This document shows positions 1 through 64,000 of a stretch of 64,000 bases of DNA, piece by piece. Location: NCBI RefSeq assembly GCF_900170025.1, contig NZ_FWEX01000005.1, positions 419,073-483,072 on the forward strand, given 5' to 3'. Origin of the DNA: Nitrospira sp. ND1. GTDB lineage: Bacteria > Nitrospirota > Nitrospiria > Nitrospirales > Nitrospiraceae. The position numbers were made by a program, and so were the translations under genes. Numbering within the stretch: position 1 is the first letter of the stretch; every line of letters begins with the position of its first letter. The notes under the pieces are model-generated. The model was not told where the DNA came from. It worked only from the letters and a program-made list of their open reading frames with translations, and ran no database searches.

Positions 1-1
1 A

Positions 2-1228
2 TACAGATCATTGCTGGCCACATCGACATGCCCCCTTGAGTTACTCCACCAGATCCGTCCCATCACAAAAGAGATGATCAAGAATCAGCCTGACCGGTTT
101 GTTTCATCATCATTCGCAGCCCATCATCGGATGCCGATGTTTACAGGGGGCTCTACCGCGCAACCGATGCGCTTTTACTTGCAGAAGCATGTCACGCGAC
201 CGAAAGAATCGGCCTACGTGGACATATGGATGAAGTCCTTGGGCGTCAGCCAACAGGACATCACGCTGGTCCTGCGCGGGAGAACTGTACCCACGGCTGG
301 CAAACCGAACGGTCGACTGTGGATGTATGACCCAATCAGACGGCAGCTCATTTTGAGTTGTGATCATCTTGAGCCTGAATATATGGATGGGTACACGCAC
401 CCTCTACGGACGTGGAAACCCACGTTCATCCACGCCTTTCCATCAGCGGTCTATGCGCTCGCAAAGTGGCTGCATGATCATCCCGCACTTGATATTACGA
501 ACAGCGTCCGCGCAATCCTTCTCACATCTGAGACGATCTATGACTATCAACTTGCGGCAATCCAAGCCGTATTTTCCTGTCCCATTGTTCCTCACTACGG
601 ACATTCAGAACGCGTGTTGATGGCAGCTGGGCGATCAGATGATGGGCGCTATTTGTTCTGGCCTCAGTACGGGCACGTTGAACTCCTGGGCCCACACAAC
701 CAGCCAATCACCCAGCCCGGAGTGATCGGAGAGATCGTCGGCACCAGTTTTGACAACCATGTCATGCCGTTTATCCGCTACCGCACCGGAGACTTTGCCG
801 CCCTGAGCGATCGACACCATCCGAAGTTTCCCTTGTATCCAGTCTGCGAACGTATCGAGGGGCGGCTCCAAGAGTTCGTTGTCTGCCACGACCACCGACT
901 GGTCTCCATCACAACCTTAGGCGCAGCCCATTTTGATCTGCTCGTCGACGTGCACGAGATTCAATACGAGCAACATGAGCCCGGCAAGGTCGTGCTGAAT
1001 GTGGTTGTTACCACCCCGCTCAGTCCGGCAACTCAGCGAGCGATTGTTCGGGCGGTCGAACAAAAAACCCAAGGTGGATGCACCCTGACCGTGCGGACAG
1101 TGCCTCGAATTGAGCGAACCGAACGAGGCAAACACCGGATGATGATTCAGCATCTTGATATCCGGAGATATCTGGGCGCTTCGATCGACCCAACGATATT
1201 AACCCACCTCAAACCATCATCATGTTGA
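2..1228 (+). CDS. CapK/phenylacetate-CoA ligase-like adenylate-forming enzyme (5' end cut)
   Basis: The reading frame is open to the window edge, so the true start lies upstream. The protein resembles the CapK/F390-synthetase branch of adenylate-forming enzymes, commonly found in capsule and exopolysaccharide loci. Visible motifs are a TGGSTAQP phosphate-binding loop near residue 46, YGHSER near residue 197 and RYRTGDF near residue 257. The family activates a carboxylate with ATP; the substrate here is unknown. It is the first visible gene of the polysaccharide locus. Family assignment is firm; the function within the pathway is inferred. Confidence 0.8.
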   Translation, partial: YRSLLATSTCPLELLHQIRPITKEMIKNQPDRFVSSSFAAHHRMPMFTGGSTAQPMRFYLQKHVTRPKESAYVDIWMKSLGVSQQDITLVLRGRTVPTAGKPNGRLWMYDPIRRQLILSCDHLEPEYMDGYTHPLRTWKPTFIHAFPSAVYALAKWLHDHPALDITNSVRAILLTSETIYDYQLAAIQAVFSCPIVPHYGHSERVLMAAGRSDDGRYLFWPQYGHVELLGPHNQPITQPGVIGEIVGTSFDNHVMPFIRYRTGDFAALSDRHHPKFPLYPVCERIEGRLQEFVVCHDHRLVSITTLGAAHFDLLVDVHEIQYEQHEPGKVVLNVVVTTPLSPATQRAIVRAVEQKTQGGCTLTVRTVPRIERTERGKHRMMIQHLDIRRYLGASIDPTILTHLKPSSC

Positions 1229-1460
1229 GACCAAGTCTCGATAGCCTCAGAGGCATTGTCCCCGTGGTGTCGGTCTATCGATTGCGTAGTCTGTTACGGA
1301 AACGATCAATCGGCTAACTCGCGACAACGCGCAATGGAAGAGGCGATTCGTAGATTAAAAGCTGGATCTCCAATTACCGTAAAGGACGCCATTATCAGTA
1401 AGGGGCTTTGATCGTCCAGAAACACTGCAAAGTGATACTGAAACACATGCTTAAGATACC
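1229..1460. other. Short intergenic region with two tiny open frames
   Basis: Between the CapK-like gene and the glycosyltransferase there is an ATG at 1222, overlapping the CapK stop, that opens a 31-codon frame ending at 1317. A second ATG at 1333 opens a 25-codon frame ending at about 1410. Neither has a good ribosome binding site or a recognisable domain. They may be chance frames or remains of a decayed small gene. Confidence 0.3.
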
Positions 1461-2555
1461 ATGAAAATTGTGATGATTGGGACATCATATGATTCCAAGG
1501 GTGGCATCGCTTCCGTTGTTAGCGCCTACCGGGTCGCAGGAATGTTTGAGCGGTGGGGAATTGTATATCTCCCTACCCACGACGATAAGGGCAACCTACA
1601 CAAGTTTCTAATTGTCATAAAAAGTTATGCAAAATTCATGGGCCTATTGGCTAGAGGCCAGGTGGGGCTATTACACGCACATGTGGCCTCTCGATCAAGC
1701 TTCCTGCGCAAATCGATGTTCATTATGCTCGCAGTGACTGCGCGTAGACCCGTGATTTTTCATCTTCACGGGGCAGAGTTCATGCTGTATTACCACGAGG
1801 AATGCGGCGCGGTGCGCAAGTGGTTTGTCCGATTCGTTTTGGATCACTGTGCTGTGATTATTGGGTTATCGCGCTCATGGCAGGCGAATCTTACTAAAAT
1901 CACCAGTAGCAGAAACGTTGTCTGCATTCCGAATCCTGTATCGTTTCAGAAGCTTAATACACTGCGGTCGCCACGGGAGCCAGCTACGCTATTATTTCTT
2001 GGGCGTTTAGAGAAACGAAAAGGTATCTACCAACTCCTCGAAGCGATTGCGAAACTTTCGCCGAGCTTTCCGCAAATAAGACTACTTGCCGGCGGTGACG
2101 GTCGCCTCGAAAACGTAGCAGAGCATGCCAGGCAGCTAGGAATTCAAGATAGGATAACGTTACTCGGTTGGGTCCAAGGGAGTCAAAAGGAGGATTTACT
2201 AGCACGAGCGACTCTCTTTGTTTTGCCTTCATACAATGAAGGCTTACCAATGGGCTTACTAGAGGCTATGGCTGCGGGACTCCCGGTTGTCGCAACCACT
2301 GTTGGTGGAATTCCCGATGCCGTGGAAGACGGCGTGGAAGGTTCACTGATATCTCCGGGTAATGTTGACGCCTTGTGTGCAGCCATAGAGAAGTTGCTCC
2401 TAGGTTCGCAACTCAGGCAGCAGATGGGTGAAGCCGCTGTACGGAAGGTGCGAGATCAGTTTGCACTTAATAGGGTAGTTCCCAAGATTGAAACGCTGTA
2501 TGTTGAATTAGGTGCCACCCCAATCCTGGAAACCAATTCTGTCACCCCCAGTTGA
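1461..2555 (+). CDS. Glycosyltransferase family 4 (GT-B fold)
   Basis: A 364-residue GT4-type sugar transferase of normal family length, expected to act on the cytoplasmic face of the membrane using a nucleotide sugar. The N-terminal half carries the glycine-rich segment GTSYDSKGGIASV near residue 8. The C-terminal half has LFLGRLEKRKGI near residue 177 and the donor-binding E-x7-E stretch around PSYNEGLPMGLLEAMA near residue 256. It sits between the CapK-like and heparinase-like genes on the same strand. Donor and acceptor sugars cannot be read from the sequence. Confidence 0.9.
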   Translation: MKIVMIGTSYDSKGGIASVVSAYRVAGMFERWGIVYLPTHDDKGNLHKFLIVIKSYAKFMGLLARGQVGLLHAHVASRSSFLRKSMFIMLAVTARRPVIFHLHGAEFMLYYHEECGAVRKWFVRFVLDHCAVIIGLSRSWQANLTKITSSRNVVCIPNPVSFQKLNTLRSPREPATLLFLGRLEKRKGIYQLLEAIAKLSPSFPQIRLLAGGDGRLENVAEHARQLGIQDRITLLGWVQGSQKEDLLARATLFVLPSYNEGLPMGLLEAMAAGLPVVATTVGGIPDAVEDGVEGSLISPGNVDALCAAIEKLLLGSQLRQQMGEAAVRKVRDQFALNRVVPKIETLYVELGATPILETNSVTPS

Positions 2556-2585
2556 TCGACCACGCAAGGTTGCAAGTAAGGCTCG

Positions 2586-4490
2586 ATGCGTAGTCTAAGT
2601 TGGTATATCAAGCGTGCAAGCGTCATGCATCCCAGAGAGGTGTTTCACCGCATCGGGGAGCATGTTGTACTAGCTAGATTGCGCCGTGAGCACAGATTTG
2701 GTGAGACACGACCCAAGGAAGTGGAACGACCGAATGATTTCCAATTTTGCACGGAAACAAGCGATCAGCTCCCCGCCTTAAGTTGGAATTTTGATCCGAC
2801 TGATGACAGGATTCACCAACTTCTTCAAGGGCAATGGTCAGCCCTCGGCTTTCCCTGGAAATGGGAACCTGATTCTCACCTGTGGAGCCGCGCACCGGAT
2901 ACCGGTAAGGCTTGGCCAAGCATATTTTTTGGGTCAATTCCTTACCATGCCGGAAACCCGTTTGGTGATATTCGCGTAGCATGGGAACCGTCCCGATTGC
3001 AGCAACTGGTTAGCCTTGCGCTGCTCGTGCGCCAGGATGCAGCCCACGCGGAGCAGGCGATCGGGTTATTGGAGAACATCCTCGCTTCCTGGATTGCAGC
3101 AAACCCGCCGCTCACAGGAATCCACTATGTCTCAGCTATGGAATGCGCCCTACGGTTGATTGCTGCATGCCATGCGGTAGACTTGGTTCGCATGAGACTC
3201 CGAACGCAAGAACGCACTCAAACGAATCTGTTGCAGCTAGTAGCCTCCCATGCGCCCTTAATCGCAAAGCGGTTATCCCTTTATTCCTCTGCGGGTAATC
3301 ACACCATCGCGGAGGGGTGTGGGTTGGTCTACGCTGGAACGCTCTTTCCCGAGTTTTCAGGCGCATCGGAGTGGAAATCTATCGGCATGCGCATTCTTGC
3401 ACAGGAGTCGGCGAGACAGATATTGCCTGATGGTGGCGGGATTGAACAGGCACTCGGGTATCAGCTTTTCATTATCGATCTACTGGGACTCGTACAGGCA
3501 TTACTTGAACATCATGCCGAGTCCGTACCAGCCACAATTGCTAACGCAGTGCGAAAGGGGAGAGCGTTTCTGATCGCCTTCGGCGACAGCCCGAACAACC
3601 TGCCTTCGATCAGCGACAAGGATGGGGGATATGCACTGTCACGCCATCTGCGAATCAGTTGGGATGGAGTTGCGGATCGAAGTGTGGCTAAGATCACATT
3701 CCCTGACTCCGGGTACACGATACTTCGCGGTCGCTCGTCATCGCCTTTTCGCTTGGTTCTCGACCATGGGACCTTGGGCATGCCGCCATGCTTTGGTCAC
3801 GGCCATGCGGACGCTCTCTCCATCATTTTGTATTTCGGTGAGCAAGACATTTTTATTGATCCGGGAACCTACACCTATTCCGGCGACCCAAGATGGCGAG
3901 GTTACTTTCGTGGAACTCAAGCGCACAACACCGTTATCGTAGATCGACTCGACCAGGCCGTTCAGGAAACTGCCTTCCTCTGGTCGCAGCCGTTCCACTC
4001 GAGCCTCTCGCATCAGCATGTTACTCCGGAGGGGGTAATAACAGTTATCGCAAATCATGATGGCTATAAGAGCCGCCTTGGCGTAACTCATTGGCGAGCA
4101 GTGATCTACGAGCCGGCCGGTCGTTGGCTCATCTGGGACTACCTGTCCGGCTCGGGCAGCCATGACCTTGAACTGAACTGGCATCTTGCTGTTGAACCAA
4201 AGACCACGCCCAATGGATACATCCTCAAGTGTGACGATGGCCTCTTGCATTTACTCATTGAGGGGGGTAAGACCACGCTGCATCGAGGCGAGACTAATCC
4301 GATCAGCGGCTGGCGATCCAGACAGTATGGAATGAAGGAGCCGATTTCAACCCTCTGTACGACCTTCAGCGGAACCCTTCCCCATGAATTTGTCACACAG
4401 ATACAGCTTGATGGTGTCGGTCCACCTGACAATTTATTAACTACACTGTCGTTCTTTCTGGAATTCGTACATGAAACCCAAGCGCATTGA
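2586..4490 (+). CDS. Heparinase II/III family polysaccharide lyase-like protein
   Basis: A 634-residue protein with the two-part layout of the family: an alpha-helical toroid in the N-terminal half (about residues 60-340) and the heparinase II/III-like beta-sandwich from about residue 370, including GHGHADALS near residue 403 and FIDPGTYTYSGD near residue 420. Family members cleave uronic-acid-containing glycans. In exopolysaccharide loci they are thought to trim or edit polymer in the periplasm. No clear signal peptide is seen, so localisation is uncertain. Its 3' end overlaps the next gene by 20 nt, which suggests translational coupling. Confidence 0.85.
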   Translation: MRSLSWYIKRASVMHPREVFHRIGEHVVLARLRREHRFGETRPKEVERPNDFQFCTETSDQLPALSWNFDPTDDRIHQLLQGQWSALGFPWKWEPDSHLWSRAPDTGKAWPSIFFGSIPYHAGNPFGDIRVAWEPSRLQQLVSLALLVRQDAAHAEQAIGLLENILASWIAANPPLTGIHYVSAMECALRLIAACHAVDLVRMRLRTQERTQTNLLQLVASHAPLIAKRLSLYSSAGNHTIAEGCGLVYAGTLFPEFSGASEWKSIGMRILAQESARQILPDGGGIEQALGYQLFIIDLLGLVQALLEHHAESVPATIANAVRKGRAFLIAFGDSPNNLPSISDKDGGYALSRHLRISWDGVADRSVAKITFPDSGYTILRGRSSSPFRLVLDHGTLGMPPCFGHGHADALSIILYFGEQDIFIDPGTYTYSGDPRWRGYFRGTQAHNTVIVDRLDQAVQETAFLWSQPFHSSLSHQHVTPEGVITVIANHDGYKSRLGVTHWRAVIYEPAGRWLIWDYLSGSGSHDLELNWHLAVEPKTTPNGYILKCDDGLLHLLIEGGKTTLHRGETNPISGWRSRQYGMKEPISTLCTTFSGTLPHEFVTQIQLDGVGPPDNLLTTLSFFLEFVHETQAH

Positions 4491-5211
4491 GATTCTCGGC
4501 ATTCCAGTTGACTGCGTCACCATGGACGAAGCCGTCGATTGGGCTGAATCCATGATTCATGGACGCCAACCTTGCACTGTCTTGGCAGTAAATCCTGAGA
4601 AGATTATTCGTGCCCAGCAGGATCGCGAACTCCTTGACCAGCTCCGGTCTGCCGATCTGCTTATCCCTGACGGCATCGGTGTCGTCCTTGCAGCCCGACT
4701 CTTGGGTTTGGGCCACGCCGAGCGAGTCCCTGGTTCCGAGCTGATGCCCCAACTTTGCGAGCGGGCTGCCTCGAAAGGTTATACGGTTTTCCTCTTTGGG
4801 GCGAGCACGGCAGTCAACCAGCAAGCTGTCGCAGTCTTACGTGACCGATATCCGGGGATTCGCATAGTTGGCTCCCAACATGGTTATGTGAAAAAAGAAG
4901 AGATGCCCTCACTCGTCGCGCGCATCAACGAGTGCCAGCCCGACCTTCTCTTTGTTGCCTTAGGTAGCCCGCACCAAGAACTGTGGATGTCTCGCTATCT
5001 CCCACAATTGAAGGTGAAGGTCTGTCAAGGTGTCGGTGGCACGTTTGATGTTATTGCGGGTCGTGTGAGACGTGCGCCAAAGTTTTTCCGCAGCCTGCAC
5101 CTAGAATGGTTTTATCGTCTCACCAGCAACCCTGGTCGGCTTCGTCGCCAAACAGCCCTCCCGATATTTGCCTATCGCATTCTGAAAGAACGTTTTATTC
5201 GTGCGGCCTAA
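4471..5211 (+). CDS. WecG/TagA/CpsF family glycosyltransferase (GT26)
   Basis: A 246-residue protein of typical GT26 length. Family features include the N-terminal GIPVDCVTMDEAV segment, AVNPEKI near residue 38, PDGIGVV near residue 68 and the C-terminal LHLEWFYRLTSNPGR block. These enzymes transfer a sugar (for example N-acetylmannosamine or its uronate) onto a lipid-linked acceptor at the inner membrane. The start at 4471 overlaps the heparinase-like gene. It is the last intact gene before the insertion sequence. Confidence 0.9.
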   Translation: MKPKRIEILGIPVDCVTMDEAVDWAESMIHGRQPCTVLAVNPEKIIRAQQDRELLDQLRSADLLIPDGIGVVLAARLLGLGHAERVPGSELMPQLCERAASKGYTVFLFGASTAVNQQAVAVLRDRYPGIRIVGSQHGYVKKEEMPSLVARINECQPDLLFVALGSPHQELWMSRYLPQLKVKVCQGVGGTFDVIAGRVRRAPKFFRSLHLEWFYRLTSNPGRLRRQTALPIFAYRILKERFIRAA

Positions 5212-5302
5212 GACATGACTAAGTAGGGTAGAAGGCTAGAAATAACGCATGCCGGAGTTATGATCCCTTTCGAGCGTGAGCCTCATCCTGCTCAGGAAGT
5301 CC

Positions 5303-5343
5303 TGACCAGCCGGGAGTTTTTGTACCACCTCATTTGTTAGTCT
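5303..5343 (+). repeat. Left terminal inverted repeat of the IS3-family element
   Basis: This end begins TGACCAGCCGGG and ends TGTTAGTCT. It pairs with 6482-6523 on the other strand with a one-base gap and several mismatches. The orfB reading frame stops immediately inside it. Confidence 0.75.
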
Positions 5344-6189
5344 TCAGCTTGCCAGCTGGACCGTCTCGGGGACCGGTGGCTGCCCCCCGAGACTACTGTG
5401 TGGGCGGACCGTATTGTCGTGGATCCGCCACTGTTCTGTCAGAATTTACGCTTCCTTCAGCGTGTAGAACAGCTCGCCGTTCAAGAACTGCGCGCGCATT
5501 TTGCCATTGAACGATTCGATATAACCGTTTTCCCAGGGGGAGCCGGGCTCAATGTAGAGCGGCTCCACCTGCAGAGTCTTCAGCCACCGGCGCAATTTCC
5601 TGGCAATGAACTCCGGCCCATAGTTGTCGGACCGAATGTGCTGCGGCACGCCGTGGTGCAGAAACAGCTCGGCCAACAGGAGGACCACGTCCTGGGAGCC
5701 GAGCCGGCGCGCCGCCAGCGACGCGAGACATTCCCGCGTGTACTCATCGAGCACCTTCAAGATGCGAAACGGACGCCCATCCTGAGTCCGCTCCGCCACA
5801 AAGTCATACGACCAGACCTGATTGCGGTGGGTTGGCCGGAGACGCACGCACGAGCCGTCGGCCCGCCAGAGTCGCGCGCGTTTCGGCTGCTTCGCCGGCA
5901 CCTTCAAGCCTTCGTGCCGCCAAATCGTATACACGCGCTCCTTCCCCACGTCCCAGCCCTCCCGTTGTAACAACCACGTGATCGTTCGATCGCCATATCG
6001 CCCATACTCTTTCGCCAGTTCGATGACTCGAAGCCGCAACCGCTCGTCCGTCGGGGCTGGCTGCGAGACATAGCGATAGCTGGATCGACGCTGGCCGATC
6101 GCCCGGCATGCTCGGCGCTCGGAGACGTGCAGCACCGCCATCGCGTGGCGCACGGCCTCTCGCTGCCGCGCCGGGCTTAGAAGTTTCCC
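5344..6189 (-). pseudogene. IS3-family transposase orfB (DDE), with premature stop
   Basis: Integrase-core transposase read by -1 frameshift from orfA. The stretch with a proper ATG runs 6153 to 5446. Catalytic residues are visible: Asp in SYDFV, Asp in RSDNYGPEF and Glu in WENGYIES. Two lesions stand out. The invariant SDNGPEF motif carries an extra Tyr codon. A TAA at 5446-5448 follows FYTLKEA, but the frame then continues with recognisable family sequence (EQWRIHDNTVRPHSSLG) to a TGA at 5344. The original protein was therefore about 34 residues longer. Confidence 0.85.
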
Positions 6190-6455
6190 GATGCGACTTC
6201 CTTCAAGATCGACAGATCGACGGCCTGATCAGCCACGATCCGTTTGAGCCGCAGATTCTCCTGTTCCAGCGCCTTGAGCCGTTTGGCTTGATCCACGCGT
6301 AGGCCGCCGTACTCCTTTTTCCATCGATAGTAGGTTTGTTCCGTGATGCCGACCTTCCGGCACGCCTCCCCAACGGTACCCCCTTTGCCACTTTCCAACT
6401 CGACCGTGCGCAGATGTTGGATGATTTCTTCCGGGGTGTACGATTTGCGGGGCAT
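6177..6455 (-). CDS. IS3-family orfA (helix-turn-helix regulator/transposase subunit)
   Basis: A DNA-binding orfA of the IS407 group. The start is placed at MPRKSYTPEEI, the usual beginning; an in-frame upstream start at 6491 is possible. A helix-turn-helix (GEACRKVGITEQTYYRWKKE) is followed by a leucine-zipper-like segment and the ending LKEVASGNF. The last codons overlap the frameshift site that leads into orfB. Intact as it stands. Confidence 0.85.
   Translation of the reverse strand: MPRKSYTPEEIIQHLRTVELESGKGGTVGEACRKVGITEQTYYRWKKEYGGLRVDQAKRLKALEQENLRLKRIVADQAVDLSILKEVASGNF
6183..6189 (-). promoter_or_regulatory. Programmed -1 ribosomal frameshift heptamer (GGGAAAC)
   Basis: On the minus strand the orfA frame reads G GGA AAC TTC TAA, a canonical X XXY YYZ slippery heptamer two codons before the orfA stop. 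Slipping back one base gives GGG AAA CTT, which continues as GKLLSPARQRE, the normal start of IS407-group orfB. IS3 elements are known to make their transposase as such a fusion. Confidence 0.8.
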
Positions 6456-6481
6456 GGGATGACCTCCTGGGTTGGGGGTCC

Positions 6482-6523
6482 AGACTAACATTGAATCTGG
6501 ACCAATTCAGCCCGGCTAGGTCA
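6482..6523 (-). repeat. Right terminal inverted repeat of the IS3-family element
   Basis: On the minus strand it begins TGACCTAGCCGGG and ends TGTTAGTCT, matching the left end at 5303-5343. Its outermost bases supply the TGA that truncates the neighbouring orfA remnant at 6521-6523. Confidence 0.75.
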
Positions 6524-6769
6524 ATTCTCCAGGGCCAGCTGGCCAATCTTGGCGTGGTGCGTTTTGAGATCCGGCGTATCCGGCGTCGGCGGGGTCCCGC
6601 CAAACACGTCTGCAGCCCGCGCCAGCAATTGCTGCTTCCATTCGGTGATCTGGGTGGGATGCACCTGAAACGGCTCGGCTAAGTCGGCCAGCGTCTTGTC
6701 GCCTTTGAGCGCGACCAACGCCACCTGCGCCTTCAACGTGGCCCCGTGATTCCGTCGTGTTCGCTTCAT
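6521..6769 (-). pseudogene. Remnant of a second IS3-family orfA, truncated by the first element
   Basis: The N-terminal 82 codons resemble a different IS3-type orfA: a basic MKRTRRNHG start, a helix-turn-helix with LADLAEPFQVHPTQITEWK, then AADVFGG and an end at IGQLALEN. Related proteins continue for several more residues and are followed by an orfB; here the frame runs straight into the end of the neighbouring IS. No orfB fragment is seen on the other side (5212-5302). A possible outer end of this older element is near 6869, where the minus strand begins TGTCGGTAGAGG. Confidence 0.7.
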
Positions 6770-6869
6770 CGCCTCGCTCCTTTATGTCGCCACCGCGCGG
6801 TGTGGCGTTGGTGAAGCCAGGCTACCACTTACCACGCTGTCCGAATTTCCGGAGCCCCCTCTACCGACA

Positions 6870-7226
6870 CAACTAGGCACGGGAAGGTGATAAAAAATCC
6901 CTTCCTGCAATCGTTCGACTGGTGCTTAATGGCCCAGGCTTTTTAGCCCTACCATGAGCCGATCATGTATTGCGGTGCTTACGATGTAACATACATATAC
7001 ATCCACTCCCCTTTTTCGTATCAAAGCGATACAGAGTGAAGGCATTTCCATCCACTTAATGAAAATACCTATTCAATATTCTGATTTGGAGAAAAAACTC
7101 TTGCGCAGTTTCTTAGTTTTAAGTATGGTTCAAAAAACATTCGTGATAAGTAGTCGAGTCAGATGATCCTCTGCTTCTTATCGAGGCAGGCGTTTGCGAT
7201 ATTACTTACTGCGTTAAGGAGAAAAG
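6870..7226. other. AT-rich intergenic region upstream of the VPLPA-CTERM gene
   Basis: A 357-bp stretch, more AT-rich than its surroundings, between the IS remnant and the surface-protein gene. It has a weak inverted repeat (GGAAGG at 6882, CCTTCC at 6900). Near the end, gttaaggagaaaag provides the ribosome binding site for the gene at 7227. It probably holds that gene's promoter, but I cannot assign boxes with confidence. Confidence 0.4.
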
Positions 7227-7916
7227 ATGAGCTACTTCAAACACAGAATCTGCCTTAGAACGGTAGGCCTGACGGTGGGTGCTTTAGGTTTTCTATTTGT
7301 GGCTATGCCCAGCCAGGCGGCTAATGTCCCATTCAATTTCAGCGGCTCGGTTGCGGAAGTTCACGGCGGTGTCTTCACATCGGGAGGATCCGGAGTGAAC
7401 GGGTTCGGTTCGGCGCTTCCAGTGTCTGGAAGCTTCACCTACAACTCCTCCACTCCAGACGTCTTGCCCGGGGATCCCATGTGGGGCCTGTACGCCAATC
7501 CAATCCAGAACATGACCGTCAAGGTCGGAAACTACACAGCCACCTTCAGCCCTGGATCCAGCGTCATGCAAGTGATCAACAACCCGGGACTCGGTGACAC
7601 GTTCAAGGTGACGCTCAATGGATTTACGAGCAGTCCTGCCGCGGTGAATAGCTTGACACCCACGACATTCGAAATGGAGTTGGTCAATCCAAACGGCAAC
7701 GTTTTCGCGAATGATCACTTACCTACCACGCCTCCAAGTCTCTCATCGTTTGCTTCCAACCAATGGCGCCTGGTGTTTAGCGGCGTAGGGAACAGAGTAC
7801 AGGGAGCGCTGACATCCCTAGTTCCATTGCCTGCGGCAGTGTGGTTGTTCGGAGCCGGTTTGATCGCGTTGGTCGGACTAGGGTCACGAGGCCTGGCTTC
7901 ACGAAAAGATTCGTAG
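7227..7916 (+). CDS. VPLPA/PEP-CTERM sorting-domain surface protein
   Basis: A 229-residue secreted protein. It has an N-terminal signal peptide (hydrophobic stretch ending near SQA at about residue 31), a serine-, glycine- and asparagine-rich beta-type body, and a C-terminal tripartite sorting signal: VPLPAAVWLF near residue 198, a hydrophobic helix, then the basic end SRGLASRKDS. The family is sorted by exosortase to the outer envelope or the exopolysaccharide. The exosortase gene follows directly downstream, so this is its likely substrate. The body has no recognised catalytic domain. Confidence 0.9.
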   Translation: MSYFKHRICLRTVGLTVGALGFLFVAMPSQAANVPFNFSGSVAEVHGGVFTSGGSGVNGFGSALPVSGSFTYNSSTPDVLPGDPMWGLYANPIQNMTVKVGNYTATFSPGSSVMQVINNPGLGDTFKVTLNGFTSSPAAVNSLTPTTFEMELVNPNGNVFANDHLPTTPPSLSSFASNQWRLVFSGVGNRVQGALTSLVPLPAAVWLFGAGLIALVGLGSRGLASRKDS

Positions 7917-8003
7917 GTTTCGTGAGAATCCGTTCATCCGCCTTCACGCACAGCGCGCACGTTACCCTCGGCGACACTCTTACGACCCGCGCAACTCGCC
8001 GTC

Positions 8004-9611
8004 ATGTCTCCTCTCCTCCGCCTGGGGGAGAGGACTAGAATTCTATCAAGGTGTATCGTGGCCGTCATCGCGTTGATTCTTGTCGCCCTACTGGGCTACA
8101 TGTACGCTGACAGCTTAGTCTTCTTATTTGACCAATGGGGGAGTGATGACTATAGCCATGGACTTTTTGTTCCGGTCATCAGCGCGATCCTCGCGTGGCA
8201 GCAAAGACACCGGTTGGCCGGAATGGGCCTCACTCCGTCCTGGTGGGGATCAATAGTCGTTCTCGCTGGTCTTGCGCTGTATGTCGTCGGCAATCTTGCC
8301 ACCCTGTATCTTATATTACACCTCTCCCTCTGGATCGTGATCGTAGGGTTGGTTCTCTCTTTCATCGGACTTAAACCGCTTCAGAAACTGGCATTCCCTA
8401 TTGCTTATCTCCTGACCGCTATCCCCTTACCGGTATTCTTCTACAATGTACTCTCGGGCCATCTGCAATTGTGGTCGTCCGCCTTGGGCGTTGGAGTGCT
8501 CCAGCTCATCGGGGTCACGGCGTTTCGTGAAGGAAACGTAATCGATCTCGGCCCGGTGCAATTGCAGGTCGCGGAGGCCTGCAGCGGAATCAGGTATCTG
8601 TTTCCGCTGACATCCCTGGCTCTGTTGTGTGCGTACTTCTACCGCGATCGCATGTGGAAACGAATCCTGTTGGTACTCTCGGCCTTACCAATTTCGGTAC
8701 TCGTCAATGGTTTGCGCATCGGGGTCGTCGGCATCCTCGTGGAGTGGTATGGGCCCCAGGCGGCGGAAGGATTTCTGCATCTCTTTGAAGGATGGGTCCT
8801 GTTCCTCTTCACCTTGACCATGCTGGTGGCGGAAATGTGGGCCCTCTCACGCGTGCAACCGCTTCCCGGTGGTTACGGCTTTCTGAACCGATTCCAGATT
8901 TCTCAAGGATCGGCTAGCCCTGAATCGATCCCAGCAGCCGCTCGGGCCGCACCGGCCATGGTGTTGCGGGTACCGGCCTATGTCGGCAGCCTCGCGCTTA
9001 TTCTCCCAGTGGCGCTATTTTCCTGGTCGGCCGGCGAGCGACAAGAAGTGCCACCGGAACGAACTGCCTTCGTCGACTTCGGCATGCGAATCGGAGAATG
9101 GCAAGGCAGTCCACAACCCGTGGAGCCTCAACTCATTTCTGCACTGCGATTTGATGACTATTTGCTGGCTGACTACGCGGCGTCCGGCTCAAGCCCCATC
9201 ACCCTCTACATGGCCTACTATCGGTCCCAACGAAAGGGACAGTCAGCCCATTCCCCGCAAAGTTGCATTCCTGGAGGAGGGTGGGAAATCACTTCCCACA
9301 CTACCCTCAATGTGTCGGCAGATGGGAAAACGTCGCCGGCGATACAAATCAATCGTGTGCTCATCCAAAAAGATCGGCAGAAACAACTGGTGTTCTATTG
9401 GTTCAAGCAGCGCGATCGGCACCTTGTCAGCGAATATCTCGTCAAGTTCTACCTGTTCTGGGATTCATTGATGCGACAGCGCAGCGATGGAGCCCTGATT
9501 CGACTGTCCGCCGCCGTCGATCCAGGTGAAGATGAGCAAGAAGTCGAGCAGCGATTATTGCAATTTGCTCGAGGCATTCAGCCTCAACTCACTCGGTATA
9601 TTCCGGACTAA
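8004..9611 (+). CDS. xrtD: Exosortase with fused EpsI domain (VPLPA-specific, XrtD-like)
   Basis: A 535-residue protein. Residues about 15-290 form a multi-helix membrane exosortase with the expected catalytic set: Cys193 in EACSGIRYL, Arg238 in NGLRIG and His259 in GFLHLFEGW. The C-terminal third (about 330-535) is an EpsI-type domain with HSPQSCIPGGGW and FYWF. Exosortases cleave PEP-CTERM-like signals at the inner membrane. The EpsI fusion and the adjacent VPLPA substrate suggest the XrtD class; that subclass is from family knowledge, not a profile search. The start could also be a downstream GTG or ATG. Confidence 0.85.
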   Translation: MSPLLRLGERTRILSRCIVAVIALILVALLGYMYADSLVFLFDQWGSDDYSHGLFVPVISAILAWQQRHRLAGMGLTPSWWGSIVVLAGLALYVVGNLATLYLILHLSLWIVIVGLVLSFIGLKPLQKLAFPIAYLLTAIPLPVFFYNVLSGHLQLWSSALGVGVLQLIGVTAFREGNVIDLGPVQLQVAEACSGIRYLFPLTSLALLCAYFYRDRMWKRILLVLSALPISVLVNGLRIGVVGILVEWYGPQAAEGFLHLFEGWVLFLFTLTMLVAEMWALSRVQPLPGGYGFLNRFQISQGSASPESIPAAARAAPAMVLRVPAYVGSLALILPVALFSWSAGERQEVPPERTAFVDFGMRIGEWQGSPQPVEPQLISALRFDDYLLADYAASGSSPITLYMAYYRSQRKGQSAHSPQSCIPGGGWEITSHTTLNVSADGKTSPAIQINRVLIQKDRQKQLVFYWFKQRDRHLVSEYLVKFYLFWDSLMRQRSDGALIRLSAAVDPGEDEQEVEQRLLQFARGIQPQLTRYIPD

Positions 9612-9613
9612 CC

Positions 9614-11242
9614 ATGACCAGTGCGATCTTTTTCAGCTTCATCACTTCCCTGTTTATCTGCATGGCGTTGATCCCGCCGCTACAACTGAACGCGGGTCGC
9701 TGGAGCTTCATGGATCTTCCCGGCGAGAGAAAGGTCCATGCGAATCCGATTCCGAGGATCGGCGGCATCGCGTTCGGCTTCGCGGCACTCCTGTCCGTTT
9801 TCTTCTGGGCACCGCAGGATCCTATCATCACGCCGGTATTGGTGAGCGCGACAATCATCCTGGGTTTCGGCATTTGGGACGACCGTGCCAACCTGAATTA
9901 CAGAACCAAACTTGTCGGGCAATTGCTGGCCATCTTCGTGGTAGTCATTTTCGGTCACATTCACTTCGAACAGATTCCGTTTCTTCACGATGAAGAAGCG
10001 CCGCTTTGGCTGACGATGCCCTTGACCGTGGTATTTCTTGTCGGGGCCTCGAACGCGGTCAACCTCTCCGACGGCCTCGACGGTCTAGCAGGAGGTCTAG
10101 CCTTTCTGAGTTTTGCCGGCATTGCCTATCTAGCCTATCTGTCGCACGAGACCACCGTGTTGGTGCTGGCAGCGGGATTCTTAGGCGGCTTACTGGGATT
10201 TTTGAGGTACAACACCTATCCGGCCAGGATTTTCATGGGCGACGCGGGAAGCCAATTGCTCGGGTTCTCGATGGGCGTCCTCGTACTCCTCATGAGTGAC
10301 CCTGCGCGCGCCCCCTTTCCTGTGACTGTAGGACTGCTGGTGCTGGGCTTGCCGTTTCTGGATACGCTTGCGGTCATGGGGCAGCGGCTTGCGAAGGGCC
10401 GGTCGCCCTTCATCGGCGACCGGAACCATGTCCACCACAAGTTGCTGGCTCTCGGACTCTCGCACCATGAAGCCGTCATCGTGATCTATGGGATCCAGGC
10501 GGTGATGGTGGGCCTCGCGTATCTTCTGCGCTGGCAATCCGATGCCCTGATTTTCACCATGTATGGCGCATTTGCCCTGGCCATGTTCGCCCTGTTCGTC
10601 GCGGCCGAGCGGGGAGGCCTTCTGCTATCGGAAACGTCGAAGGGCCGAGTGCTCTCCGATACCAAATTGGCCCGTGCCGGGATATGGCTCAGCGACATGG
10701 CGCCGCGGTTTCTCGCGGTCGTGGTGCCGTTGTTCTTGATCGCGAGCGTGTTCTTGCCGGGACATGTCCCGATGGATGTCGGGTACGCGGCCTTCAGCCT
10801 GTTCGCCGTGGTCTTGGGAGGTCTGTGGTTCATGCCCGAATACCGCTCCCATTTTGTGCGCGGGGGCCTGTATGTCGGCAGCGCTTTCCTGATGTATATG
10901 GGAGAGCAGTCGGGCATTCCGGAGATCTGGCCCATCTACGTGACGCAGAATACCCTGTTGGCGCTCATCGCCCTTCTGGTGTTATTGAGCATGCGATTCA
11001 GCCGCGGGAATCGATTCCAGACCACACCCCTGGATTACCTGATGGTATTTTTCGCCTTGATCGTCCCCTTGCTGCCGGAAATGCGAGCCGATATGCCGAC
11101 CCTGAGCATTCTCGCCGCCAAGTTGATCGTGTTGTATTTTTCGTTTGAGTTATTACTCCATTCGTTCGTCGACCGAGTGAAGCACTTGGGGTTCCTCTCG
11201 TTATGGGTCCTGTTCGGATTGGGAGTGAGAGCCTGGCTCTAA
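9614..11242 (+). CDS. WecA/MraY-family phosphoglycosyl transferase with extra C-terminal membrane region
   Basis: A polytopic membrane enzyme expected to start polysaccharide assembly by transferring a sugar-1-phosphate to undecaprenyl phosphate. Family motifs are DDRANLNYRTK near residue 96, NAVNLSDGLDGLAGG near residue 149 and FMGDAGSQLLGF near residue 211; the His-rich cytoplasmic loop RNHVHHKLLALG lies near residue 272. At 542 residues it is about 190 longer than the usual family size; the extra part (about 350-542) is further predicted membrane helices of unknown role. The start is two bases after the exosortase stop. Confidence 0.88.
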   Translation: MTSAIFFSFITSLFICMALIPPLQLNAGRWSFMDLPGERKVHANPIPRIGGIAFGFAALLSVFFWAPQDPIITPVLVSATIILGFGIWDDRANLNYRTKLVGQLLAIFVVVIFGHIHFEQIPFLHDEEAPLWLTMPLTVVFLVGASNAVNLSDGLDGLAGGLAFLSFAGIAYLAYLSHETTVLVLAAGFLGGLLGFLRYNTYPARIFMGDAGSQLLGFSMGVLVLLMSDPARAPFPVTVGLLVLGLPFLDTLAVMGQRLAKGRSPFIGDRNHVHHKLLALGLSHHEAVIVIYGIQAVMVGLAYLLRWQSDALIFTMYGAFALAMFALFVAAERGGLLLSETSKGRVLSDTKLARAGIWLSDMAPRFLAVVVPLFLIASVFLPGHVPMDVGYAAFSLFAVVLGGLWFMPEYRSHFVRGGLYVGSAFLMYMGEQSGIPEIWPIYVTQNTLLALIALLVLLSMRFSRGNRFQTTPLDYLMVFFALIVPLLPEMRADMPTLSILAAKLIVLYFSFELLLHSFVDRVKHLGFLSLWVLFGLGVRAWL

Positions 11243-11256
11243 CGTGGAGACGATCA

Positions 11257-13683
11257 ATGAACCGTAGCGTAGCAATGAGAGACCGTCAGCCATCAGCCTT
11301 CAGGCCTTTCGCAGCCATGGCCGCGTTGGCGTTGATGCTCACCTTGTCGGCCTGTGGAGGCCCCCAGGAGCGGAAGGCGCAATATCGCAGCAAAGCGCAG
11401 GATTATATCCAGGCGGGGAACTTCCCGAAGGCCCGGGTGGCGTTGCGAAACGTACTGAAGATCGATCCCAAAGACGCTGACGCCTATTTTCTCGTGGCAC
11501 AGGTAGAAGAAAAGGAAAAAAACTGGCGCAATGCGGTCGCCAACTACCAGCAAGTCATCGATATCGTACCGGACCACAAAGAGGCCCTCATTATCTTGGC
11601 CAAGTACTATCTCGAAGCCAAACTGGTGGATGAGGTGGGACGGGCAGCGGACAAGGTGCTCGCAAAACATCCGCAAGACCCGCAGGCACAGGCGCTGAAG
11701 ATCGCCCTACTCGCGCAGCATGACAAGATGGATCAGGCGAGGGTCCGGGCGGAGGAGTTGAGCAAAAGATACCCGACCGAGCCGGATGTCGCGATTCTCC
11801 TGGCCACGCTGTATGGCCAGATGCGTCGCTCGCAAGATGCCCGAGCGACGTTGCAAGCTGCGCTTCACGCACATCCGCATCATCTGGATCTCTTGCATAA
11901 TCTGAAAACCATCCTCGACGAAGCCCACGACGACAAAGCCACGGAACAGGTCTTACGCCAGATCATTCAGGAAGAGCCCACGTTATATGACCATTGGCTG
12001 AAACTGGCCCGCTTCCATGATCAACGCCACGCGGCCGAACAGGCAGAGCAGGTTTTGCGCGAAGCGGTACAGGTCTTTCCCGACAGCGAGCAAGCCTGGT
12101 TGGCACTGACTGATTTCTTGAGCCTGCGCAGAGGGAAAGAAGCTGCAGAGAAGGCCTTCCGCCAAGCCATGGAACGGTTACCCTATTCGACCAATGTCCC
12201 GTTTGCCTTAGGGGCTCTATATGAGCGCCACAAAGATCTACCGAGAGCCAGGCAGATGTATGAGTCGGTAATAAAAGAACACGACAAAAAGCCGGCAGGA
12301 TTGGATGCGCAGGTCAAAATCTCGCAGCTTGACTTCAGTGCCGGGCATCAGGCGGAAGCCGAACGACGACTGGCGGAAGTGTTGCGGCAGAATCCCCGTT
12401 CGGCCGAAGGCTTGATACTGCAAGGGAAACTTGCCCTCATTGGAGGAAATGGAAAAGATGCCGTACAAGCATTTCGCACAGTGCTTCGGGATCAACCCGA
12501 ATTGGCACACGTGCACTATTCGCTTGGGCAAGCCTATCTGTTGACCGGAGATTCGCAGCTCGCGCGCGAGAGTTTCGAGCGGGCCATGGCGCTCTATCCT
12601 GATATGGTCGAGCCGAATTTGGCGCTTGCCATATTGGAAAGTCAGAGCGGACAATTCCAACGGGCCAGAGTGCGCCTGAACGAAATTTTAAAGTCTCATC
12701 CTAATCATATCCCGACGATGGAGCGCCTCTTTGCCCTAGATCTTGGGGCAGGTGATTGGAACCATGCACGGGCGACCCTGGAGAGCTTGCGTCAAGTGGT
12801 CGGAGATACTGCCGTGACCATGATGGCGGAGGGCCGCCTCAAGGAGGCCCAAAAGGACTTCGCAAGAGCGACCGTGGCTTTTGAGCGGGCGGCGGCGATG
12901 ACCCCCGAGGCGCGGGAACCCTTGTTAGCGGTCGTTCGGCTCGATCTGGATCAAAAACAACCGGATCATGCGCGGCGCCGCCTGGAAACTGTGGTAGCCG
13001 CAAATCCCGCCCATCCCTACGCCCACGGGCTACTCGGAGAAGTCCTGTCGATTGTCGGTCGGCACGATGCCGCAACCGCACAATTCCGTGAGGCGACCAG
13101 AATCAATCCGACCTGGGTGCTCCCCTGGATAAACTGGGCGACGCTGTCGCTTTCGCAGGGCCAGGCGGACAGTGCAATCCGAACATTAAGAGAAGGCCTC
13201 GTGGTCAACTCGACCAGTGAAGAACTGCAGATGCTGCTGGCATCGGTCTTGGCAAACCAGGGTTCGGTCGATGAAGCCATCGGTGCATACGACGCCGTGT
13301 TGCGGATGAATCCCCGCAATGTCCTCTCTGCGAACAACCTCGCGGCTCTACTCGCTGATTTCAAAGCTGATGCGCCGCATCTGGAACGGGCCTTTCTCTT
13401 GAGCCGCGACTTTGAGAAAGAGGCGCCGCACCCGCTATTTCTCGATACGCTGGGGTGGGTTCGGTTGAAAATGGGGCATTTGGATGATGCGGTTCGTCTC
13501 ATGCGGCAAGCGATTGCCAAGGCCCCGGACCTTCCGATGCTCAATTATCACCTCGGCGCGGCTCTCTATCAGTCGGGTCAGAATGTCGAAGCCAAGGTGC
13601 ATCTCGTAAAAGCGCTCAAGAGCACAGAACAATTCCAAGGGCGACGTGAAGCACAACAGCTGCTCGCCCGAACGAGTGGATAG
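11257..13683 (+). CDS. prsT: PrsT-like TPR-repeat lipoprotein of the exosortase system
   Basis: About 808 residues. The start was chosen at MNRSVAM because GTGGAGA lies just upstream and the protein then has a lipoprotein signal with lipobox LSAC near residue 34. The rest is a long array of TPR-type helical repeats (for example AYFLVAQVEEKEKNWRNA). It matches the PrsT type found with PEP-CTERM exosortase loci, an envelope scaffold whose exact role is unsettled. An in-frame ATG at 11203 overlaps the previous gene and is less likely. Confidence 0.85.
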   Translation: MNRSVAMRDRQPSAFRPFAAMAALALMLTLSACGGPQERKAQYRSKAQDYIQAGNFPKARVALRNVLKIDPKDADAYFLVAQVEEKEKNWRNAVANYQQVIDIVPDHKEALIILAKYYLEAKLVDEVGRAADKVLAKHPQDPQAQALKIALLAQHDKMDQARVRAEELSKRYPTEPDVAILLATLYGQMRRSQDARATLQAALHAHPHHLDLLHNLKTILDEAHDDKATEQVLRQIIQEEPTLYDHWLKLARFHDQRHAAEQAEQVLREAVQVFPDSEQAWLALTDFLSLRRGKEAAEKAFRQAMERLPYSTNVPFALGALYERHKDLPRARQMYESVIKEHDKKPAGLDAQVKISQLDFSAGHQAEAERRLAEVLRQNPRSAEGLILQGKLALIGGNGKDAVQAFRTVLRDQPELAHVHYSLGQAYLLTGDSQLARESFERAMALYPDMVEPNLALAILESQSGQFQRARVRLNEILKSHPNHIPTMERLFALDLGAGDWNHARATLESLRQVVGDTAVTMMAEGRLKEAQKDFARATVAFERAAAMTPEAREPLLAVVRLDLDQKQPDHARRRLETVVAANPAHPYAHGLLGEVLSIVGRHDAATAQFREATRINPTWVLPWINWATLSLSQGQADSAIRTLREGLVVNSTSEELQMLLASVLANQGSVDEAIGAYDAVLRMNPRNVLSANNLAALLADFKADAPHLERAFLLSRDFEKEAPHPLFLDTLGWVRLKMGHLDDAVRLMRQAIAKAPDLPMLNYHLGAALYQSGQNVEAKVHLVKALKSTEQFQGRREAQQLLARTSG

Positions 13684-13695
13684 GAGTCGTAAGCC

Positions 13696-14307
13696 ATGCA
13701 TCATAGTTTCCAGATCGTTCAGAGAATCGCATTCGGATTGATCATAGGTATGTTCCTGACCGCCACTGTGAGCTGTCAATCTGCTGACATGCGCAGCACG
13801 GCTCAGGAAGCATCAAACTCCGACCAGGGGTACCGGCTCGGCCCCGAAGATGTCCTGCTTATTTCCGTCTGGAAAGATGAACACCTGACTAGAGAAGTTC
13901 TCGTCCGGCCGGATGGCATGATTTCTTTTCCCCTCGTCGGAGACGTGCCGGCTGAAGGGCGAACGGTGGAAGAACTGCGCATAGACCTCACCAAACGGCT
14001 GATCAAATATATTCCTGCCGTGAACATCACGGTCGCCGTCATCAAGCCATTGAGTTACAAGGTGTATGTCGTCGGCCGTGTGACAAAGCCCGGCGAATTC
14101 CTGGTGGGCCACTATACCGATGTGCTCCAAGCCTTGAGTCTCGCGGGAGGACTGACTCCGTTTGCGGCGGAAAACGACATCAAGATCGTGCGTCGGGTGA
14201 TGGGCCAACAGCAGACGTTTCCATTTCGGTACGGTGATGTGCGGAAGGGCATGGATCTGGAACAGAATATCATCTTACAGCGCGGCGACGTCGTGATGGT
14301 GCCATAA
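13696..14307 (+). CDS. Polysaccharide export lipoprotein (Wza/EpsE family)
   Basis: A 203-residue short-form Wza-type protein. A signal peptide ends at a lipobox-like TVSC near residue 27. It is followed by the Poly_export domain (YRLGPEDVLLISVWKDEHLTREVLVRPDG, from about residue 46) and a SLBB-type domain (YKVYVVGRVTKPGEF near residue 118). It should form or cap the outer-membrane export channel for the polymer. It lies 12 nt after prsT and 3 nt before the next gene, so it is very likely in the same operon. Confidence 0.92.
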   Translation: MHHSFQIVQRIAFGLIIGMFLTATVSCQSADMRSTAQEASNSDQGYRLGPEDVLLISVWKDEHLTREVLVRPDGMISFPLVGDVPAEGRTVEELRIDLTKRLIKYIPAVNITVAVIKPLSYKVYVVGRVTKPGEFLVGHYTDVLQALSLAGGLTPFAAENDIKIVRRVMGQQQTFPFRYGDVRKGMDLEQNIILQRGDVVMVP

Positions 14308-14310
14308 CTC

Positions 14311-15546
14311 GTGAAGTTGTCGTCGCAGAGTTGGAAAAGGGGGCAGAACGCCCGGTCGTCAGGAAGGAGACTGGCTTGGCTGACGGTGGTGTGTTTGATC
14401 CTGCACATCACCGTTCCAGGGTTTGCGGCCGAATGGTCACTCGTACCCTCGATGAGCACCAAGGCATACTACAATGACAACCTGTTACTGACGCCCTCAC
14501 CCCATGATCCGACCTACGGCTATTGGATTTCACCAGGAGTAGAATTTGCCGGAAAGACCGAACGACTGGAGGTGAGCGGCAAGACAGCGCTCGACCTCGT
14601 GGACTACTACGGAGACGTGAAAGACCGATTTACGAATGTATTCTTGCCGTTGACGATGAAGTATCGGACGGAGCGAGACGAATGGGGATTCACCGGGGGG
14701 TTTACCAGAGACAACACGTTGATGGGGGAGTTGTTGACGACCGGAATTGTTTTACGATTCACCCAACGGAACCTGTGGAACTTGAATCCGAGTTGGACGA
14801 GGATGATCACTGAAAAGTTTGGCTTTCAAAGTACATTCCAGTTCAGCGATGCGAGTTATCAAGACGGCCTCCGCCTTGGGCTGGTCGACTATCAGGTGTT
14901 TGGGGGAACGGCCGGGTTCCTATATCACTTGACGGAACGTGACGATGTGCAAATAGTTGGAACCTACACCAACTTCCATACGACCAATGCACCCTTTGGA
15001 CTGAGGGCCTATTACCCGGGAGCCATGTTATCCGTCATTCATAGCTTTACAGAAGGGTTGAAGGCAACGGCCTATGGTGGACCACGGGTTGTCAGTTCCA
15101 CCACCCAGGGCGGCGGGTTTAGCCAGAAGACAAATGACACAATTTGGGTCTACGGGGCGATGCTGACCCAGCAGTTCGAGCGAGCCAGCCTACAATTGAG
15201 CGTGACCCGTGATATCGTTCCCAGCGGTTTCGGACTCTTGCTTCAGACCGATCGAATTGGAGCATTGACCTCCTATAACCTCACCGACACCTTGACGGCT
15301 TCCTTGGATGCTTCTGGGTATATCGTGTCAGGGGTAACCAGTCAGGCTCAGGGGGGCACCCTACCAGAGCAGCGACTTTTTTACCTCACGCCGAAACTGG
15401 CCTGGCACTTTTCAGAATGGTGGAGAACCGAGGTTTCCTACAGTTATAACTGGCGTGATGTGGAGACCTTTAATGAGCCGGTCATGTCGAATACCCTCAT
15501 CATCATGTTGACGTATTATCCACCGAAACTGGCCATCTCGAATTAG
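14311..15546 (+). CDS. Outer-membrane beta-barrel protein of the exosortase polysaccharide system
   Basis: A 411-residue exported protein starting at GTG, with a signal peptide ending around VPGFA near residue 38. The rest alternates aromatic and polar residues in amphipathic strands, ending in a pattern typical of outer-membrane barrels (the last strands include LIIMLTYYP). It matches the barrel proteins encoded in PEP-CTERM/exosortase loci. It may assist polymer export. No enzymatic motif is seen. Confidence 0.78.
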   Translation: MKLSSQSWKRGQNARSSGRRLAWLTVVCLILHITVPGFAAEWSLVPSMSTKAYYNDNLLLTPSPHDPTYGYWISPGVEFAGKTERLEVSGKTALDLVDYYGDVKDRFTNVFLPLTMKYRTERDEWGFTGGFTRDNTLMGELLTTGIVLRFTQRNLWNLNPSWTRMITEKFGFQSTFQFSDASYQDGLRLGLVDYQVFGGTAGFLYHLTERDDVQIVGTYTNFHTTNAPFGLRAYYPGAMLSVIHSFTEGLKATAYGGPRVVSSTTQGGGFSQKTNDTIWVYGAMLTQQFERASLQLSVTRDIVPSGFGLLLQTDRIGALTSYNLTDTLTASLDASGYIVSGVTSQAQGGTLPEQRLFYLTPKLAWHFSEWWRTEVSYSYNWRDVETFNEPVMSNTLIIMLTYYPPKLAISN

Positions 15547-15575
15547 GTTTGGGGCTTAGGAAAAAGGATATCTCC

Positions 15576-17345
15576 ATGACAGGTCAACCACGATCACAAG
15601 AACCAGAAGCCACGATCAATCTTGGAGACTATCTTGCGATATTCAAGCGCCGGAGAACCGTTATTTTTTTCGTAGCGGGGTTTCTCTTGTGCCTCAGCCT
15701 GGCCGCGGCAGTGCTCTGGCCTCCGACCTTCAAATCCACCGCAACGATTCTGATCGAAGAACAGGAAGTGCCTGCGGAACTCGTCCATAGCACCATCACC
15801 AGTTACGCCGACCAACGAATTGAGATGATCAAGCAACAGGTCATGAGCCGTTCCAGTCTCTGGAAGGTCGTGGAGCAGTACAATCTGTACCCCGAAATGA
15901 GACGTGAAAACCCCACAGAGGAGGTCATCAAACGTTTCATCAAGGATATCGAAGTTGAAGTCATCAGCGCCGATGTCATCGACAAACGGACGCAGCATGC
16001 GACCAAGGCCACCATTGCTTTCACCGTGTCCTACAACAGTGGGGCGCCTGATACCGCCCAACGTGTGGCGAATGAACTGACCAGCCTGTTTCTCGGCGAG
16101 AATCTCAAGAGCCGCGAACGCCAAGCACAAGAAACCACTACCTTTCTGAAACAAGAGGCGGAAAGCCTCGCGGCGCATATCGAAGAGGTGGAGGCCAAAC
16201 TGGCCACGTTCAAGCAACGCGCGGCCGGTGCCTTGCCCGAGTTAATGCCGCTGAATCTCCAAATGATGAACCAGTCGGATCGTGAGCTGATGGACCTCGA
16301 TCAACAGATCCGCAGCCTTGAGGAGCGGAAGTCGTATCTCGACGGGGAATTGGCAACCATTAAGCCGAATACACCCATCCTGTCCGTCACCGGAGAACGT
16401 ATCCTCGATAGTGTGGAGCGGTTACGTGGACTCCGGGCGGAATATGCCGGAGTGGCCGCGAATCTGTCGTCGGACCATCCAGATGTGATTAAGATGAAAC
16501 AGGAAATCTCTGCGCTGGAGCGGGAAACCGGGGCGAATCCGGAGACTGAAGAGGTCGCCAAACAATTGATCGATGCCCGGGCCAGGCAGGCCACACTTGC
16601 CGACCGCCTCGGAGAGAACCACCCCGATGTGTTACAAACCCAACGCACGATCGTGGTGCTGGAACGGGAACTCCGTCGGATCGGCACGGGTGCCGGCAAC
16701 AAGCCGATGCAGCGTCCGGAAAATCCTGCCTACATCAACATTCAGGCACAACTCAATTCGGTGAATTCATCTCTGCAAGCATTGAAAACCAGCCGTACGA
16801 CCGTCAAGCAACGTCTTCAGGATTATGCCAAACGCATCGAGCGGACTCCGGTGCTGGAACCGGACTATCTGACGCTCGCGCGCGACCGCGACACCTCGTC
16901 CCAAAAATATCAGGACATTCGCTCGCGACTCCTGGAGGCCAAGGTGTCGGAAGGCCTCGAAGTGCAACGGAAAGGCGAGCGGTTCTCGCTCATCGATCCT
17001 CCGGGGCTGCCGGAATCGCCGGAGAAGCCCAACCGGAAGGCCATTGTGCTGTTGGGGTTCATCCTGGCGCTGGCGGGCGGCGCAGGGGCCGCCGCGCTCA
17101 CGGAGCATCTGGACCATTCTATTCGTACCCCTGAACAACTGGTACGAGTGTCGCAGGCCTTCCCCCTGGCGGTTATTCCTTACATGCCCAATCGGGCAGA
17201 TCTGGCTCGTGCACTCGCCAGAAGAAACAGGATTCGTCTCACGGGCCTGGGAACGGTGGCCCTGTTGGTGCTCATCTGCCATCTGTTTTGGACCCCCTTG
17301 GACGTGGTGTGGTTCGCGGCCTTGAGGAGATTCGGCATCGAATGA
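15576..17345 (+). CDS. Wzz/GumC-type polysaccharide chain-length determinant
   Basis: A 589-residue inner-membrane protein. The start is at MTGQPRSQE because AGGAAAAAGGA precedes it; an in-frame TTG at 15549 is less likely. It has an N-terminal membrane helix near residue 30, a Wzz domain, a long periplasmic coiled coil (about 190-440), and a second membrane helix near residue 500 preceded by the proline-rich PPGLPESPEKPNR. A final hydrophobic stretch near residue 565 is an addition. It lacks a kinase domain; the ATPase is encoded separately by the next gene. Confidence 0.9.
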   Translation: MTGQPRSQEPEATINLGDYLAIFKRRRTVIFFVAGFLLCLSLAAAVLWPPTFKSTATILIEEQEVPAELVHSTITSYADQRIEMIKQQVMSRSSLWKVVEQYNLYPEMRRENPTEEVIKRFIKDIEVEVISADVIDKRTQHATKATIAFTVSYNSGAPDTAQRVANELTSLFLGENLKSRERQAQETTTFLKQEAESLAAHIEEVEAKLATFKQRAAGALPELMPLNLQMMNQSDRELMDLDQQIRSLEERKSYLDGELATIKPNTPILSVTGERILDSVERLRGLRAEYAGVAANLSSDHPDVIKMKQEISALERETGANPETEEVAKQLIDARARQATLADRLGENHPDVLQTQRTIVVLERELRRIGTGAGNKPMQRPENPAYINIQAQLNSVNSSLQALKTSRTTVKQRLQDYAKRIERTPVLEPDYLTLARDRDTSSQKYQDIRSRLLEAKVSEGLEVQRKGERFSLIDPPGLPESPEKPNRKAIVLLGFILALAGGAGAAALTEHLDHSIRTPEQLVRVSQAFPLAVIPYMPNRADLARALARRNRIRLTGLGTVALLVLICHLFWTPLDVVWFAALRRFGIE

Positions 17346-17406
17346 CCGTGGTCATCTCGCAACGTGAGGTCGTTGAGCTTGTCTGCCAGTATGGAAAGGG
17401 GTAACC

Positions 17407-18231
17407 ATGGAATGGTTTCAAGCGGCGCTCGATCGCTATAAGCAACAGCAGCACCAGAGCCCTCCCAGATCCGGTCCCGGACGAACGCAGCCTATGCGGG
17501 CGATTCCGGCCACAATCGTGTATACCCGTACGCGCTCGATACAGATCCCCGAACCGGTGCTGAGGGAGCAGCGTATCCTGGCCGGCTTTGAAGGAGGGCC
17601 GTTCGTAGATTCGTTCAAAATCCTGCGTACCCAGGTGTTGCATCGAGTCAGAGAAAAAGGATGGAATGTCATCGGCGTGACCAGCCCAGGCGAGCGAGAG
17701 GGAAAGACCTTCACCGCCGTGAACCTGGCCGCCAGTCTGGCCATGGACGTGACGCAATCCGTGCTGCTGGTCGATGCGAACCTCCGGCACCCCAGCGTAC
17801 ATGAGATGTTCGATCTGGGTGAGTGCCAGGGACTGGCCGATTATTTGCTGAACGATGTGCCGATCGAACAATTACTGGTGCATCCCGGTATCGGCCGCTT
17901 CGTTCTTCTGCCCGGAGGACGGACCGTGTCACACTCGGCGGAAGCCCTGACTTCTCCGAAAATGGTGGCCCTGGTCGAGGAGTTTAAACATCGCTATCAA
18001 TCGCGTATGATCCTGTTCGACCTGCCCCCGATTTTGCAGACCTCGGATGTACTGGCCTTCTCGCCGTATCTCGATGCCATGCTTGTGGTGATTGAAGAAG
18101 GACGCACAAAAGCGGAAGATGTGGAACGAGCGCTATCGCTTATCAAACCGTCGACACCTGTGCTGGGGACGGTCGTCAACAAAGTGGGCCACGCGACGGC
18201 CACGCCGGCGACCATGAAGAGAATGATATAG
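17407..18231 (+). CDS. CpsD/CapB-like ATPase of the exosortase system
   Basis: A 274-residue P-loop protein of the bacterial tyrosine-kinase (BY-kinase) fold. It has Walker A SPGEREGKTF near residue 96, Walker A' LLVDANLRHPS near residue 120 and Walker B MILFDLPPI near residue 202. Such proteins drive and regulate the Wzz-type partner, encoded just upstream. Unlike classical members it has no tyrosine cluster at the C-terminus, which ends TPATMKRMI. It may act as an ATPase switch rather than an autokinase, or autophosphorylate elsewhere. Confidence 0.87.
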   Translation: MEWFQAALDRYKQQQHQSPPRSGPGRTQPMRAIPATIVYTRTRSIQIPEPVLREQRILAGFEGGPFVDSFKILRTQVLHRVREKGWNVIGVTSPGEREGKTFTAVNLAASLAMDVTQSVLLVDANLRHPSVHEMFDLGECQGLADYLLNDVPIEQLLVHPGIGRFVLLPGGRTVSHSAEALTSPKMVALVEEFKHRYQSRMILFDLPPILQTSDVLAFSPYLDAMLVVIEEGRTKAEDVERALSLIKPSTPVLGTVVNKVGHATATPATMKRMI

Positions 18232-18238
18232 GCCATCG

Positions 18239-19639
18239 ATGTATAAAAGCTTCTACCGCCTCCACAGCAAACCGTTCTCGCTGCTGCCGGACAGTGAGTT
18301 TCTCTATCTTGGTTCGACCCACCGCACGGCCTATAGTTTGCTGGAGTACGGCCTCCTCACCGAAGCCCCATTCATGGTGCTGACCGGCGATCCCGGCATG
18401 GGCAAGACCTCGCTGCTTCAAAAATTGATCGCGGATACTCGCGACGCCTTTTCGATCGGCTTCCTCACCAATGCCCGCTACGATGTGGATCATCTGCTGC
18501 CGTGGATTCTCTTTGCGCTTGGTCTGAACAACAAACAAGTCGATCCGGTCGAAGCCCAGCATCTCTTCGCCAATTTTCTTGCCCAGGAAAGGGCACGGCA
18601 CCGGCGGGTAGTACTGATCATGGACGAGGCGCAAAATCTGGGCGTGAAACTGCTCGAGGAGTTGCGGTTGCTCTCCAATTTGAATCAGGAAAAGACGCTG
18701 CAACTGCAAATCATCCTCTCAGGCCAACCGGATCTGCAAACACTCCTGCGCCGGGTGGATATGACCCAGTTCGCGCAGCGGGTCGTGGTGGATTACCATC
18801 TGCAACCCTTCACGGAGGAAGAAGTCGCGCACTATATTCGCCACCGTATCCAGCTCGCAGGATCAACGCAACCGCTCTTTAGCGCCCCGGCTTGTGCCTT
18901 GACCTACCGTTTGAGCCAGGGAAATCCACGGTTGATCAACCAAGTGTGCGAAATGGCCTTGACCTATGGGTATGCGCAGCAGGCCACGCGGATCACCGCG
19001 AAGCTGCTGGCGCAGGCGGCGCTCGATCGACGAAAGAATCGAATCCTCCCGCTGGCGGAACTGGACGATCTGGAAGAGCTCGCGGCAGGGAAGGATGCGG
19101 AGGAGCCAGATGCGCAGGAATCCATCGCGCAATCTCTACCATCACGTGAGTCCCCGCCACAAATCGAGAGCCAACAACCTGTCGGCGCGGCAGAACCCTA
19201 CTATCAGCGGGGAATGACGCTCCGGAAATCTCAGGACTATATCGCCGCGATCGCCCAATTCGAGCAGGCCGCACGAGACCCGGCCTACCACCTTCGGGCG
19301 TTTGGACAGATCGGGCTCTGTTACCGGGCGCTTGGTCTTGTCCCCCAGGCCGTGGCGGCATTTCGAAAGGCCTGCATGGATTACAACGCGCCGCGCACGC
19401 AAAGTTTAAGCGTACGCTATCTGTTGGGGCGAACCCTGGAGCAGTTGGGAGAAAAACCGGAGGCCCTCGAGCAATATCGGCTGATTTTCCGTACCGACCG
19501 GACTTTCAAGGACACGGCCGTTCGCCTCTCAAGTCTGGAAGGGGATCAGACCCGCGAGGCAAGCCAGCCGGGTACCCACTCCTGGGGATTCGGACAAGCC
19601 TGGAAACACGTCCGGCAGTTGTTGAAGGGAAACAGTTGA
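18239..19639 (+). CDS. ExeA-like AAA ATPase with C-terminal TPR region
   Basis: A 466-residue protein beginning MYKSFYRLHSKPFSLLPD, typical of ATPases encoded in PEP-CTERM/exosortase loci. Walker A is GDPGMGKTS near residue 48 and Walker B is VVLIMDEAQNL near residue 122. From about residue 320 there are TPR-like repeats. ExeA-type ATPases work in envelope assembly; here it probably supports polysaccharide or surface-protein export. It follows the CpsD-like gene by 7 nt. Confidence 0.87.
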   Translation: MYKSFYRLHSKPFSLLPDSEFLYLGSTHRTAYSLLEYGLLTEAPFMVLTGDPGMGKTSLLQKLIADTRDAFSIGFLTNARYDVDHLLPWILFALGLNNKQVDPVEAQHLFANFLAQERARHRRVVLIMDEAQNLGVKLLEELRLLSNLNQEKTLQLQIILSGQPDLQTLLRRVDMTQFAQRVVVDYHLQPFTEEEVAHYIRHRIQLAGSTQPLFSAPACALTYRLSQGNPRLINQVCEMALTYGYAQQATRITAKLLAQAALDRRKNRILPLAELDDLEELAAGKDAEEPDAQESIAQSLPSRESPPQIESQQPVGAAEPYYQRGMTLRKSQDYIAAIAQFEQAARDPAYHLRAFGQIGLCYRALGLVPQAVAAFRKACMDYNAPRTQSLSVRYLLGRTLEQLGEKPEALEQYRLIFRTDRTFKDTAVRLSSLEGDQTREASQPGTHSWGFGQAWKHVRQLLKGNS

Positions 19640-19673
19640 TCACAGAACCATTCCGACGCCGGCAGTCTCTTCC

Positions 19674-21824
19674 ATGAAACAAATTCTTCAACATAAACGG
19701 TCCGGAGCGGTGAAGGTAGAGGAGGTCCCTCCGCCTTCACTGCGAGGTTGCGGGCTGCTCGTGCTCAATGAAGCCTCCCTCATCAGCCCGGGAACCGAGA
19801 AATCGACGATTCAGAGCACGAAAAAGTCGCTGGCCGGCAAGGCCATGGAACACCCGGAGAAGATCAAGAAGGTCCTCTCTGCGATTCAGACAGACGGGCT
19901 CGCGCTCACACTCTCCCGCGTGTTCGATAAACTGGACTCGCCGGCCTCGTTGGGCTACAGCTGCGCGGGCACCGTGCTGGAGGCTGCTCGCGACGCGGGA
20001 TCCTTTACGGTCGGGGACCGCGTTGCCTGTGCCGGGCAAAACTATGCGTCCCATGCCGAAATGATCTACGTGCCGAAACATCTCTGCGTGAAAATTCCGG
20101 ACGGCGTGGATTCCGAGGATGCATCTTTTGTGACGCTTGGAGCCATCGCTCTGCAGGGCGTTCGTCAGGCGGAGCCCTGGCTGGGAGACCGGATCGCCGT
20201 GATCGGCCTTGGACTGCTCGGCCAGCTGACCGTGCAATTGTTGAAGGCATCCGGTTGCCGTGTGTTGGGATCCGATGTCGATCAATCCAAGTTGCAGTTG
20301 GCGCGTGAGTCGGGAGCGGATTTGGTAGCAATGTCCTCTGATCTTGCGGATGCAGCCGCGACCTTTTCCGACGGCCATGGCGTGGATGCGGTGATCATCA
20401 CAGCCAGCACCAAGGACAATGGTCCCATCGAAGTGGCCGGCGAGATCGCGAGGAAAAAGGGGAGGGTGGTGGTGGTCGGCGCGGTGGGAATGAATGTGCC
20501 TCGCGAATCGTACTATCAGAAGGAGTTGGACCTGCGCCTCTCCATGTCCTACGGCCCAGGACGCTACGACGCCGCCTACGAGGAACATGGGCACGATTAC
20601 CCGTTCGGGTACGTACGCTGGACAGAGCAGCGGAACATGCAGGCGTTTCTCGAACTCGTTGCGACAGGGAAGGTGCGCCTCAAGCCGCTGATCACCCATC
20701 GCTTTCCCATCGAGCAGGCGGAGTCGGCCTATGCGCTGATGATGGAGGGCTCGACACCCTATATCGCAATGGTCATCACATATCCCTCCGATCGGGCTCG
20801 TCCTTTACCGCGAACCATTGCCGTCGGGACAGCCCCGGCCGCTCGCCCGGTCATGCTGGGAATCATCGGAGCTGGAAACCACGTAAAGGATATGCTGCTC
20901 CCGCCGCTTCAAAACATGGAACACGTCGGCATTCGCGGCATCTGTACCGCCTCGGGAATCACAGCGAAGACCCTGGCCGGAAAAATCACTGCCGCCTATT
21001 GCACGAGCGACAGCCAGTCCATTCTGGATGACCCGGCCATCAACACGGTGCTGATCGGAACCCGCCATGACAGCCATGCCGCCCTGACGATCAAAGCACT
21101 ACTCGCGGGCAAGCATGTGTTCGTAGAGAAACCGCTCTGCCTGACGGAAGACGAACTGAAGGACATCCGCTCCGTCTATGAGAAGAAGGCACCAGACGGG
21201 TTACACTTGATGGTGGGCTTCAACAGGCGGTTTTCTCCACATGCACAGGAAGCCGGGAGGTTTTTCGCATCGCGAGTAAATCCGCTCGTCATGCTGTATC
21301 GAATCAACGCAGGACGCATTCCAGCCGATCATTGGATACAACATCCGGACATAGGAGGCGGGCGCCTCATCGGCGAAATGTGTCATTTCGTCGATTACAT
21401 GCAAGCGCTCTCGGCCTCGTCGCCCACTTCGGTGTATGCGTCCAGAATCGGACGTCATAGCTCCGGCATCACCGATGACCAATGCAGTATCGTAGTGAAT
21501 TTTGCAGACGGATCCATCGGCACCATCATCTACACGGCAGAGGGGGACAGCGAACTTCCGAAAGAACGCTTTGAGGCCCATGCGGACGGCAAGTCGCTCG
21601 TCATGAACGACTTCATAGAAACGCAGACCTATAAGGACGGCAAGAGTACCGTGTTCAAGACCGCAAAACGGGACAAGGGGTTTACAGAAGAAATGTCGCG
21701 GTTCGTCAAATCCGTTGCGGGAGGACAAGCCCCGGTCATCCCGTTTGAGCAGATCGACGCCGTGACACGGGCCTGCTTCCTGGCCGTACAAAGCCTGCGC
21801 TCCGGTGTTGCCTATCGCCTCTAG
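19674..21824 (+). CDS. Two-domain oxidoreductase: zinc-type dehydrogenase fused to Gfo/Idh/MocA
   Basis: A 716-residue fusion. Residues about 1-350 are a medium-chain alcohol-dehydrogenase-like domain with nucleotide-binding VIGLGLLGQ near residue 178. Residues about 390-716 are a Gfo/Idh/MocA oxidoreductase with GIIGAGNHV near residue 396 and the EKPLC motif near residue 485. Similar fusions occur in polysaccharide loci, where they are thought to modify nucleotide-sugar precursors. The substrate is unknown. It is the last + strand gene of the locus. Confidence 0.87.
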   Translation: MKQILQHKRSGAVKVEEVPPPSLRGCGLLVLNEASLISPGTEKSTIQSTKKSLAGKAMEHPEKIKKVLSAIQTDGLALTLSRVFDKLDSPASLGYSCAGTVLEAARDAGSFTVGDRVACAGQNYASHAEMIYVPKHLCVKIPDGVDSEDASFVTLGAIALQGVRQAEPWLGDRIAVIGLGLLGQLTVQLLKASGCRVLGSDVDQSKLQLARESGADLVAMSSDLADAAATFSDGHGVDAVIITASTKDNGPIEVAGEIARKKGRVVVVGAVGMNVPRESYYQKELDLRLSMSYGPGRYDAAYEEHGHDYPFGYVRWTEQRNMQAFLELVATGKVRLKPLITHRFPIEQAESAYALMMEGSTPYIAMVITYPSDRARPLPRTIAVGTAPAARPVMLGIIGAGNHVKDMLLPPLQNMEHVGIRGICTASGITAKTLAGKITAAYCTSDSQSILDDPAINTVLIGTRHDSHAALTIKALLAGKHVFVEKPLCLTEDELKDIRSVYEKKAPDGLHLMVGFNRRFSPHAQEAGRFFASRVNPLVMLYRINAGRIPADHWIQHPDIGGGRLIGEMCHFVDYMQALSASSPTSVYASRIGRHSSGITDDQCSIVVNFADGSIGTIIYTAEGDSELPKERFEAHADGKSLVMNDFIETQTYKDGKSTVFKTAKRDKGFTEEMSRFVKSVAGGQAPVIPFEQIDAVTRACFLAVQSLRSGVAYRL

Positions 21825-21915
21825 ACAGACGACGAGTGCGGCCTGCCCCATTCCAAATCAGTTCCCCTCAAGTTTCCTCCTCCGCCGACCGATGATGGTT
21901 CAGGGGAGTGCCTGC

Positions 21916-22638
21916 ATGGGTTTGGAAATCATTGAAATTGTCGAAGACGACCAAGGCCAGGCCAAGTTGTTGGATCAGATCCTTCGGCAAGCCTCGTTCC
22001 GGACCAACGTCGCATTCGATGGCCCGTCCGCGATGCAGGACGTGTGGCGGATCAAGCCCTCTTTGATCATGGCCGACGATAACCTGCCCGGTCTGACCGG
22101 TCGGGAAATGTGCAAACGCCTCCGGCAGGACCCTTCCACAAAATACATTCCCATCATTCTCCTGTCCGGCTATTCGTCTGAGGAACGTCGTGTCGAGGCG
22201 CTCGACGGCGGAGCCGATGACTTCATCGTCAAACCCTATGCAACGGCCGAACTCGTCGCTCGCGTGAGGGCGCTGCTGCGCCGATCTCAGCAGGGACAAG
22301 GACAGGAGGAGGACCTCGGTGAGGATCTCGCCTTGACGGAGAGTCTGTACGTGGCAATGTACCGCGGGCAGAAGTTGACGCTATCCGTTCATGAATGGAA
22401 ATCACTGCGGCGACTGACCAGTACGGTCGGAAGCGTGGTCCCGCGAGAAGAACTCAGCACGCTCCTCTGGGGAGACGACGCTCTGATGCATGACGGGGTA
22501 ATCGACCGGTGCATGGAGCAACTGAATAAAAAACTGGCCGGGGAGGGCCCGGCTGCGGGACACATCAAAATGGTTCCAGGCGGCTTTCGCCTGATCATCC
22601 CTTCCTCAGAGAAGCCGGACATCGTCCAGGCTCAATAA
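21916..22638 (+). CDS. PhoB/OmpR-like response regulator (orphan)
   Basis: The start is placed at MGLEIIEIVEDD because GGGGAG lies 7 nt upstream. The receiver domain (about 1-120) keeps the acidic pocket EDD, the phosphorylated Asp in MADDNLPG and the Lys in FIVKPY. The C-terminal half is a divergent winged-helix domain ending near MVPGGFRLI. It is related to the regulators at 34189 and 36178. No histidine kinase gene is adjacent. Its 3' end overlaps the convergent CHAD gene by 33 nt. Confidence 0.85.
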   Translation: MGLEIIEIVEDDQGQAKLLDQILRQASFRTNVAFDGPSAMQDVWRIKPSLIMADDNLPGLTGREMCKRLRQDPSTKYIPIILLSGYSSEERRVEALDGGADDFIVKPYATAELVARVRALLRRSQQGQGQEEDLGEDLALTESLYVAMYRGQKLTLSVHEWKSLRRLTSTVGSVVPREELSTLLWGDDALMHDGVIDRCMEQLNKKLAGEGPAAGHIKMVPGGFRLIIPSSEKPDIVQAQ

Positions 22639-23469
22639 CGCGCCTTTGCGATCGCCCTCGCTCCACAGACGGCCTGCGGCCAGTGCATCCAGCAACCAGG
22701 CCAACTCTTCCGGCACTCGTCTCGCCCGGCGACGGGCCCGCTTCCAGTCCCGTTCGATACATGCCTGCACGGTGAGATTCAGCCTCTTGCCCCAGCGCCT
22801 GAAATCCGCCATTTCCTCATACCGTCCCAATAGGGCCTGAACCTGTTTGATCCGTTTCAGCCCATCCTGTTTGGCCGCCGCTTGTCCCGGCAGCCATTCC
22901 GTCTGATAGCGGATCGTCTTCAGGGTGAGACGCAGCGCATGGAGACGTTTTCGACTTGGCTTCTCCAGGGCCTTCTCGATCAGCCGCGAGAGGAGGCGCT
23001 CATGCTCATGCCTCAAGACTTCCAGTCGGTGCTTCACGGAAAGACCCGGGGGAGTGATCATCGGAAGCGCCTGTTTCCAGACCGCCTGTTCAATCTTGCG
23101 ATAGGTTTGCGCGCGAGTCAGCTTGCGTTCCCGCTCGACGATCCAGGACTCGACGGCAGTGATGTCCGACTCGGGAGCTTCAATCTTCATCAGATATTGC
23201 CGGAAGACCTGCAAGGCCCGGAGCCGACTCAAGCGACTCACAGTCCGGGCCATCATCGCGGCACGGTCACGATTATTACAGAGCTCCAGTAATGCTTGAA
23301 GTCTACGGCAGTGAGTACGAATCGAGTGGATGGTGTCGGCGGTGCCGTCGCCCGCCATCGCGTGGCGGATCAAACGAAGCACGGTAGCTTGGTAGGCAGC
23401 AGCCGCCTGAACGACTTCTTGCCCGAAACCGGATGATGCGGTATGAATAGGGGAACGCGGCTTCCTCAT
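22606..23469 (-). CDS. CHAD-domain protein (putative polyphosphate-binding)
   Basis: A 287-residue mostly helical protein rich in Arg, Lys and conserved His, with the CHAD pattern: IHSIRTHCRRLQALL near residue 45 and LHALRLTLKTIRYQTEWL near residue 181. CHAD domains bind inorganic polyphosphate through a basic channel. No linked CYTH triphosphatase domain is present. It is divergent from sixA and close to ppx, phoU and pst genes, which supports a role in polyphosphate or phosphate physiology. The exact function is unknown. Confidence 0.85.
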   Translation of the reverse strand: MRKPRSPIHTASSGFGQEVVQAAAAYQATVLRLIRHAMAGDGTADTIHSIRTHCRRLQALLELCNNRDRAAMMARTVSRLSRLRALQVFRQYLMKIEAPESDITAVESWIVERERKLTRAQTYRKIEQAVWKQALPMITPPGLSVKHRLEVLRHEHERLLSRLIEKALEKPSRKRLHALRLTLKTIRYQTEWLPGQAAAKQDGLKRIKQVQALLGRYEEMADFRRWGKRLNLTVQACIERDWKRARRRARRVPEELAWLLDALAAGRLWSEGDRKGALLSLDDVRLL

Positions 23470-23588
23470 GCCAACCTCAAAGTAGACATGAGAGGTGCCG
23501 GCCGGAGAACAGCGATAAGACTTCGAGGAACGATTGAACTCGTGACCGCCACCCGATCACCGACTTGCTTCCTGTTGGAGGATGCCCG

Positions 23589-24086
23589 ATGGACTGCCTC
23601 TTCTTTCGACATGGTATCGCGATCGAGCGTCAGGAGTGGAGCGGGCAGGAACAGGACCGTCCACTGACCGACAAAGGCGCAGCGCGAACCCGAGAATCCG
23701 GCAAGGGACTGCTCAATCTGCGCATCAAACCGACGCATATCCTTTCAAGTCCCCTGGCGCGTGCGCACGAAACCGCCGCCATTCTTCAATCCTTGATTCG
23801 TCCCAAGCCGAAGATCCGGATCTGCGCCGAACTCAGTCCAACAGCGCATCCGCGCACCCTGTTTGCGCTGCTGGATGCGCTCCCGCCGGACGCCGTCGCG
23901 CTCTGTATCGGCCATGAACCTCACCTGAGCCTGGCAGCCGGAATCCTGCTCACGGGAAAACCTTGCAGCGGCCTGTCGCTCAAAAAAGCAGGGGCCTGCC
24001 TGATCCACATCGAAGAGTCCGTGCGGCCCTCGGCAGGACGACTCGCATGGTGGCTGACCGCAGCACAATTGCGCGCCCTGGCCTGA
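23589..24086 (+). CDS. sixA: SixA-type phosphohistidine phosphatase
   Basis: A 165-residue member of the histidine phosphatase superfamily. The start is at MDCLFFRHGIA, preceded by GGAGG. Catalytic features are the RHG motif near residue 7, SSPLARAHETA near residue 49 and the second histidine in CIGHEPHLS near residue 106. SixA removes phosphate from phosphohistidine on signalling or phosphotransfer proteins. No partner phosphotransfer protein is encoded nearby. Confidence 0.87.
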   Translation: MDCLFFRHGIAIERQEWSGQEQDRPLTDKGAARTRESGKGLLNLRIKPTHILSSPLARAHETAAILQSLIRPKPKIRICAELSPTAHPRTLFALLDALPPDAVALCIGHEPHLSLAAGILLTGKPCSGLSLKKAGACLIHIEESVRPSAGRLAWWLTAAQLRALA

Positions 24087-24259
24087 TCACCCGCCGGATC
24101 AGACACCAATTCAATAATGAGAGCATGCCGACCACGCAACGTACTACCTGACCGGCCGGGATATTCTCTCCGAGACTGCTCATAGAAACAGACAGGGCGT
24201 CGCACATGCGCACCCTGCGAGGGAGGGCGGGGGAAACAGTGCCCGAAGCGGCCGATGCC

Positions 24260-25813
24260 TTAGTTGCCTTCGTCCTCCTGACTTGTGGTGACGAACTGAA
24301 CCGGCCGCTTGAATACCTTCTCGAAGAGATCGCTGCGACCACGCGCCGCCCAGATTTCCAACTCGGCATCACCCGACACGTCCACTGTGATGACGACGGT
24401 CTTGCCGATTTTGACCTCGACGTTCCGCACCACCGAAAACTGGCTTCGATCCAATCCGTCGGCAATACGAAGCAGGGCCGACAGCACGTTGATGATGCGC
24501 TGGTTCCCTTGCGGCAACGCGGTGAACTCACTGTGCTTTCGCGTCGGCACCGAGCGGCGGTGATACCGCGCGATATTCGCCACCAGATCGATTTCCTCGG
24601 CGGTGAATCCGGAGAGATCGCTGTTCTTGATCAGGTAGTAGGCATGTTTGTGATGCTGGCGTGAATTGATCAAATATCCGATATCGTGCAGGATGGCCGC
24701 GAACTCCAGCCACTCACGCTCCCGCTGCCCGAATCCGTGCAACGACGTGGTTTGATCGAACAGGCGTAAGGCGAGTCCGGCGACATGGAGCGCATGCGTC
24801 TCGGAGACATGGCACCGGCGAGCCAGGGCCAGGATGTTCCGCTTCCGGACATCGGGAATATCCCGTTCCGCCTGAATGCCCTCGTGGTGGCGCTGAATGA
24901 AGTCGTAGATGATCCCTTCCCGGATCGCCTTGTCGCAAATCGTCAGCTCATCTTTCCGTAACAGGTCGAGCAGAATTCGAAACACCATCGTCGCAGGAAG
25001 CAGCGTATCCACGCGTTTGGGATCAAGCCCCGGCATGGCCAGCCGGGTTTTCAGCGTGGCGTCGGCCAGACGTTTTTCAACGGCGGCAATTTCTTTCGCC
25101 GAAATTTTCGTGAGGTTCAGCTGCTGGAGAGGGCGGCCCGTGCGCTGCAGATAAATGACTTCGGCCAGGTTGCCCGCCATCCCGGAAGTGGCGATGATCT
25201 GCTCCACGCGTTTGGTCTTATAGGTACCGAGCGCCTGCTTGAGTTGACTGGTCACCGCTTCTTCCAATTCGTGCAGCATCGCCTTGGAGGGGGGTGTCTT
25301 CGTCAGATACAAATCTTTGAGCCGAATCGCTCCCAACTTGAGGCTGCGAGCCTGATAGATCGTGTCCCGGTTCCCGACGATCACCTCGACCGAACCGCCT
25401 CCGATATCGATCACGAGGGTCGGCGGCTCAGGGAGAGCGACGCTGTTCTGCACGCCAAGGAAGATTAAGCGGGCTTCTTCTGCGCCGGTGATGACCCGCA
25501 CCGTCAACCCGGTTTGTTGCGCGACATGATCCAGAAATTCCCCGCCGTTTCGCGCCTCCCGCACCGCGCTGGTCGCCACGCCTTCGATCCGCTCGTAGCC
25601 CTTGTTCCTGGCCAGCGTCACCAGGTTCCGGATGACTTCGAGTCCGCGCATCATCGCTTGGTCGGAGAGGCGGCGGGAGGTGAACACTCCGTCGCCGAGA
25701 CGGGTCATGTCTTTGAACCGGTCGAGGATCTTGTAGGTGTAGTCCGGCTGCACTTCCGCCAGGACCATATGAATGGAATTGGTGCCGATGTCGAGGACGG
25801 CCAGTTTTGGCAT
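24260..25813 (-). CDS. ppx: Exopolyphosphatase / pppGpp phosphohydrolase (Ppx/GppA)
   Basis: A 517-residue protein. The N-terminal 310 residues are the ASKHA-fold phosphatase with VLDIGTNSIHMVLAE at the start and VIDIGGGSVEVIVG near residue 137. The rest is an HD-like helical domain (ILHDIGYLI near residue 382). It hydrolyses polyphosphate or pppGpp; the sequence does not settle which. The gene begins directly after phoU (TAGATG), so it is the last gene of the pst operon. Confidence 0.9.
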   Translation of the reverse strand: MPKLAVLDIGTNSIHMVLAEVQPDYTYKILDRFKDMTRLGDGVFTSRRLSDQAMMRGLEVIRNLVTLARNKGYERIEGVATSAVREARNGGEFLDHVAQQTGLTVRVITGAEEARLIFLGVQNSVALPEPPTLVIDIGGGSVEVIVGNRDTIYQARSLKLGAIRLKDLYLTKTPPSKAMLHELEEAVTSQLKQALGTYKTKRVEQIIATSGMAGNLAEVIYLQRTGRPLQQLNLTKISAKEIAAVEKRLADATLKTRLAMPGLDPKRVDTLLPATMVFRILLDLLRKDELTICDKAIREGIIYDFIQRHHEGIQAERDIPDVRKRNILALARRCHVSETHALHVAGLALRLFDQTTSLHGFGQREREWLEFAAILHDIGYLINSRQHHKHAYYLIKNSDLSGFTAEEIDLVANIARYHRRSVPTRKHSEFTALPQGNQRIINVLSALLRIADGLDRSQFSVVRNVEVKIGKTVVITVDVSGDAELEIWAARGRSDLFEKVFKRPVQFVTTSQEDEGN

Positions 25814-26482
25814 CTACAGGCTCGCTGAGGGAGCTATGTGCCGGATGTTCTTGCCTTCAACCATGTAGACGACCAGCTCCGCGATATTGGTGGCATGGTC
25901 GGCGATCCGTTCGAGGGACTTCGCCACAAAGGTGAGGCGGATCGCGCGGGTAATGGTCCGCGTGTCTTCCAGCATAAAGGAGAGCAGTTCTCGAAACAAC
26001 TGCTCGTTCACCTCATCGACAAAATCGTCGTCGGCGCACACCTTCCGCGCCAGCACCGGATCTGAATTCACGAAGGCATCCAGACAGTCCTTGACCATAC
26101 GCATCGTCCAATTGGCCATGCGCGGAATATCGATGTAGGGCTTCAGCTGCGGCTCGCCGTTCAGCTCCAGGGCGCGCTGCGCGATGTTGTCGGCCAGATC
26201 GCCCATCCGTTCCAGTTCGGACGAGATCTTCATCCCCGTCGTCACGAATCGCAGATCGCGGGCCGTCGGCTGTTGCAGGGCCAGCAACTGGATGCAGAGC
26301 TCGTCGATCTCGACATCCAACGCGTTGACATCGTGGTCCTGCTTGATGACGTCGACCGCCAGATCGGAATCCCTATCCACCAGAGCCTGGAGGGCCAGTT
26401 GAATCTGCGATTCGACGAGGCCTCCCATGCGGAGCAATGTCTGCTTGAGATGCGCGAGGTCTTGATCGAAATGTCGTTGCAT
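25814..26482 (-). CDS. phoU: Phosphate transport regulator PhoU
   Basis: A 222-residue helical protein of normal PhoU length with two PhoU repeats, including a metal-binding-type ISSELERMGDLADNIA near residue 86 and the matching SLERIADHATNIAEL near residue 189. PhoU links Pst transporter activity to the PhoR/PhoB signalling pathway and affects polyphosphate levels. It is placed between pstB and ppx. Confidence 0.95.
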   Translation of the reverse strand: MQRHFDQDLAHLKQTLLRMGGLVESQIQLALQALVDRDSDLAVDVIKQDHDVNALDVEIDELCIQLLALQQPTARDLRFVTTGMKISSELERMGDLADNIAQRALELNGEPQLKPYIDIPRMANWTMRMVKDCLDAFVNSDPVLARKVCADDDFVDEVNEQLFRELLSFMLEDTRTITRAIRLTFVAKSLERIADHATNIAELVVYMVEGKNIRHIAPSASL

Positions 26483-26502
26483 GCTCCAACTCCTCCCGCG
26501 AG

Positions 26503-27366
26503 TTATCCAAACCGCCCGGTGATGTAGTCTTCCGTTCGTTTATCATGCGGGGTCGTAAAAATCGTCTTGGTATCGCCGAACTCTACCAATTCGCCCATCA
26601 GAAAAAAACCGCATTGATCCGACACGCGCGCGGCCTGCTGCATGTTGTGCGTCACGATCACCACGGTGTAGGTATCCTTCAACGTATAGATGAGTTCTTC
26701 GATCTTGCCGGTCGCGATGGGATCCAGGGCCGAACAGGGCTCGTCCATCAGGATGACGTCGGGCTGGACCGCCAGCGCCCGCGCGATGCACAACCGCTGT
26801 TGTTGTCCGCCGGACAATCCCAGGGCACTTTGCGTCAACCGGTCCTTCACCTCATCCCAGAGTCCGGCGCCCTGCAGGCTATGCTGCACGAGTTCATCCA
26901 GGGACCGCTTATCCTTGGTGCCGTGCAGACGCGGCCCGTATGCCACATTGTCGTAGATGGATTTGGGAAACGGGTTCGATTTCTGAAAGACCATGCCCAC
27001 ACGTTTCCTGAGATCGGTGACGTCGATGACGGGGTCGAAGATGTCGACACCGTCCAGTTCCACACGCCCCACCGCGCGCGCGCCTTCCACCAGGTCGTTC
27101 ATACGATTCAGGCAGCGCAGCAAGGTGGATTTTCCGCACCCCGACGGGCCGATAAAGGAGGTGACCGAATGAGTCCGTACCGTGAGTGAAACCCGGAACA
27201 GAGCCTGTCGCGGGCCATAATAAAAATCCAGGTTTCGGACCAATATTTTTGCATCGACGGAGGTTCCTTGCGTCTCCTGGGGACGGGTGAGGCGCGATTG
27301 CGGAACGACCGGACGCACCGGGAATGTCTGGGCCGTCGGCGACACGCTGCGAGTTTGGAGATCCAT
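26503..27366 (-). CDS. pstB: Phosphate ABC transporter ATP-binding protein PstB
   Basis: A 287-residue ATPase. Walker A is GPSGCGKST near residue 74, the signature motif is LSGGQQQR near residue 184 and Walker B is [13 protein letters not shown] near residue 203. The N-terminus has about 38 residues before the conserved core (LDFYYG), longer than usual; a start further in is possible. It powers phosphate uptake through PstC/PstA and lies 18 nt after pstA. Confidence 0.95.
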
Positions 27367-27384
27367 GCCAGTTCCTTTCTGAAA

Positions 27385-29034
27385 TCAAACCGCGGAGGCG
27401 GCAAAACGTTTCCGCAAACGATTGCGCAGGCGCACGGCCGTCCAATTCAGCAGCACAACCACGAGGATCAGAATCAGCGTGGTCATATAGACCATCGGTT
27501 TGGCCGCCTCGACGTTCGGCGACTGAAATCCGACGTCATAAATATGAAACCCCAAGTGCATGAACTTTCGATCGAGGTGCAGGAAGGGAAGGTAGCTATC
27601 CAATGGAAGGGCGGGCGCCAACTTCACCACCCCGGTCAGCATCAAGGGCGCCACTTCGCCGGCCGCCCTGGCCATGGCCAGGATCAGCCCCGTTAGAATC
27701 CCCGGTAACGCACAGGGGAGGATGACATGCCGGATTGTTTCAAATTTGGTCGCGCCCAACCCGATCGACCCTTCCCGGAAATCTCGTGGCACTGCAGACA
27801 GGCCTTCTTCGGTTGCGACGATCACTACCGGCACCGTGAGCAGAGCCAAGGTCAGCGATGCCCAGAGAATGCCGCCGGTGCCGAAGGTGGGATTGGGCAA
27901 CGATTCCGGAAAGAGCAATTGGTCGATCGTTCCGCCTAAGGCATAGATGAAGAAGGCCAACCCGAATACGCCGAAGACAATGGACGGCACACCGGCAAGG
28001 TTATTCACCGCAATCCTCACCAGCCTGACCAGCAGACCCTGCTTCGCATATTCCCGCAGATAGACGGCCGCCATGACACCGAACGGCATCACGGCCACGG
28101 TCATCAAGAAGACCATGAGAACTGTGCCGAAAATCGCCGGGAAGATCCCGCCCTCCGTGTTCGCTTCACGGGGTTCGCTGGACACAAACAGCCACAGATT
28201 CCGGACATAGGCGAGGAGCTTCTCGCCCCAATGCATCCCGTTCGGCCGGCTGACGGCCAACACCTGATCGAGAGACAGCCGCACCGACCGGCCGGTGGAG
28301 AGCGTCAGGAACAGAACCTCCTGCCCGGCCTCCTTGTGCAACCGCTCAAGCACCTCAGTCTTGGCGAGATAGTCTCGTTCCAGCTCGGCAATCCGATCGA
28401 GGAGGAGCCGGTCTCCGTCGGCATCGCCGGGGTCGAGTCGGCCGCTCAGCGTCAACGCATGTCGGGCAAGCCTGGCCTTCTCAATCCGATAGTTGATGGA
28501 TCCGATTTCCTCCCGCTCCAGATGTTCGATGCGGCGACGTAAGTGATTAGCCCGTTCCACCAGCGTCTTGACCGTCGTCCACGAACTCCCGCTCGCGCTT
28601 CCTGTCGCTGCCCCCTCCATGCCGACCGTGATGCGACCGAAGGCAGGCCCCCACTCACGTCGCTCGACCACCGTGAGATCCTCGGGACGCGCGCTCGTCA
28701 CTATATCCGCAGCATTGATCCACCGATATTCGGCCCCGAACACATCCCGATTGCCGACCCGATACCGAAAACGGCGCTGTCCGTCCGGCGAGTCCGGCGT
28801 GACCGAATTGGGGATCACTTCTTCTCCCACCACCTGACCGATCACCGTCTCCTGCGTCTTGAGCGTCGTCTCCTGCAATGCACCGGGCCAGAACTGCCCC
28901 AGGCCGTTGATCATAATCAGCCCCAGCATGCCGGCCACCATCAACAGGCTAAGCGCCACACCGGAGGCCGTCATCCAGACGAACAGTTCTCCGCCCCGCC
29001 AGAATTGCTTCATGAACTTCGACCGTTCACCCAT
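27385..29034 (-). CDS. pstA: Phosphate ABC transporter permease PstA (long form)
   Basis: The start is set at MGERSKF, overlapping the end of pstC by 8 nt. About 549 residues, nearly twice the short PstA. The extra part (about residues 60-290) lies between the first membrane helix and the conserved permease core. It contains a charged coiled-coil-like stretch (TLVERANHLRRRIEHLERE). The permease core with the ABC-interaction loop is near EGLSAVPRDFREGSIGLGA. Long PstA and PstC forms are known from some proteobacteria. Confidence 0.92.
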   Translation of the reverse strand: MGERSKFMKQFWRGGELFVWMTASGVALSLLMVAGMLGLIMINGLGQFWPGALQETTLKTQETVIGQVVGEEVIPNSVTPDSPDGQRRFRYRVGNRDVFGAEYRWINAADIVTSARPEDLTVVERREWGPAFGRITVGMEGAATGSASGSSWTTVKTLVERANHLRRRIEHLEREEIGSINYRIEKARLARHALTLSGRLDPGDADGDRLLLDRIAELERDYLAKTEVLERLHKEAGQEVLFLTLSTGRSVRLSLDQVLAVSRPNGMHWGEKLLAYVRNLWLFVSSEPREANTEGGIFPAIFGTVLMVFLMTVAVMPFGVMAAVYLREYAKQGLLVRLVRIAVNNLAGVPSIVFGVFGLAFFIYALGGTIDQLLFPESLPNPTFGTGGILWASLTLALLTVPVVIVATEEGLSAVPRDFREGSIGLGATKFETIRHVILPCALPGILTGLILAMARAAGEVAPLMLTGVVKLAPALPLDSYLPFLHLDRKFMHLGFHIYDVGFQSPNVEAAKPMVYMTTLILILVVVLLNWTAVRLRNRLRKRFAASAV

Positions 29035-31255
29035 GGCTGTATTTATCCCGGAGCCGCTGACGAATGAGTTCCGCCAACGAGTTGATGACAAACGTGACGA
29101 TGAACAAGAGCAGGGCGGCCAGGAACAACACCCGATAGAGACTTCCGCCATGCGGGGCTTCCGGAATTTCTACCGCGATATTGGCCGACAGCGTCCGAAA
29201 GCCGTTCGCCCAGTTCCAATCCAGAATGGGAGTATTCCCCGTAGCCATCAGGACGATCATAGTTTCTCCGATCGCGCGGCCGAACCCGATCATCACGGCG
29301 GAAAAGATTCCAGGGCTGGCCGACAGCAGCACCAGATGCAGGACGGTTTGCCAACGAGTCGCTCCCAGCGCGAGCGACCCGGCGATTTGGATCTTCGGCA
29401 CATTGGAGAGCGCCTCTTCGGCGATACTGTAGATCACCGGGACGATGGCAAACCCCATCACGATACCGACGATCAAGGCGTTGCGCTGATCGTATTCGAT
29501 ACCGAGCCGGCTTGAGAGCCAGGCCTTGACGTTCCCGTCGAACCACCAGCCTTCGATGAACGGATTCGCCCAAAGACACCCGGCGATGCCCAATCCCATG
29601 AGAGGGATCAATAGCAGGGCTTCCTGCCCCTGCGGAAGGTGCCGTTTCACGGACAACGGACAGAGGTACCAGGCGAACGAGGCCACGATAACCAGCACCG
29701 GCAACACCAGCGCCATAGCGGCCACGGCCGGGAGCATTCGCTCAAGGAGGGGCGCCAGCCAGAGTCCGGCAAGAAAGCCGAGCACCACGGTCGGCAATGC
29801 CGCCATGACTTCAATAATAGGTTTAATTTTCGCGCGCAGGTCCTGATGCATGAACTGCGAGGTGCACATCGCCGCCAGAATGGCAATCGGCACGGCGAGA
29901 AACAGGGCGTACATCGTCCCTTTGAGCGTTCCGAATGCCAGCGGCAGCAGACCGAGCTTCGGCTCGACATCATCCGACCCGGAGGAGGATTGCCATACAT
30001 GCGCCGGCTGATCGTACCCCTCGTACCAGACCTTGCCGAACAATGTCTCGAGCGTTACTTCGGGATAGGCGTTCTGTACCTGGTACAGCGACAGTTGCCC
30101 GGCCCCGTCCAATGCGATCAATCCGTCGCCTTTCGGGGCGAACGCCACGGCGCGGATCGGAAATTCGCTGGTGGCCAGCCGCAACAACGTTTGAGAAGAA
30201 GTCGCATGGTGCAGGAACAGATTACCCTTCCTGTCGCCGGTCACAAACCCCTTGACCCGTTGCGACGGCGCAAATGCGGTGACCGGCGCATTGTGAGCGC
30301 GAAGGGTATGGGTTCGAGTCAGTGTCCAACCGGACGGAGCATCGGCCCGTCGCACAAGTCCCCAGGTCGACACCGCACCGTCCTCAGACATGACCACCAG
30401 GCTCCGATCGCCACTCAGAAACCCCAACGTCGTGACGGCCGTCGAGGATGCGGCGACCGTATAGGCGGCCCTCATCTCCGGCGACTCCGTCTCGGACAAG
30501 GCGACATGCACCACCTGTCCGTCCGCGGTTCCCACATACAGATTTTCAAGTAACGCATCCAGGGCGAGGGCCGTCACCACACCTTTCGGTTGCGGCAGTT
30601 CCGTGATGATCGGATGGTCGCCCGCCACGTCATCCGCCGCGATGCGCACGACGAGCAGCCGGCCGCCCTTCGACAGGAGGGCCAGCAGACTTCCGTGATC
30701 ATTGGCCCGGTAAGCCAGCCGGACGATGGGGCCTTTCGTCAGTGGAATAGGTTGACCGGCGCGAATATGCGGGCGCTTGCGTCGCTCGCCTCGATCGGTA
30801 AATTCCGTCGTGGTGCCGACTTTCAAGAACAGGACTTCACCATCGGCTGTGCCCACGGCCAACCGCGGAGCATTGCCGCCTCCGGACGCCATCGCCGTGA
30901 TCTGGCGGCTCGTTACCTGTGCCGGCATCTCCAACGGGATGGGTTGGCCCGATGCCAGATCGAAGAACTGAATGGCTCCTGATGTGAACACCTGCGCGAT
31001 CTCACGATGTTCATCGACCGCCACCTGAGCCGGACCTTCGTCCACAAGGAGGGCCGGCACACTCAAGCGTTGAGTCAACTTCGCGCTCGGCGCAGTGAAC
31101 AACGGGGTGACTTCGCGAAACAGAAAAAAGAAGATCCCGAGAATGCTGACGATGGTCGCCAGCCCACCGACGGTAATAATGGCCCGGGCAAGCCGATCGA
31201 ACAATGTTCGGAGATGCACAGGCCTCAGCATCAGTCGGAATCGCTCCGTGATCAT
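29027..31255 (-). CDS. pstC: Phosphate ABC transporter permease PstC (long form with beta-propeller-like insert)
   Basis: A 742-residue permease. After the first membrane helix (about 25-50) comes a periplasmic insert of roughly 380 residues whose repeats (VTALALDALLENLYVGTADG, TAFAPSQRVKGFVTGDRKG) resemble WD40-like blades. The membrane permease core follows from about residue 450 with the ABC-contact loop EEALSNVPKIQIAGSLALGA. It shares a TAATG stop/start overlap with pstS. Confidence 0.93.
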   Translation of the reverse strand: MITERFRLMLRPVHLRTLFDRLARAIITVGGLATIVSILGIFFFLFREVTPLFTAPSAKLTQRLSVPALLVDEGPAQVAVDEHREIAQVFTSGAIQFFDLASGQPIPLEMPAQVTSRQITAMASGGGNAPRLAVGTADGEVLFLKVGTTTEFTDRGERRKRPHIRAGQPIPLTKGPIVRLAYRANDHGSLLALLSKGGRLLVVRIAADDVAGDHPIITELPQPKGVVTALALDALLENLYVGTADGQVVHVALSETESPEMRAAYTVAASSTAVTTLGFLSGDRSLVVMSEDGAVSTWGLVRRADAPSGWTLTRTHTLRAHNAPVTAFAPSQRVKGFVTGDRKGNLFLHHATSSQTLLRLATSEFPIRAVAFAPKGDGLIALDGAGQLSLYQVQNAYPEVTLETLFGKVWYEGYDQPAHVWQSSSGSDDVEPKLGLLPLAFGTLKGTMYALFLAVPIAILAAMCTSQFMHQDLRAKIKPIIEVMAALPTVVLGFLAGLWLAPLLERMLPAVAAMALVLPVLVIVASFAWYLCPLSVKRHLPQGQEALLLIPLMGLGIAGCLWANPFIEGWWFDGNVKAWLSSRLGIEYDQRNALIVGIVMGFAIVPVIYSIAEEALSNVPKIQIAGSLALGATRWQTVLHLVLLSASPGIFSAVMIGFGRAIGETMIVLMATGNTPILDWNWANGFRTLSANIAVEIPEAPHGGSLYRVLFLAALLLFIVTFVINSLAELIRQRLRDKYSHG

Positions 31256-32274
31256 TACCGGATCTGGCTCAGCTGCTTCTCAGCCATGGCGGCATCCACG
31301 GGGAAATACCCGTCCCTGAGCACGTCTGATTGCCCCTCTCTGCTGTAGACGTAGGTGAGAAACTCTTTCACGATGGGCGAGAGGGGTTTCCCCGGAGCCT
31401 GATTCACGTAGATGTACAAGTATCGCCACAGCGGATACGTGCCGTTCCTCGTGTTCGCCTGGGTGGGTTCGACGAACGACTGACCGGCCTTCGCCGCGAG
31501 CGGAAGCATTTTCACCCCGGACGTGGTGTAGCCGATCCCGCTGTACCCGATGCCGTAACGATCTTCGCTGATCCCTTGCACCACCGAGGCAGAGCCGGGT
31601 TGTTCCTTCACCTGATCCTTGAAGTCGCCATTTTTGAGCGCATGTTCCTTGAAGAATCCGTACGTGCCGGACGCTGAATTGCGGCCGTACAGACTGACTG
31701 GCGCACCGACCCAGTCGCCGGTCAACCCGAGTTGCCCCCACTTGGTCAGGTCGACGGCATGGCCGTGCCGCCGGGACTTGGAAAACAGCGCATCCACTTC
31801 CGCAACCGTGAGCCCCTTGGTCGGATTGTCCTTGTTGACGAAGAGCGCCAAGGCGTCCACCGCGACCGGGTAGGGCGTCGGCGGGTACCCGAACTTCGTT
31901 TCGAATGCGTCGATCTCGCTCGACTTCATCGTCCGCGACATCGGACCGAGTTGAGCCGTGTTTTCAATGAGCGCAGGCGGTGCCGTGCTGGACCCCTTCC
32001 CCTCGACTTGAATTTTCACATTGGGATATTGCTTCCGGAACCCTTCGGCCCACAACGTGATCAGGTTGTTCAGGGTATCGGAGCCGATGCTGTTGATCGT
32101 CCCGGACACGCCGCTGACCTTTTGATAGGGTCGTAACGTGGTGTCGGCGCCGTTCGCTTGTCCGGCGCAGGCGGCCGGCATCACGATCAGCGCATAGAGA
32201 ATCGAAAACACGAGGACGGTCGTCAGCGGATGCCCACTCGCCGGTTCGCGCACGGTATTCGACTCATGACGCAT
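31255..32274 (-). CDS. pstS: Phosphate-binding protein PstS
   Basis: About 339 residues with a signal peptide (hydrophobic stretch near residues 20-38). The start is at MRHESNTV because AAAGGAG lies 6 nt upstream; an in-frame ATG at 32298 overlaps that site. Phosphate-binding loops are visible: GSDTLNNLITLW near residue 62, GKGSSTAPPAL near residue 86 and GRNSASGTYGFFKEHAL near residue 190. It delivers phosphate to PstCA and is the first gene of the operon, behind a Pho-box-like sequence. Confidence 0.95.
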   Translation of the reverse strand: MRHESNTVREPASGHPLTTVLVFSILYALIVMPAACAGQANGADTTLRPYQKVSGVSGTINSIGSDTLNNLITLWAEGFRKQYPNVKIQVEGKGSSTAPPALIENTAQLGPMSRTMKSSEIDAFETKFGYPPTPYPVAVDALALFVNKDNPTKGLTVAEVDALFSKSRRHGHAVDLTKWGQLGLTGDWVGAPVSLYGRNSASGTYGFFKEHALKNGDFKDQVKEQPGSASVVQGISEDRYGIGYSGIGYTTSGVKMLPLAAKAGQSFVEPTQANTRNGTYPLWRYLYIYVNQAPGKPLSPIVKEFLTYVYSREGQSDVLRDGYFPVDAAMAEKQLSQIR

Positions 32275-32337
32275 GTCAGACTCCTTTTTGTCCTGCATTG
32301 CACTCTATGGAAGAGAGATTTCAGGATGATCGACACA

Positions 32338-32358
32338 GTATTAAGATCCGGTTAACTC
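32338..32358 (-). promoter_or_regulatory. Pho-box-like 11-bp repeat upstream of pstS
   Basis: On the minus strand GAGTTAACCGG is followed by ATCTTAATACT, so two TTAA cores lie exactly 11 bp apart, about 65-85 bp upstream of the pstS start. Pho boxes are direct repeats with an 11-bp period. The cyanobacterial type uses TTAA cores. Binding by a PhoB-like regulator is inferred. Confidence 0.55.
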
Positions 32359-32525
32359 TGATGACGGAGAACACAGCATGCGGCTTCAGTTTGTTGCACC
32401 GGATCCGTGCCGGTCTCGACCAGTCGCATGCGCTTCGGACCTATTCGCGGGCACGCAGGGGATGCGAAACTAGGCCGTGATCTGCACCTGAATCGGCTGT
32501 TTCCGCCTCTCTCGTATGAGAGCGC

Positions 32526-33281
32526 TTAGATGGGCGGACTGCACCTCACGAGGCTCTTCTGATGAACCCATCGGAGCAGTTTCAATCGGGTATTGATGCC
32601 CAGCTTCTGGAACAGATTGGTCAAATGATGGCGGACGGTGATGGTCGAGATGTGAAGGAGGTCGGCAATGTCTTTGTTGGACAGGCCTTGTCCGACCAAC
32701 AGGGCGATCTCCTGTTCACGATCGGTCAAGGGAGAATCAAGGCGTTCATGCAAGGAGGGACTCGCAGGGTCCTGACAGACGGTCGTTTCCCTGCTATCCG
32801 ACGGGGTTGGGTCATTGCGCTCCTGCCGCCGGGAGGTTCCGGGTAGCCTGCGGAGGTAGTCGACGGTTGCGAGCAGGATCTCTACCGGTTGAATGTTCAA
32901 TACAATGCTGTCGATGCCGGACAGCAGGAGCCCGCTCGTACCGTGTCTATATTCCATGTCGCTGATGGCGATGATCCTGATCGCCGGAGCGGACATCCGT
33001 ACCCTCCGCACCAGATCTGCGACGTCGATTTCTGACTCAAGCACCACAATGAGCGCCCGGGGCTTCTCGCGCGCGACGATCGCCTCCGCGTCCGATGCGT
33101 TGACCGCTTCCCCAATCAGCCTGACCTGCGGGTGAGTCGTCAGGACAGCCTGAAGACCGAGGCGAACGAGATCACTCTTGCAGACGGTCGCCAGGGCAAA
33201 CGATGAATCGGCTGGTTCGCCTTCGCTCACTGGACCCATCATTCCCGCCCGAGATCTACCGCCCTCTGCCCCGTTACACAT
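32526..33281 (-). CDS. LuxR-family response regulator with degenerate receiver
   Basis: A 251-residue protein. The C-terminal LuxR/FixJ helix-turn-helix is clear (LTDREQEIALLVGQGLSN near residue 187, HHLTNLFQKLGINTRLKLL near residue 218). The N-terminal receiver-like domain (about 27-145) aligns by pattern but lacks the phosphorylation Asp: where VVLLDxxLPG is expected it reads IVVLESEID. The conserved Lys is also absent (VLNIQP). It probably works without phosphorylation. The start overlaps the DUF2934 gene by 8 nt; a start at 33242 is possible. Confidence 0.8.
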   Translation of the reverse strand: MCNGAEGGRSRAGMMGPVSEGEPADSSFALATVCKSDLVRLGLQAVLTTHPQVRLIGEAVNASDAEAIVAREKPRALIVVLESEIDVADLVRRVRMSAPAIRIIAISDMEYRHGTSGLLLSGIDSIVLNIQPVEILLATVDYLRRLPGTSRRQERNDPTPSDSRETTVCQDPASPSLHERLDSPLTDREQEIALLVGQGLSNKDIADLLHISTITVRHHLTNLFQKLGINTRLKLLRWVHQKSLVRCSPPI

Positions 33282-33585
33282 AGGATGAGCCCGACAGACG
33301 ATCGAGGGGATCCTGCCTCGTGGCTGCGGATTCTGAGAGCGTCAGCCGTTCGGCCTCCAGCCAATCCTGGCGATCGTGCCCATCCTGCCGTCCACGGCGC
33401 TGATATAGCTCATAGGCCAGTTTCTCAATACGTATCCTGATCTCCTCGGCCGCTGCTCTGCCGCCGGCCGGTTGCGGTCGCCGCTCGCGGACGAGCCGTG
33501 GGCGGGAAGACGTCTTCTTGACCGCCTTGGGTGGGCTCCCTGTCTGCTTATTGTCTGCGCTTGATTTGATCCGTCGTTGTGCCAT
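33274..33585 (-). CDS. DUF2934-domain protein
   Basis: About 103 residues. The start is at MAQRRIKSS, preceded by CAGGAGA. A basic low-complexity N-terminus (KAVKKTSSRPRLVRERRPQ) leads to a DUF2934 module from about residue 47: IEKLAYELYQRRG followed by QDWLEAERL. The domain is of unknown function and common in Nitrospira and related bacteria. Probably co-transcribed with the LuxR-type regulator. Confidence 0.75.
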   Translation of the reverse strand: MAQRRIKSSADNKQTGSPPKAVKKTSSRPRLVRERRPQPAGGRAAAEEIRIRIEKLAYELYQRRGRQDGHDRQDWLEAERLTLSESAATRQDPLDRLSGSSYV

Positions 33586-33982
33586 CGCTGAATCTCCTGG
33601 TTGCATCGAACTGAACCTTCCCTCTTCCGACAGAGAGGCATCACATGGACAATCTGCACGGCACGGGTCTGTCAAGATTTTCGGAAAACCATTGCGCGAT
33701 AGGATGGTGAAGACGCGGAGTCACCGGCCACTCGCAGTGTCTATGGGCAAGAGCCTCACCCAACACTCTGTGTTGAAGTCTTGCCGGTCCCCGGCTGTCC
33801 TTACAGGGGATCGGCTCGTGCGGACTCGTTGTCCTGCGCAAGGTCAGAAGACGCGCCTGATCCTGCGCTCACGAGGTGAATCGTCATGAACGGACCCAAG
33901 ACCGTAAGGGTGAGGTTGACGCTGCCTTGCTCCGAGGGCAGGGTCGTACGACTATTGCTCCATGAAAACATCTCACCCTCCT

Positions 33983-34004
33983 CTATGCTGGGAGGCCAGC
34001 ATAG
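33983..34004. other. Inverted repeat, 9-bp perfect stem
   Basis: CTATGCTGG and CCAGCATAG are separated by GAGG. There is no T-run after it in either direction, so it could be an operator or an RNA hairpin rather than a simple terminator. It lies about 30 bp before the Pho-box-like repeat. Confidence 0.5.
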
Positions 34005-34035
34005 GAGCGTGACATTTCATGAGACTCACCGTTTC

Positions 34036-34057
34036 TTTAACATCCGGTTAAACCGGA
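34036..34057 (+). promoter_or_regulatory. Pho-box-like 11-bp repeat upstream of the response regulator
   Basis: The sequence TTTAACATCCGG then TTAAACCGG places two TTAA cores exactly 11 bp apart (34037 and 34048), about 140 bp before the regulator at 34189. It suggests phosphate control, possibly autoregulation. Confidence 0.5.
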
Positions 34058-34188
34058 CCATTTCTGGATTATTTTCACGAAGCCTTATGCGCTGCGGCGA
34101 ACGTGAGCGGGGCTGTGGCTGTCGAAGTAACCTCTTCGCAATGCAGCCTTGAGGAAGATGAAACAGGTCAACGGTAGGGTCCGTTGCT

Positions 34189-34893
34189 ATGGGTTCTAGG
34201 ATCGTCCAAATCATTGAAGACGAGCCGCTCCACGCCGACCTCCTGGACCGCGCCTTGCGCCAGGCCCAATTCGCGACGACGCTTGCCGCGGATGGTGAGA
34301 GTGGATGGCGTGACGCGCAGCGACTGCTGCCTTCGTTGATTCTGCTCGACCTCATGCTGCCGGGTCTGAGCGGCCATGAGGTTTGCCGATTGGTCCGACG
34401 CACACCGTCTACGCGCCATATTCCGATCATCATGCTGACGGCCGTCGGAACAGAAGCAGACCGTATTGCCGGCCTTGAGATGGGAGCAGACGACTACGTG
34501 GTGAAGCCGTTCAGCCCGAAGGAGGTCGTGTCCCGCGTTCAGGCCGTGCTGCGCAGAGTCCATGAGACACGTCGTGAGGACCCTGTTCTGTTTTCCGATA
34601 CCTCCATCACAATGGAGGGGCCTTACTTCGTCCTGTCCTTGCAGGAACGGCAAATCACCGTCTCGAACACAGAACTGAGGCTGCTTCAGTACCTGCTGCC
34701 TCGGAATGGGGAATTAGTGCGCGGCGATGAATTGTTGAATCTTCCAGGCGAGGAGCTCGGGAGCACGAGCAGAGAAGAACTTGAGCACCGTGTGCGCTTT
34801 CTTCGACGAAAGCTGGAGAACAGCGGGACGGGATCGATCGAGATGTTGCCGGGATCTCGTTATCGTTTCCTGGCCCATCCGGGGTCAACCTGA
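34189..34893 (+). CDS. PhoB-like response regulator, complete copy
   Basis: A 234-residue regulator. The receiver has IIEDE, phosphorylated Asp in LLDLMLPG near residue 55 and Lys in VVKPFSP near residue 105. The C-terminal winged helix (about 130-230) ends IEMLPGSRYRFL. It is the intact counterpart of the damaged regulator at 36178; the two share the QIIEDEPLHA start and LLDLMLPG. Together with the Pho-like boxes it is a candidate PhoB. No histidine kinase is encoded in the window. Confidence 0.87.
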   Translation: MGSRIVQIIEDEPLHADLLDRALRQAQFATTLAADGESGWRDAQRLLPSLILLDLMLPGLSGHEVCRLVRRTPSTRHIPIIMLTAVGTEADRIAGLEMGADDYVVKPFSPKEVVSRVQAVLRRVHETRREDPVLFSDTSITMEGPYFVLSLQERQITVSNTELRLLQYLLPRNGELVRGDELLNLPGEELGSTSREELEHRVRFLRRKLENSGTGSIEMLPGSRYRFLAHPGST

Positions 34894-35002
34894 CACAACC
34901 GGCCGGAATACCGCCTCATTCGGAACGCTGCGGCACTCAACCACGACTACCCGGCGGGGACAGGCTTTCTCTAGGTGTCACCTGAGACCCGCCACGCAAG
35001 GA

Positions 35003-35242
35003 TCAGCCGGCGCAGGCTAAGACCCGCACTCTCGGCGATATCCGTTCGATCTCGTACTCGAAGCCCCTTCGAAGCAGGATGATCTCTCCGCGCCGGCTCA
35101 GCTCGTCGACGGTCTTAAAGACCTGGTTCCAGCTGAGCTCCGGCAGCAGGGTCACGACCTGCTCCAGCGTCAGGGATTTTCGCAGGCATACGAGATCGAG
35201 GATCAGACCTTCGCTGGTGGGGGAAATGGATGGATGCACCAT
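35003..35242 (-). CDS. Small winged-helix-like protein
   Basis: A 79-residue protein starting at MVHPSISP behind a strong AAGGAGG site; an in-frame start at 35275 lacks one. The pattern LILDLVCLRKSLTLEQVVTL followed by ELSWNQVFKTVDELSRRGEI and a basic wing-like end suggests a winged helix-turn-helix. I do not recognise a named family. It lies between the PhoB-like regulator and psiE, so a regulatory role in phosphate response is plausible but unproven. Confidence 0.6.
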   Translation of the reverse strand: MVHPSISPTSEGLILDLVCLRKSLTLEQVVTLLPELSWNQVFKTVDELSRRGEIILLRRGFEYEIERISPRVRVLACAG

Positions 35243-35363
35243 GGCACGCCTCCTTGTTGGGAATCCTTCACTCACCCTTGTCGCAGACCCGGGTAACTGT
35301 GGAGTCGGCGATCACGTGCAGACAGTAACATGGGGAAACCGTATGTCTATGCAATCAACGCCG

Positions 35364-35382
35364 CATCAATTCTGAGTTAACT
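35364..35382 (-). promoter_or_regulatory. Weak Pho-box-like repeat
   Basis: On the minus strand GAGTTAACTCAG is followed by AATTGATG: a TTAA core and a TTGA core 11 bp apart, about 125 bp upstream of the small winged-helix gene. One half is a poor match. Confidence 0.3.
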
Positions 35383-35404
35383 CGTTCCAGGGATCGCCTC
35401 GCCG

Positions 35405-35914
35405 CTAAATCTCTTCGCGGCCGCAGAACGATCCTCTCCCGGTTCCGTCGCCTTGCGCCGGCGAACAACGCACCGCCACCACCCGAATCGCTCCGAGCGC
35501 CAGGAGAATGGCTCCAAGCGAGAGCAACTTCATGTGGTCCGCATCCTTGAACCAGAGAGAAATGATTTCCGTCAACATGACCACGAGGATCGTATCGACG
35601 ATGAAGGTGACTTTGACGCGGCCTTCTGAAAAATAGGTCAGCGTGGTCTTGAACACCTCCACCACCGCGAGAAGGATCAGCGTGTCAACGATGATCTGCC
35701 GGAGCCCGATCTCCACCGGGGCATGCAGCAGCAGTCCGATATCCAGAAAGGTTTTGACGACCCCGCCGGTCAGGGCGATGAGGATCGTCAGAATGAGCAG
35801 GCTGAGGACTGCCTTGATCCCTTTCATCCAGAGTTCGGTGAGATCCGTGTCGATCACATGTCCAACAAACTCCGAGAGGCGGTTCATGCGAGGCTGAGAG
35901 TGGCTGAAGGTCAT
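35405..35914 (-). CDS. psiE: PsiE-family phosphate-starvation-inducible membrane protein
   Basis: A protein of about 169 residues. The start is at MTFSHSQPRMN behind AGGAG; an in-frame ATG at 35953 is less likely. Four hydrophobic segments follow (AVLSLLILTILIALTGG, IIVDTLILLAVVEVF, VDTILVVMLTEII, LGAILLALGAI), the PsiE layout. In other bacteria psiE is induced by phosphate starvation; its molecular role is unclear. A damaged second copy lies at 36820. Confidence 0.85.
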   Translation of the reverse strand: MTFSHSQPRMNRLSEFVGHVIDTDLTELWMKGIKAVLSLLILTILIALTGGVVKTFLDIGLLLHAPVEIGLRQIIVDTLILLAVVEVFKTTLTYFSEGRVKVTFIVDTILVVMLTEIISLWFKDADHMKLLSLGAILLALGAIRVVAVRCSPAQGDGTGRGSFCGREEI

Positions 35915-36050
35915 ACCTGGTGTCTCCTGGTTGTTGCCAATGGTGCCGTTCATAAAGGAGTCAATGGCTGTCCGATTCCTTTATGGTCGGTATCACCACA
36001 CATCCTATGGGGAATGTACCGGGTCACTGTTCCATCCTCGTCATCGATGT

Positions 36051-36066
36051 ATTACAACGCGGTTAC
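36051..36066 (-). promoter_or_regulatory. Weak Pho-box-like repeat upstream of psiE
   Basis: On the minus strand GTAACCGCGTT is followed by GTAATAC: two GTAA cores 11 bp apart, about 140 bp upstream of the psiE start. It matches the period but not the full TTAA core seen at pstS. Confidence 0.35.
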
Positions 36067-36177
36067 GTTTCACTCCGATCAGCTCAGCGTTCGCTTCCGG
36101 ACAGCCGGACCTGCGATGTTGCACAGCGTTAACAGGCCTTTGTCGCTCCCGTAACAGTGGTGGACTACCATGACCCG

Positions 36178-36816
36178 ATGACACTGAACATCGTACAAAT
36201 CATTGAAGACGAACCTTTGCATGCGCAACTGCTGGACCACTCTCTCCGGCAGGCCCGCTATCGCACGAATGTGGCGCACGATGGCGTCACCGGGTTGGCG
36301 GACGTGATGCGACTCACGCCATCGCTCATCCTGCTGGACCTGATGCTTCCGGGGATGAACGGACAGGAAGTCTGTCGTCGCATCCGAAGCGAGCCTGCCA
36401 CGAAACACATTCCCATCATGATGATCAGCGCCCTGGGGAGTGATGAAGACCGGATTTCAGGAATACGCATGGGCGCGGACGATTATGTTGCGAAGCCGTT
36501 CAGTCCACGGGAGGTCGTATCTCGAGCGCAGGCCTTGCTCCGGCGATCCCAGGCTCAATGGGCCACCGCACCATGCCTCTCAGGCTCGCCGGTGACGATC
36601 AAAGACCACTGTCTGCAGCCGAAAGACGGCCGATCATTTGGTGGGATCGATCGAGACCTTCTCCGGAATCGGGTATCGTCATGTTGCCGCGACTCACCTC
36701 AGCGAATCCTCCCCCTCGTCCCGCATACGACACGATTCTCAGTGCGAGCAGGGCAGTTGGATCCCCCCCGTTCCAGTTGGACGCTTACGTCAGGCCGGTT
36801 CTCCAAACCGTCATAA
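36178..36816 (+). pseudogene. PhoB-like response regulator with destroyed output domain
   Basis: The receiver domain is intact (IIEDE, LLDLMLPG, VAKPFSP) and close to the regulator at 34189. After about residue 123 the open frame ceases to look like protein. The usual winged-helix end survives in another frame at about 36641-36700 (GSIETFSGIGYRH). About 50 residues of the DNA-binding domain are missing, so this copy has suffered a deletion plus frameshift. The receiver could still be made. The start could be the GTG at 36157. Confidence 0.75.
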
Positions 36817-36819
36817 CTC

Positions 36820-37298
36820 TCACCGCGTCCGGCGGCACCCCCCGCCGTTACCCTCTCCATGGGCCGGGGAACAGCGCACCGCCACCACTCGTATCGCTCC
36901 GAGCACGAGCACCTTCATGTGGTCCGCATCCTTGCACTCGAGCAAATTGATTTCCGTCAACATGACCATGAGAATTGTATCGTCGAGAAAGGTGACGTTG
37001 ATGCGGCCTTCAGAAAAATAGGTCCACGTGGCCTTAAACACTTCCACGACCGCGAGCCAGATCAGCGTATCGACACTGCTCTGGCACAGCCCGATTTCAA
37101 CCGGCACATCGAACAACTGTCGGATATCCAGGAAGGTCTTGGTGACCCCGCTAGGCAGGGCGATGAGGATCGTCGGGATGAGCAGACTGGGACGGCCTTG
37201 AGACCTTTCATCCATGCGTCGGTGAGATCGGTGTCCAGGAGCCGATCTATGATACCGTTAACTCGACCGACGCGTGGCTGGACCTCAAAATAAGTCAT
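36820..37298 (-). pseudogene. psiE: Frameshifted second copy of psiE
   Basis: The N-terminus (VNGIIDRLLDTDLTDAWMKG) and the rest (IPTILIALPSGVTKTFLDI onward) match intact psiE at 35405 but in two different frames. Comparing the two copies, one base is lost near 37190 (GTCCTCAG in the intact gene, GTCCCAG here). Seven residues of the last hydrophobic segment are also missing. It is a decayed paralogue from duplication of the regulator/psiE module. Confidence 0.8.
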
Positions 37299-37346
37299 GC
37301 GTTCGTATTCCTTTCCTGTCCACCCGAAATGGTCTTCGACCTGAAG

Positions 37347-37466
37347 TCACCACCCGTTCCTGATCATCGCGGACCACAACCCTGCAAACAGCCCGACCAG
37401 GAGCAGCATCGTGAAGAGAAACGTGCCGTTGCTGGAGACCGGTACCATCAACAAATCAGAAAGCAT
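37347..37466 (-). CDS. 39-residue single-span membrane peptide
   Basis: A short frame starting at 37466 behind a perfect AAGGAGGTG site, encoding a peptide with one hydrophobic helix (FLFTMLLLVGLFAGLWSAM) and a short basic end (IRNGW). The strong ribosome binding site and clean membrane segment make it a credible small protein. No family is recognised. It sits between the psiE pseudogene and the second PstS gene. Confidence 0.55.
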   Translation of the reverse strand: MLSDLLMVPVSSNGTFLFTMLLLVGLFAGLWSAMIRNGW

Positions 37467-37589
37467 CGGGCACCTCCTTGATGAACCATTGCCTTCACTC
37501 TCGCCTCACAGTTTAGAACCCCACTGTTCCAGACAGCTTAGAGGCCGATTAGGGAACGGTTACGTCTTCGGAACGGGCTGGACGGGAAG

Positions 37590-37622
37590 AGTTAACACGG
37601 AGTTAACGAGCCGCTAATAGCA
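37590..37622 (+). promoter_or_regulatory. Pho-box-like triple 11-bp repeat upstream of second pstS
   Basis: Three consecutive units with an exact 11-bp period: GTTAACACGGA, GTTAACGAGCC and GCTAATAGCAC. This is the best example in the window and lies about 115 bp before the second PstS gene. The layout of TTAA cores in tandem 11-bp units matches the cyanobacterial-type Pho box. Confidence 0.65.
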
Positions 37623-37734
37623 CAGCAATTGGCCCGGCGTATCCTGCGAGACATTCAAACAGGTTTGATCGATCACGATAACGACAGGTATCGACAGTCA
37701 TTCGGGACATCCACAACTCATACGGAGGCATCAC

Positions 37735-38895
37735 ATGGCACACGTGCAGCAGACAGGTTCCCATCACCGACCGAGAGCGCAAGCGTGGGTCGCGGCGGCA
37801 GCCGCCGCCATGCTGATCCTGACGGGCTCTCAGGTCCGCGCGGAGCACGCGGGATTGAGCGGCGGCAGTGGCCCCGCCGTGGACCCCGCGATCGAGCCCT
37901 ATGTGAACCACAACGGTCTCCAGGGGAAACTGAGCATCGCCGGGTCGGACACCATGCGACCGCTGATTGCAAAGCTCGCGGCGCAGTTCTCCAGTCTCCA
38001 CCCAGCCGCGCAGATTGCGGTCGAGGGAACCGGGTCGAGCGCAGCCATCCGCGAGTTTTTGCTGGGCCTGTCCTATCAACGGCGGGGAGACAAGGTTCAA
38101 GGCAGGGGCACGGCCGGCTCCACGACGGTTGAATTGCTGGCCTCTTCCCGGCAGTTGACGGAGGATGAATCCAAGGGCTTTGAGTCCAATTACGGCTATC
38201 GCCCCTTGGAAGTCCCCATCGCCATGGACGCTGTCGCCATCTATGTGAATAAGGACAACCCTCTTCAACGGCTGACCTTGGCGGAAGTGGATGCCATCTT
38301 CGGGAAAAACCATAAACGGGGCCTGGCCTCCGTCACCAATTGGAGTCAAATCGGATTGGGCGACTCCGCGCTGGCCAAACAGCCGGTTCACCTGTACGGG
38401 CGAGACAAGCGCTCCGGCACCAGGGAGTTTTTCAAACATGTCGCCCTGAAGGACGGGGAGCTGCTGGACGACGTGATCGAACAACCGGGTTCGGCGTCGG
38501 AGATCATTGCAATCGCCCAAGACCCGCTGGGCGTGGGATATGCCGGCGCCGGCTTCGACATCTCGGCTGTCCGTCAGGTACCCATTGCCGCCCAGCCGGA
38601 AGGACCGGCCCTGTTGCCGTCGGTCGAGACCGTCACCTCCGGTGCCTATCCGTTGGGCCGTTCGCTGTACCTGTATGTGAAGAAGGGCCCCAAAGACAAG
38701 CTGGATCCGGTGGTTGAAGAGTTTCTAGCCTTCGTGAACAGCCGCCAGGGACAGGAAACCGTGGCGCGGGCGAACTTCTATCCATTGACCTCGACGCAGG
38801 TGGCAAAGAATCGTCAGGAGCTGGGGCTGGCCAAAGGGGCGATGGTCACCATCCCACCTCAGGACCTGCAGGTCGCCGAACAACACGCACGGTAA
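37735..38895 (+). CDS. Second phosphate-binding PstS-family protein
   Basis: A 386-residue exported protein with a signal peptide ending near VRAEH (about residue 36) and a GGAGG site upstream. Ligand loops are AGSDTMRPLIAKLA near residue 69, GTGSSAAIREFL near residue 97 and GRDKRSGTREFFKHV near residue 222. No transporter genes accompany it, so it may feed the PstCAB of this region or act as a dedicated scavenger under starvation. A strong terminator follows. Confidence 0.87.
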   Translation: MAHVQQTGSHHRPRAQAWVAAAAAAMLILTGSQVRAEHAGLSGGSGPAVDPAIEPYVNHNGLQGKLSIAGSDTMRPLIAKLAAQFSSLHPAAQIAVEGTGSSAAIREFLLGLSYQRRGDKVQGRGTAGSTTVELLASSRQLTEDESKGFESNYGYRPLEVPIAMDAVAIYVNKDNPLQRLTLAEVDAIFGKNHKRGLASVTNWSQIGLGDSALAKQPVHLYGRDKRSGTREFFKHVALKDGELLDDVIEQPGSASEIIAIAQDPLGVGYAGAGFDISAVRQVPIAAQPEGPALLPSVETVTSGAYPLGRSLYLYVKKGPKDKLDPVVEEFLAFVNSRQGQETVARANFYPLTSTQVAKNRQELGLAKGAMVTIPPQDLQVAEQHAR

Positions 38896-38933
38896 CACCC
38901 CTCACCATCGCATCTGCGACGAGGGAACGGACA

Positions 38934-38976
38934 GGGAGCGCCTGGTGCAAAAGGCGCTCCCTTTTCTGTTTTTTTT
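38934..38976 (+). terminator. Rho-independent terminator after second pstS
   Basis: GGGAGCGCCT and AGGCGCTCCC form a 10-bp stem around GGTGCAAA, followed by TTTTCTGTTTTTTTT. Confidence 0.9.
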
Positions 38977-39057
38977 GGTATGATGCGCGCGATTCGGCCC
39001 CCGATGTTCGTGACCACCGATCATGCGTTCCCACGAACCAGAGACTGGAGAACAGGA

Positions 39058-39753
39058 ATGGATCCCATGTTGCGTCGAACCGTCATCCTCCCCTTGCTCC
39101 TTGCCGCCGCGGCGCACTTCGGCTGCAGCACCCCGCCGCCGCCACGCACCTCATATCAGGATCCTATCACCGCGATCCGGCTCTACGTGGATGACCGTGC
39201 CCAGTCCAGCCATCAGCACCCCGCCGACATCTCCCCGGAACAGATGGCGAAGGTGCTGGGCGGCCTGCGTGTCTTTCCGCGATCCGGATTCATCGGGTCC
39301 TTGATCTCGGGGCAGGCTAGCCCCAAGCCTGCCTTTGCATCCACTGAAATCCAGGCCTTGGCCCCGAGACTCAGCCGCGCGTTTACGGAGGCCAAGCCCG
39401 ATGAACTGGTGACGTTTTACCGTCGTTTTTCCGACAACAACACCGGGCTGGCCGTCACGTCCGGCGGGATGTTCGTCCAGGACGGGTATCTGACGGTGGT
39501 CCTCGCCAACGATCGGACGCTCCCGACCGATGGCATGAACCAAAACATGGTGACGGATTTTGATCCGATCGACAGTCCGCTCGTTCCGATTGCGCGCACG
39601 AGTTTTCGACTTGAATTCGCGCAGCCTTCGGCGCTGGCCGCACCCGACAAACGACCCGCTTGGCCCTATATCGACGAAGGCCGCATTCTCGCCATCGACC
39701 TTCGGCGGCTGTCCGCCGAGCCTAGATCCTCGGCCGTCCATCCGGCGCCGTAA
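39058..39753 (+). CDS. Hypothetical lipoprotein
   Basis: A protein of about 231 residues. The start is at MDPMLRRTV behind GGAGAACAGGA. A lipoprotein signal (LLLAAAAHFGCS) puts the lipidated Cys near residue 22. The mature part is soluble, with PDELVTFYRRFSDNN and GGMFVQDGYLTVVLANDR segments, and no recognised domain. It lies downstream of the second PstS gene but after a terminator, so it is probably transcribed alone. Confidence 0.65.
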   Translation: MDPMLRRTVILPLLLAAAAHFGCSTPPPPRTSYQDPITAIRLYVDDRAQSSHQHPADISPEQMAKVLGGLRVFPRSGFIGSLISGQASPKPAFASTEIQALAPRLSRAFTEAKPDELVTFYRRFSDNNTGLAVTSGGMFVQDGYLTVVLANDRTLPTDGMNQNMVTDFDPIDSPLVPIARTSFRLEFAQPSALAAPDKRPAWPYIDEGRILAIDLRRLSAEPRSSAVHPAP

Positions 39754-40200
39754 TTCCTTTCATATCTTAGGATCGTGCCGCCAGCCGACAAGACGTACTG
39801 TCTTCTCGGTCGGCGGCCCACATCCTGTGACGAATGGCATCGCCTCTCGTCACGGGCCGGCGGTCCTCCGAGAGGCCGAGGCCTGCACCAGGCGGCTGTT
39901 GAGACTACGCGAGCCGAGCTCGTCCGCCAGCATGCCGGTTTGTCGCGACGATCTGTAGGGGAGGCTCTTATGAAGAACGGGGAGGGGATTGTCGTGAACA
40001 GGTGGGACTGGCGATTGAGACTAGCCAGCTAGTCCGCCAAGACCCGTCGTTCGTCTCTCATGACAGCCCGGTGTTGCGGATCCTGACGAGATACGCTTCA
40101 CGATTCACGGATGTCGAGAAGGCCGCAGGCGAGACTGGCGAGTAGGAAGGCGGGCGTCCTGGACATGGATTCCGAACGCCCGCCAAGGCCTAGGCTCTCG
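39754..40200. other. Long intergenic region with several hairpins between convergent genes
   Basis: About 447 bp without a convincing gene. It holds a strong imperfect hairpin (39777-39817), a 7-bp GTGACGA/TCGTCAC inverted repeat near 39828-39854 and a 9-bp stem beside the porin stop (40149-40184). A 20-codon frame at 39970-40032 has a GGGGAGG site but no other support. Confidence 0.45.
40149..40184 (-). terminator. Stem-loop downstream of the porin gene
   Basis: GGCGGGCGT and ACGCCCGCC form a perfect 9-bp stem around 18 bases, just past the porin stop. No T-run follows in either direction, so termination is only probable. Confidence 0.5.
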
Positions 40201-41712
40201 TTAGTTCCAGAACCATTGCGTCATGAATCGCATCTGCGAGGCGTCGAAGTCGTTTTGGGCACGGTTCGCGACCAGCGTACTGTTCAAACCGTCCTTTGAC
40301 ATCCACTCCGCCACCACTCTGAAATGGGTGTCCGGCTCCCACACCAGACCGATATTCCAGGTGCGTGATTGGCCGTCCGGCGCCCCGTTGATTGATTTGA
40401 AGCCGCCGTAGTATTCCCCGTAACGCACATAGGGCGTCAACATACCGACATCCGAGTAGCGCCAGGTATAGTACCCTTGCACGTACCCGCCGACCACGTT
40501 GCTCTCTTCGATGAAGTTGGTTTGCGCGTTCCGTTTCGGCCCCCGGCCCACGGTGAACTCGGCCAAGAGTCCCCAAGGTTGCGGCGGGGTCCAGACATAG
40601 GCCGTGATTCGCTGATCCTTGATATCGCAGCCGCTCTCCGAGGTCAGGGTGCTGATACAGCGGGCGGCACTGGCGACCGTGGGCTGACTGGCTCCCTGTA
40701 CGGAAAACACGCCATGGTAACCAAGCACACCGGCTTCGAGCAGCCGACCGTTCCGGAATTGGAAGGGATAGGAGAGTTTGGCGCCGATGTGTTTGTCCTT
40801 ATTCAATTCCAACCGGCTCCTGCCTTGTCCGTTGTAGACCATGATCCCGAACACGCCATAGTCGCCGGGCCCGTTGTGATACGCGGCCAGTTGGGTAAAC
40901 CGCTCCTGGGCGACCTTTGGACTCCAGTAGTAGGCCACGCCCAGATCGCGTTCGCCGGGCGCGCCGCTCTGAATGGATTCGTGCCGGTCCATTTCCTGCC
41001 GGTTTGTGCTCGACCGGTAGGTATCGAATGCGTTGGGAACGCGTTGTAGACCGAAGCGGAAGCGGTGCACCTTGTCCTTGGTGAGGTAGTAATCCACCAT
41101 GGCGTCGATCATTTCATTGTTTGCCGGCGTCTGTTGCCCACCTTCGAGCGCGAACTGCATGAAGAAGGCCACTCGTTCCGACACTTGCCCCTGGAACACC
41201 AACCGCATCCGGCGGATGTAAAATTCATTGCCCTGCTGGTCGCCGAAGCTGTCGCCCAGAGGATTGTCGAAGAGGCGATTCGTGGGCGCCATATTGTACT
41301 TGTATTGGATGTACCCGGTCATGCGGATCCGTTCGTACCAGCGCGGATTGCCGGACATCTGCAATTCCGACGACTGTTCGAACACACGGCGTTCTTCCTC
41401 GGCCTTGAGACGGATCCAGTCTTCCTGCGTGATCACGCCTTTCTCAAGCAACAGGCTTTCGAGTGAGGTACTCTCGATCGAGAGGCGCTGACCCGATGTT
41501 TCTCGGTCGGTACTGTTCGCGGTGGGTATCGCCTGAGGTACCGACTCCATGGCGGAAAGCGCCTGGATCGATTGAGCGGGCCCCTGGGCGACGACTGTCG
41601 GCGCAGCATCGTTTGCGCCGGCCGATGCCTTCAGCGGCAAGAACAACAGCGCTCCGGCGATGCCGAGCGTCGCGGCAGACCATTTCAAGACACACATCCC
41701 CCCGTACTTCAT
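40201..41712 (-). CDS. OprP/OprO-family (phosphate-selective type) porin
   Basis: A 503-residue outer-membrane protein with a GGAGGG site 4 nt before its ATG. A signal peptide (AGALLFLPLKASAG) is followed by a coiled-coil-like linker (EEDWIRLKAEEERR) and a barrel rich in alternating aromatic residues, including RRMRLVFQGQVSERVAFFMQ. It ends in Trp-Asn (FMTQWFWN) rather than the usual Phe. The family includes phosphate and polyphosphate porins. The surrounding phosphate genes and Pho-like repeats favour that role, but the specificity is inferred. Confidence 0.85.
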   Translation of the reverse strand: MKYGGMCVLKWSAATLGIAGALLFLPLKASAGANDAAPTVVAQGPAQSIQALSAMESVPQAIPTANSTDRETSGQRLSIESTSLESLLLEKGVITQEDWIRLKAEEERRVFEQSSELQMSGNPRWYERIRMTGYIQYKYNMAPTNRLFDNPLGDSFGDQQGNEFYIRRMRLVFQGQVSERVAFFMQFALEGGQQTPANNEMIDAMVDYYLTKDKVHRFRFGLQRVPNAFDTYRSSTNRQEMDRHESIQSGAPGERDLGVAYYWSPKVAQERFTQLAAYHNGPGDYGVFGIMVYNGQGRSRLELNKDKHIGAKLSYPFQFRNGRLLEAGVLGYHGVFSVQGASQPTVASAARCISTLTSESGCDIKDQRITAYVWTPPQPWGLLAEFTVGRGPKRNAQTNFIEESNVVGGYVQGYYTWRYSDVGMLTPYVRYGEYYGGFKSINGAPDGQSRTWNIGLVWEPDTHFRVVAEWMSKDGLNSTLVANRAQNDFDASQMRFMTQWFWN

Positions 41713-41820
41713 TCAGCCCTCCTCATCGTGTGATGTTCGTACCGTTTGGCACATGACCATAGCCGGCAGTACAAGTGATAAAAACCAGATGATTTCACGG
41801 GCGCACTATCGATCGGCTTC

Positions 41821-41870
41821 GTGACAGTGCTGTCACCGCCTGGTTAAGTCTTTGTAAACAGCCGTTGAAG
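41821..41870. promoter_or_regulatory. Pho-box-like repeats between porin and response regulator
   Basis: GTTAAGTCTTT, GTAAACAGCCG and TTGAAG follow one another with an 11-bp period (cores at 41843, 41854, 41865). Read on the other strand, CTGTTTACAAA and GACTTAACCAG keep the same period toward the porin gene. Just beside it, GTGACAG-TG-CTGTCAC (41821-41836) is a 7-bp inverted repeat containing a CTGTCA half-site like that of the enterobacterial Pho box. Confidence 0.5.
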
Positions 41871-41971
41871 CCAGTCGGCCGACGAGAGAATTTACACGCA
41901 CGTAACATGTCGATGACCCCTCAACAATCTCCCGACGCCATAGTGCGTCCTCGAGAGGAGGGTTCAGCCGC

Positions 41972-42661
41972 ATGACCGACTTGAAAAAGACGATTCTTCT
42001 GGTGAGCGCCGATCGGACTGCCACCGGCTCTTTGGAGAAACTGCTCGAGCTGAACGGTTATCGCGCCTGGGTGTCGACGACACTGGCCGCCTCACTGAGC
42101 GAGATCCGGCGACGGCCTCCAATGTTGATTCTGTTGGACCGACAGATCCTTGCCACGGAGGGAGGACGCCGGGATCAGTTTCCTCCTGCGATCCCCATCA
42201 TCGTGCTGCAGCCGTTCGACAAATCCTGCGGTCAGGATGAATGCCTCACCGAGCTGGACGCCGGCTTCGACCTCGTCTTTTGTTCTCCCCATTCCCGGGA
42301 ACTCCTGGCGCATATTCGGGCGATCCTTCGTCGACACAACATGCCATCGGCGGCTCCATCCGTTCTTCGCGTCGAAGGGCTCACGATGGATATCTCCCGC
42401 CATGAGGTGACGGTTGAGGGAGCCCTCGTCGAACTCACACCGAAGGAATTTCGTATCCTCCATCAATTTCTTCTCGCACCGGGTGTCGTGCTGTCGAGGC
42501 AAGATCTGCTCAACCGTGTCTGGGGGGAGGACTATGCCCTAGAAGAACATGCGCTGGATGTTCACATTCATTCGCTACGCCAAAAAATCGAAGCAAACCC
42601 TGCCAAGCCGATTTTCATCGTGACCATTCGCGGGGTCGGATACAAACTTCAGAGCCCCTGA
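41972..42661 (+). CDS. OmpR/PhoB-type regulator with degenerate receiver
   Basis: A 229-residue protein. The winged-helix domain is well kept (ELTPKEFRILHQFLL near residue 151 and IVTIRGVGYKL at the end). The receiver keeps an Asp in LILLDRQIL but has lost parts of the active site: the N-terminal acidic pair reads VSADR and the conserved Lys region reads DLVFCSPHS instead of ITKPFSP. It may work independently of phosphorylation. It is divergent from the porin gene across the Pho-like repeats. Confidence 0.82.
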   Translation: MTDLKKTILLVSADRTATGSLEKLLELNGYRAWVSTTLAASLSEIRRRPPMLILLDRQILATEGGRRDQFPPAIPIIVLQPFDKSCGQDECLTELDAGFDLVFCSPHSRELLAHIRAILRRHNMPSAAPSVLRVEGLTMDISRHEVTVEGALVELTPKEFRILHQFLLAPGVVLSRQDLLNRVWGEDYALEEHALDVHIHSLRQKIEANPAKPIFIVTIRGVGYKLQSP

Positions 42662-42897
42662 GCGTTTTCATTTTGCGCTCTCTTTCCCGGACACCGCTCC
42701 TGTTGCCGCGGACCACCGCCACATTGACTCAGATGACATCTTGACCGGGTGCAGATAGATGTCCTCGAATAGGAAAAGGGGCGGCGAGTGCGTCGCCGGG
42801 GCAGGTAATAGAAGAGGTGATGGGTGAGGAAGAGGGGAGAGTTGGCCTGCTCCTACCTGGCAGGCCGTCGATGGACAAGTACCGATGCGGTGACGAG

Positions 42898-43281
42898 TTA
42901 GAACTCGTCCACCGACACCGGCTGCAACAGATCCCGTACCGAAAGAACCCCGACGATCGCGCCGCTCTTCAGGACACCCAGATGGCGGGTGTGGTGATGT
43001 TGCATGAGATCGGCCGCTTCCGTAATCGAACGGCGCTCATCCAAGCTGATGACTGGGCTGCTCATGATCGATTCCACGGGAACAAAATGCACCGGCCTGT
43101 TTTCACCCACGACTTTTCGAACGATATCGGACTCGGTCACGATGCCGACTACACGGTCGTTCTGCTCGATAAACACGCTGCCGACGTGGCGCTCGTTCAT
43201 CACTCTGGCTGCGTCCGCCGCCGAAGTGCCGGCCGGCACCGTCACCAGTTTCTTCGTCATGAGATCGCTCACTGTCACCAT
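42898..43281 (-). CDS. CBS-domain-pair protein
   Basis: About 127 residues made of two CBS domains and nothing else: MVTVSDLMTKKLVTVPAG, then DRVVGIVTESDIVRKV and the second SIMSSPVISLDERRSITEA with VGVLSVRDLL. The start at MVTVSD follows AAGGAGGAGACAGT. CBS pairs usually sense adenosine nucleotides and regulate partner proteins; no partner is obvious here. Pho-like repeats lie upstream. Confidence 0.88.
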   Translation of the reverse strand: MVTVSDLMTKKLVTVPAGTSAADAARVMNERHVGSVFIEQNDRVVGIVTESDIVRKVVGENRPVHFVPVESIMSSPVISLDERRSITEAADLMQHHHTRHLGVLKSGAIVGVLSVRDLLQPVSVDEF

Positions 43282-43376
43282 ACTGTCTCCTCCTTGTTGA
43301 ATGTGTGTCATCGGCGGCTGTCTCTCACCTTGCCGATGCTCTAACAGGGAAGATACTCCTGTTACGTTCCAGGATG

Positions 43377-43403
43377 GTTAGGCGACCGTAAATTCTATGT
43401 TAC
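43377..43403 (-). promoter_or_regulatory. Pho-box-like triple repeat upstream of the CBS gene
   Basis: In + strand order GTTAG (43377), GTAAA (43388) and GTTAC (43399) are spaced exactly 11 bp; on the minus strand this reads GTAAC, TTTAC, CTAAC toward the CBS gene. The period matches the other candidates though the cores vary. Confidence 0.4.
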
Positions 43404-43493
43404 GAATGATCCGACAGGGAAAAGGGAGGAGGACAGGCGCGGCACAGGCGAGGATCGCCCATGCCGCACCGTGAGAGGAATGCCGGGGAACGA

Positions 43494-44069
43494 CTACTCT
43501 TTCACTACGAAGTGGACGCTGCGATTCTTCTGCCAGCAGACCGGATTGTGCTGAAGACACAACGGCCGGTCTTTTCCGTAACTGGTCGTATCGACCTGGA
43601 GCTGACTCATGCCCAACGATTCGAGGTAGCGTTTCACGGAGAGGGCTCGCCGTTCACCTAACACCAGATTGTATTCGGAGGTCCCGACTTCGTCACAACG
43701 GCCTTCCAGCAACACCTTGGTGATCCGGTTGTCTTTCAACCGCTTGGCATTGGCCTCGACCGCCGTGAGCGCATCGTCCCGCAGGACGTATTGGTCAAAA
43801 TCAAACAGCACATCGGGGAACGGAATGTTCTGCTCCCCGGTCGCATTCCGCGCGGCCATCTCCACCGATCGCAACGGCACCGGAGCCGGTTCCGGCGGGG
43901 CGGGGATTTCCTGTACCGGAGCCGCAGCCACACGCTCCTCCGCGCGGGGCTTCGGTGGAGTCGCCGTCACTCCTCCACTGGTTCCCGATTTGCTCGCGCA
44001 GCCGTCAAGAAACAAGGGGCCGGCGACGGCAAGCAATCCGAGCAGGACAAACGGGCGCAAACGTATCAT
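43494..44069 (-). CDS. pal: Pal-like peptidoglycan-associated OmpA-family lipoprotein
   Basis: A 191-residue lipoprotein. A signal peptide ends at lipobox LDGC near residue 25, followed by a proline-rich linker and a C-terminal OmpA domain (from about residue 85) with LEGRCDEVGTSEYNLVLGERRA, the peptidoglycan-binding motif. Pal tethers the outer membrane to the cell wall. No tol genes are adjacent, so it may be a Pal paralogue rather than the Tol partner. Confidence 0.82.
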   Translation of the reverse strand: MIRLRPFVLLGLLAVAGPLFLDGCASKSGTSGGVTATPPKPRAEERVAAAPVQEIPAPPEPAPVPLRSVEMAARNATGEQNIPFPDVLFDFDQYVLRDDALTAVEANAKRLKDNRITKVLLEGRCDEVGTSEYNLVLGERRALSVKRYLESLGMSQLQVDTTSYGKDRPLCLQHNPVCWQKNRSVHFVVKE

Positions 44070-44143
44070 GAAAACCTCCGGCGCTAGGTGAGTTCGTGGA
44101 GTGGACGAGGCACAGAATAATCAAATCGAACGAACAGGGCAAG

Positions 44144-47100
44144 TTACTTCTTCTCGGCACAGCGATCGTAGACGCGTCGCGAATCCGACAACGGCTCCCA
44201 CCGTAGGATCTGCAACGCATCGTCCACATAGGCCGGCGTGCGCATTCCGTTGAGCACGGACGTGACGCCCCCTGTGCTGGCGAGAACCCACAGCGCCTTC
44301 TGCGACAAGGTCGCCTTCCGTCTCTGTTCGGGCAACAACGGATCGATGGTTCGATGCAGGTCTTCGGCGCGCAGCCGGCTGCGCTCACTGGCTTCACGAT
44401 GCAACGTTCGCAGGAGCGCGAGGAGTTCCGGTACGTACCGGTCACGCCAGGTTTCCCACTGCTCAGCAATGGTACCCGTAAACGCTTCGGAGAGCGCGCG
44501 AAGCACCTGATTCACGTGGGGTGCAATCATCTGCGTTTCAATTTGTTCCCAATGTTCCAAGCCCTGCACTTGCGTGCGGATGCGGTTCAGTTCGTCGGCC
44601 CATCGGAAAAAGTCTGCGGGAAGCATGCCTTGGCCGCTGTGGGCCACCGCCGGCGCAAGATCCTTTCGATACTCTTCTTCCAACAGGGCGACCTTCTGTC
44701 GTTGCGTCTCGAAGTCCGCCTCCGGCGCCGGCACCGGCACATCGGCCAATCGCACCACGCCGCCGCGCTGGGCCGGCATCGCATTCAGCGGGCGATTCAC
44801 GAGCACCGCGACACCTTCCCTCAGGGCTTCATCCAGCAAGGTGCTGCCGTTGTCCGGACCCGTATTCTTGATCAACGCCGCGCCGGACTCGTGCACATTC
44901 ATCGGACACTGCAAAACCGTGAAATGGTGAGCGGCCGCTCCGACGTTCTTTGCCGCCGCCTTCGCGGCTTCAATCATGCGAGACACGGACGTGGCGCCGG
45001 GCTCATCCGGAGAGGCCGTGGACGTATTGGACGAAACGCCGTACCCGCGCAGCCGGCCCGCTTCAACCTGCCTTTCGCAATACTCGAATGCCAGTTGCAA
45101 CCGCGCATAAAATTCATCGCGCACCGTGGGCAGCTCCCGTTGCTCACCGGCGCCGAGACGGGTCGCGTGGGACAGGAAATACTCCGGGTTGTGGAGCAAA
45201 CAGACATCCAGCGTCGCCAATCCCAGGCGATCCAGCGACAGCGTCAATTGATCTGCCAGGAACTCCGGATGGATGCAATGCCAGATGTCGTCGCCGTACT
45301 TCACCATGTCCGGATAGGGCTTCCCGGATTTTTCCCGCGTTTTGGCCTGGGCCAGATTCTGGCCCTGCACATAGCCGATCTTCGACACCACGATGATTTC
45401 CTCACGGGCTACTTCACCGGCACGTATCAATTGCTGCAGGACCGCACCCACCACTTGCTCGCTCTCACCGTCCATGTAATTCGTCGAGGTATCGATCAGG
45501 TTGCAGCCCGAGCGAATCGCCTTGATCAGGGCCTCTCGATGCTCCGCTTCCCGTTGCCCGACCCGGTACGTGCCGAATCCGAGACGGCTGACCGTCAGTC
45601 CTGTCGCCCCGAACGGCCCGAACCCGTTCGCCAACGAGCCGGCCCCGGTGGCATCGTGAATCTTCCGGGCCGCGTAACCGGCCGTGCCCTGAACGGTCGC
45701 GGCCCCCGGATACAAATTTCCGCTCAAGACCTTTTGTTCGGGCGCAGTCAACGGCGGTGCAGCTTTGTGCGATGGATCGAGCAACGCAGGGAGATCCGCG
45801 GGATCGGTGATCGGCTGTCGGCAGGCAAAATTCCGGCAGACATACAACGCCGCCTTGCCGCCGACCAGGGCCTTCCCTTGCAACAGCGGATGGGTCGGCT
45901 CGGACTGCTGCGATGTCCGATAGGCGATAACACGATTCGAAATATAGGTCCGGCTGACTGCCGCGCATAACGCGACGGTGTTAGAATCGCCGGATGCCCC
46001 GATGACGGCAATTTCAACCGGACCGCTGGTCAACAGATCGACGACGATCAGACTCTTCGCAAATGCGCGCGGGTAGCGGGCAATCTGGCGCCCATAGGCG
46101 CGCACAGCCGCAGCAGCCGCTTGCCGGAAATCCTCCCGCCCGAAGTGATAGGACAATCGGGCCAGCACCGCTGCCGCCACAGCATTCCCGCTCGGCGTGG
46201 CTCCGTCCGGACCTTCACGACTGCGCATGATCAAGGCTTCGTGGCCCGTGGCGGTGGTGAAGAATCCGCCCTGTTGACTGTCGGAGAAATCCGCAAGGAT
46301 GCGCTCCGCGAGCCGCACCGCCGCAGACAGGTACCGCTCGTTGCCGCCTGCTTCATAGGTGTCGATCAAGCCTTCGGCAAAATAGGCATAGTCTTCCAGG
46401 TAGGCATCCAGGTGAGCCGTGCCGGCGCGATAGGTCCGCAGGAGTCGTCCGTCAGTCTTAGCGAGCGTCGTCAGGAGGAACTCACATGCGCGTTCGGCAG
46501 CGGCCCGATACCGCGGCATGTCGAACACCCGCCCGGCTTCCGCCATGGCGCTGATCATCATTCCGTTCCAGGCCGTGATGACCTTGTCATCGAGTCCGGG
46601 CGGAACGCGTTTCGCGCGCGCCGCATAGAGCAACGGCTTCACCCGATCGATGGTCTCTTGCAAGTCCTCGACGGTCAGCCCCAACTCTTTCGCCACCAAC
46701 GCGACGGACTTGGCCGTATGCAGCACATTCTTGTGCTCCCAGTTGCCGCCCGGTGTGACATCGTAATAGGCACAGATTCGCCGCACATCCTCTTCGTTCG
46801 AAAGCACCGCGCGAATTTCCTCCGGCGTCCAGACGAAGAATTTCCCCTCCACCCCTTCGGAGTCGGCATCGGTTGCGGAATAGAACCCGCCCTCGGGAGA
46901 CGTCATTTCCTTCAGAACATAGTCGAGGGTTTCACAGGCCACGCGACGGTAGTTTTGATCTCCGGTCACTTGAAACGCTTCGACATAGACGCGCGCCAGC
47001 AGGGCGTTGTCGTACAGCATCTTCTCGAAATGGGGCACCAGCCACCGTTCGTCGGTGGAGTAGCGCGCGAAGCCGCCCCCGATCTGATCGTAGATCCCGC

Positions 47101-47842
47101 CGGCCGCCATGGCATCCAACGTAGTGCGGACCATCGTGAGCGTATGGGGATCCTTGGTGCGGTGATAACAATGGAGCAACAGCGAGAGGCCGGTGGCAGG
47201 CGGAAACTTCGGGGCGCCGCCGAATCCTCCGAGCTTGGCATCGAAGTCCTCTGCAAACTGGGTCACGGCCATGTCGAGCTCGGCTTCGCCGACCGTGGTC
47301 GGGGAAGGGGCGTGACTTCCGTCCTGCAGGCGCGCGGTGAGGGTCGCGGCTTGGGTCAGTACGCCCGCATGATCTTTTTCCCAATACTCGGCAATTTTCT
47401 TGAGCAGGGTGGGGAAGCCAGGACGGCCCCATCGATCCTCAGGCGGAAAATAAGTCCCGGCAAAAAACGGTTTCTGATCGGGAGTCAGGAACACGGTCAT
47501 GGGCCAGCCACCCTGATTCCGGTTCAGCGCCAGCGTGGCCTGCATGTAGATCTCATCAAGATCGGGCCGCTCTTCGCGATCGACTTTGATGCACACGAAA
47601 TGTTGATTCATGATCCGGGCGATCGCCTCGTTCTCAAACGATTCCCGCTCCATGACATGACACCAATGGCAGGAGGAATAGCCGATCGAGAGGAGAATCG
47701 GCCGCTTCAGTTTCGCGGCTTGCGCCAACGCTTCAGGTCCCCAGGGATACCAATCCACCGGGTTATAGGCATGTTGCAGGAGATAGGGACTGGTCTGCTG
47801 TATGAGGCGATTCGGCTCGCGGCCGGGGGTTGTGCTGGTCAT
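44144..47842 (-). CDS. DUF255 thioredoxin-like protein (YyaL type) fused to an aldo/keto reductase
   Basis: A 1232-residue fusion. Residues about 1-170 are a DUF255 thioredoxin-fold domain with [14 protein letters not shown] near residue 56. Residues about 190-690 are the helical barrel of the YyaL/SSP411 family. From about residue 735 there is a complete aldo/keto reductase: Asp and Tyr in DTSTNYMDG, Lys in VVSKIGY and His in LLHNPEYF. No stop or frameshift separates the parts. Both halves exist separately in other organisms. The substrate and the reason for the fusion are unknown. Confidence 0.85.
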
Positions 47843-47916
47843 GCGCGAACCGTATCACGCACCGATTGAATGGGTCAATGAAGCGAAGGAGAGAAGGAAG
47901 GGCAACCGCGCGAGGC

Positions 47917-47960
47917 AAAAAAATTGGCTCGCGCCGGCATCCGGAGTCGCGAGCCAATTT
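47917..47960 (-). terminator. Rho-independent terminator of the small repeat-protein gene
   Basis: AAATTGGCTCGCG and CGCGAGCCAATTT form a perfect 13-bp stem; read on the minus strand it is followed by a T-run. Confidence 0.92.
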
Positions 47961-47989
47961 GGACTACGAAAGAACGTCGGAAGCGAGGA

Positions 47990-48214
47990 TCAGTGTCCGC
48001 CCTTCTTTTCGTCCTTCTTCTTCTCTTCGCCGAACACGGTCTGGGACAGGTGTCCACCCTTCTTCTCTTCCTTCTTCTTGTCATCGCCGAAGAGGGTCTG
48101 GGAGAAGTGGCCGCCCTTCTTCTCTTCCTTCTTCTTGTCGTCACCGGCGAACGACGGGGCGGTGAATGCAACGAGAATGGCTGCCGCTACGAATGCAAAT
48201 AGAGCACGCTTCAT
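47990..48214 (-). CDS. Small secreted protein with three Lys/Glu-rich repeats
   Basis: A 74-residue protein starting at MKRALFAF behind AAGGAGGGG. A signal peptide ends near PSFAG (about residue 23). The mature part is almost entirely three near-identical units built on DDKKKEEKKGGH, separated by FSQTLFG and LSQTVFG, and ends in GGH. The GGH triplets could bind metal. I do not recognise a family. It has its own terminator and is therefore probably a monocistronic, well-expressed gene. Confidence 0.75.
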   Translation of the reverse strand: MKRALFAFVAAAILVAFTAPSFAGDDKKKEEKKGGHFSQTLFGDDKKKEEKKGGHLSQTVFGEEKKKDEKKGGH

Positions 48215-48664
48215 GGAAACCCCTCCTTGAAAGGTTGAGAATATAAGTGCCCACCACAAGGGCGGGCCGAGGGTAGCCAACCTGTCAAAAAAAGTCAACG
48301 AAACTCTTCACCATCTTGTTTTGCCTCCGCAGACAGCCCGCCAGGGCCTGGGACGCCCCCTGGCGAACAGCTCCACAATCTTTTCCGGTTGGATTCGAAT
48401 CAAAGCTGAATTCTCAATGTGATATGAGCCGAACATCAACTCATCATTGCGTCTTCATCCTCTCCAGCGACAGCCAGCGTTCTCGTGTCACCGTTCCTGC
48501 GACTCTTACATCTCCAGTGCGCGCATCAGAAGATCCCTGAAGACAGCTCTTGCTCGGTGGGACACGGCAGCCCTGCACAGCGAACCGGCCATAGTGTTGT
48601 CACCCGCGTGTCATCCACTGTGATACACTCTTGAACAAGGCCACTCACATCCGGGTCGCAGCCT
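48215..48664. other. Intergenic region between divergent genes
   Basis: About 450 bp without a supported gene. It must hold the promoters of the repeat-protein gene (minus) and malic enzyme (plus). I see no strong promoter or repeat. Confidence 0.4.
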
Positions 48665-50107
48665 ATGACCACCGATGACATCGGTCCCTATTCCAACTAC
48701 CGCCTGACCGTCCGCCTCGCACTCCTCAACAAACCGGGTATCTTCGCAAAAGTGGCCGGGCTGCTGGCCGAAGAGGGGGCCAACCTCGGGGCCGTAGACA
48801 TCGTGTCGGCGAATGCCGAACGCATGATCAGGGACATTACCTTCGACGTGCAGAATGAGGCCCACGGAGAACGTGTCCTCGAACGGCTCGAAGCCCTGCC
48901 GGAAGTGAATGTGCTCTCGGCATCCGACCGGATTTTCCTCCTCCATCTGGGCGGAAAAATCAGAGTCCAGAGCAAAGTCCCGGTCAATACGCGCAATGTC
49001 CTCTCGATGATTTACACACCCGGGGTGGGGCGTGTCTGCCAGGCCATCGCGAAAGACCCATCGAAAGCCTATGCCTTCACGATCAAGAGCAATAGCGTGG
49101 CCGTCGTCACCGACGGGTCTGCGGTACTGGGTTTGGGCAATCTCGGTCCCTCCGCCGCACTTCCGGTGATGGAAGGCAAGGTCATGTTGTTCAAGGAATT
49201 GGCGGGCATCGATGCCTGGCCGATTTGTGTCGCCACGCAGGCCCCTGATGAAATCATCCGCATCGTGCGCGGCATCGCCCCCGGTTTCGGCGGCATCAAC
49301 CTGGAAGACATCAGCGCCCCGCGTTGCTTTGAAATTGAACGCGCACTCAAGACATCCCTCGACATTCCCGTCATGCACGACGATCAGCACGGTACGGCCG
49401 TCGTCCTCCTGGCCGCTCTGACCAATGCATTGAAGGTAGTCGGAAATCGAATGGAAGATGTCCGGATCGTGGTGAACGGCCTGGGCGCAGCCGGAACCGC
49501 CTGTTGCCGTATTCTGCTCGCCGCCGGGGCGTCCCATCTCATTGGGTGCGACAAGGAGGGTATCGTGCTGATGGGTGATGCGGAGGAACTGCGAGCCTGC
49601 CGCACCGATCTTCACGCCTGCATCCGTCGGGATCAGCCGCGCGGGACGCTCCACGATGCCTTGAAGGGCGCCGACGTGTTCATCGGGCTCTCCGTGGGCA
49701 ATGTGCTGAACCGGGAGGATCTCGAACGGATGAATCAGGACCGGATCGTCTTCGCGATGGCCAACCCCGATCCGGAGATCGAACCGAAGGTGGGCGATGA
49801 GGCCTCACGGATCTTTGCCACCGGCCGGTCGGACTTTCCCAACCAGATCAACAACGCCCTGTCGTTTCCAGGAATTTTCCGCGGGGCGCTCGACGTGCAA
49901 GCCAGCGAGATCAACGAAGCCATGAAGCTGGCGGCGGCCGAGGCCATTGCCGGTTGTGTGCCGGCCGAAGCCCTGTCGGAGGACTACATCATCCCCAGCG
50001 TGTTCGATCGCGACGTGGTGCCGCGCGTCGCGAAGGCAGTGGCCGCGGCTGCGCGCGCAACCGGCGTGGCCCGCCGCCGTATCCGGATCGACGACGACCT
50101 CCGCTGA
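48665..50107 (+). CDS. Malic enzyme with N-terminal ACT-like domain
   Basis: A 480-residue protein. Residues about 10-90 form an ACT-type regulatory domain (RLTVRLALLNKPGIFAKVAGLL). The rest is a NAD(P)-dependent malic enzyme of the short bacterial type: VTDGSAVLGLGNLG near residue 149, VMHDDQHGTA near residue 237 and the nucleotide-binding VNGLGAAGTA near residue 275. It converts malate to pyruvate and CO2 (or the reverse). The ACT domain suggests regulation by a small ligand. Confidence 0.9.
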   Translation: MTTDDIGPYSNYRLTVRLALLNKPGIFAKVAGLLAEEGANLGAVDIVSANAERMIRDITFDVQNEAHGERVLERLEALPEVNVLSASDRIFLLHLGGKIRVQSKVPVNTRNVLSMIYTPGVGRVCQAIAKDPSKAYAFTIKSNSVAVVTDGSAVLGLGNLGPSAALPVMEGKVMLFKELAGIDAWPICVATQAPDEIIRIVRGIAPGFGGINLEDISAPRCFEIERALKTSLDIPVMHDDQHGTAVVLLAALTNALKVVGNRMEDVRIVVNGLGAAGTACCRILLAAGASHLIGCDKEGIVLMGDAEELRACRTDLHACIRRDQPRGTLHDALKGADVFIGLSVGNVLNREDLERMNQDRIVFAMANPDPEIEPKVGDEASRIFATGRSDFPNQINNALSFPGIFRGALDVQASEINEAMKLAAAEAIAGCVPAEALSEDYIIPSVFDRDVVPRVAKAVAAAARATGVARRRIRIDDDLR

Positions 50108-50254
50108 CCGTGCAACCTTCTACCCCCTCCCGTTTCTTTTCTTGCTTGGCGTAGTCCTCGCACCCCATGTACAGTAGGCACATATTCTGATGGACTGGTT
50201 CGTCCGCGCGTCAGCCCTAGCCGGGGTTCCCCGCGACCGCCCTGAAAAATCACC

Positions 50255-51514
50255 GTGACGCCAACCACAATCGAAATGATCGGGACCGCTCTGTTCGTCG
50301 TCGCGATCCTGCATACCTTTTCCACCGCATTTTTTGAGCACCTGGCCCATACAAGACCGGCGCATGCCGGGCTGTGGCACTTGCTGGGGGAAGTCGAAGT
50401 TGTCTTCGGCTTCTGGGCGCTCGTCCTCATCGCCGTCATGTTCGTCACCGATGGGCCGGCTGCCGCGACACACTACCTCGATTCACGCAACTTCACGGAA
50501 CCGCTGTTCGTCTTCGCCATCATGGTCATCGCGGGCACGCGCCCGATTCTGCATGCCGCCACGAGCGGAGTTCGGCTGCTCAGCACGGCCCTCCCGTTGC
50601 CGCACAATCTGAGCGCCTATTTCACCATTCTGACGCTGGTGCCGTTGCTGGGGTCATTCATTACCGAACCCGCAGCCATGACCCTGGCCGCCCTGATGCT
50701 GCGCGACCGGTTTTTTCGGAACGGCCTTTCGAAGCCCTTGAGGTATGCCACCCTGGGAGTGCTGTTTGTGAATGTTTCGATCGGCGGGACGCTCACACCG
50801 TTTGCCGCGCCTCCGGTCTTAATGGTGGCCGGCACCTGGAACTGGGACTTCCCGTTCATGATGGGAAACTTCGGATGGAAAGCCGCGGTCGTGGTTGTCG
50901 TCAATGCGCTGGCTGCGGCGCTGCTGTTCCGTAGGGAGCTCTGTCGAATCTCTGCAGAGGGCCGCGAAACAGCACATGGCAGGGTGCCCTTCACGATGGT
51001 CGTGCTGCACCTGGTCTTTCTTGGGCTAGTGGTGCTCTTCGCCCATCACCCGGTGATGTTCCTGGGAGTCTTTCTGTTCTTCCTGGGTGTCGCCCAGGCT
51101 TACGAACGACACCAGGATCGCTTGATCCTGCGCGAGGGCTTACTTGTGGGATTCTTTCTGGCAGGCCTGGTCGTGATGGGTGGGCAGCAACAGTGGTGGC
51201 TGCAACCGATCCTGCTGAGCATGAGCAACGATGCGGTCTTCTTCGGGGCGACTATTCTGACGGCCTTCACCGACAATGCGGCGCTGACCTATCTCGGGTC
51301 GCTCGTGGAAGGCTTGTCGGATGGATTTAAATACGCGCTGGTGGCCGGTGCAGTCACGGGCGGCGGCCTGACCATCATCGCCAATGCGCCGAACCCTGCC
51401 GGCGTGGCCATGCTTCGCGGCCACTTCGAGGATGAGTCCATCAATCCGCTGGGACTCTTCCTGGGTGCGTTACCACCCACGATCCTCGCTGCGCTCGGCT
51501 TTTGGTGCCTGTAG
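50255..51514 (+). CDS. Putative Na+/H+ antiporter (membrane protein)
   Basis: A 419-residue polytopic membrane protein with about eleven hydrophobic helices. It resembles the family annotated as putative Na+/H+ antiporters, with SFITEPAAMTLAALML near residue 132 and GGTLTPFAAPPVLMVAG near residue 175, and a repeated motif in the second half (TAFTDNAALTYLG near residue 335 and IIANAPNPAG near residue 372). The transported ion is inferred from the family only. It starts at GTG. Confidence 0.75.
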   Translation: MTPTTIEMIGTALFVVAILHTFSTAFFEHLAHTRPAHAGLWHLLGEVEVVFGFWALVLIAVMFVTDGPAAATHYLDSRNFTEPLFVFAIMVIAGTRPILHAATSGVRLLSTALPLPHNLSAYFTILTLVPLLGSFITEPAAMTLAALMLRDRFFRNGLSKPLRYATLGVLFVNVSIGGTLTPFAAPPVLMVAGTWNWDFPFMMGNFGWKAAVVVVVNALAAALLFRRELCRISAEGRETAHGRVPFTMVVLHLVFLGLVVLFAHHPVMFLGVFLFFLGVAQAYERHQDRLILREGLLVGFFLAGLVVMGGQQQWWLQPILLSMSNDAVFFGATILTAFTDNAALTYLGSLVEGLSDGFKYALVAGAVTGGGLTIIANAPNPAGVAMLRGHFEDESINPLGLFLGALPPTILAALGFWCL

Positions 51515-51579
51515 ACCTCTCAACCCTTCACCAGACCCCGATGCTCCGCTCTTATCGAAGCGCAAACGGTTGTGCTAAG

Positions 51580-52260
51580 ATGCCCACGACCTTGCCAGGA
51601 ACCCTGGAGGGTCACGCCCAACGAGGACTTGTGGCCTTTTCGACCAATCGCCTGTTTAAATATCAGCGAGGCATGCGGCGGCGCATCGGCATGTTACGCG
51701 CCAAGAATGTCGACAGCATGGAGTTTGCCGTCGACTTCATGATGCAGGAACGGGTCGACAGCTACTTCCGCATCGAACCTGGGCTCGAAGAAGTCGAACG
51801 GTCGCTGCAACAGATCGAAGAGGAATTGGAACTGGTGAGGGATGTTTCGGGCGCCATTCGGCTGGAGTCCCGATTGGAGTTCGTCGAAGACCGCTGGGAC
51901 GAACTCGACAGTGAAGTGCGGGAACGTCCGCGCCGCCGGCGCCGCAAAATCAACCTGGCCGACTTTCTCAAAGCCGCGGGAGGGGAGGGAAGTCCCACCG
52001 GCGCGACCAATGAAGTCACCAATGCCTACGATGCCTATCAGATTCTGGGCCTCGAGTTCGGCACTCCGCTCGCCGATGTGACCACGTCCTTCCGTCAACG
52101 CGCCAAAGAACTCCACCCCGATGCGCGCAACGGCGACCGCAGTTCAGAACCAGAGCTCCGGCGCATCCTCGAAGCCTATCAATTTCTCAAAGAATACTTG
52201 AGCCTGAGCAACACCGAACCGCCGATTTCACGCGGGGCGGAATATCGCCCCACTGAGTAA
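51580..52260 (+). CDS. Protein with C-terminal J domain
   Basis: A protein of about 226 residues. The start is uncertain: MPTTLPG at 51580 is preferred over an in-frame TTG at 51502 that would overlap the previous gene. The middle is a charged coiled-coil region (EEVERSLQQIEEELELV) followed by basic RPRRRRRK. The C-terminus is a DnaJ-type domain (DAYQILGLEFG, with the HPD motif in KELHPDARNGD near residue 187). It may recruit DnaK. The stop is 3 nt from the RNase D start. Confidence 0.7.
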   Translation: MPTTLPGTLEGHAQRGLVAFSTNRLFKYQRGMRRRIGMLRAKNVDSMEFAVDFMMQERVDSYFRIEPGLEEVERSLQQIEEELELVRDVSGAIRLESRLEFVEDRWDELDSEVRERPRRRRRKINLADFLKAAGGEGSPTGATNEVTNAYDAYQILGLEFGTPLADVTTSFRQRAKELHPDARNGDRSSEPELRRILEAYQFLKEYLSLSNTEPPISRGAEYRPTE

Positions 52261-52263
52261 CCC

Positions 52264-53469
52264 ATGGCCACACTGGAACCGGAACAGACGTTCATTACCT
52301 CCGACGATGCACTCGATGCCCTCTGTGATCAACTCCTCAACAGTTCGGTCATTGCCATCGATACCGAGTTTATGGGGGAGGAGCATTTCATCCCCCGCCT
52401 GGAGTTGATCCAGGTCGCAGCGGAAGGGGTGGCGGCGGTCATCGACTTCCCGGCCGTGCAAGAGACCGCGCCAATGGCCCGATTCTGGGAGCTTGTCTGC
52501 GATGCCCGCATTGAAAAAGTGCTGCATGCGGGACGGCAGGACCTGGAACTGTTTGCGCACCATGCCGGACGTCTGCCGAAGCCGTTTTTCGATACGCAAA
52601 TCGCCGCCGCCATGGTCGGCTACGGCGCGCAGACCGCCTATGCCAACCTGGTCCAGCGCGTCCAGGGTGTGAAACTCGACAAGGCCCATACGTTTACGAA
52701 TTGGAGCCAGCGGCCGCTGAGCCGGGAGCAGCTGATTTATGCCCTGGATGACGTGACCTTTCTGCTCCCGGTGCATCAGCATCTCCGGCAGAAATTATCC
52801 GTGATGGGTCGCTCGGAGTGGGTGGACGAGGAATTTGCCCGCTTGGAGGTCTCTCTCGGCGCGCAGGCGCGGGACCCGCTGGAGCGATATCAACGAATCC
52901 GTGGATGGGATAGCCTCAAACCACGCGCGGCCGGCGTCCTGCGCGACCTTGCAGCCTGGCGTGAAGGGGAGGCCCGGCGTCGCAACGTCCCGCGAGGACG
53001 AGTGATGCGTGACGAGGTGCTGGTGCAACTGGCCCGTCAAACACCGCGCACACTGGATCAATTGCGCGGCATGCGGGGGATGTATTCGTCGGAAGTCGAA
53101 CGGAACGGACAGGCGCTTCTCGCCACCATGCAGCAGGCGTTGGCGCGACCGGAATCCGAATGGCCCGAGGTCCCGCGCGATCGCAAACCGGATCCCGAGT
53201 CCACCGGCGTGCTGGAGCTGCTGCAGGCTGTGCTGAAGTCTCGTGCCTCCGTGGAGAACATTGCCCCGACGTTGATCGCCACCACCGGTGACTTGCAGGC
53301 CCTGGTCGAACGCGCCTCGCCGGTGGAGGAGATGGACATTCCCGTGTTGCGGGGATGGCGGCGGCAACTGGTCGGAGAAACACTCCTCAGCGTCTTATCC
53401 GGCGATCTGAAGGTGTGGATCGACCCACAACTCGGCAAACTCCGCTTCGGCCATCTCGATCACGCGTAA
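52264..53469 (+). CDS. rnd: Ribonuclease D
   Basis: A 401-residue protein. The N-terminal exonuclease domain has the DEDD residues: IAIDTEFMGE near residue 35, LHAGRQDLELF near residue 92 and YALDDVTFLLPV near residue 161. One or two HRDC domains follow (RAAGVLRDLAAWREGEARRRNVPRGRV near residue 225). It trims the 3' ends of stable RNAs such as tRNA. Probably coupled with the J-domain gene. Confidence 0.9.
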   Translation: MATLEPEQTFITSDDALDALCDQLLNSSVIAIDTEFMGEEHFIPRLELIQVAAEGVAAVIDFPAVQETAPMARFWELVCDARIEKVLHAGRQDLELFAHHAGRLPKPFFDTQIAAAMVGYGAQTAYANLVQRVQGVKLDKAHTFTNWSQRPLSREQLIYALDDVTFLLPVHQHLRQKLSVMGRSEWVDEEFARLEVSLGAQARDPLERYQRIRGWDSLKPRAAGVLRDLAAWREGEARRRNVPRGRVMRDEVLVQLARQTPRTLDQLRGMRGMYSSEVERNGQALLATMQQALARPESEWPEVPRDRKPDPESTGVLELLQAVLKSRASVENIAPTLIATTGDLQALVERASPVEEMDIPVLRGWRRQLVGETLLSVLSGDLKVWIDPQLGKLRFGHLDHA

Positions 53470-53480
53470 CCTCCGCCGTC

Positions 53481-53674
53481 TAGCACGCATTCTTCATGAG
53501 CACTTCTGCTGCAATCGCGGATTCGCTGCTACTACGCGCCTTCGGCTGGCAGGCTCGCCGCTCGGTCCCTCGACGTACTGTTCAAGTACGCCTCGGTCCC
53601 TCACAGCTCCGCATGCCCGTCTCGCAACGCGACTGCGCGATTTCCCGACGAACTGTCATGAGGAATGCGAGCTA
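53481..53674. repeat. 194-bp palindromic intergenic element with 19-bp terminal inverted repeats
   Basis: The ends TAGCACGCATTCTTCATGA (left) and TCATGAGGAATGCGAGCTA (right) are inverted with two mismatches. Inside are nested inverted repeats (AATCGCG at 53513, CGCGATT at 53636), a duplicated CTCGGTCCCTC and a central GTACT/AGTAC hairpin. The element fills the space between convergent genes, and its right end supplies the stop codon of the gene at 53672. It looks like a MITE- or REP-type repeat. Confidence 0.65.
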
Positions 53675-53914
53675 GCGCGTCGCGCCTCGCGTGGCTTGAG
53701 CGCGGCTCTGAGTCCGACGCTCTTTCCACAACCCCAGCAACAACGTCAGCAACGCCAGGCCGATTTCGTCGGCCAGCGGGATCACGTCCGGCACAATGAT
53801 GTCCGCCAGGGTGAGGAGGGCGAACATCACGAAGAGAGACGGAAAGCGAAGGTTGAGCCGCTGCAGAATCCTTCCGAGCAGCGACACGCGATCAACGGAA
53901 CTGAATGCGAACAT
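53672..53914 (-). CDS. Small membrane protein (possibly DUF6116-like)
   Basis: An 80-residue protein with two hydrophobic segments (LFVMFALLTLADIIVPD and EIGLALLTLLLGLW) and a basic tail. The pattern with PDVIPLADE between the helices recalls the DUF6116 type; that assignment is from memory. The stop codon lies in the inverted-repeat element, so the last few residues may be element-derived. Confidence 0.6.
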   Translation of the reverse strand: MFAFSSVDRVSLLGRILQRLNLRFPSLFVMFALLTLADIIVPDVIPLADEIGLALLTLLLGLWKERRTQSRAQATRGATR

Positions 53915-53994
53915 AAGTCCGGCCCTCCGTCATCCCCCCCGGCGCCTCCACAACTGGGTCTACAGATGCGCTCGGTTCAGCGTTCCTTGGAAGC

Positions 53995-54345
53995 TCACAG
54001 CATTTGAGTGATCGTGTCCGCCGGGCGCGCCAGCATGGCCTTGTCGCCTTTTTCGACCAGCGGACGCTGGATCAAATCCGGATGCAGAACCATCAGGTCG
54101 AGCACATGGTCCTCGCTCAGCGCCGGGTCGGATAGCTTCAGCGACTTGTAGAGATCTTCCTTCGTCCGTAAGACCTCACGCGCCGTCAGTCCGGCTTTCT
54201 TCAGCAGGGCCTTGAGCCGGCTCTTCGTGAAGGGTTGCTCATAATAATTGATCGCCTTGAACGGTTGCCCGCTTTCGCGCACAATCCGGACGGCCTCGCG
54301 ACACGTTGAACAAGTGGGCTTCTGATAAATCGTGATCTCCGCCAT
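53995..54345 (-). CDS. arsC: ArsC/Spx-family thioredoxin-fold protein (arsenate reductase-like)
   Basis: A 116-residue protein. The start is at MAEITIYQKPTCSTC behind a GGAGAG site. The N-terminus has the catalytic Cys motif PTCSTCREA near residue 10 and the domain has the family end LIQRPLVEKGDKAML. ArsC reduces arsenate using glutaredoxin; Spx-like relatives are regulators. No ars operon genes are near, so arsenate reductase activity is inferred. Confidence 0.78.
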   Translation of the reverse strand: MAEITIYQKPTCSTCREAVRIVRESGQPFKAINYYEQPFTKSRLKALLKKAGLTAREVLRTKEDLYKSLKLSDPALSEDHVLDLMVLHPDLIQRPLVEKGDKAMLARPADTITQML

Positions 54346-54447
54346 ACCTTCAGCCTCTCTCCTTCTTATAAGGTTCCCTTGACGCAAATTTTTGACCTGT
54401 GTTACATGGACACACGAGACTTCACCCTAGAGCGATACTGTTGACCT

Positions 54448-54825
54448 ATGCCAATTTTCGGAACCGACACCAGCGACCAGGCCGGCAAATTTTCCTGCGC
54501 GTCAGCGGCGCAACGCACCCTGAAAGATCTGCGCACCAAACGCAAGGGGCAACCCGTGTTTGTCGTCGGACACCGTTTGGAACGGAAAGGCAAGGAAGCC
54601 ACCTTTGAAGTCTTTAATGACCGCCTGGCCATCATTCGCTTCGATGACGACGCGAAATTAGGTTACGACCCGCTTGAACTGCTGCTGCCGACCGAGATCG
54701 ACGAGCAGGGGGTGGCGTATTTCGAAATTCGCACCTGCCGGCAGTGCGAGCAATTCTTCCCGCTTACGGCCGACGAATGCGACGCCGACGAAGAACCGAC
54801 CGTCTGTCCCGACTGCGCATCGTAA
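54448..54825 (+). CDS. Hypothetical protein with C-terminal zinc ribbon
   Basis: A 125-residue soluble protein. The N-terminal part is rich in beta-type segments (GQPVFVVGHRLERKG, LAIIRFDDD). The C-terminus has two CxxC pairs, CRQC near residue 97 and CPDC near residue 121, likely forming a zinc ribbon. I do not recognise the family. It is convergent with the exported-protein gene across a palindromic element. Confidence 0.6.
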   Translation: MPIFGTDTSDQAGKFSCASAAQRTLKDLRTKRKGQPVFVVGHRLERKGKEATFEVFNDRLAIIRFDDDAKLGYDPLELLLPTEIDEQGVAYFEIRTCRQCEQFFPLTADECDADEEPTVCPDCAS

Positions 54826-54837
54826 CTGCCAACTCCC

Positions 54838-54958
54838 AGGATGCGCAAAAAGTCCGTCCAGCAAGGCCGCAGCGAGTGAAGCGTCGAATCGTACCCGTGC
54901 AGTACGGTGAGGCGCTGAACGATGCGAGAACGCCACTGGCGGATTTTTTCCGCATCCT
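54838..54958. repeat. 121-bp palindromic intergenic element
   Basis: The ends AGGATGCGCAAAAAGTCCG and CGGATTTTTTCCGCATCCT are near-perfect inverted repeats, with nested CCAG/CTGG and CGTAC/GTACG pairs. It occupies the gap between two convergent genes. The long stem with runs of A/T could terminate transcription in both directions. Confidence 0.65.
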
Positions 54959-54960
54959 AA

Positions 54961-55350
54961 CTAGTCTGCCAACGGCGCAATTTCCACCGCCTTCTTAATC
55001 AAGCAATCCCCGGCATATCCCTGCAGCGCCATCGGCAGCATACTGGCATCGAGAACCCGTGCCGCGCTGACCTTGAATCCGTCTTCTATCTTCATTCCTT
55101 CGAGCTTAAGCGCATGACAGACTTCCAGGGTGCGCCAGACCGGATTCCCGAGGATCGTTTCTCCCGGCAGGAGCTTCAAGTCGGAGACGGCACCGTCGAG
55201 CAGCGCCTTGGCCGACACGCGCGACCTGTCTTTCGGCACATCGCTGACGACGGCAAACACGACCGTGTCGTCATCGGCCCAGACCGGGACGAACAGACTC
55301 AGTGTCACCCATATCACGATTCCCCACACCCGCAAGCGGAACCAGCTCAT
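54961..55350 (-). CDS. Hypothetical exported protein
   Basis: A 129-residue protein with a signal peptide (VWGIVIWVTLSLFVPVWA) and a soluble remainder with segments VVFAVVSDVPKD and ILGNPVWRTLEVCHAL. Two Cys residues could form a disulphide. There is no recognised domain. It follows the small membrane protein gene by 3 nt, so they are probably co-transcribed. Confidence 0.55.
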   Translation of the reverse strand: MSWFRLRVWGIVIWVTLSLFVPVWADDDTVVFAVVSDVPKDRSRVSAKALLDGAVSDLKLLPGETILGNPVWRTLEVCHALKLEGMKIEDGFKVSAARVLDASMLPMALQGYAGDCLIKKAVEIAPLAD

Positions 55351-55353
55351 GCC

Positions 55354-55590
55354 TCACCTCGTGGTTGCGTACGGAGACTGATTAGAAGGGATCCGGCGAT
55401 CCGCGGACGGGGCTTCGGCGGGCGCGACCGGGATGGATCCGGCGCCGGGCCCGCCATGACTCAAGGTACTGCGCCCGATGCGTGGTTCAACGGAAGAGGC
55501 TGCCGGTCGCTCATCGCGCCCGAGCATGAACAAGGCCACACCCAACACCAGAAGCCCGAGCAGCACAAGGATCCGTGTCACACCGGTCAC
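55354..55590 (-). CDS. Small membrane-anchored hypothetical protein
   Basis: A 78-residue protein with one N-terminal helix (ILVLLGLLVLGVALFML) and a hydrophilic, proline- and serine-rich tail. The start is GTG. It has no recognised family. The stop is directly before the start of the exported-protein gene. Confidence 0.45.
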   Translation of the reverse strand: MTGVTRILVLLGLLVLGVALFMLGRDERPAASSVEPRIGRSTLSHGGPGAGSIPVAPAEAPSADRRIPSNQSPYATTR

Positions 55591-55814
55591 TCAATGCCTC
55601 ATAGAAAGTCACACGTCGTTCGAGTGAGTATGCCAAGCGGGCCGCACCAATTCAAGGTGAGAGCTGAGTCGGCACCGCGGATCATGGTAAGCTCAGCCAG
55701 GCACGTGTGTGGACAGTGGCGTCGAAGCAGCGGCACGCGGGCGGGCATCTCCAGGCGCCGGATGCATACGTGGTGGGTCATCATTCGTGTTGTTGAAGAG
55801 AGGAGAGGAAGACT

Positions 55815-56948
55815 ATGCCGCATGACTTCATGCCGGGGCTTGCCGGTGTTCCTGCCGCAAAATCAGCGATCAGCGATGTCGATGGAACGCGAGGCGTGCT
55901 TGAATATCGGGGCATCCGCGTCGAGGAACTCTGCCAGCACTCGTCGTTTCTCGAAACGAGTTATCTGCTGTTGTTCGGTCGACTGCCGACCGCACCGGAG
56001 CTCGCGCAGTGGGTAGATGACGTCACGCACCACCGACGTATCAAATTTCGCATCGTCGATCTGTTGAAGGTGATGCCCGAGCATGGGCATCCCATGGATG
56101 CGTTGCAGGCGGCCGTCGCGGCACTCGGGATGTTCTACCCCGGCCGCAATGTGAAGGACGTCGCCAACAACTACTGGTCGGCCGTGCGCCTGATCGCCAA
56201 ACTGCCGACGATCGTAGCGGCCTGGGCGCGCCTGAGACGCGGAGACGAGTACATCCCCCCGCGAGACGATTTGCCGTTTTCCGATAACTTTCTCTATATG
56301 CTGACCGAAACCGTTCCACATCCGTTGTGGAGCGAAGTGTTCGACGACTGCCTGATTCTGCACGCCGAACACACCATGAATGCCTCGACCTTTGCCGGCA
56401 TGGTGACGGCCTCCACTCTGGCCGACCCGTACACCGTCGTCGCCTCCTCGATCGGCGCGCTGAAGGGCCCGTTGCACGGCGGCGCAAACGAAGAGGTCGT
56501 CATGATGCTGAGGGAAATCGGCAGCCCGGCACAGGCCCGTGCGACGGTGGAAGCCAGACTGCAAGGGAAACACAAACTCATGGGGTTCGGGCACCGGGTC
56601 TACAAGGTGAAGGATCCGCGCGCGACCGTGCTGCAGGACCTCTGCATGCGTCTCTTCAACGTCTGCGGAACGTCTCCGCTGTATGAAGTGGCGGTGGCGG
56701 TGGAGCAACTCGCGGGCGAACGATTGACGGATAAGGGGATATACCCGAACGTCGACTTTTACTCCGGCATCATCTACGACAAAATGGGCATCGAGGTGGA
56801 TCTCTTTACGCCGCTGTTCGCCATGGCGCGAGTGAGCGGATGGCTGGCGCATTGGCTGGAGCAACTGCGGGAGAACAAACTCTATCGGCCGGACCAGATC
56901 TACTCCGGCGAACATGACCGGCACTACGTGCCGATCGACAAGCGGTAG
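55815..56948 (+). CDS. gltA: Citrate synthase
   Basis: A 377-residue citrate synthase of the short (type I) length with GAGAGGA before the ATG. The catalytic residues are visible: His in HAEHTMNAS near residue 182, His in MGFGHRVYK near residue 257 and Asp in NVDFYSG near residue 315. It condenses acetyl-CoA and oxaloacetate to citrate. Transcribed on its own as far as can be seen. Confidence 0.93.
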   Translation: MPHDFMPGLAGVPAAKSAISDVDGTRGVLEYRGIRVEELCQHSSFLETSYLLLFGRLPTAPELAQWVDDVTHHRRIKFRIVDLLKVMPEHGHPMDALQAAVAALGMFYPGRNVKDVANNYWSAVRLIAKLPTIVAAWARLRRGDEYIPPRDDLPFSDNFLYMLTETVPHPLWSEVFDDCLILHAEHTMNASTFAGMVTASTLADPYTVVASSIGALKGPLHGGANEEVVMMLREIGSPAQARATVEARLQGKHKLMGFGHRVYKVKDPRATVLQDLCMRLFNVCGTSPLYEVAVAVEQLAGERLTDKGIYPNVDFYSGIIYDKMGIEVDLFTPLFAMARVSGWLAHWLEQLRENKLYRPDQIYSGEHDRHYVPIDKR

Positions 56949-56959
56949 CGGAGTGACGG

Positions 56960-57049
56960 TTACTCCGTGCGACCGATGAACCACCACAAGACAATCGATG
57001 TCACAAACATGATACCGCCGAGCAGCGCGTAAGACATGTATTCCAGCAT
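56960..57049 (-). CDS. 29-residue single-span membrane peptide
   Basis: A short frame whose second ATG (57049) is 8 nt behind AGGGAGG. The peptide begins MLEYMSYALLGGIMFV, spans the membrane once and ends with FIGRTE. It resembles small subunits of membrane complexes in size only; no family is recognised. A start at 57055 is also possible. Confidence 0.5.
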   Translation of the reverse strand: MLEYMSYALLGGIMFVTSIVLWWFIGRTE

Positions 57050-57237
57050 GGTCATCGCCTCCCTGTGTGAAGAGGGCTACTAAATAATGCCGGAGGTCTC
57101 AATGTCAAGACCCCGTCACCGACTTTAACTCTTCCGGCCCAGGGCTTGACTTCGGCTTCGTGAAGATTACCTCCTTTCTAGTACGTAGGATGTTCCAAGT
57201 GAACAGCGTCAACACATCCACACAAGGAGGTTCCACC

Positions 57238-57693
57238 ATGGCGATTGTACGATGGGATCCGTTCAGGGAATTGGAGGAGATGTCCGACCGGTTGAACCGG
57301 ATGATTGCGCGACCCTCAACCGGCACGGCTACCGGACAGGGGAAGGAAGTCATGACCGTTGCCGACTGGACTCCGACCGTCGACATCAGCGAAACCGAAA
57401 GCGAGTATGCCATTAAGGCTGAGCTTCCCGAGGTCAAGAAAGAAGATGTGAAGGTCACGGTCGAAGATGCGGTCCTCACCATTCAGGGTGAACGGAAACA
57501 GGAAAAGGAAGAAAAGGGCAAGAAGTACCATCGTATCGAACGGTCGTACGGTCGGTTTGTCCGGAGCTTCACACTTCCCGATTCGGTCGACGAGAGCAAG
57601 GTGAGGGCAGAGTATGCGGATGGTGTTCTGCATCTGCATCTCCCGAAATCTGAAAAGGCGAAACCGAAACAGATCGACGTCAAGATCTCCTAA
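57238..57693 (+). CDS. Small heat-shock protein (Hsp20 family)
   Basis: A 151-residue alpha-crystallin-type chaperone. The start is at MAIVRWDPF behind AAGGAGG. The core runs from about residue 45 (WTPTVDISETESEYAIKAELP) to the GVLHLHLPK motif near residue 131; the C-terminus has a short anchoring tail (KPKQIDVKIS). It holds unfolding proteins in a refoldable state. A strong terminator follows. Confidence 0.93.
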   Translation: MAIVRWDPFRELEEMSDRLNRMIARPSTGTATGQGKEVMTVADWTPTVDISETESEYAIKAELPEVKKEDVKVTVEDAVLTIQGERKQEKEEKGKKYHRIERSYGRFVRSFTLPDSVDESKVRAEYADGVLHLHLPKSEKAKPKQIDVKIS

Positions 57694-57716
57694 CGAGATC
57701 AGGTGCCATGAGAAGG

Positions 57717-57747
57717 AAGGCCCGCCCCCGGCGGGCCTTTTCTTTTT
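57717..57747 (+). terminator. Rho-independent terminator after hsp20
   Basis: GGCCCGCC and GGCGGGCC form an 8-bp perfect stem around CCC, followed by TTTTCTTTTTC. Confidence 0.92.
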
Positions 57748-57924
57748 CACCATCCCGCCTGCCATCGCATCACCGTCTCACCGTCGGCCCCGGCCGCTTG
57801 GTTCACGGACGGGTGAGCGCTCGTTCCACTCCCCGGGGCTTCCATGCTTGTGCTTCCGCACGGGGACCGTTTAAGATGCGCGGCTCCAGCACGTCAACCG
57901 CCAGCTATTCGAGGAGACCCGACG

Positions 57925-59379
57925 ATGAAGAAAGCTTCGCGCACAACCGGCACCGCCGCATCCATGACCACTTCCACGCGCATGGAGCGCGACACGATGG
58001 GAGAACTGCCGGTTCCCTCCAATGCCTATTACGGGGTCCAGACCGCCCGCGCGATCGAGAACTTCCCGATCAGTTCGCTTCGTATTCCCCGCGCCATGAT
58101 CCGGGCCATGGGACTCATCAAACGCGCCGCCGCTTCGGTAAACCATTCGTTGAAACTGCTCGACAAGAAGCCGGCGGACGCCATCGTTCGCGCCGCCACC
58201 GAAGTGGTGGAGGGACGTCTGGATGCCGAATTCCCGGTCGACATCTTCCAAACCGGCTCCGGCACCTCGACCAACATGAATACCAACGAAGTCATTTCGA
58301 ACCGGGCCACGGAACTGCTCGGCGGCGCCAGGGGCAGCAAACTGGTGCACCCGAACGACCATGTGAACCTGGGCCAATCCAGTAACGACGTGGTTCCGAC
58401 CGCCATCCACATTGCGGCCTCGGAAACGATTCAACGCCAACTGATTCCCGCACTGACGCAACTCCACAAGGCGCTCAACGGCAAAGCTCGCGAGTTCGAC
58501 AAGATCGTCAAGATCGGCCGCACCCATTTGCAGGACGCGACGCCGGTCCGGTTGGGACAGGAATTCGGCGGCTACGCCAGACAAATTGAACTGGGCATCG
58601 CACGGATGAAGCGAGCGCAGGCGGCGCTCAGCGAAGTGGCTCTAGGAGGGACCGCCGTCGGCACCGGACTCAATTGCCATCCGAAATTCGCCGGCAAGGT
58701 CATGGCCATCATTTCGAAGGAAACCGGATGCGCTTTTAAGGAAGCCGTCAATCACTTCGAAGGACAGTCCGCCCAGGATTCGTTGGTCGAAGCCAGCGGG
58801 GACTTGCGCACCCTGGCGGTCAGCCTCATGAAGATCGCCAACGATATTCGCTGGCTCGGGTCAGGTCCTCGCTGCGGACTCGGCGAGATCAATCTTCCGG
58901 AAACCCAGCCGGGCTCATCCATCATGCCGGGCAAAGTCAATCCGGTCATTGCGGAATCCGTCACCATGGTCTGCGCTCAGGTGATCGGCAATGACGTCAC
59001 GATCACCGTCGGCGGCCAGGCGGCCAATTTCGAATTAATCGTCATGCTGCCGGTGATGGCTTACAACCTGCTGCAGTCCATCGAGCTGCTGGCGACGGCC
59101 TCCACGAACTTTGCAGTGAAATGCATTGATGGGATCAAGGCCAACGAGGAACGCTGCAAGAGTCTCATCGAAGAAAGTCTCGCCATGTGCACCGCGCTCG
59201 CGCCGGTGATCGGCTACGAGGCGGCCGCAAAACTCGCCAAGGATGCCTATAAGTCCGGCAAGACCGTCCGGGAAGTGGCTCGCGAACAGAACGTGTTGCC
59301 GGAAAAGCGACTCACGCAACTCCTCGATCCCTGGCGTATGACCCAAGCCGGCGGACCGGTCGGGAGTGCAGGCGGGTAG
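57925..59379 (+). CDS. fumC: Class II fumarase (aspartase/fumarase superfamily)
   Basis: A 484-residue enzyme. The start is at MKKASRTTG behind CGAGGAGA; an upstream in-frame ATG lacks a site. Family motifs are TGSGTSTNMN near residue 114, NLGQSSNDVVPTA near residue 150 and the signature GSSIMPGKVNPVIAES near residue 332. The signature is a mix: MPG fits fumarase, while VNPVI is more like aspartase. Fumarase is the likelier function given the whole sequence (THLQDATPVRLGQEF) and the nearby citrate synthase and malic enzyme. Confidence 0.85.
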   Translation: MKKASRTTGTAASMTTSTRMERDTMGELPVPSNAYYGVQTARAIENFPISSLRIPRAMIRAMGLIKRAAASVNHSLKLLDKKPADAIVRAATEVVEGRLDAEFPVDIFQTGSGTSTNMNTNEVISNRATELLGGARGSKLVHPNDHVNLGQSSNDVVPTAIHIAASETIQRQLIPALTQLHKALNGKAREFDKIVKIGRTHLQDATPVRLGQEFGGYARQIELGIARMKRAQAALSEVALGGTAVGTGLNCHPKFAGKVMAIISKETGCAFKEAVNHFEGQSAQDSLVEASGDLRTLAVSLMKIANDIRWLGSGPRCGLGEINLPETQPGSSIMPGKVNPVIAESVTMVCAQVIGNDVTITVGGQAANFELIVMLPVMAYNLLQSIELLATASTNFAVKCIDGIKANEERCKSLIEESLAMCTALAPVIGYEAAAKLAKDAYKSGKTVREVAREQNVLPEKRLTQLLDPWRMTQAGGPVGSAGG

Positions 59380-59561
59380 ACGACCGCCAGACCGGCTCAC
59401 CGGGCGTGATAATCCGACCACACCGGGGTTCACCGGGACGGTCGGCGATTTTGACAGCCCAAGGAACCCTGTGCTAACGTGCGCAAAATTTTTAAACTTT
59501 CGACCGTTCGACGGTCTTCGTCATTAATGATTCACTTTCGATATAGATTGAAGGGTAGATA

Positions 59562-60932
59562 ATGAGCGCAACCGGTTCTGAGACAAGCGGACATGTCGTC
59601 ATCGTCGTGGGCGCAGGCCCGGCTGGAATGGCCCTGGCCAAGAAGATGGCGGATGCGGGCCACGAGGTCATCATTCTCAATCGCGACATTAAGTTCGGCG
59701 GGTTGGCGGAGTACGGAATCTTCCCCAGCAAGCTCAAACTGCGTGGTGGGTTGAAGAAGCAATATTGGGACATGCTCGAGCAGCCCAATGTCCACTACTT
59801 CGGCAACGTCTCAGTCGGGCAGGGTAAGGACCTCACGGTTGAAGATTTGCGCGGATTGGGTGCCAGCGCCGTCGCCTTCTCCATCGGCGCGCAAGGGACA
59901 AAAGCCATCGGGGTTGAAGGGGATTCCGCCAAGGGCGTGTTCCATGCCAAGGACGTAGTGTACCACTTCAATCGCCTGCCGGGTTTCGGCGACCGTCCGT
60001 TCGACATGGGAAAACATGTCGCCATCATCGGCGTCGGCGACGTGATGGTCGACATCGCCCACTGGTTGATCAAGTATAAGAAGGTGGAGCGTGTCACCGC
60101 CATCGCCCGCCGCGGGCCGGTTGAGCGCAAATACAACCCGAAAGAAATCCGGGCCGTCTGCTCCAACATGGATCAGGAAGGCATCGCCACGGAATTTGCC
60201 CGCATCAAGGACCGGCTGGCTGCAGTCGGTCAGAATGCCGACGAAGTGCTGGCGAGTATGACCGCCGAATTTACGAAGTGTGAACCCACAGGCAGCCCCT
60301 CCAAGATGGGCTTTCGTTTTCTGGCCTCCCCGAAGCGCGTACTGGTCGACGCCAACAATCGCGTCCGCGCACTTGAGATGGAAGAAAATAAGCTGGAGCC
60401 GAAAGGTGAAGACACCGCCGCGGTCGGACTCAAACAATTGTATGAGTTCCCCGTCGATAGCGTCGTGTTTGCCGTGGGAGACCGGGTTGATGAAACCGTG
60501 GGGCTCCCCTATAAGAACGGCGTCTACGTCACCAACCCGAACAAGACCGGAAACGATCCGGACGATTCCCTCTTTCAAGCGTATGACGAGAAATCAGGAC
60601 AGATCGTTGATGGCGTTTTTCTCGCCGGTTGGGCCCGCAAAGCCAGCGAAGGTCTGGTGGGGATCGCCAAGCGGGACGGGGACTGGTGCGCGGAAGTGAT
60701 CTCCCGCTACTTGACGACTCAAGCGACGCGCTCACGAGGAACGATGGATGGAGTGATCGCGAAACTTCACACCATCCTCAAGGATCGAAAGAGTCGGCCG
60801 GTGGATCTGGAAGGACTCAAAGTGTTGGATACGGTGGAAAAAGCTCATGCGGCCTCTCCCGAGGCCATCGGAGAGTTTAAGTTCGCATCGAACGCCGACA
60901 TGCTGGCCCATATCGAACGGGGGCGCGGCTAG
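59562..60932 (+). CDS. FAD-dependent ferredoxin-NADP reductase-like oxidoreductase
   Basis: A 456-residue flavoprotein of the adrenodoxin reductase/FprA type. FAD binds at VVGAGPAGMALAKKM near residue 16 and NAD(P)H at IIGVGDVMVDIA near residue 155. ARRGPVERKYNPKE near residue 188 fits NADPH-binding basic residues of the family. It probably moves electrons between ferredoxin and NAD(P)H. The physiological partner is not encoded nearby. Upstream, GACCGT and ACGGTC form a small inverted repeat near 59505. Confidence 0.82.
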   Translation: MSATGSETSGHVVIVVGAGPAGMALAKKMADAGHEVIILNRDIKFGGLAEYGIFPSKLKLRGGLKKQYWDMLEQPNVHYFGNVSVGQGKDLTVEDLRGLGASAVAFSIGAQGTKAIGVEGDSAKGVFHAKDVVYHFNRLPGFGDRPFDMGKHVAIIGVGDVMVDIAHWLIKYKKVERVTAIARRGPVERKYNPKEIRAVCSNMDQEGIATEFARIKDRLAAVGQNADEVLASMTAEFTKCEPTGSPSKMGFRFLASPKRVLVDANNRVRALEMEENKLEPKGEDTAAVGLKQLYEFPVDSVVFAVGDRVDETVGLPYKNGVYVTNPNKTGNDPDDSLFQAYDEKSGQIVDGVFLAGWARKASEGLVGIAKRDGDWCAEVISRYLTTQATRSRGTMDGVIAKLHTILKDRKSRPVDLEGLKVLDTVEKAHAASPEAIGEFKFASNADMLAHIERGRG

Positions 60933-60941
60933 CCGCGCCCC
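60920..60941. terminator. 22-bp perfect palindrome between convergent genes
   Basis: A perfect palindrome, GGGGCGCGGCT and its complement, sits between the flavoprotein and NAD kinase genes. The TAG stop of the flavoprotein lies at its centre. It is a likely bidirectional terminator, although no clear T-run follows. Confidence 0.6.
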
Positions 60942-60953
60942 ACTCAGCCTCGT

Positions 60954-61814
60954 TTACCCGTCGCCCCATTTCAGCTTCTCTCGCAACACCTCATAATAAC
61001 TACTCTCAGGGAAACGGATCAGTCTGGTCATGTGCTCGGAGGCCCGGATCTCCACCGTGTCGCCCTGGGTCAATGCCACCCCGACCTGGCCGTCGAGCGT
61101 CGCCATCGCTCCATCATCTTTACTGGTCAGGACCACTTCAATTTCTGCGCTGGCAGGCACGATCAGCGGTCGATGTGTCAGCGTGTGCGGGCAGATCGGC
61201 GTCAGAATCAATGACGGGACCGCCGGATTGATGATAGGACCGCCGGCTGAAAGCGAGTACGCAGTCGATCCGGTCGGGGTGCTGATGATCAGCCCGTCCC
61301 CGCGCAGGTTCGTCACAAACTGCCCCTGAATTGCGATCTTGAGTTCAATCATCCGGGCAAGCGTGCCCTTACTGATGACGACATCGTTTAAGACCACGCC
61401 GCGGGCGACCGTTTCGCCGTGCCGATGAACATGCGTCTTCAGCATCAGTCGCTCGTCGAGCACGAAATCGTTCGCGAACATCCGCTCGAGCGACGGATAC
61501 AAATTGTCCAAGACGACTTCGGTCAAGAATCCCAGACCGCCCATATTCACACCGAGAATCGGAATGCCGCGCTCGCCGGCCAATCGCGCCGCATTGAGCA
61601 TCGTGCCGTCGCCTCCCAACACGAGCAAAACATCGGCCTTGCTGGCGAGATGCGTTTTTTGAAACCCGCCTTGTTCGCCAAGCAGCGTCGTCGCGGTCGT
61701 ATCCAGGAGGACGTCGATGTTCCGGGAACGAAGCCACGAGACCACGGCTTGCACCGTGCTTTTCACTTCCGGAAATTTTGGTTTCGTCAGGATGCCGATG
61801 CTCTTACTTTTCAT
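60954..61814 (-). CDS. nadK: NAD kinase
   Basis: A 286-residue protein of usual length. The phosphate-donor motif GGDGTMLNAARL is near residue 68, and the NAD-site segment GSTAYSLSAGGP is near residue 181. It makes NADP from NAD and ATP or polyphosphate. It is convergent with the flavoprotein gene and divergent from clpC. Confidence 0.95.
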   Translation of the reverse strand: MKSKSIGILTKPKFPEVKSTVQAVVSWLRSRNIDVLLDTTATTLLGEQGGFQKTHLASKADVLLVLGGDGTMLNAARLAGERGIPILGVNMGGLGFLTEVVLDNLYPSLERMFANDFVLDERLMLKTHVHRHGETVARGVVLNDVVISKGTLARMIELKIAIQGQFVTNLRGDGLIISTPTGSTAYSLSAGGPIINPAVPSLILTPICPHTLTHRPLIVPASAEIEVVLTSKDDGAMATLDGQVGVALTQGDTVEIRASEHMTRLIRFPESSYYEVLREKLKWGDG

Positions 61815-61982
61815 ACATGAGACCGCGTCGCGAGGAGATGAGAAGCCAATTGAAAGGTGCGGGATTGTATCGAGATGATTCTTTTACTGTCAAACGAGCG
61901 CGCAGCAAGAATGAGATTTCCTCCGCCGCGCGCGCCGCTGTTTCAACAGGCGCCGCGCGGCTCTCGCGTTTCGCTCAATACC

Positions 61983-62011
61983 TTGACACCCCATATTGCG
62001 CTAGTTAGAAT
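61983..62011 (+). promoter_or_regulatory. Sigma-70-type promoter upstream of clpC
   Basis: TTGACA at 61983 and TAGAAT at 62006 are separated by 17 bp, close to the consensus. It lies about 90 bp before the clpC start and points toward it. No CIRCE or CtsR-type operator was recognised. Confidence 0.65.
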
Positions 62012-62100
62012 CACATCATCAGTATTTTCGAGCCTTTGACCTGCATTGAATCACTCAGCTAAGGCTTCTCTTACAGACCCCATCACCATAAGGAGGCGGG

Positions 62101-64000
62101 ATGTTCGAACGGTTCACGGACAAGGGTCGCAAGATCATCATCCTGGCACGTGAAGAAGCCGAGCGCCATCAGAACGATTACCTGGGCACCGAGCACCTGG
62201 TGTTGGCCATCCTTCGCGAGACGGATGGGATTGCGCTGATGATCCTCAAGAAAATGGGGCTCTCCACCGAGCAGATTCGACTCGAAATCGAGCGGAATCT
62301 CCCGGGCGGGGGCACAACGATGACCTTCGGGGAAATTCCTTTCAGCCCGCGGGTCAAGAAAGTCATCGAGTACGGGGTTGAAGAAGCCCGGTTGCTCGGT
62401 CATAACCACATCGGCAGCGAACATCTGTTGCTCGGTCTCCTTCGTGAGGAAGAAGGCATCGGCGGGAAGATTCTCCGGAGTCTTGGCGCCAACCTCCTGA
62501 CCGCCCGGCAACTCACCGTCACCTTCCTGCGTAAGTCTGCGCCGCGTGAGCGGGACCGCAAGAGCAATACGCCGGCCCTCGACGAATTCGGACGCGACCT
62601 GACCCAGCTGGCCCAGGAGGGGCAGCTGGATCCCGTCATCGGCCGCGCGGACGAAATCGAGCGTGTCCTGCAGATTCTCAGCCGACGGTCGAAAAACAAT
62701 CCCGTACTCATCGGTGAATCGGGGGTGGGGAAAACAGCCATCGTCGAGGGACTCGCCCAGCGTATCATCGCGTCGGAAGTCCCGGACAATCTGCTGTCCC
62801 GTCGCGTCATCGCGCTCGACCTGGGCTCACTGGTGGCCGGCACGAAATACCGCGGCCAGTTTGAAGAGCGCCTCAAGGTCGTGATGAAGGAGATTGTGCA
62901 GGCCGGGAATATCATTATCTTCATCGACGAGTTGCACACGTTGGTTGGGGCAGGGGCGGCAGAAGGATCCATCGATGCCTCCAACATGCTCAAGCCGGCG
63001 TTGTCCCGCGGCGAGATTCAATGCATCGGCGCCACGACGCTCGACGAATATCGTAAACACATCGAGAAGGACGGCGCGCTCAAACGTCGGTTCCAACCCA
63101 TCCACGTACAGCCCCCCAGCACGGATGAAACGGTGCGGATCATCCAGGGCTTGCGGGACCGGTACGAGGAACACCATGGGGTGGAAATTACGGAAGACGC
63201 CATCGTGGAAGCCGTCAAGTTGGCGGATCGCTATATTACCGACCGGTTCCTGCCGGACAAGGCGATCGATCTGATCGACGAAACCGGCTCGCGGGCGAAG
63301 TTGCAAACGTACGCGCTCCCGACTGAACTCAAAGCGCTGGAGCAGGAGCTCAAGAAAATTTCTCGCGATAAAGAGCTGGCGATCTCGATGCAAAACTTCG
63401 AGGAAGCCGTCCGCCATCGCGAAGAAGAGGAGCGCCTGCGAAAGCTCCTCGATGAATCCAAGCGGGAGTGGAAGAAGAACCAGGAGAAACACAAGCCGAC
63501 CATCGGCAAGGAAGAGGTCGCGTATGTCGTGTCGAAGATGACCGGCATTCCGCTCTTCAAGTTGGAAGAAGAAGAATCCAATAAACTGCTCCGCATGGAA
63601 GAATTCCTCCACAAGCGGGTCATCGGACAGAACGAGGCTATTTCGGCAGTGGCGCGTGCCATTCGTCGATCCAGAGCGGGTCTCAAGGAAGCGAAGAAAC
63701 CCATCGGGTCCTTCATTTTCCTCGGCCCGACCGGTGTCGGAAAGACGGAATTGGCGAGGACGCTGGCGGAGTTCCTCTTCAACAGCGAAGACGCGCTCAT
63801 CCGAATCGATATGTCCGAGTATCAGGAAAAGTTCACGAGTTCACGCCTCTTCGGAGCCCCTCCAGGATACGTAGGTTACGAGGAAGGCGGACAGCTCACG
63901 GAAAAGGTTCGACGTCGTCCCTATTCGGTCGTGCTGTTCGACGAAATCGAGAAAGCGCATCCGGACGTGTTTAACGTCCTGCTGCAGGTGCTCGACGACG
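62101..64000 (+). CDS. clpC: ATP-dependent Clp protease ATP-binding subunit ClpC (3' end cut)
   Basis: The gene starts at 62101 ([12 protein letters not shown]) behind AAGGAGG and runs off the window after about 633 codons. The N-domain has two Clp repeats (residues about 1-145). The first AAA module has Walker [10 protein letters not shown] near residue 207 and [13 protein letters not shown] near residue 278. A middle domain (UVR-type region) lies near residue 425. The second module begins with [11 protein letters not shown] near residue 543. The middle domain identifies ClpC rather than ClpB. It unfolds proteins for ClpP. Confidence 0.93.

Follow-up and report, generated by a model that had tools for sequence, protein, structure and literature searches.

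The question raised by this locus is what the palindromic sequence between two convergent genes of Nitrospira sp. ND1 is, how it came to be there and whether its interior has a role of its own. The whole stretch of DNA analysed, 64,000 nucleotides, is referred to here as the window. The initial annotation had described a 194-bp palindrome with 19-bp inverted ends and had seen in it either a non-autonomous MITE or a large REP element inserted into a gene end. The inverted ends are indeed present, TAGCACGCATTCTTCATGA (53481-53499) facing TCATGAGGAATGCGAGCTA (53656-53674) with two mismatches. Across copies, the outermost CTAG acts as a 4-bp target duplication, leaving an element body of 188 bp (53484..53671) and terminal inverted repeats of 16 bp, the left one at 53484..53499 on the plus strand (family consensus CCCGCATTATTCATGA) and the right one at 53656..53671 on the minus strand, with ends conserved across copies. 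A covariance model (R1) places the body on the minus strand, the one that folds as the conserved hairpin. R1 scores this copy, which is among its own training sequences, at 188.4 bits on the minus strand and 26.3 bits on the plus strand. The neighbours are an RNase D-like gene with 3'-5' exonuclease and HRDC domains (52264..53469, plus strand; Pfam PF01612 and PF00570) and, convergent with it, a gene for an 80-aa DUF6116 protein (53672..53914, minus strand; Pfam PF19611, E 4.5e-12) whose end lies in the target duplication.

The nested inverted repeats had been said to fold the whole element, and the family does fold as one long interrupted hairpin. Two occurrences of CTCGGTCCCTC, at 53561..53571 and 53592..53602 of the plus strand, form the opposite arms of an inner helix with covarying pairs. 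The doubling of this sequence, also noted at the outset, is real in the window copy but is not a feature of the family, since among 136 copies it is found only in this one and its orthologue in genome G028. The apical stem-loop (53574..53590, minus strand) reads CGTACT-loop-AGTACG on the plus strand and is a strongly conserved part of the interior; in other copies its stem is CATCCT/AGGATG or CAACCT/AGGTTG. A generic repeat finder reported nothing at the element. Folded as RNA, the plus strand of 53475-53680 reached -78.8 kcal/mol (z -2.33), a value matched by 1 of 200 shuffles; folded as DNA it reached -40.9 (z -1.50), which does not stand out clearly, since 14 of 200 shuffles did as well. 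For the body alone the minus strand gave -87.7 kcal/mol versus -68.3 for the plus strand. None of the reading frames was open in all of 53 copies, the best one being open in 29. The element is therefore short and devoid of a transposase gene, as expected of a MITE.

The element is neither unique in its genome nor absent from relatives. A search of the own genome gave 30 matches at E up to 1 (window copy included), and 13 other near full-length copies (L002-L014) were 78-84% identical with E values from 1.7e-55 to 2.4e-38, so that the observation is not due to chance. The terminal repeats, allowing up to 3 mismatches, were found at 51 forward and 51 reverse sites (none on either strand for the reversed control), which bears out that the ends are common to dispersed copies. 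Within the genus, 27 of 29 genomes, the own one counted, had a match at E 1e-5. An exact 20-mer occurred in at least 120 genome-contig stretches labelled Nitrospira and many other groups, and paired terminal repeats in the fetched loci were mostly 120-250 bp apart. The own genome also carries a second group of copies that are 173 bp long, have a similar hairpin and bear the ends CCCGGATTATTCATGA (e.g. L031:1032-1204 and L054:1505-1677); the copy in L031 lies about 120 bp from a 189-bp copy (L031:1328-1516). In Nitrospira sp. UW-LDO-01 there are elements of about 350 bp with two tandem matches to the hairpin model within one pair of ends (L167:1978-2327 and L175:5951-6309). Elsewhere in the window, 54838-54957 matches the hairpin model weakly on the plus strand (23.2 bits, E 0.00024), a level attainable by palindromes alone, and may be a remnant or a chance match. 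Plasmid and phage collections gave no match by blastn. Among viral contigs, the apical pattern was found in two and the 20-mer in one; model matches were weak in L335 and L336, and the hairpin model found nothing in L334. One IMG/VR viral contig has a pair of exact terminal 20-mers (L336:801-1044) with weak model matches on both strands, possibly because a virus carries it or because the contig is mis-assigned.

Insertion left a clear signature. In 136 distinct elements (26 from the own genome, which are not all its copies, and some orthologous to each other), the left and right flanking bases agreed in 113-117 cases at each of four positions, and at the six positions to either side of these, in the same register, in only 22-49. 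The target duplication is thus sharp and 4 bp long. A 2-bp TA duplication was considered and rejected because the agreement spans four positions and then stops sharply on both sides. Identical left and right 4-mers were present in 76 of the 136 (shuffled mean 59.0, maximum 70). When the left 4-mer was not palindromic (n=42), nine were repeated directly (shuffled mean 2.4, maximum 8) and none inverted. The commonest pair of flanks was CTAG/CTAG (63 of 136), the target follows the pattern YTAR, and TTAA is among the targets seen. In the window the two copies of CTAG, which have no strand, are at 53480..53483 and 53672..53675.

Empty sites were found in two relatives, G012 and G001, that lack the element in the same interval between the RNase D-like and DUF6116 genes. 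The joined flanks of the window align with each of them over 304 nt at 91% identity and 0 gaps, and where filled sites have CTAG both empty sites read CTAC. In G028 the element is at the orthologous place, and a second copy, 97% identical to it, lies in unrelated flanks. These genomes also settle what the insertion did to the neighbouring gene. The element had been credited with providing the stop codon of this gene, and in position that is so, the TAG being at 53672-53674 on the minus strand. However, this TAG belongs to the target and is present in the empty sites, and the DUF6116 protein has 80 aa and the same stop position in all four genomes, filled or empty, which means that the insertion did not create the stop codon. 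The description of an insertion into a gene end is thus right as to location, although nothing was truncated or supplied, the length and stop of DUF6116 being the same in both relatives with empty sites. Since CTAG carries TAG on both strands and is duplicated upon insertion, such insertions keep the gene whole. An ORF of at least 100 codons stopped on the duplication in 45 of 119 elements (those of the 136 that had 400 bases of flank), compared with 74 of 322 CTAG sites in the same loci, an odds ratio of 2.0 with a p value (0.0025) that is only approximate because orthologous copies are not independent. For comparison, YTAR sites of these loci gave 266 of 1339, and CTAG sites of the window 7 of 42.

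As for what moves an element without genes, the ends point to the IS1380 family. Locus L192 has a 1.7-kb element with an IS1380-type transposase (PF13701, E 1.3e-128) and flanks that differ by one base. A further 25 loci matching PF13701 (L239-L253 and L324-L333) were inspected for such ends, and five had both of them together with YTAR flanks: L240, L241, L248 and L324, with identical flanks, and L251, where CTAA and TTAG are in inverted and not direct repetition. The other 20 lacked both ends together, some having one end and several being fragments; L243-L245 and L327 are long PF13701 matches without such ends. Compared with CCCGCATTATTCATGA, the IS1380 ends had 0-3 mismatches at the better 16-bp end and up to 4 at the other. 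The ends and the duplication length of our element therefore match those of IS1380 elements, as in an IS1380-derived MITE, and from this likeness we infer that it is likely mobilised in trans by an IS1380-type transposase. The interior does not appear to be a deletion derivative of IS1380, as the hairpin models found nothing inside the elements of L240, L241, L248, L251, L192 and L324, the model matches in L240 and L192 falling outside the IS. PF13701 was above the cut-off in 7 of the 29 genus genomes, and 7 of 15 genomes bearing copies had no PF13701 match, several of these being fragmented drafts. In the own genome no intact IS1380 transposase was found, only a PF13701 fragment below the cut-off (23.8 bits), so the window copy may be stranded at present.

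The interior is the less ordinary part. When copies from Nitrospira and from other groups were aligned, the apical hairpin was common to them with the bases of its stem exchanged. In the first alignment (A1, plus orientation; 55 of 56 listed copies, L088 left out), the consensus fold was -28.1 in the plus-strand orientation and -62.4 on the reverse strand, and for this reason the analysis was continued on the latter. In a second one (A2, 53 sequences hand-picked from the 136 elements), RIBOSUM scoring gave -146.0 for the chosen strand versus -132.9 for the other, which is not far behind. The A2 structure has 70 pairs with 91.9% of cells paired. Two-sided changes were found in 276 cells, compared with 65-98 when the structure was slid along the alignment, except for one slide with 48. 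The number of pairs with at least one two-sided change does not discriminate by itself, since it was 45 against 23-41 for the slid structures and a slide of one column still gave 41; the cells and the covariation score do. A third alignment (A5) comprised 24 matches from 23 hand-picked loci of diverse genomes, fitted to the model and including R1 training copies. Here 90.8% of cells were paired, two-sided changes were found in 335 cells (64-94 slid) and in 60 of the 70 pairs (32-34 slid). In covariation shuffles of A2 and A5, 0 of 500 reached any of five measures. Covariation was measured on the same sequences from which the structures had been predicted or to which they had been aligned; within that frame the compensatory changes exceed chance, as expected of a functional structured RNA.

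Conservation is not restricted to pairs. Five unpaired bases, at A5 columns 30, 31, 89, 103 and 113, are invariant in all 24 copies, although on average the unpaired columns of the interior are no more conserved than the paired ones (66% vs 64%). In L313, L317, L318 and L319 the ends are unlike those of the window copy, yet pairing and loops are kept. Rfam 15 gave no match up to E 1 in 53000-54200 of the window and none at gathering threshold in six loci, and a simple scan found no promoter-like site and, within the element, no intrinsic terminator.

Related interiors are found well beyond Nitrospira. To avoid training leakage, a second model (R2) was built from 38 copies of the genus genomes and of records labelled Nitrospira, Nitrospiraceae, Nitrospirae or Nitrospirota, and applied to 25 loci of 19 other genomes, all of which had been fetched because R1 found them. 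It recovered 22 of these loci (17 of the genomes) with sense-strand scores of 43-97 bits, while those listed for the opposite strand were 23-43; two Wenzhouxiangella loci reached only 31 and 33 bits, and L265 had no match. The mixed model R1 matched 12 of 15 genomes chosen through their terminal repeats at E 0.001. The wrong strand of a true copy may by itself score up to 56 bits, and weak matches were for this reason not taken as a shared interior. Ten of the 15 remain when the sense score must clearly exceed this level, labelled as Gammaproteobacteria (including Lysobacterales and Lysobacteraceae), Deltaproteobacteria, Acidobacteriota, Binatota, Eisenbacteria and Myxococcota. Wenzhouxiangella (G037) and a Thermodesulfobacteriota record (G038) passed E 0.001 but were not counted. 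Wenzhouxiangella sp. XN79A has 161-bp elements (L139, L142 and L183) with similar ends and an interior not clearly recognised by the model, as if different interiors used the same kind of ends. In genomes drawn by kinship alone, 39 of 148 from the own phylum matched at E 0.001. Of these, 32 reached 1e-12 or better; the best E values of the other seven were weaker, and these were not taken as sharing the interior. At 1e-12 the counts were 17 of 151 for the order of G030, three of them known beforehand, and 3 of 99 for the phylum of G035, itself included. G349, which bears L324, has 15 places among the matches listed, all on one large contig (C1, 4,236,551 bases of a 4.2 Mb genome), so a binning error is unlikely for this genome.

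One strand of the interior stands out from the other. The better fold belongs to the same strand, the minus strand for the window copy, in 57 of 58 members of the 188-bp family, in 9 of 10 of the 172-173-bp group and in 23 of 26 of the 200-260-bp group. Size groups of 209 bp and of 121-134 bp were recognised as well. In a fold predicted with G.U pairs forbidden, G.U exceeded A.C outside the ends at 32 pairs and the reverse held at 12 (p 0.0037), with 141 versus 43 cells. A second count of cells outside the ends gave 128 versus 31. Restricting the comparison to pairs common to the folds of both strands left the excess at 23 versus 10 outside the ends (p 0.035) and at 27 versus 16 with the ends included (p 0.13). 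All these p values are approximate, the sequences being related. In the other strand's own predicted structure the cells were near parity (152 vs 141), and at two positions a common wobble would fall on that strand. Two wobbles are nearly fixed, U.G at one pair (52 of 53 sequences) and G.U at another (46 of 53). A mutation process biased by strand is an unlikely cause, since copies show almost no preference in their orientation relative to genes (for members of the 188-bp family, the upstream neighbour was on the same strand in 20 cases and on the opposite one in 25, with 31 elements that overlap an ORF call set aside). In the alignments and models used here, the G.U excess on one strand and the five invariant unpaired bases suggest selection on RNA.

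The evidence as a whole favours the MITE of the initial annotation over its large REP element: copies sharing conserved ends are scattered in large number, the target is duplicated over 4 bp, and two relatives have the site empty. REPs are short sequences that carry GTAG and do not duplicate their target. A REP or REPIN moved by a RAYT (Y1) transposase would share with our element its palindromic form and its many copies per genome; a length of 188 bp, a 4-bp target duplication, gap-free empty sites and ends resembling those of the DDE insertion sequences of the IS1380 family make this origin extremely improbable. We also regard as improbable, if less so, a host regulatory element (a terminator or a stabiliser of mRNA 3' ends) that spread because it is useful at gene ends. 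The excess of stop codons on the duplication agrees with it, but this excess is only about twofold and would follow if an element landing on a TAG stop inside CTAG does no harm, and a regulator fits poorly with the near-random orientation, the lack of an intrinsic terminator in the element by a simple scan, and the fact that close relatives differ in its presence at the same site.

A more serious competitor accepts an ordinary MITE and denies the RNA any role, the arms being kept matched by DNA processes, either template-switch correction of quasi-palindromes or gene conversion between copies. Paired changes do extend into the terminal repeats, where U-A became G-C at A1 columns 8/192 in 4 of 55 sequences, as copying from arm to arm predicts, and the loss of significance of the G.U excess among common pairs once the ends are included is in its favour too. 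Such copying should nevertheless treat both strands alike, in conflict with the one-sided excess of G.U over A.C outside the ends; it should not spare wobbles kept in nearly all sequences, and it would presumably erase conserved mismatches, in conflict with the five unpaired bases that never vary in diverse copies. We judge it rather unlikely for these reasons. A non-autonomous MITE moved in trans by an IS1380-family transposase, with an interior most likely selected as RNA, is in our opinion the probable explanation, the last part because copies across genomes change in sequence and yet keep their pairing and certain loop bases.

For this MITE with a selected interior the following mechanism can be proposed. 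A DDE transposase of the IS1380 family would recognise ends like CCCGCATTATTCATGA and move the element in trans, inserting it into YTAR, mostly CTAG, with duplication of the 4 bp. On one strand the interior between the ends would fold into one long hairpin whose set of internal loops is fixed. We infer that the RNA would arise when transcription runs through the interior on that strand, and that selection would act on this RNA. Its job can only be guessed at; a host RNA protein might for instance bind or process it, with the effect that the host tolerates the element or the transcript flanking it. Going further, it is conceivable, and we put it forward tentatively, that the interior specifies a structured RNA not described before, one that serves as a functional part of a mobile element across several phyla and helps its persistence or movement. 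Under this RNA reading, an element free of proteins might have preserved the fold of its RNA despite divergence of its sequence and even of its ends, which we likewise offer as a possibility somewhat short of an even chance. MITEs are usually viewed as defective remnants whose interior drifts freely, whereas here the interior is conserved, and in hosts labelled as different phyla, within an element that is too small, and too often broken by stop codons, to encode a common protein. Should the RNA exist, what a gene-less mobile element needs it for becomes a testable question. The results also draw attention to numerous repeats in environmental genomes, those of Nitrospira among them, and the CTAG target illustrates how an element can settle on a stop codon without harm to the gene.

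MITEs are a known kind of element; what has no counterpart in the stretches compared with Rfam or in the literature searched is a conserved, strand-specific hairpin interior. In the open-access literature we found no paper for the end sequences and no match for this interior, and the passages returned for Nitrospira and miniature inverted repeats concerned MITEs in dioxane-degradation contigs, not tied there to Nitrospira. Among known systems, ERIC sequences (RU-1 being the same unit) have ends and hosts that differ from those of our element, and Correia elements differ from it in target, ends and host range. ERIC sequences of enterobacteria and vibrios resemble our element in being a MITE that reaches tens to hundreds of copies in a genome, in two bacterial families according to a passage in PMC10969869, and RU-1 is given as 127 bp long in the abstract of PMC2759123. 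In contrast, the element described here has a 4-bp YTAR duplication, IS1380-like ends and an interior found in records labelled as several phyla. Correia elements of Neisseria are likewise MITEs whose transcript folds; PMC10969869 states that RNase III cleaves this transcript at the terminal repeats and that MITE transcripts in general fold into stable stem-loops. IS1380 transposases are termed, in a passage of PMC10140906, prokaryotic transposases distantly related to piggyBac. IS1380-family elements share with ours similar 16-bp ends and YTAR flanks and differ in their length of about 1.7 kb, in having a transposase gene and, in those examined, in the lack of the hairpin interior. PiggyBac itself is eukaryotic and has TTAA as its target, which some of our copies share, although the target of the element is mostly CTAG and the link is by analogy only.
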